41,567 nucleotides of DNA from an uncultured Neomegalonema sp. (GTDB taxonomy: Bacteria; Pseudomonadota; Alphaproteobacteria; Rhodobacterales; Rhodobacteraceae): positions 1 to 41,567 of the forward strand of contig CALKIZ010000005.1 in assembly GCA_937995735.1 (NCBI GenBank), given 5' to 3'. The notes under the pieces were generated by a model. It saw only the letters and a list, made by a program, of their open reading frames with translations. It was not told where the DNA came from and ran no database searches. The translations under genes and the position numbers were made by a program. Below, in pieces: positions 1 through 41,567 of the stretch; the stretch's first letter is position 1, and each line of letters opens with the position of its first letter.

Positions 1-1
1 C

Positions 2-1144
2 GCCGCCGCCGCCGCCGACGACGCCACCGCCCTTGAAAACGGCATGACAGCGGCGCAACTCGCCGCCGCTCCGCTCTGGCCGGAAGAACCGCCGGAATGG
101 GTTTTGAAAAACTGGGAAAACCTCAAATCCGCTTTGTACGAAGCACCGGAAGAGGATTGGGGCGTCTGGACCGACTGGTACGAGGCCCGCCTGCGCGGGG
201 ACACCCCGAACGAAGCCCTCGAGCGCGCCCGCGTCTTGGAAATCACCGAGGAAATGTGGGAACAAGGCCCCAAAGTGGTCAACGCCGAAATCCGGCGGTT
301 GATCGAGAAACACCGCCCAACAAGGGTGCAATTAAGAAAAACTGCCGACCCTCAACCTGTCTGTAAAGACGACGCGCTCGGCGTTGCCCCGAACGAACCC
401 TACAGCGCTCCCGATGGCAGTGAAGAACTTGCGCGACTGCCGATTATTCAACGCTCTATTATAAAAACGCTCATTGATGCCGTCGCTGCCACAAACAACA
501 TTCAAACCTTCGTTGTGACCGCGCTCAGCGAGTATTCGGATGAACTTTTGGTGCGTGGCACACGCCCCTATCTCGACCGGCTCAAGTATCAGCGACAGAT
601 AGTTCGGGACGAGTATTTAACTCTACACCGTGAAGGCTTCATCATTAATGACGGCCTGCGCCGCGCGTTTTTATCGTTCTTTGCAACCCACAAAAAGATT
701 ATCGAACACTTCCCACTCGATGCCGTGCGCGAACGCATGTACCGCGAAACGCCTGTGGATCGCAGCGCATGGGATGTGACTGAAATCCGCTCGCTGGCCG
801 ATGAATTTTCTATTGCAGCAAAGGCAGCGGAAACAGCCGGAATCGCAACAACAGATTTCGTCAAAGCTTCGCTCAGTATCGCCGAAGACCTGAAAACGGC
901 AACTTATGTTGCCCCAGCCGCGCCGGTTGATGCGATGAACGCAAATAGAAATTTAATGGAGACGACGGAACTCTCCGCAGCGGATCGCGCAGTTATTCGA
1001 GCTATGACATTCACCGATAGCTTGCGGCATTTGCTCGAAGGCATTGAGTTTTCGAAAAAGACGAAAGAGAAAGCAGAAACTGTCACCCTTGGAACATGCG
1101 CCAGTTTGATCGCAACGGCGCTCGTGGCAATACTGTTCAGTTAA
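2..1144 (+). CDS. Hypothetical protein, C-terminal anchored, 5' end outside window
   Basis: The frame is open to the first base of the window (Ala-rich, from a GCC repeat), so the Met at 44 is probably internal and the gene begins upstream. Residues about 5-90 after that Met are rich in Trp, Pro and acidic residues (LWPEEPPEW, WTDWYEARLRG, EMWEQGPKVVNAEI), a type of segment I recall from uncharacterised alphaproteobacterial proteins. The rest is mostly helical, and the last 18 residues (from LGTCASLIATAL) form one hydrophobic segment ending at the stop, suggesting a C-terminal tail anchor. The DNA becomes AT-richer after about position 430. I do not recognise a function. A strong stem-loop follows the stop. 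Confidence 0.65.
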   Translation, partial: AAAAADDATALENGMTAAQLAAAPLWPEEPPEWVLKNWENLKSALYEAPEEDWGVWTDWYEARLRGDTPNEALERARVLEITEEMWEQGPKVVNAEIRRLIEKHRPTRVQLRKTADPQPVCKDDALGVAPNEPYSAPDGSEELARLPIIQRSIIKTLIDAVAATNNIQTFVVTALSEYSDELLVRGTRPYLDRLKYQRQIVRDEYLTLHREGFIINDGLRRAFLSFFATHKKIIEHFPLDAVRERMYRETPVDRSAWDVTEIRSLADEFSIAAKAAETAGIATTDFVKASLSIAEDLKTATYVAPAAPVDAMNANRNLMETTELSAADRAVIRAMTFTDSLRHLLEGIEFSKKTKEKAETVTLGTCASLIATALVAILFS

Positions 1145-1151
1145 GAACATA

Positions 1152-1222
1152 GCCGTTCCGAGGGGTGGCGTGAAGCGCCGCCCCGTGGGGGCGGAACGGC
1201 GCTGTCACCGCTATGCGGTGAC
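1152..1222. repeat. Compound stem-loop downstream of the first gene
   Basis: GCCGTTCCG (1152-1160) pairs perfectly with CGGAACGGC (1192-1200). Inside it GGGGTGGCG (1162-1170) pairs with CGCCGCCCC (1176-1184) with one wobble. A second hairpin follows at once: GTCACCGC-TAT-GCGGTGAC (1204-1222). No long T-run follows, so this is not a typical intrinsic terminator. It could stop transcription, protect the mRNA end, or be a copy of a dispersed palindromic repeat. Confidence 0.6.
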
Positions 1223-1282
1223 GCTCAATAAAGACAATGATGTTCAAAAGGCTATCCACAGTCACAGCCAAGGACTCCACCA

Positions 1283-1630
1283 ATGAAAGCAACGATCTAT
1301 CATAATCCGCGATGCAGCAAATCCCGTGAGACGTTGGGTATCCTCGAAACCAAGGGCATTGACGCGGAGGTGGTCTTGTATCTGGAAACGCCGCCATCGC
1401 GGGACACACTGGTTGATTTAATCGCCCAAATGGGCGTCTCGCCGCGCGACCTGTTACGCGAGGGTGAACCGATGTTTAAAACGCTTGGCCTCTCTGACCC
1501 GAGCCTCAGCGATGATGCTTTGATCGACGCCATGATCGCGCATCCGGTTCTGATGAACCGGCCCATTGTCGTCACCCCCAACGGAGCAAAGCTGTGCCGT
1601 CCGGTCGAGGCCGTGCTGGACTTGCTGTAA
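1283..1630 (+). CDS. arsC: Arsenate reductase, glutaredoxin-dependent ArsC type
   Basis: 115 residues, the usual length for the thioredoxin-fold ArsC/Spx/YfgD family. The catalytic cysteine is Cys11 in HNPRCSKSR. Arg60 and Arg93 (in NRPIVVTP) sit where the oxyanion-binding arginines of E. coli ArsC lie. The family reduces arsenate to arsenite with glutathione and glutaredoxin. AAGGA lies 8 bases before the ATG. gshB follows 64 bases downstream on the same strand, so reductase and glutathione supply may be co-expressed. No ArsR, ArsB or Acr3 gene is visible nearby, so a different role (YfgD-like) is possible. Confidence 0.88.
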   Translation: MKATIYHNPRCSKSRETLGILETKGIDAEVVLYLETPPSRDTLVDLIAQMGVSPRDLLREGEPMFKTLGLSDPSLSDDALIDAMIAHPVLMNRPIVVTPNGAKLCRPVEAVLDLL

Positions 1631-1694
1631 TCCCTTGCGCTTGGCTGCAACTCGGTGGCAAAGCTAGGCCCGCAATTCGCTGAAAGGTTGGCTC

Positions 1695-2636
1695 ATGGCT
1701 CTCACCGTTGGAATTCAGATGGACCCGATTGAGGGCGTCGACATCAACGCAGACTCAACATTTGCAATGGCTTTTGAAGCTCAAGAGCGCGGGCATAACC
1801 TGTTCTACTATCTGCCCGGTGATCTGGGTATGCGCGACAACCGTGTCTTTGCCCACGGCCAAACGCTGAAAGTCCGGCGCGAGCAAGGCAATCACTCAGA
1901 GCTTGGCCCTCGCGAAACCCGCAATCTTGCCGACCTCGATGTAGTATTGCTGCGCCAAGACCCGCCGTTTGACATGGGCTATATCACGACAACGCATCTG
2001 CTGGAGCGGGTTCACCCTGAAACGCTGGTCGTCAATGACCCGAATTGGGTGCGGAACTATCCCGAGAAAATCCTCGTCACGGAGTTCACGGACCTGACAC
2101 CGCCGACGCTCATCACGCGCAATCTGGATGATATCCGCGCCTTTGGTGCCGAGCATGGCGGCATGATCCTCAAGCCGATCTATGGCAATGGCGGTGCGGG
2201 GGTATTCAAGCTGGATGCCGACCTGAAAAACCTGTCTTCGTTGCACGAGATGTTCGCGGAACGAAACACTGAGCCTTTCATCGCGCAGGCGTTTCTGCCT
2301 GATGTCTCCAAAGGCGACAAGCGGGTGATCCTGATCGACGGCAAACCCGTGGGCGCAATCAACCGTGTCCCCGCAAAGGGCGAAACCCGCTCAAACATGC
2401 ATGTCGGCGGGCGACCCGAAAAGGTCGAGTTGACCAAGCGCGATCATGAAATCTGCGAAGCCATCGGTCCTCTGCTGCGCGAGAAAGGCCAAATCTTCGT
2501 TGGCATTGATGTGATCGGTGATCATCTTACCGAGATCAATGTGACTTCGCCGACCGGCATTCAGGAACTCAGCCGATTTGACGGGATCAACGTCCCCGGC
2601 CTGCTCTGGGATGCGATTGAGAGCAAATTGGGATGA
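1695..2636 (+). CDS. gshB: Glutathione synthetase
   Basis: 313 residues, matching bacterial GshB, which joins gamma-glutamylcysteine and glycine using ATP in the cytosol. The N-terminal domain begins [17 protein letters not shown] and carries [12 protein letters not shown], typical of the substrate-binding domain. The ATP-grasp part includes [14 protein letters not shown] (glycine-rich loop), [27 protein letters not shown], and near the C-terminus [17 protein letters not shown], with the metal-binding Glu and Asn. AAAGG precedes the ATG. Its partner gshA is not in the window. Confidence 0.96.
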
Positions 2637-2651
2637 GTACACGCAAATAAC

Positions 2652-3746
2652 TCACCCCAATCCTGCGACTTTGAGAATCTTTCGCATCACAGTCGGCAAG
2701 GCTTCTGACATCGCCTCATCGTTGGGAAGCCATGTGCCTCTGTCCGGTATGGCATCTGTTGGAAACTCGGCATGTTTGACTGTGAGTATCAGGTGAAAAT
2801 GCGTGAATGTATGACGCGCTTCGCCAACAGTTACCCACTCGCCGCCTAAGGGCGCGGTGCTGTTTGCCTCATCCGGCAACGCGCCTTCGTTCCAATCAGA
2901 GCCGGGGACTTCCATCATGCCGCCAAGCAAACCCTGTTGCGGACGCCGATTGAGCAAGACAGCGCCGTCTTCGCGCGTTGCGACCCAAGCGATACCAAAA
3001 CGGGTTGGTTTGGCTTTCTTCGGTGTCTTCCGGGGCAAAGTCTCTGCGATGCCTTGTTGCCGCGCCGAACACAGGTTCATTAGAGGGCAAATGCCACAGG
3101 CGGGATTGCGCGGCGTACAAATCGTTGCGCCCAAATCCATAACCGCCTGAGCATAATCGCCGGGGCGTTTTTCGGGCGTCAGACTATCGGCTGCGGCGTA
3201 GAGTAGTTTTTTTGAGCCGGGTAAAGGGTCCTCGATAGCAAACAGCCTCGCCATCACGCGCTCGACATTGCCATCGAGCACGGTGGCTTGCCGGTCGAAT
3301 GCAATGGAAGCGATGGCGGCGGCTGTATAAGCACCTATTCCCGGCAGCTTCAATAAATCCGCCTCGGTCTCGGGAAATGAGCCGTTCAGATCATTGGCAA
3401 CGACCTGAGCGCATTTGTGCAGATTTCGCGCACGGGCATAATATCCCAGTCCCGCCCATTCTTTCAGGACTTCTTCCTGTGGTTCGGCGGCGAGGTCGGA
3501 CACGCTCGGCCATCGCGCGGTAAATTTCTCGAAATAGGCTTTTACCGTTACAACAGTGGTTTGTTGCAACATGACTTCTGAGAGCCAGACTCGATAAGGA
3601 TCAGGAGCAACGCCAAGCATACGGTCCGCCGGGCTAACGCGCCACGGGAGAGTGCGCGCATGACGGTCATACCATTCCAGAATTGCGGGAGGCATGACGT
3701 CTTCTATGGGCCGTTCACGAAACTGTGCCTTTTTCGGTTTTACCAA
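2652..3746 (-). CDS. mutY: Adenine DNA glycosylase MutY
   Basis: Removes A mispaired with 8-oxoguanine. The N-terminal HhH-GPD glycosylase domain has catalytic Glu57 in LSEVMLQQT, the helix-hairpin-helix LPGIGAYTA and catalytic Asp158 in VLDGNVERV. The [4Fe-4S] ligands are Cys210, 217, 220 and 226 (C-x6-C-x2-C-x5-C). The C-terminal third is the NUDIX-like domain that reads 8-oxoG. The chosen start is TTG at 3746 with AGGA 7-8 bases before it; ATG at 3695 (MPPAILEWYD) is a serious alternative. Divergent from dciA across 56 bases, a layout conserved in alphaproteobacteria. Confidence 0.95.
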   Translation of the reverse strand: MVKPKKAQFRERPIEDVMPPAILEWYDRHARTLPWRVSPADRMLGVAPDPYRVWLSEVMLQQTTVVTVKAYFEKFTARWPSVSDLAAEPQEEVLKEWAGLGYYARARNLHKCAQVVANDLNGSFPETEADLLKLPGIGAYTAAAIASIAFDRQATVLDGNVERVMARLFAIEDPLPGSKKLLYAAADSLTPEKRPGDYAQAVMDLGATICTPRNPACGICPLMNLCSARQQGIAETLPRKTPKKAKPTRFGIAWVATREDGAVLLNRRPQQGLLGGMMEVPGSDWNEGALPDEANSTAPLGGEWVTVGEARHTFTHFHLILTVKHAEFPTDAIPDRGTWLPNDEAMSEALPTVMRKILKVAGLG

Positions 3747-3802
3747 TCGTTAATCCTATCGGTTAAGGTGTATCCCTAAGAAAGAAAGTTAGTTCAAGAG
3801 CC

Positions 3803-4321
3803 ATGACAGCACAGGCGATCAAAAAGCGATATGGGAAACGTGGATTTTCCCGCGCGAGCGACGCTGCAAAAGCGCTGATTGGTCAGCCTTTGGCAAAGCG
3901 GGGCTTCGCACAATCGCGCCTGCTGACGGAATGGGATGAGGTTGTCGGAGCCGATTTAGCGATGCTCGTCAGGCCTCTGCGACTCAGTCATACTTCAAAA
4001 GAAGGCATGGGCGGCACGTTAACGCTTGGAGTTCTTGGCGTACGCGCGCTTGAAGCACAGCATCAGGAACCAATAATCATTGAAAGGGTGAACGCGCATT
4101 ACGGCTATCGCGCGGTTGCCCGCGTCCGCCTTTCTCAGGTTGGTACTGAAATTTTCGCCAAGGCGAAACTGGAAACTCCGACACCGGAACCTACGTCGCA
4201 CCAACAGAAGGTTGTAAAATCGACGGTGGCTCCGGTCGCAGATGACGATTTGCGAGAGGCATTAGAGCGGCTAGGCCGTAATATCGCCACGCGAAAAACG
4301 ATAGATAACCCTGAATATTGA
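3803..4321 (+). CDS. dciA: DciA-like DUF721 protein
   Basis: 172 residues. The central segment (SRLLTEWDEVVGADLAMLVRPLRL, then LTLGVLGVRALEAQH and a region around NAHYGYRAVARVRL) is the DUF721 signature. DciA proteins bind the replicative helicase DnaB and help load it in bacteria lacking DnaC or DnaI. N- and C-terminal tails are basic and low in complexity, as is common in the family. The DsbA-like gene starts 27 bases downstream, so the two are probably co-transcribed. Confidence 0.8.
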   Translation: MTAQAIKKRYGKRGFSRASDAAKALIGQPLAKRGFAQSRLLTEWDEVVGADLAMLVRPLRLSHTSKEGMGGTLTLGVLGVRALEAQHQEPIIIERVNAHYGYRAVARVRLSQVGTEIFAKAKLETPTPEPTSHQQKVVKSTVAPVADDDLREALERLGRNIATRKTIDNPEY

Positions 4322-4348
4322 CGAAGACACAGCAAGACAGGCAAACAC

Positions 4349-5080
4349 ATGAGTAAGAAACTTCTGACCGGAGGCGCAATTGTCGCCGTTTGTGCCGTTG
4401 TTGGCTACACGGCACTGAGCTTTGCCACCAAATCCGACGATTCTGTACGCAGTGCGTCCAGTTCTTCCAGTGGCGTACAAGTTGCCGATGCCAGTGGCAG
4501 TATTGTGCCGCTTTCTGAAGCCGATCCGCTGGAGCCATATGTAGGGACAACAACTGAGAGTGGCGGCTTTACCGGCGATGTCGTTGAAGGCTCGCCCGAT
4601 GCAAAAGTCACGGTCATTGAATATGCTTCGCTGACCTGCCCACACTGTGCAGCGTTTCACAAATCGATCTATAACCCGATGAAGCCCGATTACATTGATA
4701 ATGGCAAAATTCGTTTTATTTACAGAGACTTTCCACTCGATAACTTCGCTCTGGCGGCGAGCGTGATTGCGCGCTGTGGCGGTGAAAAGCGGTTTGTTGG
4801 TTTGATCGACCTGTTCCTTGACAAACAATCGGAATGGCGCGGTGCAGATAACGTGCTCGACGAATTGAAACGCCTTGCCCGCCTTGGCGGACTCGGAAGC
4901 GAGCAAATTGATAAATGCATGAGCGATCAGGCCCTTGGTCAGTCGATCGTTGATCGCGCGCGTCAAGGCCAAGAGATTTTTGATGTGAACTCAACACCGA
5001 CAGTGCTGATTAACGGAGAGAAGTTCCGTGCAACGTCATTAGGAGCGCTACGCACGAAGCTAGATTCGATGCTCGAATAG
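4349..5080 (+). CDS. DsbA-like periplasmic thiol:disulfide oxidoreductase
   Basis: 243 residues. An N-terminal hydrophobic segment (about residues 7-25) acts as signal peptide or anchor and is followed by a Ser-rich linker. The thioredoxin-fold domain has the CPHC active site (Cys97 and Cys100) in SLTCPHCAAFH and the cis-proline loop NSTPTVLING near the C-terminus, so it belongs to the DsbA/BdbD-like group (Thioredoxin_4). It should oxidise or shuffle disulfides of exported proteins. No DsbB-like partner is visible. It sits between dciA and smc, a recurrent alphaproteobacterial arrangement, and ends in a good terminator. Confidence 0.9.
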   Translation: MSKKLLTGGAIVAVCAVVGYTALSFATKSDDSVRSASSSSSGVQVADASGSIVPLSEADPLEPYVGTTTESGGFTGDVVEGSPDAKVTVIEYASLTCPHCAAFHKSIYNPMKPDYIDNGKIRFIYRDFPLDNFALAASVIARCGGEKRFVGLIDLFLDKQSEWRGADNVLDELKRLARLGGLGSEQIDKCMSDQALGQSIVDRARQGQEIFDVNSTPTVLINGEKFRATSLGALRTKLDSMLE

Positions 5081-5132
5081 TAACTTTACGCTATCGTCAA
5101 TGCTCGACGGGATCATCAGCATCGACACAAAG

Positions 5133-5167
5133 AAAAAGCCGTTTCATTAATTTGAATCGGCTTTTTT
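5133..5167 (+). terminator. Intrinsic terminator of the dciA/dsbA-like transcript
   Basis: AAAAAGCCG pairs with CGGCTTTTT, and the stem continues inward through one mismatch (TTTCA with TGAAT/A) to a short TTAA loop. The T-run follows the stem directly and A's precede it, so it may also work in reverse. Confidence 0.8.
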
Positions 5168-5254
5168 GCTTTTATCTGTGAGATATAAGTCGCGATGTTC
5201 AGATTAAATCTCCTTTATGCAGTGGGTTAGCCTTCACAGAACCACAACATCTCG

Positions 5255-5283
5255 TTGACAGACTGACACACCCCTCGCTACCG
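5255..5283 (+). promoter_or_regulatory. Candidate smc promoter
   Basis: A perfect TTGACA (5255-5260) is followed after 17 bases by CTACCG, a weak -10 that overlaps the GCTA type known in Caulobacter promoters. A start point near 5290 would give a leader of about 28 bases before the GTG of smc. Confidence 0.4.
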
Positions 5284-5317
5284 TTCCGCCAAATTAAGGG
5301 TGGCCGGAGAAGCGCCT

Positions 5318-8300
5318 GTGAAGTTTACGAATTTGAGGCTGTCAGGATTTAAGTCCTTCGTTGATCCGACTGAGCTTTTGCTACAGCCGGGGTTGACGGG
5401 AATCGTTGGCCCCAATGGATGCGGTAAATCCAATCTTCTCGAAGCAATGCGATGGGTCATGGGCGAAAGTTCCGCCAAATCCATGCGCGGCGAAGGGATG
5501 GATGACGTTATCTTTGCCGGTGCGGCAACCCGCCCGCCGCGTAATTTTGCTGAAGTCTCGTTGATGATTGATAACGGGAAGCGCTTGGCGCCGCCGCAAT
5601 TCGGCGATGTCGAAACTCTCGAAGTCGTGCGCCGCATTACCCGCGATGTTGGCTCGACTTACCGCGTCAACGGCAAGGAAACCCGCGCCCGCGATGTGCG
5701 GATGCTGTTTGCTGATGCCGCAAGCGGGGCGCAATCACCGGCCTTGGTGCGTCAAGGGCGTATCGGTGAGCTGATTTCGGCCAAACCAACAGGCCGCCGC
5801 CGCTTTCTTGAAGAGGCTGCGGGTGTCTCTGGTTTGAATGTTCGCCGCCGCGAAGCGGAATTAAAGTTAAAGGCTGCTGAAGAGAATCTGCTGCGCGTTG
5901 ATGACGTTTTATCGCGGCTTGATTCGCAAATTGGATCTCTGCGGCGTCAGGCTCGGCAAGCGGAACGGTATTCAAAATTGAGTGACGACATCGCTGAGAC
6001 AGCGGCTTTGCTAGTTTGGTTACGTTACGCGGATGCGGATGCAGAAGCACTTGCCGCACAATCCGCATTGACGGCAGCAACTGTTGCAGTGGCTTCCGCT
6101 ACCTCTGCCGCAGGCGAAGCGTCTCGCGCGCGGGAGGAAACGTCAGAAGCACTGCCAGCGCTTCGCGAGGAAGCAACGGTTGCTCAGGCAGTCTATGCCC
6201 GGTTGACCGCCAAACGCGATGGCCTCGACGAAGAAGCCGCCCGAGCCAAAGCCACACTGGAACGACTTGAAGGTGAATTTACCCGTCTTGGCAATGACCT
6301 CGAACGTGAGGGCGAGCTTGGCAGTGATGCCGTCAAAGCCTTAGAGGAATTGCAGGCCGAACGTGAAGCTCTGCAAGGACAAGGGACAGATGCAAACCTG
6401 ATTGAACAGGCGGCCTTAAAATCTCAGGCAGCCGCCGCTGTTGTCACCGATGCCGAGGCTTCGCTGGACAGGCTTTCTTCCCGTGCCGCTGCCGCAACCG
6501 CAGAACGCACAGCGGCAGAACGCGCGAAAGGTGAAGCAGAGCGAGCGCTTGCTCAGGCACAAGCGCGACTCGAGCAAGACGCCCCGAAAATCCAGCAACT
6601 GGCGAATGACATTGCTGAAGCTGAAAAGAAATTTTCTGCTGCACAATCTGCTGATGAAACCGCCCGGACTGCCGTTAATGACGCGCCAGACCGCATCACG
6701 CGAAGCGTCGAAGAACGCGAGTCAATGGAAGAGCGCGAGACGGAGGCGCGCGGCGCAGTCTCTACATTACGCGCCTCCTGCAATGCACTGATCGCTGAGA
6801 TCGAATCGTTGAACAAGGCTTTGGCCGCTGAAAGCAAAACGGATACCGGCGCAGCGATTATGACCCGAATGCGCGCTGCTCCCGGATATGAAGCGGCTCT
6901 CGCTGCTGCGTTGGGCGAGGATGCCGCTGCCCCTGAATTACAGGGTTTCTCAGAAAAAGCGCGTGGCTGGTTAGCGTTGAAGTTACTCGGGTCCAATCCC
7001 CCGGTCGGTGAACCACTCTCGGCGCATGTAGAGGCTCCTGCTGCGCTGGCGCGGCGGTTAGCGGTCACATCTGTTGTATCCCGCGCAGAAGGACCGGAAG
7101 CCCAGAAATCCCTCAAACCGGGACAACATCTCGTCAGTCCCGAAGGCGATCTTTGGCGTTGGGATGGCTTTTTCAGCGGCGCAGAAACCCGCGCCGGTGA
7201 TCCGGCTGTGGTCCGCTTGGCACGCTTAAACCGCCTCGATTCACTGAAAAAAGAGTTGAGCGCTGAGGAAACAGCCCTCGAAGAGGCCACGCGCACTCTT
7301 GATCGTCTTGAGCGCGGTCTGGCTGATGCGCGTCTTACGGAGTCAAATGCACGGGCTGAGCATCAAAAGGTGCAGGATGCCGCTGCGAATGCGGCTCGTG
7401 CTTTTGCCGATGCCGATGCGACGATGACACGATTAAAAACCAACCACACGCAGCTCTCAGAAAGCGTTGCAAGCCAGACCGAGGCTGAAGAACGTAACCG
7501 CGAAGCCTTTGCCCAAGCCAGCTCTGCTTTGGCTGAAATCGGCGATCCAACCGCTATGCGCGAAGAAGCAGAAAGCGCGAGAACGGCCCTTGTCGCGCTT
7601 CGTCAGGCGCATTCGACGGCAAAGTCTGAACATGACGAACTTGTTGCGGTTGAACGCGCCCGTTCCAGCCGCCTTGAGACAATCGACCGCGATGTAGCAA
7701 GTTGGCAGGACCGCGCGGCAAAGGCAAAAACGCGCACCAGTGACCTTGAGACACGGCGCGAAACTGTTCGTTTAGAACGTGATAACGCGCAATCTGCGCC
7801 TGATCGGGTCGCCGCTTTACGCGATGAACTGGTTTTCGACCTCGAAGCAGCAGAAGAACGTGTAACGGCGGCGAATGATGCTCTTTCAACCGCTGAAACA
7901 ATCGCTCGTCAGGCCACCAAAACCGACTCAGATGCCGCGTCAGCTCTTTCGACCGCCCGTGAAGCCCGTGCCCGTGCAGAAGCGGTCGCTGAAGCAGCTG
8001 CGACACGGAAGTCCGAAGCCGCGACGACACTGCGCGAAGAAGTCAAAGCCGAACCAGCGGAGGTTGCCGCACGCTTCGCCGATGGCGATACCCCTGATGT
8101 TGCGCTCGCTGATGTAGAGGCACGGCTTACCAAGCTCAAAATGGACCGTGAGCGGCTCGGGGCCGTTAACCTGCGTGCCAGCATCGAAATTCAGGAAGCT
8201 GATACAGAGCGCGAAGCCCTCGGCACTGAGAGAGACGACCTTGAAGAAGCGATCAGCAAGCTCCGCAAAGGTCTAGCCGAACTGAACAAAGAAGGCCGAA

Positions 8301-8788
8301 GCCGTTTGCTCGCTGCGTTTGAAGAAGTGAACAACCACTTTACGGGCCTCTTCACGCATCTTTTCGGCGGTGGCAGCGCGCGACTTGAACTCACCGAGTC
8401 GGATGATCCGCTTCAGGCTGGTCTCGAGATCATGTGCGAGCCTCCGGGTAAACGTCTGCAATCATTGTCATTGATGTCCGGCGGAGAACAGACATTGACG
8501 GCGCTGGCGTTGATTTTTGCGGTTTTCCTTGTCAATCCGGCCCCTGTTTGCGTTCTTGATGAGGTCGATGCACCGCTTGATGACGCCAATGTTGCGCGTT
8601 TCTGCGATTTGCTGGACGAAATGACCCGCCGTGCGGACGCCCGTTTCCTCGTAATTACACACCACGCGGTGACAATGGCGCGGATGAACCGATTATTTGG
8701 TGTAACCATGGTGGAGCGCGGTGTCAGCCGCCTCGTTTCGGTCGATCTCGGAGCCGCTGTTGACTTGGTAGCGACTGAGGCCGCTTGA
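5318..8788 (+). CDS. smc: Chromosome segregation ATPase SMC
   Basis: About 1156 residues, the normal size. Order: N-terminal ATPase half with Walker A GPNGCGKSN (Lys37); very long Ala/Glu/Arg-rich coiled coil; hinge region near residues 500-600; returning coiled coil; C-terminal half with signature MSGGEQTLTALAL (near 1050) and Walker B VCVLDEVDAPLDD (near 1080). SMC with ScpAB compacts and segregates newly replicated chromosomes. The start is placed at GTG 5318 because GGAG lies 8 bases upstream and homologues begin MKF-type; the in-frame GTG at 5300 has no usable ribosome-binding site. scpA and scpB are not in the window. Confidence 0.97.
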   Translation: MKFTNLRLSGFKSFVDPTELLLQPGLTGIVGPNGCGKSNLLEAMRWVMGESSAKSMRGEGMDDVIFAGAATRPPRNFAEVSLMIDNGKRLAPPQFGDVETLEVVRRITRDVGSTYRVNGKETRARDVRMLFADAASGAQSPALVRQGRIGELISAKPTGRRRFLEEAAGVSGLNVRRREAELKLKAAEENLLRVDDVLSRLDSQIGSLRRQARQAERYSKLSDDIAETAALLVWLRYADADAEALAAQSALTAATVAVASATSAAGEASRAREETSEALPALREEATVAQAVYARLTAKRDGLDEEAARAKATLERLEGEFTRLGNDLEREGELGSDAVKALEELQAEREALQGQGTDANLIEQAALKSQAAAAVVTDAEASLDRLSSRAAAATAERTAAERAKGEAERALAQAQARLEQDAPKIQQLANDIAEAEKKFSAAQSADETARTAVNDAPDRITRSVEERESMEERETEARGAVSTLRASCNALIAEIESLNKALAAESKTDTGAAIMTRMRAAPGYEAALAAALGEDAAAPELQGFSEKARGWLALKLLGSNPPVGEPLSAHVEAPAALARRLAVTSVVSRAEGPEAQKSLKPGQHLVSPEGDLWRWDGFFSGAETRAGDPAVVRLARLNRLDSLKKELSAEETALEEATRTLDRLERGLADARLTESNARAEHQKVQDAAANAARAFADADATMTRLKTNHTQLSESVASQTEAEERNREAFAQASSALAEIGDPTAMREEAESARTALVALRQAHSTAKSEHDELVAVERARSSRLETIDRDVASWQDRAAKAKTRTSDLETRRETVRLERDNAQSAPDRVAALRDELVFDLEAAEERVTAANDALSTAETIARQATKTDSDAASALSTAREARARAEAVAEAAATRKSEAATTLREEVKAEPAEVAARFADGDTPDVALADVEARLTKLKMDRERLGAVNLRASIEIQEADTEREALGTERDDLEEAISKLRKGLAELNKEGRSRLLAAFEEVNNHFTGLFTHLFGGGSARLELTESDDPLQAGLEIMCEPPGKRLQSLSLMSGGEQTLTALALIFAVFLVNPAPVCVLDEVDAPLDDANVARFCDLLDEMTRRADARFLVITHHAVTMARMNRLFGVTMVERGVSRLVSVDLGAAVDLVATEAA

Positions 8789-8927
8789 CGATACAGCGCA
8801 CAATTCATCTGTCTGAATCGCCTAGTTAGATACAATTCAATGCAGTTGAACAGGTGACCCGCGCACAAACACCTCAAGCCATTGATCTTTAATCATAAAA
8901 TTTAATGCTGCACTGCGCCACACATTC

Positions 8928-8956
8928 TTGACACCAAATTGCCTCCTGCCTATGGT
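8928..8956 (+). promoter_or_regulatory. Promoter of the F0 ATP synthase operon
   Basis: TTGACA (8928-8933), 17-base spacer, TATGGT (8951-8956). The -35 is perfect and the -10 matches at four of six positions. It precedes the atpI start by about 50 bases and lies in the gap after smc. Confidence 0.7.
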
Positions 8957-9007
8957 GCGCGCGGTTTCAAAGGGGCAATCGCCCACGGAATATCAAGGAG
9001 AATGCGG

Positions 9008-9340
9008 ATGGCCGCCCCCGATGGGAAGGCCGGCGAAACGGATTGCAAGTCACTGGATGAGCTTGGAGCAAGGATTGACGCAGCTCGACAGCAGCTTGAT
9101 GGCCCAAAGCGTGAGAAGACGACCAAATACAAAACGCTTAACCGCGCGTGGCAAATGGTCGTTGAATTGGTAGTTTCTGTTGTGGTCGGAGGCTGCATCG
9201 GGTACGCGCTGGACTGGGCATTCGGAACGCTCCCGCTTTTCTTAGTGATTTTTGGTGGGTTCGGATTTGCTGCCGGTATTAAAACGATCCTCGCGACGGC
9301 TCGCGGGTTCATTGACGAGGATGACACGGCTTCGCCGTGA
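9008..9340 (+). CDS. atpI: ATP synthase accessory protein AtpI/AtpZ
   Basis: About 110 residues. Hydrophilic N-terminal third, then two membrane helices (around VVELVVSVVVGGCIGYALDW and LFLVIFGGFGFAAGI) joined by the FGT-P turn typical of the ATPase gene 1 family. Members help assemble the c-ring and may carry Mg2+. First gene of the F0 operon. ATG 9008 is chosen because AAGGAG (8995-9000) lies 7 bases before it; the ATG at 9002 is too close, and a TTG at 8939 overlaps the promoter. Confidence 0.88.
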   Translation: MAAPDGKAGETDCKSLDELGARIDAARQQLDGPKREKTTKYKTLNRAWQMVVELVVSVVVGGCIGYALDWAFGTLPLFLVIFGGFGFAAGIKTILATARGFIDEDDTASP

Positions 9341-9354
9341 TAAAGGAGACGGTC

Positions 9355-10107
9355 TTGGCGAAGGAAGCAGTCGAGGGTGAACTGAACATCGACCCGATGC
9401 ACCAGTTCGATATCAAATATTTCTTCGATATCGATCTTGGTATCGCGAATATTGGCTTCACCAACTCTGCCCTTTTCGCGTTTATCGCGGTTGCGGCGAT
9501 CGTTGTGTTCCTTTGGTCAGCGGTCAGCGGGCACAGCCTCGTGCCATCACGGATGCAATCGGTTGCCGAGAGCATCTACGAATTTGTTCGCAACATGGTA
9601 CGCGATACGGCAGGTGACGAAGCACTGAAGTATTTTCCGTATATCTTCACGGTCTTCATCTTCATTCTCGCCTGTAACCTGATTGGGATGATCCCTTACA
9701 GCTTTACGGTCACAAGCCATTTCGCAGTGACAGTCTTCTTAGCGCTGTCTGTCTTTATCAGCGTCACGGTCATTGGCTTCCTGAAGCACGGAATGCACTT
9801 TTTCTCGTTCTTCTGGCCTGCACAAGCGCCCGCCGCTCTGCGTCCGGTTTTGTGCATTATCGAAGTGATCTCGTATCTTGCGCGCCCGATCAGCCACTCG
9901 ATCCGTCTTGGCGCGAATATGATGGCGGGTCACGCTGTTCTCAAAGTGATTGGTGCTTTTGCTGGCGCCAGCGCACTTTTGGTCGTTCCTTCGGTGCTTG
10001 GCATCGTTGGTCTGACCGCACTCGAAGTTCTGGTTGCGGTTCTGCAGGCATACGTCTTCACGATCCTAACCTGCGTCTACTTGAACGACGCACTGAACCT
10101 GCACTAA
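9355..10107 (+). CDS. atpB: F0 ATP synthase subunit a
   Basis: About 250 residues with five to six membrane helices. It forms the proton half-channels beside the c-ring. The N-terminal NIDPMHQFDIKYFF and the essential-arginine helix SIRLGANMMAGH (the Arg contacts the c-ring carboxylate) are family hallmarks, as is the C-terminal LQAYVFTILTCVYLNDA. TTG 9355 is preferred: AAGGAG (9343-9348) stands 6 bases before it. The alternative GTG 9337 overlaps the atpI stop but lacks such a site. atpE follows 45 bases on. Confidence 0.96.
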   Translation: MAKEAVEGELNIDPMHQFDIKYFFDIDLGIANIGFTNSALFAFIAVAAIVVFLWSAVSGHSLVPSRMQSVAESIYEFVRNMVRDTAGDEALKYFPYIFTVFIFILACNLIGMIPYSFTVTSHFAVTVFLALSVFISVTVIGFLKHGMHFFSFFWPAQAPAALRPVLCIIEVISYLARPISHSIRLGANMMAGHAVLKVIGAFAGASALLVVPSVLGIVGLTALEVLVAVLQAYVFTILTCVYLNDALNLH

Positions 10108-10152
10108 CGCAACTGATGAAATACTAAAGTTTACAACCTAAGGAGCTACGCT

Positions 10153-10389
10153 ATGGAAGGCGATATCGCAAACATGGGGAAATACATCGGTGCTGGTCTT
10201 GCCGCGATTGGCATGGGCGGCGCAGGTATCGGTGTGGGTACGATTGCCGGTAACTTCCTCGCTGGTGCATTGCGCAACCCGGCAGCAGCACAAGGCCAGA
10301 CGCCTATGCTCTTCGTCGGCATCGCGCTCGCAGAAGCACTTGGAATTTTCTCGTTCCTCGTAGCTCTGCTTCTCCTCTTTGCGGTTTAA
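10153..10389 (+). CDS. atpE: F0 ATP synthase subunit c
   Basis: 78 residues, two membrane helices. Helix 1 has the GxGxGxG packing motif ([14 protein letters not shown]); the polar loop has [11 protein letters not shown]; helix 2 has the proton-carrying Glu in [14 protein letters not shown] do not see the extra Na+-binding residues, so proton coupling is likely. AAGGAG stands 8 bases before the ATG, stronger than for its neighbours, as expected for the multicopy subunit. Confidence 0.97.
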
Positions 10390-10410
10390 TTCAAACCCTG
10401 AGACAATAAC

Positions 10411-10453
10411 CGCGCGCTCTGTTTCTAAGGGCGCGCGTGATAAAAAGCGCTTT
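10411..10453 (+). promoter_or_regulatory. Stem-loop and palindrome between atpE and atpF'
   Basis: CGCGCGC (10411-10417) pairs with GCGCGCG (10431-10437); three inner pairs extend this to 10 bp around a 7-base loop. A perfect palindrome AAAGCGCTTT follows at 10444-10453. No T-run, so probably an mRNA-stabilising or partial-stop structure in the 164-base gap, which would raise atpE mRNA over the b subunits. Confidence 0.5.
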
Positions 10454-10553
10454 CATTAGAACGATGCTGGTTTGCATCTGAGAGCGTAAAATCTCAAATT
10501 CGGGACTTCTTCAGTGATCTGAAATCACAGAAAAGGTTCTACTGGAGCATCGG

Positions 10554-11093
10554 ATGGCGACGGAAAACATCGACCATGCACAGAGCGGTGGAATGCCACA
10601 GCTCGATTTTAGTACATGGGCGTCACAGATTTTCTGGACGGCGGTTGCACTGTTTGTCCTGTACAAAATTCTCAACGGCTCGATCTTGCCTAAGATCTCG
10701 GGTGCTTTGGAAGATCGCCATAACGCGATTGCGGACGACCTCGATAAAGCGGCAGAGCTGAAGCGCCAAGCTGAAGATGCTGAAGCCGCTCATACGGCGG
10801 CTTTGGCAACGGCTAAAGCGGATGCAAACAAAATAGTTGCTGAAGCGCAGAGCGAAATTGATGCTGAATTCGCAACAGCCTCTGCGGAAGCGGACGCTGA
10901 GATCGCGGCACGCACTGCAGAAAGCGAAGTTCGAATCAACGAGGTTCGGGCTGAAGCACAATCTAATGCCAAATCCATCGCTACCGATACTGCACAGGCG
11001 ATTATTGAAAAGCTCGCACCGGGCCTTTCCGATAAATCTACTGTTGAAGCGGCAGTGTCCCGCGCATTATCGGCCACTGGAGGCACAAAATGA
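10554..11093 (+). CDS. F0 ATP synthase subunit b' (peripheral stalk)
   Basis: 179 residues. A soluble N-terminal stretch and one membrane helix (about residues 22-44, ASQIFWTAVALFVLYKIL) precede a long Ala/Glu/Lys-rich coiled coil to the C-terminus. Alphaproteobacteria use a b/b' heterodimer; the longer N-terminus and its place before atpF mark this as b'. GGAG precedes the ATG. Its stop overlaps the atpF start as ATGA (11090-11093), so the two are translationally coupled at 1:1. Confidence 0.93.
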   Translation: MATENIDHAQSGGMPQLDFSTWASQIFWTAVALFVLYKILNGSILPKISGALEDRHNAIADDLDKAAELKRQAEDAEAAHTAALATAKADANKIVAEAQSEIDAEFATASAEADAEIAARTAESEVRINEVRAEAQSNAKSIATDTAQAIIEKLAPGLSDKSTVEAAVSRALSATGGTK

Positions 11094-11569
11094 CTGACTC
11101 AACCGCTGTTCTTATTGGCTTTTTGCTCTTTCTCGGCGTCTTAGCTTGGTATCGCGTTCCGTCCATGGTTATGGGAATGCTTGATAAGCGTGCTGACGGC
11201 ATCAAATCTCAATTAGACGAAGCCCGCGAAGCAAGGGAAGAGGCGCAACAACTGCTTGCCTCTTTCGAGCGCAAAACGGCTGAATCAAAGCGCGATGCGG
11301 AAACTATTGTCGAGCGCGCCCGCGCGGATGCAAAACGCGCGTCCGAACAAGCCAAGCTCGACCTGCAAGATACGATTGCCCGTAAATTGAAATCGGCTGA
11401 AGATCGTATCGCGCAAGTCGAGGTAGCAGCAACGCGGGAAGTACGCAATGCGGCGTCATCGGCAGCGGTCATTGCTGCATCTGATGTACTCGGCCAGAAC
11501 CTTGGCGGTGATAAAGCCGGCTCGTTGATTGATGATGGTATCGCTACGGTCGCATCAAAACTTCACTGA
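11090..11569 (+). CDS. atpF: F0 ATP synthase subunit b (peripheral stalk)
   Basis: 159 residues. One N-terminal membrane helix (TAVLIGFLLFLGVLAWYRV) and then a charged coiled coil, the architecture of subunit b, which with b' holds F1 against the rotor. It starts inside the stop of the b' gene. The F1 genes do not follow; in alphaproteobacteria they usually form a separate operon. A terminator lies 30 bases past the stop. Confidence 0.94.
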   Translation: MTDSTAVLIGFLLFLGVLAWYRVPSMVMGMLDKRADGIKSQLDEAREAREEAQQLLASFERKTAESKRDAETIVERARADAKRASEQAKLDLQDTIARKLKSAEDRIAQVEVAATREVRNAASSAAVIAASDVLGQNLGGDKAGSLIDDGIATVASKLH

Positions 11570-11599
11570 GCTTGGACCGAAAATCTGACCGATAAATCA

Positions 11600-11621
11600 G
11601 CGTCCCTTGGGGCGCTTTTTT
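11600..11621 (+). terminator. Terminator of the F0 operon
   Basis: GCGTCC-CTTG-GGGCGC stem (one wobble) followed directly by a run of T. Lies between convergent atpF and rnhA. Confidence 0.75.
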
Positions 11622-11643
11622 ATACAAGCCAGCAGGTCGATTG

Positions 11644-12096
11644 CTATGGCTTGAACGGAGCCATGCCCTGTCGTGCCAATTCGTCAGCGCGCTCATTTTC
11701 AGGGTGTCCGGCGTGTCCCTTCACCCATTCCCATGTAACATCATGGCGAGACGCAGCGGCATCGAGGCGTTTCCACAAATCTTCATTCTTAACCGGCTTT
11801 TTTGCAGCGGTGCGCCAGCCATTGCGCTTCCAACCATGAATCCACTTGGTCAAACCGTCTTTTACATAAGATGAATCCGTCACAATGGTCAGCTTAGACT
11901 CGCGCTCTAAAGCATCCAGCGCCGAAATAGCGGCGAGTAATTCCATCCGGTTGTTCGTCGTGTCGGCTTCCCCGTCGCAAAGCTCTCGTTCTTTGAGAAT
12001 GGTATCGCCTTCCTTTGCGATCAGCAGCACGCCCCACCCGCCAGGGCCGGGATTTCCACTACATGCGCCGTCTGTATAGGCGAAAAGGTCGGGCAT
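11644..12096 (-). CDS. rnhA: Ribonuclease HI
   Basis: 150 residues, close to the 155 of E. coli. It cuts the RNA strand of RNA:DNA hybrids such as R-loops and primers. The catalytic carboxylates are Asp9 ([11 protein letters not shown]), Glu52 (NNRMELLA), Asp74 (IVTDSSYV) and Asp138 ([10 protein letters not shown]), with the flexible His-loop GHAGHPEN. The basic handle [13 protein letters not shown] is present. GGAG stands 6 bases before the ATG. It follows ispH by 47 bases in the same direction. Confidence 0.97.
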
Positions 12097-12143
12097 CGTG
12101 ATCTCCGGTCGAGAGTATACTGGTGGGGGCGGTTTATTAAGTT

Positions 12144-13094
12144 TCAGCCCGCGTCACGCAGCACTTTCGGGGCCTTGAATTCAATATTTTCAACGGCTGT
12201 TTCGACAATCTCAATCTCGACGTCGTAACGCTCCTTAAAGGCATCAACGACTTCATTGACCAACTCTTCCGGTGCGCTTGCCCCCGCCGTGATGCCAACC
12301 GCCTGAATGCCCTCAAGAGATCGCCAATCGATGTCCGTCGCACGGGGCGCAAGAACAGAATATTTGCATCCGGCCTTCGATCCAACCTCAACAAGCCGCT
12401 TAGAGTTCGACGAGTTCGGGGCGCCAATAACCACCAGCGCATCAATCTTTGGCGCAACAGCTTTTACGGCTTCCTGACGGTTGGTTGTCGCATAGCAAAT
12501 GTCTTCCTTGCCCGGCGCAACAACATTCGGAAAGCGCGCTTTAATCGCAGCGACAATCTCGGCGGTATCATCCACGGAGAGCGTGGTCTGAGTAACGAAA
12601 GCCAGCTTATCCGGGTTTGTGGGCGACACCTTTGCAACATTCTCAACCGTCTCGACGAGCGTGACGGCTCCATCAGGAAGTTGCCCCATCGTGCCTATGA
12701 CTTCGATATGGCCTTCATGTCCGATCATCAGGATCTCGTGGCCTTGGCGATGCAAGCGCGCGATTTCCATATGCACCTTTGTCACCAGAGGACATACGGC
12801 ATCAACGGCGAACATTTCGCGGCGTTTGGCTTCTTCGGGAACAGATTTCGGAACACCATGCGCTGAGAACACCACAGGACGGTCCGTCGGGCATTCGTCC
12901 AGCGTCTCCACAAAGATCGCGCCTTTATCGCGCAGGCCATCAACGACATATTTGTTGTGGACGATCTCGTGACGCACATAGACGGGCGCACCGAATTTTT
13001 CGATGGCCATTTCAACCATCTTGATGGCGCGATCAACCCCGGCGCAAAAGCCGCGCGGAGCCGCAAGGTAAAGTTTAAGAGCTGGTTTTGTCAT
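12144..13094 (-). CDS. ispH: 4-hydroxy-3-methylbut-2-enyl diphosphate reductase
   Basis: 316 residues. Last step of the MEP isoprenoid pathway, reducing HMBPP to IPP and DMAPP. Cys17 ([11 protein letters not shown]), Cys102 ([11 protein letters not shown]) and Cys201 ([10 protein letters not shown]) hold the iron-sulfur cluster; His43, His80 and the GHEGHIEV segment line the substrate pocket. The C-terminal [13 protein letters not shown] is typical. It starts 9 bases after the VOC gene and runs into rnhA. In many alphaproteobacteria thrB stands between ispH and rnhA; it is absent here. Confidence 0.97.
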
Positions 13095-13103
13095 ATCCGC
13101 AAA

Positions 13104-13652
13104 CTAACCGACGCCTCGCTCTTGTACCAGTGCCGTAATCGCATCGGCGAGATGTTCATCGGTGATATTTTTTGCACCGGCTTCGACACGGATTTTATGG
13201 GCTTTCGCCAATACATCGGCATGAGTGCAGTCTTGCGGTGGATCAAACTTATAACAAGCAATTTCCATTAACTGGCCCAGCGGATCACGAAAATAGAGCG
13301 AATCCATAAATCCACGATCAACCTCTCCCGAATTGGTAAACCCGCCTTCGCGTAATCGTGCGGAGGCCTGAGTATAAGTCGCGCGGCTAACGGCAAAAGC
13401 GAGGTGATGCAAATTCCCGACACCGTTCGGATTAGGTGTCGGATCAACGGGTAAATCTTCGCGGGTAAAGATCGTAATCAACAGCCCGTCGCCGGGGTCG
13501 AAATATAGATGATTTGTGCTCTCATCGTCGAGATTAGGCTGCTCGAATACAAAAGGCATTCCAAGCACACCTTCCCAAAAATCTATTGATGTCTGACGAT
13601 CTGCGCCCACCAGAGTGATATGATGAACACCTTGGGCTTGAATAATTTTCAT
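13104..13652 (-). CDS. VOC-family protein, extradiol dioxygenase/glyoxalase-like
   Basis: 182 residues with two beta-alpha-beta-beta-beta repeats. Likely metal ligands are His in GVHHITLVG (about residue 10), His in LHHLAFAV, and Glu in GQLMEIACY, a 2-His-1-Glu set as in extradiol dioxygenases and glyoxalases. A C-terminal helical extension of about 45 residues (CTHADVLAKAHKIR onward) is also seen in ring-cleaving dioxygenase-like proteins. The substrate cannot be told. It leads the ispH-rnhA run and is divergent from tRNA-Arg. Confidence 0.75.
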   Translation of the reverse strand: MKIIQAQGVHHITLVGADRQTSIDFWEGVLGMPFVFEQPNLDDESTNHLYFDPGDGLLITIFTREDLPVDPTPNPNGVGNLHHLAFAVSRATYTQASARLREGGFTNSGEVDRGFMDSLYFRDPLGQLMEIACYKFDPPQDCTHADVLAKAHKIRVEAGAKNITDEHLADAITALVQERGVG

Positions 13653-13746
13653 ATTAACACACCGCTTTTGAGATAAGACTTTATCTACAGGGACTTATAT
13701 TTACGGCCTTTTCACCATCATCTTATCTCAGTATGTTGTGTGCAGT

Positions 13747-13823
13747 GTCCTCGTAGCTCAGCCGGATAGAGCACCAGATTCCTAATCTGGAGGCCACAGG
13801 TTCGACTCCTGTCGGGGACACCA
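13747..13823 (+). tRNA. tRNA-Arg(CCT)
   Basis: Complete cloverleaf: acceptor GTCCTCG/CGGGGAC with one wobble, D-arm AGCTCAGCCGGATAGAGC, anticodon stem CCAGA/TCTGG around TTCCTAA (anticodon CCT, reading AGG), T-arm with TTCGACT, discriminator A and encoded CCA. Confidence 0.96.
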
Positions 13824-13875
13824 CAAATCGTCGTTTCTTATTCAAGAACCAAGCACCGGCAGATGTTGAGGTCGC

Positions 13876-14298
13876 TTATGCGCCGAAGCTGTCATCTTTT
13901 TTGATCTCAACGCCGGCGATCCGCCACTCTCCATCGACTTCAAGCATCGCATATTCAGCGATGTAGGGAGAACCGGACTGATCGACAATTCGTAAACGCT
14001 GGACAATCAAGCCGCCCCGAGGAATTGCTTCTAAAAAATCAACCTCCGCTGGATTCCAAACCATCGGGTAACCGTTGCGGACCATGCGACCGAAGACATT
14101 AGGCGAAGGAAAAATCCGCTTAATATTCGGGGCCGCAAACTCATATGCGGTTCCAACGGCATCGGCTTGAAATGCCTCAAGTTGTGATTGAATGACATCC
14201 CGCGCAGCCTCTGCGCCGTCCGGCTCTTCAGCGGCTGACGCAGAGGCAAGCAGAATAAAGACAAGTGAAGTTCTGGCGATTTTACCGAATAAGCGCAT
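13876..14298 (-). CDS. Exported DUF4864-like protein
   Basis: About 140 residues. An N-terminal signal peptide (MRLFGKIARTSLVFILLASASA, cleaved near AEEPDG) is followed by an NTF2-like alpha+beta domain: DVIQSQLEAFQADAVGTAYEFAAP, IKRIFPSPNVFGRMVRNGYPMVW, and a C-terminal beta sheet ending DGEWRIAGVEI. That pattern is DUF4864, of unknown function. ATG 14298 is chosen because AGGA lies just upstream; two in-frame ATGs at 14322 and 14319 would add eight residues before the signal. It stands alone between two tRNA genes. Confidence 0.75.
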   Translation of the reverse strand: MRLFGKIARTSLVFILLASASAAEEPDGAEAARDVIQSQLEAFQADAVGTAYEFAAPNIKRIFPSPNVFGRMVRNGYPMVWNPAEVDFLEAIPRGGLIVQRLRIVDQSGSPYIAEYAMLEVDGEWRIAGVEIKKDDSFGA

Positions 14299-14538
14299 GT
14301 TATTTCCTTTTGTCTTCATCATTCATTACTCGGATGATCTACGGAAATCGGATGGATATTTTATCTGATACTACAATACGACGTAGGCTGTTCGAACACG
14401 GAGGCAAGTTGACGAACAATAAGACATCTGAAGAGTCTACGAACGGATTTCGGATTATAGAAGCGTTCCAAGATTTCGATGATTACGCGCGCCTGAGGCT
14501 TGCAATCGTGGTTTTACCGGCGTATCTGAAATGTGTGT

Positions 14539-14615
14539 GCCGCCTTAGCTCAGTTGGTTAGAGCACTGGTTTGTGGAACCAGGGGTCCCCCGTTCAAGCC
14601 GGGGAGGCGGTACCA
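14539..14615 (+). tRNA. tRNA-His(GTG)
   Basis: Acceptor GCCGCCT/AGGCGGT (G1:U72 wobble), D-arm with AGCTCAGTTGGTTAGAGC, anticodon stem CTGGT/ACCAG around TTGTGGA (anticodon GTG), T-arm CCCCG-TTCAAGC-CGGGG, A73 and encoded CCA. The base before position 1 is T, so the usual G-1 is not encoded. Confidence 0.96.
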
Positions 14616-14633
14616 TTTCAGTCCAACAATGGT

Positions 14634-15344
14634 CTATTTTTCTAAGCCATTCGGGCATTTAGCATCCAATCCGCAGAGAACTTCACGCCCGATACTCTCC
14701 GCAAGCAAGCGATGACCCAGCGCTGACATGTGAAATTTATCCCGTGCCAAAAGGCTGGGCAGCACCTTTGGCCCCGAATCGCGCATTTCCTCAAAACGAT
14801 CAACAACCGGAACGCAAAGCTCTTCGCCAACCGTATCAATCATCTCCGCCATTTCAGTATAATGGGGTTTGTTGGCAATGCGGGGATAGAATTGAGGATC
14901 GACCAGCATCGCATCCGCACCAGCAGCCCGAATAATGGCAATCCCTTTGCGTATAGTATCTGCCACATTTCCAGGATCGAGCCGGGCATTCGCATCATTC
15001 GTTCCGACCTGCCAAATGACCAGCGCCGGGTTGACCTCCGCTATCGCTTTGGGAAGACGGGCAAGCGCTCCTGTTGCCTTTTCTCCGCCGATACCGCGTG
15101 CAACAACTGTCGGCTTCAATTGCGAATCTTTTAAGGCTGGAGCGATTTGTTGCGGGTAGGCTGAGGTTTTACTCCCCGCACCAACGCCGCCTGTGCTGGA
15201 CGACCCAATCGCGAGCACATTAAACGACGGCAGTGCGGCACGTGTGTTTGGGAACGGGTCTAAAAGGTCGCAAGCATAGGCTTGACCAGCGCTCAGACCA
15301 ATGGCGATGATTATAGCTTGAAAGATTGCCTTGAGGACCATCAT
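14634..15344 (-). CDS. Exported SGNH/GDSL-family hydrolase
   Basis: 236 residues with an N-terminal signal peptide (about residues 1-24, ending AYAC). SGNH blocks: the Ser nucleophile in VLAIGSSSTGG (block I), a Gly in ARGIGGEKATG (block II), Asn in WQVGTNDANAR (block III) and the Asp/His pair in DKFHMSALGH (block V). These make it a lipase- or esterase-like hydrolase acting outside the cytoplasm; the substrate is unknown. It could act on acylated envelope sugars. Its start overlaps the recG stop by 4 bases (ATGA), so translation is coupled to recG. Confidence 0.85.
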   Translation of the reverse strand: MMVLKAIFQAIIIAIGLSAGQAYACDLLDPFPNTRAALPSFNVLAIGSSSTGGVGAGSKTSAYPQQIAPALKDSQLKPTVVARGIGGEKATGALARLPKAIAEVNPALVIWQVGTNDANARLDPGNVADTIRKGIAIIRAAGADAMLVDPQFYPRIANKPHYTEMAEMIDTVGEELCVPVVDRFEEMRDSGPKVLPSLLARDKFHMSALGHRLLAESIGREVLCGLDAKCPNGLEK

Positions 15345-17425
15345 GCGGCTCCCAGATAGCGAATTGAGTCGTCACGCTCCATCAAATAGAGCAACACACG
15401 CAGGGCTTCTCCGCGTGCAGTTTTTAGCTCGGCATCTTGCGAAACGATCAAGCGGGCATCATCGCGCGCGACTTCCAAGAGGTCCGCATGAACCGCAAGG
15501 TCAGCAAGGCGCATTTGCGGCAAGCCCGCCTGTTTGATCCCAAGCAGATCCCCTGCCCCGCGCAATCTCAAATCTTCTTCCGCAATCTTGAAGCCATCCT
15601 CTGTCTCTCGCAAAACGGAAAGGCGCGCACGGGCATTATCTCCCAATGGTCCCTGATAGAGTAAAACACAACTCGACTCGCCGGAGCCACGCCCAACCCT
15701 GCCGCGAAGCTGATGCAATTGCGCGAGGCCAAAACGTTCAGCGTGCTCGATTACCATAATCGTTGCTTCGGGAACATCCACGCCGACCTCAACAACGGTT
15801 GTTGCGACGAGCACTTGGCACTCGCCAGCCTTGAAAGACGCCATCGCCGCATCTTTCTCGGCAGGCTTTAATTTACCATGTGTCAAAGCCACAACATCTT
15901 CGCCTAAGGCCCTACGCAATGCGCGGGCGCGATCTTCCGCAGCGGCTAGGTCGATAATGTCGGATTCCTCGACCAACGGGCATATCCAATAGGCGCGAGC
16001 GCCCTTGGCAATTGCAGAGCGCAGGCTTTCAATAATTTGGTCATACCGCGCAAGAGAGACCATACGTGTCTCTATCGGTTTTCTGCCGGGAGGTTTTTCG
16101 TCCAGAATCGAGATATCCATATCGCCGTAACTCGCCAAGGCAAGCGTGCGGGGAATAGGCGTGGCACTCATAACAAGAATATCTGCGCCTTCACCTTTTT
16201 CGGCAAGCTCATTGCGTTGGTTGACACCGAAGCGATGCTGTTCATCCACGACCGCCAAACGCAGGTCTTTGAAGCTCACATCCGATTGAAACAGCGCATG
16301 AGTGCCAACAACGATCGAGACGTCGCCATTCACGATGCCGTTCAAAATAGCGTCGCGCTCAGCTCCTTTGTTGCGTCCGGTAAGCAAGACAATCTTGATG
16401 CCAACGATTGCACACAAAGGTTCCAAACCGGCAAGATGTTGACGCGCAAGAATTTCAGTTGGCACCATCAAAGCCGCCTGTCCACCAACTTCGGCGGCGT
16501 TCAACATCGCCAGAAAAGCAACCAGAGTTTTTCCCGCACCAACATCGCCTTGCAGCAATCGAAGCATTCTTTTGCTTTCGGCCATGTTGTCATGGATTTC
16601 CCCGGCGGCACGCTTTTGCGCGCCTGTAAGCGAGAACGGAAGCGCCGCCTCCACTTTTTTTCGCAGCGAGCCATCCCCTTTTGTGATGCGACCTTTAGAG
16701 CGTCGTCGCTTTGCGCGCACTAAGGCCAGAGCCAGTTGGTGCGACAAGAGTTCATCGTATGCGAGACGTTGCCGTGCCGGGGTATGCGCCTCGATGTCTT
16801 CAGCACTCTGCGGCGAATGCAGCGCGCGCACAGCATCTATCCAAGCAGGCCAACCCTGTTTTGATAACCATGCAGCATCCTGCCACTCGGGCAAATCAGG
16901 AGCCATCGCAACTGCTGACCGTACAGCTTTGGCAATCGCTTTTTGGTTTAAACCCGCAGTCGCCGGATAGATTGGTTCAAATCCATCCGGCGTTTCTCCA
17001 TCATTGGGATCAATGATCATATCCGGATGCGGCATCTGCGCAACGCCATCGTAAATTTCAATCTTGCCGCTGACGATCCTTTCCTCGCCTTGCGGTAAAA
17101 TTCGCACGAGATACTCCGGATGCGCGTGAAAGAAGACGAGCATAAAATCGAGCACTCCATCGTTCACAGTTATTCTATACGGCGCACCTCGTCGGCTTGG
17201 AGCTGAATGACGTCCCACTGTTACGCGCACTGTAACGACATTTCCCTCAACTGCTCCCTGCACCGTCTCTCGCAACCGGCGATCAATGACACCGGAGGGC
17301 GGCAAAAACAGAGCATCGACGATTTTTGCGACTCCCAACTTCTCGTAAAGCGGGGCGGTCTTAGGACCGACACCATCGAGTTTTTTCGGCTCTGCAAAAA
17401 GAGGAAAGAGAATTTCTGGACGCAT
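15341..17425 (-). CDS. recG: ATP-dependent DNA helicase RecG
   Basis: 694 residues, normal for RecG, which reverses stalled forks and moves Holliday junctions. The N-terminal wedge/OB domain (about 1-190) is followed by superfamily 2 helicase motifs: Walker A QGDVGAGKT (Lys299), DEQH in VVDEQHRFGVNQR, motif III SATPIPRTLAL, motif IV-VI region VATTVVEVGVDVPEA and HQLRGRVGRG. The C-terminal TRG part has the usual LLGIKQAGLPQMRLADL. It lies downstream of ligA and a small membrane protein on the same strand. Confidence 0.97.
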   Translation of the reverse strand: MRPEILFPLFAEPKKLDGVGPKTAPLYEKLGVAKIVDALFLPPSGVIDRRLRETVQGAVEGNVVTVRVTVGRHSAPSRRGAPYRITVNDGVLDFMLVFFHAHPEYLVRILPQGEERIVSGKIEIYDGVAQMPHPDMIIDPNDGETPDGFEPIYPATAGLNQKAIAKAVRSAVAMAPDLPEWQDAAWLSKQGWPAWIDAVRALHSPQSAEDIEAHTPARQRLAYDELLSHQLALALVRAKRRRSKGRITKGDGSLRKKVEAALPFSLTGAQKRAAGEIHDNMAESKRMLRLLQGDVGAGKTLVAFLAMLNAAEVGGQAALMVPTEILARQHLAGLEPLCAIVGIKIVLLTGRNKGAERDAILNGIVNGDVSIVVGTHALFQSDVSFKDLRLAVVDEQHRFGVNQRNELAEKGEGADILVMSATPIPRTLALASYGDMDISILDEKPPGRKPIETRMVSLARYDQIIESLRSAIAKGARAYWICPLVEESDIIDLAAAEDRARALRRALGEDVVALTHGKLKPAEKDAAMASFKAGECQVLVATTVVEVGVDVPEATIMVIEHAERFGLAQLHQLRGRVGRGSGESSCVLLYQGPLGDNARARLSVLRETEDGFKIAEEDLRLRGAGDLLGIKQAGLPQMRLADLAVHADLLEVARDDARLIVSQDAELKTARGEALRVLLYLMERDDSIRYLGAA

Positions 17426-17519
17426 CGCAGATCAATACATCGGAGTGTGGCCTGTGAAAAGGCCGGCACAGGCTATTCTGTTTTACGCAATAACGGTCTG
17501 TGCCAAATTAAACCAAGAT

Positions 17520-18110
17520 TTAGCAATCGGGGTTAAGATGTAAATACAGGCTGCGCGTCGGACGTGGCGCTTCGGGTGGCGAAGATATTCTTCCTACGTC
17601 GTAAGTGTAACACCTCACCATGTCGCCCGGAATCAATGCTGCCGCAATCTTTTCTAAGCGAGCCGCCATTTTTACACCCGAAAGCGTCCGTTCAGCACGG
17701 CCAAATTCTGCGCTTAGATTGGTAAACGGATCATCAATGCCTCGACTCGGTTCGATCATATGGGACGGCAAGTGCAGCGTTACCTTGTTAGGAAGATTAT
17801 CTTTTTCAGTGACTTCAATGCGTTTAGGATCGGCTTCAGGAAAAGCCGCAAACACGATTTTTGCGCTTTCGCCTTTTGGTCCATTATCGACCGCACCTGA
17901 ATTCATATGCACGATGGCCATGGCGACAAACAAGATAATTGGCACTATAGCAATAACAAGGATCCGGTTATGCAGACCGATTTTCCGGCGTCTTTTCCAG
18001 CGCGCTTCACGTCGCAGACTGCCCGGCTTAACCGGACGCGCACTTCTGACACTGCGCTTTTTGGGCGTTAAGTCCGGTGAAGCAGTGGGTATGGTCGTTG
18101 TGGCATCCAT
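17520..18110 (-). CDS. Hypothetical membrane protein between ligA and recG
   Basis: 196 residues. Residues 1-46 are basic (KKRSVRSAR, RREARWKRRRK) and cytosolic, then comes one membrane helix (ILVIAIVPIILFVAMAIVHM), then a domain of about 120 residues predicted outside. That domain contains VTLHLPSHMIEPSRG and two cysteines, near MVRCYTYDVG and at the penultimate residue (NPDC). I do not recognise the family. It starts 34 bases after ligA ends and lies 94 bases before recG, so it is probably part of that transcript. The ribosome-binding site is weak. Confidence 0.7.
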   Translation of the reverse strand: MDATTTIPTASPDLTPKKRSVRSARPVKPGSLRREARWKRRRKIGLHNRILVIAIVPIILFVAMAIVHMNSGAVDNGPKGESAKIVFAAFPEADPKRIEVTEKDNLPNKVTLHLPSHMIEPSRGIDDPFTNLSAEFGRAERTLSGVKMAARLEKIAAALIPGDMVRCYTYDVGRISSPPEAPRPTRSLYLHLNPDC

Positions 18111-18144
18111 GCGTCCCGTTTCGCAAGGGCCGTGCCGATTCGTA

Positions 18145-20295
<2,151 letters not shown>

Positions 20296-20358
20296 TTAAC
20301 GCAGCAAACCTTCTGACACACTTATCAAAGTGCATATAATTCAAAATTGAGAGGTCGA

Positions 20359-20724
20359 ATGTCTTTAAAAAACGGGAAGTGTCATTGTGGAGCGGTCCAA
20401 TTCGAAGTCAATCTACCGGGTGGTCTCCAGAATATCCGCCGCTGTAATTGCTCGCTGTGCCGGCGCAAAGGCGCTGTTATGGCAAGCGCTCTGCTTAAAG
20501 ATTTGCGCGTGATCTCAGATAAAGACGCATTGCGCGTTTACTCGTGGAATAGCCATACAGCAAAACATTACTTTTGCGGGACTTGTGGGATTTATACCCA
20601 CCATCAACGCAGATCGAACCCGAACGAATACGGCTTCAACATCGCGTGCCTAGAAGGCATCGACCCGTATGCATTCGAAGATATAATAATAGGGGACGGA
20701 GCGTCTCAACCAATAGTCCCTTAG
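20359..20724 (+). CDS. Gfa-like zinc protein (CENP-V/GFA domain)
   Basis: 121 residues. Zinc-binding cysteines occur as in the glutathione-dependent formaldehyde-activating enzyme family: CHCG near the start, C-x-C-x2-C in RRCNCSLCRRKG and C-x2-C in FCGTCGIYT. The family has a Mss4-like fold; only a few members are known to bind glutathione adducts, so the reaction is uncertain. ATG 20359 follows GAGAGG by 4 bases; a TTG at 20347 would add four residues. Divergent from ligA. Confidence 0.85.
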   Translation: MSLKNGKCHCGAVQFEVNLPGGLQNIRRCNCSLCRRKGAVMASALLKDLRVISDKDALRVYSWNSHTAKHYFCGTCGIYTHHQRRSNPNEYGFNIACLEGIDPYAFEDIIIGDGASQPIVP

Positions 20725-20844
20725 GGCAAAGTGCTTTAAATGAATGGCTGGGCAATTGATTCGGAATAAAACTTAACCAATTGAAGTTAATATGTTATCG
20801 AGACACACCTTGCGTCACGCGGTTTCGCGGCGCATATCTCTTTT

Positions 20845-21825
20845 ATGTCTGAACGCAAAAAGCCCCGCGTCTTTAAGGCCGGTGATCCGGTTCTCGTAGT
20901 CGCACCGCCGCCCTCGTCAATCGAGGTCGATCCGCTGTTGTCGGGTGCTGATAAGCTGCGCAGACCTGCGTCCAAACGCAGAAAATTCCGGGCCGTGTTC
21001 TGGGCGGCGGTTGGGGGCCTGATCATTCTCGCGATTGGTGCGGCAGCTTATGAATTCGTCGCCGGATTGATCACGCGCTACGCTTGGCTTGGTTCGATTG
21101 CTGTTGGCTTGATGGCGATTGTCGTGATGGGCTTTTTAATCTTCGCGTTGCGCGAAGTTGCAGGCTTGTCCCGTTTGCAACGCATTGACGGGCTGCGCCA
21201 TGGCGTGGAATTAGCGTGGGAAACGCAAGAGCGCCCCCGCGCGGAAAATATCAGAGAACAGCTCGCCGCGCTCTATCGTAACAGGCCGGAGCTAGACCGC
21301 GCCCGTACCTTGATTGATGAGCGGGCAGGAGACTCGCTTGACGCAGATGCTTTGCTGACAATGCTTGAGCGTGAAACCTTGCGGGATCTTGATGCGGCAG
21401 CGCTCGAAGCGGTCAAAACCGGAGCGCGCTCTGTTGCCGCCGCAACCGCGCTTTTGCCGGTTGGTCTATTGGATGCAGCGGCGGTGCTATATATCAACGT
21501 CCGGATGGTCCGGCAGGTCGCGGCAACATATGGGGGCCGCGCTGGATGGCTAGGCTCATGGCGTCTGTTGAAACAAGTTGCTTTCCATCTTGCCGCGACA
21601 GGCGCAATCGCCTTAAGCGATGACCTGCTTGGCGCTGTACTCGGCGGCGGTGCTTTGGCTAAAATTTCGCGGCGAGCAGGTGAAGGCTTACTGAATGGTG
21701 CATTGACCGCTCGGATCGGTGTTGCCGCGATGGAGGTTTCCCGCCCGATGCCATACCGCGCTTTGTCCAAGCCTTCGGTGAAAGACGTAGCCTCCGCAGC
21801 GCTACGCCGTGGAAGCCCATCCTGA
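20845..21825 (+). CDS. YcjF-like (DUF697) membrane protein
   Basis: 326 residues. The N-terminal Pro-rich cytosolic part starts MSERKKPRVFKAGDPVLVV. Two adjacent membrane helices (about 50-75 and 80-105) follow, then an amphipathic Ala-rich domain (LREVAGLSRLQRIDGLR, AVKTGARSVAAATALLPVG) typical of DUF697/TIGR01620. In many proteobacteria this gene sits after ycjX, which encodes a P-loop NTPase; no ycjX is present here. Function is unknown beyond a link with envelope stress in gammaproteobacteria. Convergent with moeA, 17 bases apart. Confidence 0.8.
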   Translation: MSERKKPRVFKAGDPVLVVAPPPSSIEVDPLLSGADKLRRPASKRRKFRAVFWAAVGGLIILAIGAAAYEFVAGLITRYAWLGSIAVGLMAIVVMGFLIFALREVAGLSRLQRIDGLRHGVELAWETQERPRAENIREQLAALYRNRPELDRARTLIDERAGDSLDADALLTMLERETLRDLDAAALEAVKTGARSVAAATALLPVGLLDAAAVLYINVRMVRQVAATYGGRAGWLGSWRLLKQVAFHLAATGAIALSDDLLGAVLGGGALAKISRRAGEGLLNGALTARIGVAAMEVSRPMPYRALSKPSVKDVASAALRRGSPS

Positions 21826-21842
21826 TTAAAGCGCCACCGCTC

Positions 21843-23120
21843 TTAAAACCGCGTCCAGACCAACGGACTACCCCGTTCAATATCATCATGATCAGGGTCG
21901 ATATGCGCGAAGCCATCTGCTTCGGCGAGGCGGCGTAGGTTGCCTGAATTGGCACCGGGTGAAAGCACCAATTCTGGTATTCCATCCGGCCCTACATCTT
22001 TGATGGTAACCAAAGGAAACTCGGCCCGACCGGGACGCCCAACCATCTTAAATTGGGCAACGGCACGCTCAGGCACTGGCATTCGATCGCTGATCGCAGC
22101 ACGGCGCCGTAGAATTTCCCAACCGAGCATTTCCATAACAATCGTTGCCGAAACAGGATTCCCCGGCAGACAGAGGCACAGCGCTCCGTTGAGTGTAGCC
22201 ATCATCAACGGCTTACCGGGCTTCATGGCGATGCTATGGGCAATCATGTCACCGCCCAACTGCTTCATCGCTTCCGTCATCGTCGTTTGAACACCGCCGG
22301 ACGCTCCACCAGTAACAATGATGACGTCAGCCGCACCCGTTGCAATCGGCAAAGCCCTCGTCAGAGCGCCCGCGTCGTCTCGAATAACGCCAAGATCGAG
22401 ATATGTGATCCATTCGCGATTCAAAGCAGCCTTGAGCATAGGACGGTTGCAATCATGCATTTGCCCGCGTCCTAGCTTCGTTCCGACTTCGATTAACTCC
22501 GAACCGGTAGACAAACACGCGACACGCAATCGTTGCCGGACATTAACCTCGGCACGGCCCATACCCGCAAGTAGGGCAATATCGCGCGCCGTTAGAATCC
22601 GTCCAGCTGGCAAGAGGTCAGTGCCAACTTTAGCATCCTGACCCCGCGTTCGGATATTGGCGTTGCGCGACGGGCATTGAAAGATCGTCACGGTATCGCC
22701 ATCGGACTGAACTACTTCGTGAGGAACCACCGCATCAAGCGAACCGAAAATTTGAGCGCCGGTATCAACCGACAAAGCGCCACCGGGAGAGCAAACAGGC
22801 CGTTCGCTCTTTTTGTGACCAGCGGTAAGATGACCGTCGATACGCAATGTCCAAGGCCCCGGCCCCACAAGGTCGCCACGTCGAATAGCAAAGCCGTCCA
22901 TGACCGCTCCGTTATATCGCGGTAATGGTTCGTGATTGCTGACGGGTTCGGCCAGAACGCGCCCACAAGCCACTTCCAGAATTACCCGCTCCGTCGGCAA
23001 TCCCGCTAATGAGGCTGCGGCATCCATGCCAAGTTTTCGCGCTTCTGTAACAGACAAAAGCCGTTCTTCATTTTCAAGATCAATGTCGAAAACCGGGCGA
23101 CGCATCATATGAACCGTCAT
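21843..23120 (-). CDS. moeA: Molybdopterin molybdenumtransferase MoeA
   Basis: 425 residues, usual for MoeA. It inserts molybdate into adenylated molybdopterin. Domain order: N-terminal MoeA segment with PLPRYNGAVMDGFAI (matching the conserved S-MDG-A motif), the MoCF domain with LSTGSELIEVG and IIVTGGASGGVQTTM, KPGKPLMMATLNG and CLPGNPVSATIV, then the C-terminal beta domain. AAGGA precedes the ATG. It follows the anti-sigma gene by 40 bases, so it is probably read from the sigma operon. moaA-E and modABC are not in the window. Confidence 0.93.
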   Translation of the reverse strand: MTVHMMRRPVFDIDLENEERLLSVTEARKLGMDAAASLAGLPTERVILEVACGRVLAEPVSNHEPLPRYNGAVMDGFAIRRGDLVGPGPWTLRIDGHLTAGHKKSERPVCSPGGALSVDTGAQIFGSLDAVVPHEVVQSDGDTVTIFQCPSRNANIRTRGQDAKVGTDLLPAGRILTARDIALLAGMGRAEVNVRQRLRVACLSTGSELIEVGTKLGRGQMHDCNRPMLKAALNREWITYLDLGVIRDDAGALTRALPIATGAADVIIVTGGASGGVQTTMTEAMKQLGGDMIAHSIAMKPGKPLMMATLNGALCLCLPGNPVSATIVMEMLGWEILRRRAAISDRMPVPERAVAQFKMVGRPGRAEFPLVTIKDVGPDGIPELVLSPGANSGNLRRLAEADGFAHIDPDHDDIERGSPLVWTRF

Positions 23121-23160
23121 ACGGGTATCCTTTTTATTATCGTCTCGATACGGGCGTAAG

Positions 23161-23943
23161 TCACCCTGCCTGTGAAGTGTGGTCTATATGCATAAGGTCA
23201 GCGAAATAGGCGATGACATCCGGCGTGGATTCTCCGACCAGCGCATGAGCAAGCGACGCATCGCGCCAAAACGCACCATTTAACCCGCCTTGAGAAACGC
23301 TCGCAGGTTGCTCTGTCGCTGAAGGCAGCGCCTTGTTCAGACACGAAAGCCCATTAGCCTCAGCAACGTAAAGGCCCAGCGCCTCGCCGCCTCTATCAAA
23401 ATTGAAAACGGCTATACGCCTGTCGAGAAACCAACAAAGCCGCCCACCAATTAAATCCATTTCCGAAAGCGATGCCAAGCGCGGCAAAGTAAAAGGCACT
23501 TTTGGCGCAAACCAGTCCATTACGGTCTGCGGATTCGTTTCGGTAAAATCTAATTTTCGATCCGCAGCAAGGTGTGTCGAAAAATCACCGAACACTGCCA
23601 TCGGCAAATCTTCGCTTCTGGCTCTACGCAGCGTAGCAACCGAGCCTATCGCCGCAATAGAGGCTGCGGCAGCGAATCCACCGAACAAACGCCTACGATT
23701 CACAGGCTCAGATGTTCGTACAGGCTTCGCCGCATCCAAATCATCCAAGCGGTCAAGCAAGCCGCTCGGCGCTTTGAGCCTAGTAGCAGCCTCTCGAGCC
23801 GCAAAATCGAGGCGGCGGACCGTATCAACATGCGTTTTACACGTTGGACAAATCGCAATATGCCGCGCGATGGCATCGGCCTGATCTCCCGCTTCGCCAT
23901 CAAACCAGAGTTCTGTATCCATGATATGTGGGCAAGCCGTCAT
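23161..23943 (-). CDS. Zinc-binding anti-sigma factor, membrane anchored
   Basis: 260 residues. The N-terminal anti-sigma domain has H-x3-C-x2-C (His29, Cys33 and Cys36 in ARHIAICPTCKTHV) as in the ZAS fold. A hydrophobic segment at about 84-105 (RRRLFGGFAAAASIAAIGSVATL) begins with arginines and would place the C-terminal 150 residues outside. That part holds a fold often seen in ECF anti-sigma factors (VMDWFAPKVPFTLP, GGRLCWFLDRRIAVFNF). It should bind and hold the adjacent sigma factor. Its ATG overlaps the sigma stop (ATGA), so the two are made together. Confidence 0.85.
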   Translation of the reverse strand: MTACPHIMDTELWFDGEAGDQADAIARHIAICPTCKTHVDTVRRLDFAAREAATRLKAPSGLLDRLDDLDAAKPVRTSEPVNRRRLFGGFAAAASIAAIGSVATLRRARSEDLPMAVFGDFSTHLAADRKLDFTETNPQTVMDWFAPKVPFTLPRLASLSEMDLIGGRLCWFLDRRIAVFNFDRGGEALGLYVAEANGLSCLNKALPSATEQPASVSQGGLNGAFWRDASLAHALVGESTPDVIAYFADLMHIDHTSQAG

Positions 23944-24509
23944 GACTGCACCTTTGGAATAGAGGAAAGACGGGGTAAATCGGAACTCTCCACGAGTGTC
24001 CGCAAGGACTCGCGCGCCCGATTCAACCGCGAGCGTACAGTGCCCACAGGAATGCCAACGATGGTCGCTACCTCGCGATAACTCAGCCCCTCAATCACAA
24101 TGAGGGAGAGAACTTCGGACAGGTCTTGAGGCATGGCATCCATCGCCCGCGCTACGCGGTCGAGGGCATCGGAATTAAGCAAGTCAGTTTCAGGTGTTCT
24201 ATAATCCGAACGATTTTGCGCCAGCGTCTCGACGTCTTCGCTCTCAGTAACAACGCGAAGCCGCGAGGTTCGGGACCGGACCTTATCAATGCAAAGATTG
24301 CGAAGAACCCTAAAAATCCAACCGCGAGGATGAAGCGGCATTTCTTTCGGTGTCGATGAATGGGTTATGCGAATATAGGCATCCTGAACCGCATCTTCTG
24401 CCTCTTCGCGTGTGCCCAGAATACGCAATGCCGACCGGTAAAGCGCATCAATCTCACCCCGAAAGACAGTCTCTAAAGTCTCACTTATTTTGTGCGGCGG
24501 TTCGCGCAT
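23940..24509 (-). CDS. ECF-family RNA polymerase sigma factor
   Basis: 189 residues. Region 2 (about 10-75) has DALYRSALRILGTREEAEDAVQDAY, the -10-recognising helix and core-binding part; region 4 (about 120-180) has LSEVLSLIVIEGLSYREVATIVG and a helix-turn-helix ending GTVRSRLNRARESL. There is no region 1 or 3, so this is an ECF sigma. Paired with a zinc anti-sigma and moeA. The signal it answers cannot be read from the sequence. GGAGG lies 12 bases before the ATG, further than usual. Confidence 0.93.
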   Translation of the reverse strand: MREPPHKISETLETVFRGEIDALYRSALRILGTREEAEDAVQDAYIRITHSSTPKEMPLHPRGWIFRVLRNLCIDKVRSRTSRLRVVTESEDVETLAQNRSDYRTPETDLLNSDALDRVARAMDAMPQDLSEVLSLIVIEGLSYREVATIVGIPVGTVRSRLNRARESLRTLVESSDLPRLSSIPKVQS

Positions 24510-24510
24510 A

Positions 24511-24649
24511 GTTCAATTCAGCCTCCGATTTAAAAAGAAGACGGATCACGCAGCACAAAAGTTCACGATTATCACGGTTCAGTGATCGTAATTCAGCTTT
24601 TCAAGATAATATCCATACAAAGTCACGGCGTTCAAAATAAAATAGTTCA
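24511..24649 (-). promoter_or_regulatory. Sigma-operon control region with repeated TGAAC
   Basis: On the minus strand TGAAC occurs five times, at plus coordinates 24511, 24561, 24577, 24630 and 24645. ECF sigma -35 elements usually contain AAC. The copy at 24561 reads TGAACT, then 16 bases, then CGTCTT, the best candidate for an autoregulated promoter. The copy at 24577 lies in the loop of an ATCAC/GTGAT hairpin. Confidence 0.4.
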
Positions 24650-24659
24650 ACAATTTCAA

Positions 24660-26834
24660 TCATAAGAACGAATATGGGTCCACGTCGAAAACGACGCGAA
24701 TACCGGATGGGACTTTGACCAGACTCCGCCACGACTCGATCAGTGCAGCATGGTCAGCGCTGCGTTCCAATCGAACTAACAACCGCACTCGATGCTCGCC
24801 ACGCAACATCGCAAAAGGCGCAGGGGCAGGTCCAAACACATCCGCACCCGCTTTGGTCAACGGTTCCGCATTGCGCGCAAGTGCTTTGGCGATTTCCCAA
24901 ACCAGTTCTTCTTTTTCGCCGCGCACAATCACGGCAACAAGCCGCGCAAAGGGGGGCATACCCCCGAGACGGCGTTCATCCGATAAGCGCTGACGGAAAG
25001 CAGCAGCATCCCCCGCGAGGATCGCCCTCAAGACCGGATGCTCCGGTTGTGCAGTTTGCAGCATCGCCCGCCCCGGCTTATCCGCACGCCCTGCCCGACC
25101 CGCAACTTGGTTGAGCATCTGGAAAGTTCGTTCAGACGCGCGCAGATCTCCCCCCATCAATCCAAGATCGGCATCGACGACACCAACAAGCGTAAGGTTC
25201 GGGAAGTTATGTCCTTTCGCCACGATCTGAGTACCGACGATGATGTCTGCCTTCCCATTGGCAATGTCGATAATCTGTTGCTTCAATGCTTTGGGGTCAG
25301 GGGCAAGGTCTGACGAGAGGATTTGCACATCCGCCAAGGGAAACCGCTCGGCGGCTTCTTCGGCAATACGCTCCACACCAGGGCCACATGCGGCCAAATG
25401 TTCAGTGCTATCACAATCAGGGCAAGCGGTCGGCGCAGGTGTGCGATGACCGCATTGATGACAAATAAGCGCGCCGCCAACCTTGTGCTCAACAAGCCAT
25501 GCAGAGCAATTCGGACACCCCGCGCGCCAACCGCATTTCCGGCACAACGTCAACGGTGCATAACCGCGACGATTGAGGAAAAAGAGAACCTGCTCTTTGC
25601 GAGACAGCGCCTCCCGCGTGGCTTGCACCAACCCCGGCGCGAGCCATGTCCCGCGCTCGGGCGGATCAGCCCGAATATCGAGCGCGCTAAGAAAAGGCAA
25701 AACCGCATCGCCGTGACGTTCTAACAAAGTCAGTCGGGTATATTTACCGCTCTCAGCATTGATCCAGCTTTCAAGCGACGGAGTAGCACTGGCGAGAACA
25801 CAGGTCGCGCCCTCTTCTGCCGCCCGCAAAACCGACAAATCACGCGCCTGATACAACACGACATCTTCTTGCTTGTAAGACTGGTCGTGTTCTTCATCGA
25901 CGACGATTAACGACAGATCGCGGTAAGGCAAAAAAAGTGCAGAGCGCGCACCGGCGACAACTTGTGCTTCGCCTCGCGCGATGGCACGCCAAGCCTTACG
26001 GCGAGCGGCGGGCGTAATGCCGCTGTGCCATTCAACGGGCGGCGCACCGAACCTCTCACGCACACGGCGGATAAAATCGGACGTCAGCGCAATCTCGGGC
26101 AGGAGAATTAAGGCTTGCCGGCCCGACCGGATGACATCCGCGACAGCCTCAAGATATGTCTCGGTTTTTCCCGACCCCGTAACGCCATCAAGCAAAAGCG
26201 TCGTATAAGTGCTGGTGCGGGTTGCAGCGCGGATCGCTTCGGCTGCGATTTCCTGTTCCGGGTTCAGCGTACGGGTCGCATAATCAGGATCGAGACGCGG
26301 CGGCGCACGATCTTTAGCGGCCTCCTGAGCGATCAATGCTCCCGCCTCATGCAGTCCTTTGACTACCCCGGCTGAGACGCCTGCCTCACGCGCCAGTTCC
26401 GCAGCAGCCAAACCCGGCGACGCACGGGCGACGTCTAAAACGCGCTTACGGGTTTCAGTCAGCTTTTCAGGAACGGACCCCGCGACATAGACAGTGCGGG
26501 TTTCTTCCGGCGCAGCAAGCCCCGGTGCGCGGGTGGCTTGGCGCAGCATCATACCAAGGGGCGTAAGTGTGTAGCGCGCGGCACGCTCGATAAAGCGACG
26601 CATCTCGGCAGGCATCGGCGGAATATCAAGCGTGCGGACAACTGCTTTTAGTTTTTTCGGGGCATTCTCGCTACCCGGTCCCCAAACAACCCCAACCGTA
26701 TCGCGACCAGAGACCGGCACGACGACATAAGTTCCTGCTTCCAACACGGTATCCGCACTATAGTCCAACGGACCAAGCGGCAGAGGTGTCAGCACTGAAA
26801 CTGTAATCGTGCTTGAGGGAAAAAGATCAGCCAT
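24660..26834 (-). CDS. priA: Primosomal replication restart helicase PriA
   Basis: 724 residues. PriA rebuilds the replisome at abandoned forks. Order: N-terminal DNA-binding domain (about 1-110), winged helix, Walker A in LDGVTGSGKTE (Lys223), DEEH in VVDEEHDQSYKQE, SATPSLESW, then zinc-binding cysteine pairs (CRKCGWRAGCPNC and CHQCG with CPDC) inside the helicase domain, QIVAKGHNFPNL, and the C-terminal domain. The N-terminal 3' end-binding part is normal length. No ribosome-binding site stands out. Confidence 0.96.
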   Translation of the reverse strand: MADLFPSSTITVSVLTPLPLGPLDYSADTVLEAGTYVVVPVSGRDTVGVVWGPGSENAPKKLKAVVRTLDIPPMPAEMRRFIERAARYTLTPLGMMLRQATRAPGLAAPEETRTVYVAGSVPEKLTETRKRVLDVARASPGLAAAELAREAGVSAGVVKGLHEAGALIAQEAAKDRAPPRLDPDYATRTLNPEQEIAAEAIRAATRTSTYTTLLLDGVTGSGKTETYLEAVADVIRSGRQALILLPEIALTSDFIRRVRERFGAPPVEWHSGITPAARRKAWRAIARGEAQVVAGARSALFLPYRDLSLIVVDEEHDQSYKQEDVVLYQARDLSVLRAAEEGATCVLASATPSLESWINAESGKYTRLTLLERHGDAVLPFLSALDIRADPPERGTWLAPGLVQATREALSRKEQVLFFLNRRGYAPLTLCRKCGWRAGCPNCSAWLVEHKVGGALICHQCGHRTPAPTACPDCDSTEHLAACGPGVERIAEEAAERFPLADVQILSSDLAPDPKALKQQIIDIANGKADIIVGTQIVAKGHNFPNLTLVGVVDADLGLMGGDLRASERTFQMLNQVAGRAGRADKPGRAMLQTAQPEHPVLRAILAGDAAAFRQRLSDERRLGGMPPFARLVAVIVRGEKEELVWEIAKALARNAEPLTKAGADVFGPAPAPFAMLRGEHRVRLLVRLERSADHAALIESWRSLVKVPSGIRVVFDVDPYSFL

Positions 26835-26907
26835 ATCGCTTTATAGAGCGGTATGCGAAGGCTTGTCGCAAAGTTTAAGCGAAAGCATGTTGAGATAAAC
26901 TTGAAGG

Positions 26908-26944
26908 ATCAGGCTCCACGCCGGTTCTTGGCGTGAAACCTGAT
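26908..26944. other. Stem-loop between priA and the TPR gene
   Basis: ATCAGG pairs with CCTGAT and CACGCC with GGCGTG, separated by a 3x3 internal loop, around a 7-base loop. It stands 22 bases past the TPR stop on the minus strand. No T-run follows on that strand, so a terminator role is uncertain. Confidence 0.45.
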
Positions 26945-26965
26945 TCAACGAAATCTTGAAAGCCT

Positions 26966-28381
26966 CTAGGCTGCGATTAGCGCTTGCGCTTTTGCTGTTG
27001 CCCGATCTGCATTTCCATGATCGTTCAATCCTTTAAAGGCCCGTGCGACGGCACGCCAGTTTTGCACTGACGTATCTTTCGTGCCGGTCCGCTCGTTGGC
27101 GAGCGCTAGCGCGAGGTCGAATTGTTTTGCCCGCAATGCTGCCTCTAACAGAGTCCATCCGATAATATCACGCTGGGCAAAGCTGCCACCTAGTCGGTGC
27201 GTCATATATCGAACCGGTAGCAGGCGATCTACACAAGCCGCATAGTTCTCATTTTTGAAATCCTGCATTGCGAGGCAGAATGGCAAACCAATCTCCCGCG
27301 TCATAGCAGTATTCGCATCTGATGCATTCTCAAGATACCGCTCGTTCGCTGAAAGCAATGCAGTCTGGGCGTCTTTGCGATCATCGGACACGAACGTCAG
27401 CATCGCGTGAACGTCGTTAAATGCATAAAGCGTATCTTGAGCCGCAGGTTCCCATTTGTTGGCCAAATGCGTCCAGCGGTCACCAGAATCTTGCCCAACC
27501 AAATTCATCCGCCAAAGCAACGCAGCGGCATCCAGTTCTTCGTAGCGATGCCCGTCTTTATTGCGCGAATCCAAATGCGTATCGAAGATTGAATAAACCT
27601 CGTCATATTGCTCAAGGTCGAGGTGATATAGGCCGGTGTGCCACCAAAGATGGTTCGCGAAATTCGATGTGCCCCAGAGCGCAGAGCGTTCTTTCATGAA
27701 GCGGATACCGCCTGCCTGACGGCCACGCATTTCCATGACATGACTGACTGTATGAACCGCATAAGGGTTGTCAGGGCGGATCGCGAGGGCTTGTCTCGCC
27801 AGTTCTTCAGCACGCGAAAAATCGCGGTTTTCTTCCAGGCCAAAAGAATAGAAACCCAGCACAAATTCATAACCGGGGATGCTTTCGTCCCATAGATTAA
27901 ACACCCGCGCGACAACATCGCGTTGTCCCGGAACATCGCCCAAAAGAACCATCGTGTAGTGAATGAGTTCCAACGCGAGCAAATCCATCGGATAAAGCGT
28001 TAGAACCGCTTCCCACTTCTGGACTGCACCATAGAAATCGCCAGATACCCACGCTTTTACCGCCTCGAAATGGCCGCGCTCACGGTCATTCGCTGAACCG
28101 ATCCGTTTTTCAGCCTGATCAAGGCTTTTGACCATCAGCGGGTAAATCCGAGTTTCCATCGCTTGCGTCAGCCACCCAGCCTTGAACAACCAGCCCATGA
28201 TAAAATCCGGGTGCTCTTTCAAAACCTTGTTGATCTCGGCAATGGCATCACCGCGAAACGATAACGACATGATCACCGCACGTTCCAAGCCGTCTATAGC
28301 GTCATTATCGGGGTACGAAACTGGGACACCTCGAATATCTTTATACGAGAGAGGCGTTTTGAGGGCTTCAGATTGTGCCAT
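26966..28381 (-). CDS. Large TPR protein (StaR-like)
   Basis: 471 residues built of tetratricopeptide-like helical pairs from end to end, for example AIAEINKVLKEHPDFIMGW, AEELARQALAIRPDNPYAVH and a final DHGNADRATAKAQALIA. A His/Trp-rich core (HTVSHVMEMRGR, NHLWWHTGLYHLDLEQYDEV) is the mark of the StaR-like TPR family common in proteobacteria. No signal peptide, so cytosolic. Molecular role unknown; such proteins usually bind partner proteins. AAGGAA stands 8 bases before the ATG. It is followed by priA and preceded by gcvP, all minus strand. Confidence 0.8.
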   Translation of the reverse strand: MAQSEALKTPLSYKDIRGVPVSYPDNDAIDGLERAVIMSLSFRGDAIAEINKVLKEHPDFIMGWLFKAGWLTQAMETRIYPLMVKSLDQAEKRIGSANDRERGHFEAVKAWVSGDFYGAVQKWEAVLTLYPMDLLALELIHYTMVLLGDVPGQRDVVARVFNLWDESIPGYEFVLGFYSFGLEENRDFSRAEELARQALAIRPDNPYAVHTVSHVMEMRGRQAGGIRFMKERSALWGTSNFANHLWWHTGLYHLDLEQYDEVYSIFDTHLDSRNKDGHRYEELDAAALLWRMNLVGQDSGDRWTHLANKWEPAAQDTLYAFNDVHAMLTFVSDDRKDAQTALLSANERYLENASDANTAMTREIGLPFCLAMQDFKNENYAACVDRLLPVRYMTHRLGGSFAQRDIIGWTLLEAALRAKQFDLALALANERTGTKDTSVQNWRAVARAFKGLNDHGNADRATAKAQALIAA

Positions 28382-28516
28382 CGCAGGCGTTCCTTCCGAT
28401 TACAGCTGAGATAAGCGTCAATGTGTCTTTGGTAATAACACCACAGATGTCAACATTTAGGCCAATTTGATGCTGCAGATTACGCTTTTTTGCAATTCAT
28501 GGCCTGCGAATAAACA

Positions 28517-28538
28517 GTCCGTGAACGACATTGCGGAC
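28517..28538 (-). terminator. Possible weak terminator after gcvP
   Basis: On the minus strand GTCCG pairs with CGGAC around an 12-base loop, followed by TGTTTATT. The stem is short and the T-run imperfect. Confidence 0.3.
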
Positions 28539-28550
28539 AACCTTTCTTCA

Positions 28551-31415
28551 TTATTCCGCAGCTTCAGCGTAACTCTCCATAGGTGGACAGGAACATACGA
28601 GGTTGCGGTCACCATAAACATTGTCAACGCGGTTGACGGGTGGCCAGTATTTGTCCACGCGGAACGCACCGGGAGGAAAGCATCCAATCTCACGTGAGTA
28701 TGGTCGATCCCAATCGCTCACGAGATCTTCAACAGTGTGTGGAGCATTTTTGAGCGGATTGTTTTCCGGGTCGATTTTACCGTCTTCAATGTCTTGGGCT
28801 TCAGCGCGAATCGCCAACATTGCCTCACAGAAACGATCTAGCTCTGCTTTCGTCTCAGATTCGGTTGGTTCGACCATCAAAGTTCCCGCGACCGGCCAGC
28901 TCATTGTCGGCGCATGGAAGCCGCAATCAATAAGGCGCTTTGCAACATCATCGACAGAAACGCCGCAACTGTCTTTCAGAGGCCGCGTGTCGATAATCGC
29001 TTCATGAGCGCAGCGTCCTTGTTTGCCGCGATACAGAATATCGTAAGCGCCTTCCAACCGCTTCGCTATGTAGTTCGCATTGAGGATTGCAATCCGCGTT
29101 GCTTGGGTCAGGCCCTCGCCGCCCATCATCAGGATATAGCTCCACGAAATCGACAGAATAGACGCTGATCCAAAAGGCGCTGCCGATACTGGTCCTTCTT
29201 CGGTTCCGTCAGGCGTAATCGGATGGCCGGGTATGTATGGCGCGAGGTGTTCTTTCACGCCAATCGGACCCATTCCGGGGCCGCCTCCACCATGTGGAAT
29301 GCAGAAAGTCTTATGTAGGTTCAGGTGACTCACGTCAGACCCGAAATCCCCCGGTCTTGCCAATCCGACCAGCGCATTCAGATTGGCGCCATCGAGATAC
29401 ACCTGCCCCCCATGCTCATGGGTGATGTCGCACACCTCGCGAACGCCTTCCTCGAACACGCCATGGGTCGAAGGATAGGTAATCATGCAGGCGGCAAGAG
29501 CCTTTGAATGTTGCTCGGCCTTCGCACGAAAATCGTCAATGTCAACATCGCCATTCGGCCCGCATTTGACAGCAACGACTTCCATGCCCGCCATCTGCGC
29601 CGACGCGGGGTTCGTGCCGTGAGCGTTCGTTGGGATCAAACAGACATTGCGATGCGTGTCTCCATTGGCTTTGTGGTAGGCGCGGATCGTGAGCAAGCCC
29701 GCATACTCGCCTTGTGCGCCGGAATTCGGCTGCATCGAGATCGCTTCATAGCCCGTGATTTGGCACAGTTTGTCGTTCAAATCAGTCAACAGCTCCGCAT
29801 AACCCTGAGCCTGATCCATCGGAACGAACGGATGAATCTCGGCAAATTCCGGCCATGTGATCGGCAACATCTCGGCGGTCGCATTGAGCTTCATAGTGCA
29901 GGAACCAAGCGGTATCATCGCACGATCCAACGCTAAGTCTCTATCAGCAAGACGGCGCATATATCGCGTCATCTCACTTTCAGCGCGGTTCATATGGAAT
30001 ACCGGATGCGTCAAATATTCGCTGATTCTTAGAAGGTCCGGCAAACGGTATGCTGGCCATTCTTCTGCGAATTTTAGGTCAAAGCCTCCGAAAGACCGAA
30101 AGACAGACTCGACCGTTACGGGTCTGGTTCGCTCGTCCACTGTAATGCCGACATGATGCTGACCAACTTTTCGGAAGTTGAGGCCATTATCGACGGCATT
30201 CTTCATGATCAAGCCCTGATATGGGCCAACATCAACGGTGATTGTGTCAAAGAATGTCTTGGGTGCAATCTCAAAGCCGAGCGACTCCAATCCATCCGCA
30301 ATTCGAACGGCCTTTCGATGGACTCGTTCGGAAATCGCGCGCAATCCATCTGAGCCATGAAACACCGCATACATCGACGCCATGACAGCAAGGAGAACCT
30401 GAGCCGTACAAATGTTAGACGTCGCTTTCTCGCGGCGAATATGTTGTTCGCGCGTTTGAAGGGCGAGGCGGTAAGCGCGGTTGCCATGGCTATCGACTGA
30501 GACACCAACGAGACGTCCCGGCATTGCTCGCTTAAATTCATCCTTGGTCGCCATGTAAGCGGCATGAGGCCCGCCATACCCCATAGGAACGCCGAAACGC
30601 TGCATTGATCCAATCGCAATATCCGCGCCCATTTCTCCGGGTGGTTTGAGCAACGTCAACGCAAGAGGATCAGCAGCCATAACCGCAAGGGCCTTGGCTT
30701 CGTGTAGCCTCGTTATCAAAGGTTCAAAGTCATGGAAGCCCCCCTCCACGCCGGGGTATTGGAAAATTGCGCCAAAAACATCGTTTGGCACGAGATCGGT
30801 GAAAGGATCGCCAACTAGGATTTCCCACCCGAAAGGCTCGGCTCGTGTTTTCAGCAAGGCGATGGTTTGCGGCAGACATTGTTGATCAACAAAAAAGGTA
30901 TTGGCTTTTGATTTTGCCATGCGTTGCGCCATCGCCATTGCTTCCGCCGCCGCAGTGGCTTCATCCAGCAAAGACCCGTTAGCAATATCAAGGCCGGTTA
31001 AATCCGTCACCAGCGTTTGAAAATTCAAAATAGCTTCCAGACGCCCCTGACTGATCTCCGGCTGATAAGGCGTGTAAGCGGTGTACCATGCCGGATTTTC
31101 AAGAATGTTTCGTTGTATCGCCGGAGGGGTGATCGTACCGTGATACCCCTGCCCTATCAGGCTGGTCAGCATTTTGTTTTTATTGGCAACCTCACGTAGT
31201 CGATCCAAGCTGCCGCGCTCTGACAGAGGCTTGCCAAAATCGAGCGGCTCGGTTTGCCGGATAGCCTTTGGCACAGTTTCATCAATCAACTGATCGAGAC
31301 TATCGACGCCCAGCGCTTCAAGCATCTCCGCAATTTCTTTTGGTGAAGGACCGATATGGCGACGGTTTGCGAAATCATAGGGTTCGTAAGAGGAAGGTTG
31401 CATCGAAAGACCCAT
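28551..31415 (-). CDS. gcvP: Glycine dehydrogenase (decarboxylating), P protein
   Basis: 954 residues, the fused single-chain form (E. coli 957). It decarboxylates glycine and passes the aminomethyl group to lipoyl-GcvH. Two homologous halves: the N-terminal half begins with [18 protein letters not shown]; the C-terminal half carries the PLP lysine in [18 protein letters not shown] (near residue 703). ATG 31415 and ATG 31403 ([10 protein letters not shown]) are both possible starts; neither has a strong ribosome-binding site. Last gene of the gcvT-gcvH-gcvP operon, 41 bases after gcvH. Confidence 0.97.
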
Positions 31416-31456
31416 TGCTCTGTGATGAAATTAAAATGCCTCTAGGACGCGCGGAC

Positions 31457-31822
31457 CTAAGCGCCGATATGCTTTTTGTAGGCCGCTTCATCCATCAACG
31501 CCTCGACGACCGAAACATCAGACAGTTTCATTTTGAATAGCCATCCTTTGCCGAGCGGGTCTTCGTTGACGCCCTCCGGAGTCTCACCAACCGCATCATT
31601 GACACCGACGATCTCGCCATCAAGCGGCGCATAAACATCTGACGCTGCCTTAACGGATTCGACCGTTGCTGCGGTGTCACCCTTCGCGAGTGTTGTTCCG
31701 ATATCGGGCAATTCAACAAAAACAAGATCACCAAGCTGTTCTGTTGCGTGTTCGGTAATCCCAACCGTAGCAACATCACCGTCCAACTTGATCCACTCGT
31801 GATCTTCCGTAAATTTCAACAT
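31457..31822 (-). CDS. gcvH: Glycine cleavage system H protein
   Basis: 121 residues. A barrel-sandwich lipoyl domain; Lys58 in [13 protein letters not shown] is the lipoylation site. It shuttles the aminomethyl group between P, T and L proteins. ATG 31822 is chosen because GAGGAG lies 6 bases upstream and homologues begin at KFTEDHEWI; an in-frame ATG at 31849 would add nine residues. It lies 74 bases after gcvT. Confidence 0.97.
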
Positions 31823-31896
31823 CGAATGCTCCTCTGTTTCGTATTTCAATCTTCAGTTTTGTTAGCGCTATTGAGGCTCATCGAACGCATGACACC

Positions 31897-33027
31897 TTAG
31901 CGTTTGAAACCCAGTTCAATGAATGGCAGCTTTGCCACCTGCACCGGCAGACGTTTTCCGCGCACCTCCGCAAAAAGCTGTGTTCCCGCTTCGGCAAGGC
32001 GTGTCGGCACATAACCCATAGCGACAGGTGCTTGCAGACTCGGCCCGAAAACGCCCGACGTCACACGACCAACCTGACCCACATCGTTCTCATGTTCGTA
32101 AAGTGGCGTATCAGCGCGCACGGGAGCGCGGCCCTCAGTTTTTATCCCAACACGGCGACGCGGCGCGCCACTATCAAGTTGATCGAGGATAATCTCAGCA
32201 CCGGGAAATCCACCTGCCCGGTCGCCACCCTTGCGCCGCACTTTCTGGATTGCCCATTCTAATGCCGCCGCTACAGGAGTGGTTTCGCTGTCAATGTCAT
32301 TGCCATAAAGACAAAGCCCAGCCTCTAGCCGCAGCGAATCCCGCGCACCTAGCCCGATAGGTTCAACCACCTCCTGCGCGAGCAAGGCACCCCCAACAGC
32401 GCGCGCATTCTCCTCCGGAATAGAAATCTCAAACCCGTCTTCGCCGGAATACCCGGAGCGCGATACGATGCAGTTTGCTCCGCATATCTCTAGCTCGCGT
32501 ACATCCATAAAGCGCATCTCAGTACATTCAGGAGCAAGAGCAGCCAAGGCATCGACGGCTTTTGGTCCTTGTAAAGCGAGCAAAGCACGATCCGTCAGTG
32601 GCTCAACCAAACATTCATCCGAAAGCGCGCTGCGCATCCTTTCGACGTCCGCCTCTTTGCAGGCTGCATTCACCACAACGAATAAATGATCGCCGCGATT
32701 GGTGATCATTAGATCATCTTCAATTCCGCCTAATTCATTCGTGAAAAATGCGTATCGTTGCCGCCCTGTCTTCAATCCAGCAACATCGACAGGAACCAGC
32801 GTTTCCATAGCCCTCGCTGCATCGGCAATATTTCCAGATTTTGGCTTTACTCTCACCTGCCCCATGTGACTGACGTCAAATAATCCGGCAGCAGATCGCG
32901 TATGCAAATGCTCTTTCATAACGCCGCTCGCGTATTGCAACGGCATGTCATAACCGGCAAACGCCGTCATCCGCGCACCGAGGCTTACGTGTAGGTCGTG
33001 AAAAGAAGTCTTCAAAAGATCAGACAT
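31897..33027 (-). CDS. gcvT: Aminomethyltransferase, T protein
   Basis: 376 residues. Transfers the one-carbon unit from lipoyl-GcvH to tetrahydrofolate, releasing ammonia. The folate-binding GcvT fold is shown by LGARMTAFAGYDMPLQY, LFDVSHMGQVRV, ISRSGYSGEDGFEI and GLGARDSLRLEAGLCLYGND. The C-terminal barrel follows (GRVTSGVFGPSLQAPVAMGYV). ATG 33027 is preferred, with AGG 8 bases before it; GTG 33036 is in frame. First gene of the operon, directly behind the riboswitch. Confidence 0.96.
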   Translation of the reverse strand: MSDLLKTSFHDLHVSLGARMTAFAGYDMPLQYASGVMKEHLHTRSAAGLFDVSHMGQVRVKPKSGNIADAARAMETLVPVDVAGLKTGRQRYAFFTNELGGIEDDLMITNRGDHLFVVVNAACKEADVERMRSALSDECLVEPLTDRALLALQGPKAVDALAALAPECTEMRFMDVRELEICGANCIVSRSGYSGEDGFEISIPEENARAVGGALLAQEVVEPIGLGARDSLRLEAGLCLYGNDIDSETTPVAAALEWAIQKVRRKGGDRAGGFPGAEIILDQLDSGAPRRRVGIKTEGRAPVRADTPLYEHENDVGQVGRVTSGVFGPSLQAPVAMGYVPTRLAEAGTQLFAEVRGKRLPVQVAKLPFIELGFKR

Positions 33028-33076
33028 ATAAGACACCTATTATCCGCTCGGCCAATGCCGAAACGATCGGTGCCCC

Positions 33077-33225
33077 CTCTGTCCTGTTGCCTGAGAAAGT
33101 TATCCCATCGGCGGGCGCGGCAGCGCCACTCTCCAGAGTTCCGTTTTCTCGCCGGTCCTTTCGCCTGAAAGTTTCCGGGGCGGTTGCTTCTTCGGCGCCA
33201 GTGGATGCTGGCCTCTCCCGACGAG
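33077..33225 (-). ncRNA. Tandem glycine riboswitch upstream of gcvT
   Basis: Two aptamers on the minus strand. Aptamer I (33148-33225) is closed by CTCGTCGG/CCGGCGAG and holds the conserved GGGAGAGG, GAAGAAGCAA-type and AACTTTCAGGCGAAAGGAC segments. Aptamer II (33077-33138) is closed by CTCTG/CAGAG and holds GGAGAG, GATGGGATAACTTTCTCAGG and CAACAGGAC. A short linker joins them. Between aptamer II and the gcvT start I see only short hairpins (CCGA/TCGG, TCGGC/GCCGA) and no T-run, so control is more likely at translation than by termination. Confidence 0.93.
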
Positions 33226-33508
33226 TGTTTGAACGCTAAAACCTCAATCAAATTTTGGCAAGAGAAGAGCGCGTACAGCGTTTTGATATGATCGTGAGAT
33301 ATTTGGACAAGTTTCACACGGTTTTTGGACTGCATTTGAAATCAACCAGCCTGCAAATTGCAGTAATAATCCCACCATACAATCAAATAGATAAAGCTCA
33401 ATTAGTCACCGAAATCAGCTATCGGAACTGTCATTATGGCAACAGGCAAAAAATAATTGAAACTTCGCTTGCGACTCACGATCTGCGGCGTTAGGAAACA
33501 CGCTCTGT

Positions 33509-33585
<77 letters not shown>

Positions 33586-33593
33586 AAGAATTC

Positions 33594-33629
33594 AACGGCT
33601 TAGTGCATTATCGCGCTGGGCCGTTTTTC
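33594..33629 (+). terminator. Terminator of tRNA-fMet
   Basis: AACGGC pairs with GCCGTT and the stem extends through wobble pairs (TTAGTGC with GCGCTGG) around ATTATC. It ends in TTTTTCTTT. Confidence 0.8.
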
Positions 33630-33632
33630 TTT

Positions 33633-33650
33633 GTGTCCGTATGGTGTCCG
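33633..33650 (+). repeat. Paired GTGTCCG repeats beside the tRNA
   Basis: GTGTCCG at 33633-33639 and 33644-33650, spaced 11 bases start to start, about one helical turn. Short phased repeats next to a tRNA end resemble arm-type sites of tyrosine integrases, but no integrase gene is in the window. Confidence 0.35.
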
Positions 33651-33688
33651 CAAATGAGTACGCGATCTTGCGAGCAGAAAAACCTTCG

Positions 33689-34960
33689 TTAGATAGTCCT
33701 TATCGCTGCATCAATCTTTGGAAGTTGGTCCACGAGAAAGTCTTCGAGGGTGTCGGCGGCGGTCTTGTAAAGATTATCAACGTCTCCAATATCGTGGGTC
33801 GTAGCACGATTATTGAGCAACCAAACTGAACCGAGAGTGGAGAACTCAGAGGACATTTTTTCTACGGATTTTTGCCATCCTGTATCTGCTGCGCCATCTA
33901 TTAACGCTTGAAGTAGTTTTCGCCGAGCTTCGGCATCGCCCGGACCGATGATGAACATTGCTCGAATGCCATCAGCTGATTTTACAAACTCAAGCCACAT
34001 TAAGCGCTTTGTCGCCTCCAAGCGTTTATCCGTGCCTGTGAGCATACCGGGGCAACGATCCCAGTTTGGAAAGCTGAAGATCAGGCGTGAGTTAGTTTCG
34101 TGGTCCCATTCACCGCTTCCGTATAGATCAAAGCCCATCTGGCTTAATCGAGAATATAGTTTGTCTGATTTCAAGTCGTACAGCTTATCAAAGACCTCGC
34201 TAACGACATTAGGGCGGTTGTCCGCAAGAAAGCCCAACGCATCAGGATACCGCGCCCATAACGCCTCAGCGAGGCCTTCGAGTTCTTTATCTGTCATGAA
34301 CTTTTGCTCCATTATTCGCACGTAGTCAGCAAGCATGGCACGCGCTATCTCATTGCCTTGGTTGTTGGTAGCGATTTGCCGCAATGATTGGACAAACCCA
34401 GCAGTCATATTGAAATCGCGCCAACCTTGATGGGATGCCTCGGTCCCTTCGGGGGTCATGAAGACATAAAGCTTATCGTAATCACGGTATTCTGGTCTGC
34501 TTTCAATGAAGGTCTTGTACTTCTTGAGCTGATGCGCACTTTCTTGTGCGTGAACCTTCAGCTCGACCACGATAATCGTGTTCAATTTGGGATCGTTCAA
34601 CTCAATCACAATGTCTATGTCGTGCCACTCACGCCTGATGAGTGTCTGCCCAACTCCATTGATGACGACTTGCGCCAGTTTTGATGCATCCGTGTCTCTG
34701 GTGAAGAGTTGCTTCAGGAAGGTTACAAGTACATGCTCGCCAAATCCATGCGCTGCGGTTGCATTCAGCAGGTAAGCGAGAAAGTTTCCATGACGCACTT
34801 CATAATCAGCAACTCCTAACGCCTCAAAAGGAGAAAAAACGAAAAGCTTGCGGCACAAAGTCTCAAAATCAGCATCATCCCCAACCATTCGAAGAATGCT
34901 ACGATACCAAACTTCAGTCTCACCACCCTGCAAACTGCTGTTGACTTCGTTGGACACCAT
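33689..34960 (-). CDS. PD-(D/E)XK nuclease-superfamily protein (PDDEXK_4-like)
   Basis: 423 residues. Residues about 50-80 (VRHGNFLAYLLNATAAHGFGEHVL) match the N-terminal helix that opens PDDEXK_4 proteins. The nuclease core is at 112-150: Asp114/Asp116 in WHDIDIVIEL, then Glu133 and Lys135 in IVVELKVHAQE and Gln144, a complete D...ExK...Q site. The C-terminal 250 residues are helical with a domain around SNSRLIFSFPNWDR-like sequence of unknown role. Members of this family cluster with phage-defence genes; direct biochemical roles are mostly unknown. Divergent from the methyltransferase, sharing a 282-base control region. Confidence 0.8.
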   Translation of the reverse strand: MVSNEVNSSLQGGETEVWYRSILRMVGDDADFETLCRKLFVFSPFEALGVADYEVRHGNFLAYLLNATAAHGFGEHVLVTFLKQLFTRDTDASKLAQVVINGVGQTLIRREWHDIDIVIELNDPKLNTIIVVELKVHAQESAHQLKKYKTFIESRPEYRDYDKLYVFMTPEGTEASHQGWRDFNMTAGFVQSLRQIATNNQGNEIARAMLADYVRIMEQKFMTDKELEGLAEALWARYPDALGFLADNRPNVVSEVFDKLYDLKSDKLYSRLSQMGFDLYGSGEWDHETNSRLIFSFPNWDRCPGMLTGTDKRLEATKRLMWLEFVKSADGIRAMFIIGPGDAEARRKLLQALIDGAADTGWQKSVEKMSSEFSTLGSVWLLNNRATTHDIGDVDNLYKTAADTLEDFLVDQLPKIDAAIRTI

Positions 34961-35045
34961 CGTGAACCTCGGTTTAATGATTTGATATTTTTACAAAAAG
35001 TTCAGGAGCTTGTAACGGAGAAGGAATTTATAATTCAACGATCAA

Positions 35046-35064
35046 GGTGCTTCTTTTAAGCACC
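35046..35064. promoter_or_regulatory. Hairpin in the divergent control region
   Basis: GGTGCTT-CTTTT-AAGCACC, a perfect 7-bp inverted repeat 85 bases before the nuclease start (minus strand) and about 180 bases before the methyltransferase. It lies in an AT-rich 282-base gap (34961-35242) with no gene. It may be an operator or a leader hairpin of the nuclease mRNA. Confidence 0.4.
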
Positions 35065-35173
35065 ACATTATTTATATAAATGATTTTATTTCAGTGCCTT
35101 GTTGGAAAATAACCTTCTGAGAGCCACCTCTCTCAACCATATATATACGTTTTCGATCATGAGGGTGATTTAG

Positions 35174-35202
35174 TGAACAGCTGTTCAATTTACACATATA
35201 TA
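35174..35202 (+). promoter_or_regulatory. Candidate methyltransferase promoter with overlapping palindrome
   Basis: A perfect 14-bp palindrome TGAACAGCTGTTCA lies at 35174-35187. Its first six bases can serve as a -35 (TGAACA); 17 bases later comes TATATA (35197-35202) as -10. A protein bound to the palindrome would block this promoter. The methyltransferase start lies 40 bases on. Confidence 0.5.
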
Positions 35203-35242
35203 AGAAGTCTTATTCATTGTAAGATGCATACAAGGAGAAGGC

Positions 35243-36346
35243 TTGAGCCAACTGGAAATTTCGTTACATCCTGCAGCCAACATTAACGGAGCCAGTAGCA
35301 TGGGCAAAGTCGGCAAATGTATGGGAGAGGTTGTTGACCTGTTCTGTGGTGTTGGCGGTGTAAGTCATGGTTTTAAACGTGCCGGATTTCGCATAGTCGC
35401 GGGTTACGATCTCGACGAAGGCTGTAGATATGCATTCGAAAATAATAACGATAGTCGGTTTGTTGCGAAAGACTTACGAGATGTCAGCGCAAAAGAAATT
35501 AAAGCAAGGTTCTCTTGGGAAATCCCATCCGTTCTAGTCGGATGTGCACCTTGTCAACCGTTCTCAAGTTACAAAAAAGGACAGGTTGATGACAGATGGA
35601 GCCTGCTCAAGACCTTTGCGGAGATCGCAATAAAGGTGGAACCTGATTACGTCTCAATGGAAAATGTTGCAGGTTTGATGGAATATCAAAACGGACAGCT
35701 TTTTTCAGAGTTTATCGAGATACTCGAAAGAAAATATCATTGTTTTCATACGGTTGTGGATTGTACAGATTTCGGTGTGCCACAGAGGAGAAAGAGGCTA
35801 GTTGTGATTGCTGCCAAAACCCGCAAACCCACCTTGCTTCAACCTAAGTTAACCGTACCGGTGTCGGTTAAGGACGCCATTCAGCACCTTGAACCTCTTA
35901 AAGCTGGCGAATTATCTGATTGCGATCCGCTACACCGATGCAGTCGTTTGTCGCCGCTTAATCTAAAGCGAATTCGTGCATCCAAACCCGGTGGAACGTG
36001 GCGAGATTGGCCGCGTGAATTAGTTTCAAACTGTCACAAAGCAAAGACCGGTAAAGGGTACGGTGGCGTTTATGGAAGAATGGAATGGAATAGAGCCGCC
36101 CCAACGATAACTACGCAATGCTATGGTTATGGAAATGGTCGGTTTGGGCATCCGACCCAAGATCGTGGAATGTCACTTCGCGAAGCCGCAATTTTACAAA
36201 CGTTTCCAGAGAATTATCAGTTTTTTGAAGAAGGAAAGTTTCCAGGTTTCAAGGCAGTCGGAAGATGGATCGGGAATGCTGTCCCAGTCATGCTTGCTGA
36301 AAACATTGCCAGATCAATTTCCACGGAGATCAAGGCTAATGCCTAA
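35243..36346 (+). CDS. DNA (cytosine-5-)-methyltransferase
   Basis: 367 residues. Motif I VVDLFCGVGGVSHGFKRAGF binds AdoMet; motif IV VGCAPCQPFSSY has the catalytic Cys104; motif VI MENVAG (Glu140); motif VIII QRRKR (181-185); motif IX region SLREAAILQTFPENY; motif X WIGNAVPVML. The target-recognition region between VIII and IX is about 110 residues (with SRLSPLNLKRI and PGGTWRDWP), so one short site is expected; the site itself cannot be read. TTG 35243 is chosen because AAGGAG stands 5 bases upstream; ATG 35300 would give a shorter form. It overlaps the next gene by 8 bases. Confidence 0.95.
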   Translation: MSQLEISLHPAANINGASSMGKVGKCMGEVVDLFCGVGGVSHGFKRAGFRIVAGYDLDEGCRYAFENNNDSRFVAKDLRDVSAKEIKARFSWEIPSVLVGCAPCQPFSSYKKGQVDDRWSLLKTFAEIAIKVEPDYVSMENVAGLMEYQNGQLFSEFIEILERKYHCFHTVVDCTDFGVPQRRKRLVVIAAKTRKPTLLQPKLTVPVSVKDAIQHLEPLKAGELSDCDPLHRCSRLSPLNLKRIRASKPGGTWRDWPRELVSNCHKAKTGKGYGGVYGRMEWNRAAPTITTQCYGYGNGRFGHPTQDRGMSLREAAILQTFPENYQFFEEGKFPGFKAVGRWIGNAVPVMLAENIARSISTEIKANA

Positions 36347-38285
36347 GCCAAATCATTTCGAAATGCGCGTCGATCTAAATGTCCTCAATCATCTAGGCAT
36401 TAAGCTCTATAGCAGTATCCCGGCGGTTATCTCCGAAGCAGTCGCAAATGCTTGGGACGCAGATGCGACGCAGGTCGAAATAGTTATTGAAGAGGACACG
36501 ATCACGATACAGGACGACGGTCATGGCATGACTGTAGAAGATATAAATTCTAAGTTCCTTACAGTTGGTTATCAAAGAAGAAGATCTGGCTGTGCCCTGA
36601 CGCCGAAAGGGCGCAAGGTATTCGGTCGAAAAGGTATTGGGAAATTATCACTGTTTTCGATTGCCGACACTATCGAAGTACACAGCAAGAAAGGACAAAG
36701 GGTCGCTGCGTTGACCCTTTGTCTACCGGGAATTCAGGATACAATTGATGCGGGCGGCGAGACCTACGAACCGATACCGATAGAAAAACCGTCTTTTGAA
36801 GGACACTCTGGAACAAAGATTGTAATATCAGATATTCGAAAACGCACGTCTCATGCACCCGGTCCACTGAGGCGACGCATCGCTCGCCGCTTCTCTGAAA
36901 TTGGAAAGAAGAAGGCAGATTTTTCAGTATCGGTAAACGGTGTGAAAATTTCGTCGGAGGACCGACAATACTTCAAGAAAGTCGAATTTCTCTGGGCCTA
37001 CGGGGATGTCGGTGCGGAAATCAAGAAGATCACAAATGCGAAGCAATCGTTTGACCGGACAGCCAGTTTTTCTGGCTGGATTGGAACGGTCAAGTCAGCT
37101 GGCGATCTAGTTAGCGAAGATGAAGATAACCTGAATGACATACAGATAATGGTAAGGGGCCGCGTTGCTCAAGAAAAGACACTTCAGTTTTTTGGGGAAG
37201 ATGGCATTTATGCGTCCTATATCGTGGGTGAAATTCATGCTGATTGGCTTGATGATGATGACGCAGAGGACATTGCGACGACAAGCCGCCAATCACTCAT
37301 TGAAGATGATGAGAGAGTACAGGCGCTCCGTGACGAGATCAAAACTGAATTGAAGCACATCCAAAATAAGTGGACGCAGCTTAGAAACAAAGAAGGAAAA
37401 AAAGAAGCGTTAAAGGTGCCTGAGGTCGAAAGTTGGTTCAACACACTGGGGCCTGATCAGAAAAACAAAGCCTCCCAACTCTTCGGGAAAATCAACAAAC
37501 TCAAACTCGAGCCAGTGGACAAAATGCCATTATTCAAGTTTGGGGTTTTGGCATTCGAAAAGCTTAAAGTCCGTGATACGCTTAGCAAACTTGACGAGAT
37601 AGAAGAACAAGACTTCCAAGGGTTCCTACAAGCATTCGAAAGTCACGATGACTTAGAAGCGCAGCTTTACTACGAAATTTCGCGCGGCAGGCTTGATATC
37701 ATCAACAGCTTTGAAGGTCTGACCGAAGAAAACAAACTTGAGAAAATTCTTCAAAAGTTTCTTTTCGAGCATCTCTGGCTCCTTGATCCCTCATGGGACC
37801 GCGGTACAAGAGAGCCGGTTATGGAGAAGGAAGTCAAGAAGGCTGTACTCAACGATGAAGAGTTTAATGGCGACTACATGAAAGAAGTTGGTCGTGTTGA
37901 CATTCAATACAGAAAATCGGGTGGAGAGCACTTAATAATTGAACTGAAACGAGCTGATCGCGTGACATCGACTAGCGAGCTTTTCACTCAAGTTAATAAG
38001 TACCAAACTAAAATGGATCAGTTGCTCGCACACACGGATCGGTCTCACGAAGCATACGAAATAGTTTGCTTGGTCGGAAAAGAACTTAGCGACTGGAAAA
38101 TTCCACAAGGTCGTGAAAAATCTCGAAGAGTACTCAAAGAAGTCAATGCACGAGTTATGACCTATCAACAGTTGATTGGTAATGCCCGCAGAGCTTACGG
38201 AGCTTACTTGAAAGCTGAACAAAAGGCAGGAAAAATCTTCGACGTAATTGAAGCGATTGATCGCAGCATTGACAAGGGGGATTAG
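36339..38285 (+). CDS. GHKL (MutL/MORC-like) ATPase fused to a PD-(D/E)XK nuclease
   Basis: About 648 residues. The N-terminal GHKL ATPase has motif N1 SEAVANAWDAD (Glu33 base, Asn37 for Mg2+), motif G1 QDDGHGM (59-64) and motif G2 FGRKGIGKLSLF (95-106). A middle S5-like domain and a charged helical linker (about 330-450) follow. The C-terminal domain has Asp521 (VGRVDIQYR), Glu535 and Lys537 (IIELKRAD) and a following Gln-containing helix (FTQVNKYQTKMDQ), a PD-(D/E)XK site. ATG 36339 lies inside the methyltransferase end, so translation is coupled. Iyer, Abhiman and Aravind described such MutL-like ATPases as parts of restriction-modification systems and relatives of eukaryotic MORC. Confidence 0.88.
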   Translation: MPKPNHFEMRVDLNVLNHLGIKLYSSIPAVISEAVANAWDADATQVEIVIEEDTITIQDDGHGMTVEDINSKFLTVGYQRRRSGCALTPKGRKVFGRKGIGKLSLFSIADTIEVHSKKGQRVAALTLCLPGIQDTIDAGGETYEPIPIEKPSFEGHSGTKIVISDIRKRTSHAPGPLRRRIARRFSEIGKKKADFSVSVNGVKISSEDRQYFKKVEFLWAYGDVGAEIKKITNAKQSFDRTASFSGWIGTVKSAGDLVSEDEDNLNDIQIMVRGRVAQEKTLQFFGEDGIYASYIVGEIHADWLDDDDAEDIATTSRQSLIEDDERVQALRDEIKTELKHIQNKWTQLRNKEGKKEALKVPEVESWFNTLGPDQKNKASQLFGKINKLKLEPVDKMPLFKFGVLAFEKLKVRDTLSKLDEIEEQDFQGFLQAFESHDDLEAQLYYEISRGRLDIINSFEGLTEENKLEKILQKFLFEHLWLLDPSWDRGTREPVMEKEVKKAVLNDEEFNGDYMKEVGRVDIQYRKSGGEHLIIELKRADRVTSTSELFTQVNKYQTKMDQLLAHTDRSHEAYEIVCLVGKELSDWKIPQGREKSRRVLKEVNARVMTYQQLIGNARRAYGAYLKAEQKAGKIFDVIEAIDRSIDKGD

Positions 38286-38386
38286 TTAAAGCTGTCAGCG
38301 ACGGAATGCGAACACGCTATCAAATAGCTCACCGTTTATTTCCTCATGATACTCGCAAGCCAAGCGAAGGCAAATTCTTATGAATA

Positions 38387-38971
38387 TCATGCTACCTTAT
38401 AGTCTGAATAAATCTCTGTCTGCTTTATAATGCGGTAAACGGTTGAACGGCCCAAAGAAAGTTCTTTGGCAATATCGGATGCTTTGAAGCCCTTTGCCTT
38501 GAGCATGTGGACCTCTTTGACTTTGGTGTCCGATACCGGAACGCGGCCCTTATATCGGCCATCAGCTTTAGCTTTTGCAATCCCCTCGCGTTGGCGCTCT
38601 AACATTAAGGCTCGTTCATATTCAGCCATAGCGCCGAACATTGTCAGCATCAGTTTTCCAGTTGGCGATTTGGTATCCATCGCCGCGCCACCAAAATCGA
38701 GAATGCGAAGAGCCACACCTTTTTGATCCAACTCTTCGATCATTTTCAATAAGTGTTGCGTCGAGCGCGCAAGGCGGTCGAGCTTCGTGACGATCAATGT
38801 ATCACCATCACGAACAAACTTTAACGCGCTATCGAGTTCTGCGCGCTGAGCCACCGATGAAACCTGCTCTTGAAATAACTGTTCACACCCTGCCGCTTCC
38901 AACTCACGTATCTGAGCTTCAAACCCTGCGACCTGTTCTGCGGTAGAAGTACGTGCATATCCAACAAGCAT
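38387..38971 (-). CDS. Serine recombinase, resolvase/invertase family
   Basis: 194 residues. The catalytic domain starts VGYARTSTAEQ with Ser9 as nucleophile; later come TKLDRLARSTQHLL (catalytic Arg), GKLMLTMFGAMAEYERALMLERQREG (E helix). The C-terminal helix-turn-helix is KGFKASDIAKELSLGRSTVYRII. Size and layout match the small Tn3-type resolvases and DNA invertases. Two dyads resembling resolvase sites lie just upstream (39011-39093), so it probably acts on them. No transposase of Tn3 type is visible, so it may resolve plasmid or island dimers or invert DNA. Confidence 0.93.
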   Translation of the reverse strand: MLVGYARTSTAEQVAGFEAQIRELEAAGCEQLFQEQVSSVAQRAELDSALKFVRDGDTLIVTKLDRLARSTQHLLKMIEELDQKGVALRILDFGGAAMDTKSPTGKLMLTMFGAMAEYERALMLERQREGIAKAKADGRYKGRVPVSDTKVKEVHMLKAKGFKASDIAKELSLGRSTVYRIIKQTEIYSDYKVA

Positions 38972-39010
38972 AATATTTTTCCCTTTAGCCTCTTAGACTA
39001 TAAAGGATTC

Positions 39011-39093
39011 CGTCTCTTTAATCAATAACTATCTCATAGAGACACTTTTTATTGCCTTCAAATTGTCCCTATAAACCCCGCCCCAGAGAGACA
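39011..39093. promoter_or_regulatory. Two res-like inverted-repeat sites
   Basis: Site A (39011-39044, 34 bp) has half-sites CGTCTCTTTA and, inverted, TGTCTCTATG. Site B (39064-39093, 30 bp) has TGTCCCTATA and, inverted, TGTCTCTCTG. The four share TGTCYCTWT, close to the TGTC-type half-sites of Tn3/gamma-delta resolvase, and the site lengths suit resolvase dimers. They lie between the resolvase start and the 3' end of the next gene, where binding would also repress the resolvase promoter. Confidence 0.6.
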
Positions 39094-39117
39094 TTGAAGT
39101 GCGGGGGTTATTTGCGG

Positions 39118-39957
39118 TCAATATTTTAAGAACTGACAACCCAATATATCCCCGCTCAAACCGGGGCCTATTTTGATCTGCACACCTTGCATGTCTCCCC
39201 GCATAGGGCCTTGTCTACTCGCCTTTACGAATGTTGCTTCAACAAACTCTGCGGAGAAATCGAGAGCTGCACCAGATATGGCACTAAACACAGCGGAACA
39301 TATTTCGCGGTATTCGGAGTGCGCACGCCGCGATGTCGTTTCAACGTCAACGAGGCCAATACCCCATGTTGTGATCCGAAAACCTTTTAGATTGAAATCA
39401 CAATACCCATCGGCGCGACATAACTGTTGGTTTTTGTATATCGTGTCAGGTGTCTCGTCGTACTGCTCTTTGAATAATGTTGCGATGTCATTAGCTAAAC
39501 CTACTGTTTTCGCTGCCATGCGTGCTTTTCGTTCTTTCTCCGCTGCATTTTTCTCAGCCAGTTTTATCGCTTCACGTTCGAGCTTTTCTACATCCTCGCG
39601 TTGGGCTTTTTCTGCTTCGAGCGCGAGCTTCTTTGACGCCTCCTGCTCCGCGATCTGCAATGCGTCAGTCTCAGCTACCTCGAGCGCGCGACGACGTTTT
39701 GCCCATACTTTAGCGTTAGCAATTCCAGCCGCTTCCGCCATATCTTGATCCGCTTTGCTCAAAAAGCCCGCAGCCACGGATTTTTTATCTAATTGCGCTT
39801 CCATTTCAGGTCCAAGCATTCCAAGCAATAAGAATGAGAGTAATATCAAGAGCGAGCCACGTTTCCGCCGCCCTTTAGATCGCAACATCCAAACTCCAGC
39901 GATGAATACGATCACCACTAGGAACGCGATAGAATTCAAAAGAATATCCAAAACCAA
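39118..39957 (-). CDS. Hypothetical membrane protein with coiled coil
   Basis: 279 residues. Two N-terminal membrane helices (about 5-25, LLNSIAFLVVIVFIAGVWML; 34-48, SLLILLSFLLLGMLG) separated by a basic turn (RSKGRRKRG). Residues 75-150 are a Lys/Glu/Ala-rich coiled coil reminiscent of TolA linkers. The C-terminal 110 residues form a small domain with cysteines in QLCRADGYCDF, EICSAVF and LGCQFLKY, possibly disulfide-linked. I do not recognise the family. It lies in the accessory region between the resolvase and an M15-like gene and is preceded by a highly folded 258-base leader. Confidence 0.75.
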   Translation of the reverse strand: MVLDILLNSIAFLVVIVFIAGVWMLRSKGRRKRGSLLILLSFLLLGMLGPEMEAQLDKKSVAAGFLSKADQDMAEAAGIANAKVWAKRRRALEVAETDALQIAEQEASKKLALEAEKAQREDVEKLEREAIKLAEKNAAEKERKARMAAKTVGLANDIATLFKEQYDETPDTIYKNQQLCRADGYCDFNLKGFRITTWGIGLVDVETTSRRAHSEYREICSAVFSAISGAALDFSAEFVEATFVKASRQGPMRGDMQGVQIKIGPGLSGDILGCQFLKY

Positions 39958-39978
39958 CTCCTAAATTTCATTGAATTC

Positions 39979-40196
39979 GGCCACCAAAGAAAACCTCTGG
40001 TGACCGGGGAGTTAGTAAACCGCCAAGTGACAGCCGCTACAGCCTTTAGACCAAGGCCCTATTGTATAGCCGCAGCCTCCCCGACCATAAGGCTGAGGAG
40101 GCATGGATACGGTCATGCCAGACCGCACTTGGAGGGGTTACTACGCCCCAAGTACGCACTGCTGTGCGAACCTTTAGCCAAGTTATCCTTGGCGGT
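39979..40196 (-). ncRNA. Candidate structured RNA or leader of unknown class
   Basis: On the minus strand ACCGCCAAG (40196-40188) pairs perfectly with CTTGGCGGT (40027-40019), closing 178 bases. Inside are CGCAC-AGCA-GTGCG, ACTTGG/CCAAGT with two more pairs, CGGTC-TGGCAT-GACCG, GCCTCCTC/GGGGAGGC (8 bp, one wobble) and GCCTT-GGTCTA-AAGGC. A further hairpin GGTCACCA/TGGTGGCC (39979-40005) is fully paired only on the minus strand because of a G:U pair, which favours a minus-strand transcript. CTTGGCTAAAGG and CTTGGTCTAAAGG form an imperfect repeat. No known class recognised; a DNA-level role is also possible. Confidence 0.45.
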
Positions 40197-40215
40197 AGAA
40201 GTCATCAAGAGCTGA

Positions 40216-40758
40216 TTATTTTATCAGATACCTTGATGTTGGTAAGTTATAGACGCGGCGCGTTGGGCGTTCATGCCATCCGATATTCAGCGCGTGATCT
40301 CGTTTGAAAAACGTCGCAGAACTATAAGGCAAGTTAGCATCAATCCAATTTGCGAATAACTGCCGTGTTTCTAACTCAGTCTCGCACTGCTCAATATTCG
40401 GTACGACGATACAAGCTGACGCTCCTTTGTACCCGTCGCCGTCAAGATGATCCCATATATGGAAGGCATAGTTTCCTTCATTCGATCCGCACATCAAACG
40501 GTTGCGGAAACCGAAGTCATTCAAAGCAGCGCATCGAAAGCCCGAACGGATGACGATTGGTCCAAACGCGCGAACAATCGGTTCAAGGACGTGTTCACAA
40601 AGAGCCGATCCAGTTTCGATGGCTAGGTCAAGGTCATCAGGTAGGTTAGGAATGCCGTAAGCGATACCTACCTCAGAATAAAGAAACTGGCGCAGGTAGA
40701 AGTGCTGCGAGAGCTTTATTCGCCCGACTTTATCCAACTTCCAGAATAATGATTTCAT
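40216..40758 (-). CDS. Peptidase M15-like protein, degenerate metal site
   Basis: 180 residues. The order SQHFYLRQFLYSEVG, then ALCEHVLEPIVRAFGPIVIRSGFRCAALN recalls M15 D-Ala-D-Ala carboxypeptidase-like proteins found in phages and bacteria. The zinc motif normally S-x-H...A-x-D reads AFHIWDHLDGDGYKG-ASACIVV here: a His remains but the usual Asp is replaced, so the enzyme may be inactive or use another site. A C-terminal GWHERP is present. No signal peptide. No clear ribosome-binding site. It may be prophage-derived. Confidence 0.6.
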   Translation of the reverse strand: MKSLFWKLDKVGRIKLSQHFYLRQFLYSEVGIAYGIPNLPDDLDLAIETGSALCEHVLEPIVRAFGPIVIRSGFRCAALNDFGFRNRLMCGSNEGNYAFHIWDHLDGDGYKGASACIVVPNIEQCETELETRQLFANWIDANLPYSSATFFKRDHALNIGWHERPTRRVYNLPTSRYLIK

Positions 40759-41087
40759 AATTTAATATATAAAAATCAAATACTTATGTAAAGAAAAATC
40801 GAAGACTTACACTTCAGAATTGCCGCACAAACCGCCCGATTGCGTTATGCAAATGCAGTAACGTCATTAACTCCCACAAGGCTACCCCGTGAAGCCTCAC
40901 TCTGGCTTGAAGTAACCTTTGAGCACGACGAAGATGGACGTTGCGTGGAACGACGCCCAAGGCTAGAATAAAAAGCGATAGGTAGACCCTCTCTGTACCG
41001 TCCAAAGTTTTCTTGGATATTGGTAATAATTTGATCTCATTCCTGCGCATGCGTTTCTTCGGGGTGAAAATGCAAAGTTTGCAATGG
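40759..41087. other. Interval without an assigned gene
   Basis: About 330 bases between the M15-like gene and the HTH ORF. A minus-strand frame (40814-41104, 96 codons) and a plus-strand frame without ATG (40792-40971) are both open, and they overlap. The plus-strand frame has a more protein-like makeup (it ends EVTFEHDEDGRCVERRP) but no start codon except TTG 40840. I cannot support either as a gene; the stretch may be a decayed remnant. Confidence 0.4.
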
Positions 41088-41399
41088 TCACTTTCGCTTT
41101 GCATATGCCTTGATAAAGTCCCTTAGTGCTTTTGGGTCGGACTTTACCTCTTGAAAAGCATCACGGACGCTCTTGATCCGTTGAAACTCCTTTATAGAAG
41201 CATTGAAGTTCCTTTTTTTGTGGATCGGGTGATCTGCTACCCGCTCCGCGTATTCAGGGCATTTCCATATTTTGTTGAGTACCACTTTGTGAATGGTGTT
41301 CGTGCTAACCCCGAAGCGTTTTGCGAGCGTGCGCAGATTGCAATTACGCGAACCAATTTGGTATTCCTTTCGGATCGTTTGTACATCGTCCCAAGTCAA
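41088..41399 (-). pseudogene. Helix-turn-helix protein, apparently 5'-truncated by an IS
   Basis: 103 codons from TTG 41399. The N-terminal part LTWDDVQTIRKEYQ...LRTLAKRFGVSTNTIHKVVLNKIW is a helix-turn-helix of the kind found at the C-terminus of HNH homing-type endonucleases and in phage DNA-binding proteins. The frame stays open upstream (SGLKHDPK before LTWDD) up to the IS edge near 41426 and then the transposase stop at 41454, with no ATG in between. The true start is therefore probably lost. The rest is basic and unassigned. Confidence 0.55.
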
Positions 41400-41425
41400 T
41401 TTGGGGTCGTGCTTCAGGCCGGAAG

Positions 41426-41567
41426 TGTGGAGTTCCCCCGGTTTGGTGGACGGTTATGGGCTTAGAGATTCTAGCCCCTCAGTGACGGTCCTTTCGTAGT
41501 TGATTGGCGACTTGTACCCCAAAGCCGAGTGACGACGCGAGGGGTTGTACCAGCCTTCGATGAACTC
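41426..41567 (-). mobile_element. End of an IS3-family insertion sequence
   Basis: The transposase end is followed by a terminal stretch that reads, on the plus strand from 41426, TGTGGAGTTCCCCCGG and continues TTTGGTGGAC; IS3-family ends begin TG and are often C-rich like this. The other end lies outside the window, so inverted repeats and target duplication cannot be checked. The edge could be at 41426 or 41428. Confidence 0.75.
41454..41567 (-). CDS. IS3-family transposase OrfB, C-terminal part only
   Basis: The last 37 residues before the stop read EFIEGWYNPSRRHSALGY then KSPINYERT. This is the end of the DDE/RNase H-like integrase core of IS3 transposases: the catalytic Glu is expected just before or at the window edge, followed by the N-x2-R-R-H-x-x-L-G-Y-x-S-P signature. 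The remainder of the gene and OrfA are outside the window. Confidence 0.92.
   Translation of the reverse strand, partial: EFIEGWYNPSRRHSALGYKSPINYERTVTEGLESLSP

Follow-up and report, generated by a model that had tools for sequence, protein, structure and literature searches.

A BbrUII/HgiDII-family restriction-modification pair whose restriction enzyme joins a GHKL ATPase to a PD-(D/E)XK nuclease

We describe two overlapping forward-strand genes in the window, a 41,567-nucleotide stretch of DNA from an uncultured Neomegalonema sp., which encode a predicted cytosine-5 DNA methyltransferase (M) and a predicted restriction enzyme (R). The M gene runs from 35243 to 36346 and encodes 367 residues when read from the TTG at 35243, which is preceded by an AAGGAG recognized by eye; this start is uncertain, the ATG at 35300 being the alternative. 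The R gene (36339 to 38285) encodes 648 residues. A longer open frame of 720 residues would begin at 36123, a start that we rejected as too early because homology to the NCBIfam model NF050001 begins at residue 7 of the 648-residue form. The stop of M and the start of R overlap by eight bases (36339 to 36346, forward strand), and re-reading the window sequence bore out the coordinates, the overlap and the length of R given in an earlier, sequence-only reading. That reading also took the two proteins to be made together; the overlap does suggest co-translation, but is by itself no demonstration of it. Neither frame is interrupted or truncated, and the pair lies on a lower-GC island that starts at the 3' end of a tRNA-Met.

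R matches NF050001, named "BbrUII/HgiDII family restriction enzyme", with 765.9 bits against a curated cut-off of 550, and the match spans R residues 7-640 and positions 1-659 of the 659 in the model. All 17 rows of an alignment of the window protein with 16 relatives (A1) match the same model at 1e-5 or better; three of an original 20 rows were left out, one because its frame stops short (L008) and two because they carry another C-terminus (L011 and L023). PADLOC classifies R as REase_II (2.4e-97) and M as MTase_II (8.3e-85), and RefSeq applies the BbrUII/HgiDII name to an E. coli relative in four of the ten records listed. Judged by sequence, the M-R pair is a member of this already named family and probably a Type II restriction-modification system. 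The core of the sequence-only reading, a restriction-modification pair with a nuclease fused to a GHKL ATPase, is upheld by NF050001 and PADLOC together with the conserved residues and the structural model of R.

The N-terminal GHKL ATPase domain of R covers approximately residues 1-145 (36339 to 36773, forward strand), with its boundary judged from the model, and the Pfam family HATPase_c_3 matches residues 28-149 at 8.9e-19. The GHKL motifs lie where they had been placed from sequence, and their residues Glu33, Asn37, Asp59, Gly61, Gly63, Gly96, Lys98, Gly99 and Gly101 are invariant in the 17 rows; the motifs are equally invariant in a 40-row alignment, which comprises the window, two contigs from genomes and 37 viral-contig loci, selected out of 80 for being full-length and having the motif. 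The following alpha/beta region of the model, approximately residues 146-324 (36774 to 37310, forward strand; boundary again from the model), is a putative S5-like transducer domain, a name given by analogy with the paraMORCs, Hsp90 and MORC proteins and not by a domain match; the 98 rows with a residue at position 317 all have Arg there. A predicted helical linker (approximately residues 325-464; 37311 to 37730, forward strand) comprises model helices at 325-357, 361-367, 372-387, 392-420 and 426-463. The AlphaFold2 model of R has a mean pLDDT of 81.2 and a pTM of 0.64, and a Foldseek search with the whole model ranked TRAP1/Hsp90 and MORC2/MORC3 first. These proteins are not known to have a nuclease of R's kind, and since the named matches shown are ATPase-type proteins, the whole-model searches are uninformative on the nuclease.

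The C-terminal part of R, approximately residues 465-648 (37731 to 38282, forward strand), is the predicted PD-(D/E)XK nuclease domain, and the order of helices and strands in the model and the placement of Glu468, Asp521, Glu535 and Lys537 would fit a restriction-fold nuclease of the E-D-ExK type. Asp521, Glu535 and Lys537 had been assigned to a PD-(D/E)XK domain from the sequence alone; their positions are correct and conservation supports them, with Glu468, Asp521 and Lys537 invariant in the 17 rows and position 535 occupied by Glu in 15 and Asp in two. Glu468, Asp521, Glu535, Lys537, Gln551 and Tyr555 are all invariant in the 40-row alignment and in 31 nuclease-domain rows including the window. 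This invariance among the aligned relatives argues that neither the ATPase motifs nor the nuclease residues are there by chance. Across 100 aligned R rows Lys537 is present in 82; the 18 rows without it have Met at the position (8), another C-terminal region (7) or split or partial frames (3).

Comparison of the nuclease with Pfam and PDB families returned matches below threshold only. The best PDB matches were two Shedu proteins (E-values of 0.079 and 0.088), and at 0.01 the Pfam family SduA_C weakly matched 14 of the 31 nuclease rows, with NucS_C and PDDEXK_4 matching three of the 31 each. The window protein scored 15.8 bits against SduA_C (PF14082) as a whole and 19.8 bits with the nuclease part alone, under the gathering cut-off of 27, and we therefore do not assign R to Shedu. 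Assignment to MutL was likewise rejected, as MutL models match only the ATPase part of R, within residues 25-73 and far under their cut-off; the MutL endonuclease motif is DQHA(X)2E(X)4E, and inspection of the R sequence by eye found no DQHA. R had also been called MORC-like, a label that strictly does not hold, since the MORC-defining S5 signature GhXhhpXXRhl is absent from R even with its last position relaxed, and was found in one of the 100 R rows. R fits instead the description of paraMORC3, namely a GHKL domain, an S5 domain and, at the C-terminus, a restriction-fold nuclease of the E-D-ExK type, as given in the available part of the account by Iyer, Abhiman and Aravind (2008; PMC2292703); a GHKL domain with its ATP motifs is present, and the S5 part that should follow it is predicted from the model.

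M matches Pfam DNA_methylase at 8.6e-58 and scores over the cut-off of TIGR00675 (dcm), and it has the motifs of an m5C enzyme, among them PCQ (with Cys104) and ENV at 140-142, which are invariant in 11 rows. The namesake enzymes M.HgiDII and M.BbrUII are reported, in the excerpts available, to act on GTCGAC. The recognition-region block is largely common to 66 aligned methyltransferases (that of the window and 65 related ones), from a comparison that left out the 18 of the 95 M genes that score under 350 bits; one retained enzyme, L103, departs from the block. The namesake reports and this shared block, with the family model, make GTCGAC the likely site of the window methyltransferase. We dropped avoidance of the site as proof of this specificity: the window holds one copy of GTCGAC against 9.66 expected, but the genome holds 516 in 3.69 Mb, and 344 kb of host sequence holds 50 against 81 or 109 expected, giving the site rank 44 or 24 among the 64 palindromes, outside the most avoided ones. 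The host thus shows no special avoidance of GTCGAC and offers no independent genomic evidence for this specificity.

Of 99 loci, with near-identical contigs counted separately, 95 have an M gene within the sequence fetched around R; 61 of these pairs are in tandem with M before R, 31 are convergent, two are in tandem with R before M and one is divergent. A first viral scan with a single protein as query found no relative. The systems most like the window pair are BbrUII of Bifidobacterium breve UCC2003 and HgiDII of Herpetosiphon, which resemble R through the whole-length NF050001 match and likewise have an m5C methyltransferase partner; they come from a different host group, and for the window the site and cutting are predicted. 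Neither enzyme is named in the portion of the paraMORC3 account available, which places some members with methyltransferases, as in the window, and has a subset standing alone, unlike R (PMC2292703). The P2-like phage PhiR44_1 (PV340563.1) carries a paraMORC3 and Dcm pair whose R is 36% identical to ours over the whole length and whose M is 48% identical; this pair, which also occurs in 30 of 5,426 E. coli genomes, is phage- or prophage-borne and its genes converge, whereas those of the window overlap. VcSduA of Vibrio cholerae, a GHKL and Shedu nuclease protein, has the domain order of R, and a change of either the ATPase residue (E27A) or the nuclease residue abolished its anti-phage activity; the excerpted text describes it as an independent system and mentions no methyltransferase, whereas R has M (PMC12137116). 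Given these mutants and the reports on the namesake methyltransferases, systems of this kind have seen more experimental work than the earlier reading suggested.

Our analysis suggests a model for the activity of the pair, which we regard as probable: a dimeric ATPase clamp licenses cutting at unmethylated GTCGAC. M would protect the chromosome by placing m5C at its recognition site, which is probably GTCGAC. R would probably act as a dimer in which ATP closes the GHKL and S5-like part around DNA, by analogy with Hsp90, MutL and MORC proteins, and this closure would let the PD-(D/E)XK domains at the two C-termini meet and cut DNA that carries an unmethylated site. It is possible, if clearly less likely, that the GHKL domain has a structural or regulatory role and that R cuts without ATP hydrolysis, like an ordinary Type II enzyme. 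This reading is favoured by the naming of NF050001 for restriction enzymes and by the Type II label given to the M partners, and R.HgiDII was reportedly identified as a SalI isoschizomer by conventional restriction assays. However, the invariance of the GHKL motifs in both the 17-row and 40-row alignments argues that ATP binding matters, and the loss of defence in VcSduA E27A would by analogy point the same way (PMC12137116, in the part available).

A direct, Shedu-like attack on phage DNA, with M marking self loosely and no fixed cut at GTCGAC, seems to us quite improbable. The Shedu proteins among the best nuclease matches, the independence ascribed to VcSduA and the four loci that have no M gene in the fetched stretch are consistent with it, but those matches fall below cut-off and are accompanied by matches to NucS_C and PDDEXK_4, an M gene accompanies R at nearly all loci, and the recognition block is largely shared among the methyltransferases compared. 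Still further down we place decay or silence, in which M and R would be remnants on the island. Short or split R frames do occur among the relatives, one short near a contig end (L008) and four in pieces (L071, L072, L073 and L076), yet the two genes of the window are complete and uninterrupted and have their catalytic residues in place.

The window pair is well suited to asking why a Type II restriction enzyme should have an intact ATPase of the Hsp90/MutL/MORC type, and what is learned would be relevant both to Shedu-type defence proteins with this layout and to the proposed restriction-system ancestry of eukaryotic MORC proteins. A sister lineage suggests a wider, and in our view unlikely, proposal, in which the GHKL/S5 module and not the nuclease reads GTCGAC methylation and switches on an exchangeable effector, a DNA nuclease in the lineage of the window and a HEPN-like RNase in the sister lineage; DNA cutting and abortive infection would then depend on a single methylation code, as the RNase would shut the cell down. 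The sister-lineage methyltransferases join the group of the window M at 99 SH-aLRT and share its recognition block, and their partners are GHKL proteins whose C-terminus lacks PD-(D/E)XK and contains, by eye, an RxxxxH-type stretch, which would be HEPN-like. Pfam recognized only the ATPase in four such proteins (L023, L075, L092 and L095), and an AlphaFold2 model of L092, built from three sequences, had a mean pLDDT of 37.1 and was not used. The methyltransferases of L095 and L075 sit elsewhere in the M tree, and in the R N-terminal tree a separate clade unites L092, L011, L023 and L095, with none of them in the smallest supported sets around the window. Both trees were quick ones, built without bootstraps. 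As the M tree groups both lineages together and the R N-terminal tree keeps them apart, re-pairing of whole genes is more likely than a swap of effector domains. The system itself is ordinary, belonging to a named restriction family and occurring sporadically in the host family, where it is present in 6 of 295 sampled genomes, its own included.

The methyltransferase gene of the pair (M; 35243-36346, + strand, 367 codons) begins with a TTG start after AAGGAG, although an ATG at 35300 is possible. Judged by its sequence, M is a cytosine-5 DNA methyltransferase, which matches Pfam DNA_methylase (8.6e-58) and PADLOC MTase_II (8.3e-85) and lies above the TIGR00675 cut-off. Its frame overlaps by 8 bases that of the adjoining GHKL ATPase-nuclease (R; 36339-38285, + strand, 648 residues), and these coordinates bear out the overlap and the protein length given in the sequence-only reading. 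The longest mechanical frame of R starts at 36123, with family homology only from residue 7 of the 648-residue form, whose numbering is used here. R matches the NCBIfam model of the BbrUII/HgiDII family of restriction enzymes (NF050001) over the whole model, scoring 765.9 bits where the cut-off is 550, and PADLOC REase_II at 2.4e-97.

This partnership extends across the fetched loci with relatives of R. Counting near-identical contigs as separate entries, and with the loci on viral contigs collected through ATPase patterns as the best 80 of 132 relatives, a methyltransferase lies within the fetched stretch at 95 of 99 loci. M precedes R in tandem at 61 of these, while 31 are convergent, two are tandem with R before M and one is divergent; the methyltransferase match is below 350 bits in 18 of the 95, and M lies more than 500 bases from R in three (L072, L076 and L079). 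Measured from longest frames, same-strand genes overlap at 40 of the 95 loci, eight of them by exactly 8 bases (L009, L022, L068, L081-L083, L101 and L102). The four loci with no methyltransferase in the fetched stretch are L018, L040, L078 and L084; the L018 family member (5007-7010), on a Rubrobacter plasmid, is flanked by a helicase plus a PDDEXK_1 gene and by an Mrr-like gene. Very short patch repair endonuclease genes occur in the fetched stretch of four of 11 annotated loci (L006, L015, L016 and L023), consistent with repair of deaminated m5C.

Residues 28-149 of R match HATPase_c_3. Foldseek with an AlphaFold2 model of R, built from 40 sequences (mean pLDDT 81.2, pTM 0.64; pLDDT below 50 at residues 507-519, directly N-terminal of D521), placed TRAP1/Hsp90 and MORC2/MORC3 ATPases on top among the 50 matches listed; the table carries no residue ranges, and the N-terminal half of R is the presumed source of these matches. 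Among 17 rows (the window and 16 relatives), no variation is seen at E33, N37, D59, G61, G63, G96, K98, G99 and G101 of the ATPase or at E468, D521 and K537 of the nuclease, and position 535 is Glu in 15 and Asp in two; the GHKL motifs and Asp521/Glu535/Lys537, noted from the sequence beforehand, are thus upheld. E468, D521, E535, K537, Q551 and Y555 are constant in 31 nuclease-domain rows, window included, which were picked for full length and motif and originally numbered from residue 440. Across 100 aligned rows, a count excluding L001 and L012 (the window itself), L007 (the place of L004) and L002 (a weak match), the nuclease lysine is present in 82 and absent in 18. Three of the latter are split or partial (L073, L076 and L093), seven have a different C-terminus (L011, L023, L075, L092, L095, L096 and L099) and eight carry Met (L085, L086, L088, L090, L097, L098, L101 and L102). 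In these eight, EFM replaces ELK, and their partners are more distant methyltransferases, below 350 bits.

The sequence-only reading had called the system MORC-like. In the available text of Iyer 2008 (PMC2292703), MORC is defined by an S5-domain motif, which was not found in the window R and is matched in one of 100 aligned rows; MORC membership of R is ruled out by its absence. R fits the description in that text of paraMORC3, in which GHKL and S5 are combined with a restriction-fold nuclease bearing E-D-ExK. According to the available part of a later study, GHKL plus Shedu proteins were formerly called paraMORC3, and the anti-phage activity of one, VcSduA of Vibrio cholerae, is abolished by E27A and likewise by K557A (PMC12137116). 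The nuclease part of R leans toward Shedu in sequence comparisons: two Shedu proteins head its PDB matches (E 0.079 and 0.088; next NucS, 0.47), and SduA_C gives a weak match in 14 of 31 nuclease rows, NucS_C and PDDEXK_4 in three each, with the window's own nuclease part under the SduA_C cut-off (19.8 bits versus 27).

m5C enzymes carry their recognition regions in the stretch that separates the catalytic motifs from motif IX. Here the block pGGtW.DWp..L...CH....G..y..VYgRM.wd.p.PT.TT...g.G.GRFGHP is largely common to 66 Ms, namely that of the window and 65 distinct sequences from the 77 scoring at least 350 bits, with the strongest departure in L103. This common block makes GTCGAC the likely site of the window M, as for M.HgiDII and M.BbrUII. 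In the accessible portions of the sources, both are characterised m5C enzymes, the former for GTCGAC (PMC5867850), which is also the known site of M.BbrUII (PMC5005818). In the latter source, a GTCGAC-type M is also shown next to a predicted REase that is much shorter; the GHKL partner is therefore not constant for such Ms. Counts in the host genome neither prove nor contradict the predicted site: GTCGAC occurs 516 times in 3.69 Mb, and in 344 kb (L104-L121) 50 are observed against 81 (first order) or 109 (maximal order) expected, an avoidance rank of 44 or 24, respectively, among 64 palindromes. As GTCGAC occurs hundreds of times in this genome, R could be active only alongside an active M. 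The window (1-41567) holds one GTCGAC, against ~10 expected from its own composition or ~6 from the genome average. Unrelated to GTCGAC, other palindromes are very scarce in the 344 kb relative to first-order expectation: ACGCGT (0 versus 113), GCATGC (1 versus 199), CCGCGG (2 versus 172) and GAGCTC (1 versus 82).

We propose, as the most likely mode of action, protection by M combined with a dimeric, ATP-binding R that cuts unprotected DNA. M would protect GTCGAC, while R would dimerise and bind ATP; the ATP-bound dimer would close on DNA, and its two PD-(D/E)XK domains would cut where protection is lacking. The DNA clamp and the ATP gating are suggested by the predicted fold and by analogy with VcSduA; among the papers listed in the literature searches, mostly ones available without subscription, none was a biochemical study on how the BbrUII/HgiDII family uses ATP.

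The window M belongs, in the M tree, to a group of four that is supported at 93 and joins the Ms of L092, L011 and L023 at 99 SH-aLRT. The R partners at these three loci keep the GHKL half with a different C-terminus, and the tree of R N-terminal regions groups them with that of L095 in a clade of their own; since the Ms join while this clade stands apart, M seems to have been re-paired there with another GHKL protein. GHKL proteins lacking the PD-(D/E)XK residues lie beside same-class methyltransferases at L011, L023, L075, L092, L095 and L096. An RxxxxH stretch, the motif of HEPN RNases, was read by eye in these alternative C-termini and suggests that they are candidate HEPN-like domains. 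Fusions of paraMORCs with Ymh-type HEPN domains, located in restriction neighbourhoods, are already described in the available text of PMC3710099.

An island beside tRNA-Met carries the M-R pair. Similarity of 87-88% between the window and a same-genus genome (G687) runs through gcvT and tRNA-Met and ends at 33586, one base beyond the tRNA end (33585); the other 11 same-genus genomes gave no match to the gene used for comparison. GC is 0.463 from 33586 to the contig end versus 0.539 before. The end of the match, the GC drop and the gene content together place the pair on the island, with the edge, set by the first two, at 33509-33586 and the far end outside the window. The lower-GC part likewise carries an endolysin-like gene, a PDC-S26 defence candidate (33689-34960, - strand; a 423-residue PDDEXK_4 protein, PADLOC 1.1e-77) divergent from the pair and, directly after the pair, a serine resolvase/invertase (38387-38971, - strand). 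The frames of L001-L103 contain no homologue of the PDC-S26 candidate at 1e-5; a second, distant match to it (25% identity, residues 25-251) lies on another contig of the same genome (C41). A relative (38%) of the resolvase adjoins the GHKL pair of L023.

The system is scattered in the manner of a mobile defence module. At 1e-30, six of 295 genomes sampled in the host family gave a match, and three of 398 in the phylum match NF050001 at 1e-50, the window's own included in each, with two of the three above the model's cut-off and none among 14 control genomes at 1e-50. Close relatives (72-73%) occur in a Neorhizobium, a Rhodobacteraceae bin and a Rhizobium plasmid. At 1e-5, matches were found in 24 of 72,556 plasmid records and one of 50,697 phage records. 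The phage-borne pair is also present in 30 of 5,426 E. coli genomes, where four of ten listed record names read BbrUII/HgiDII and six 'ATP-binding protein'.
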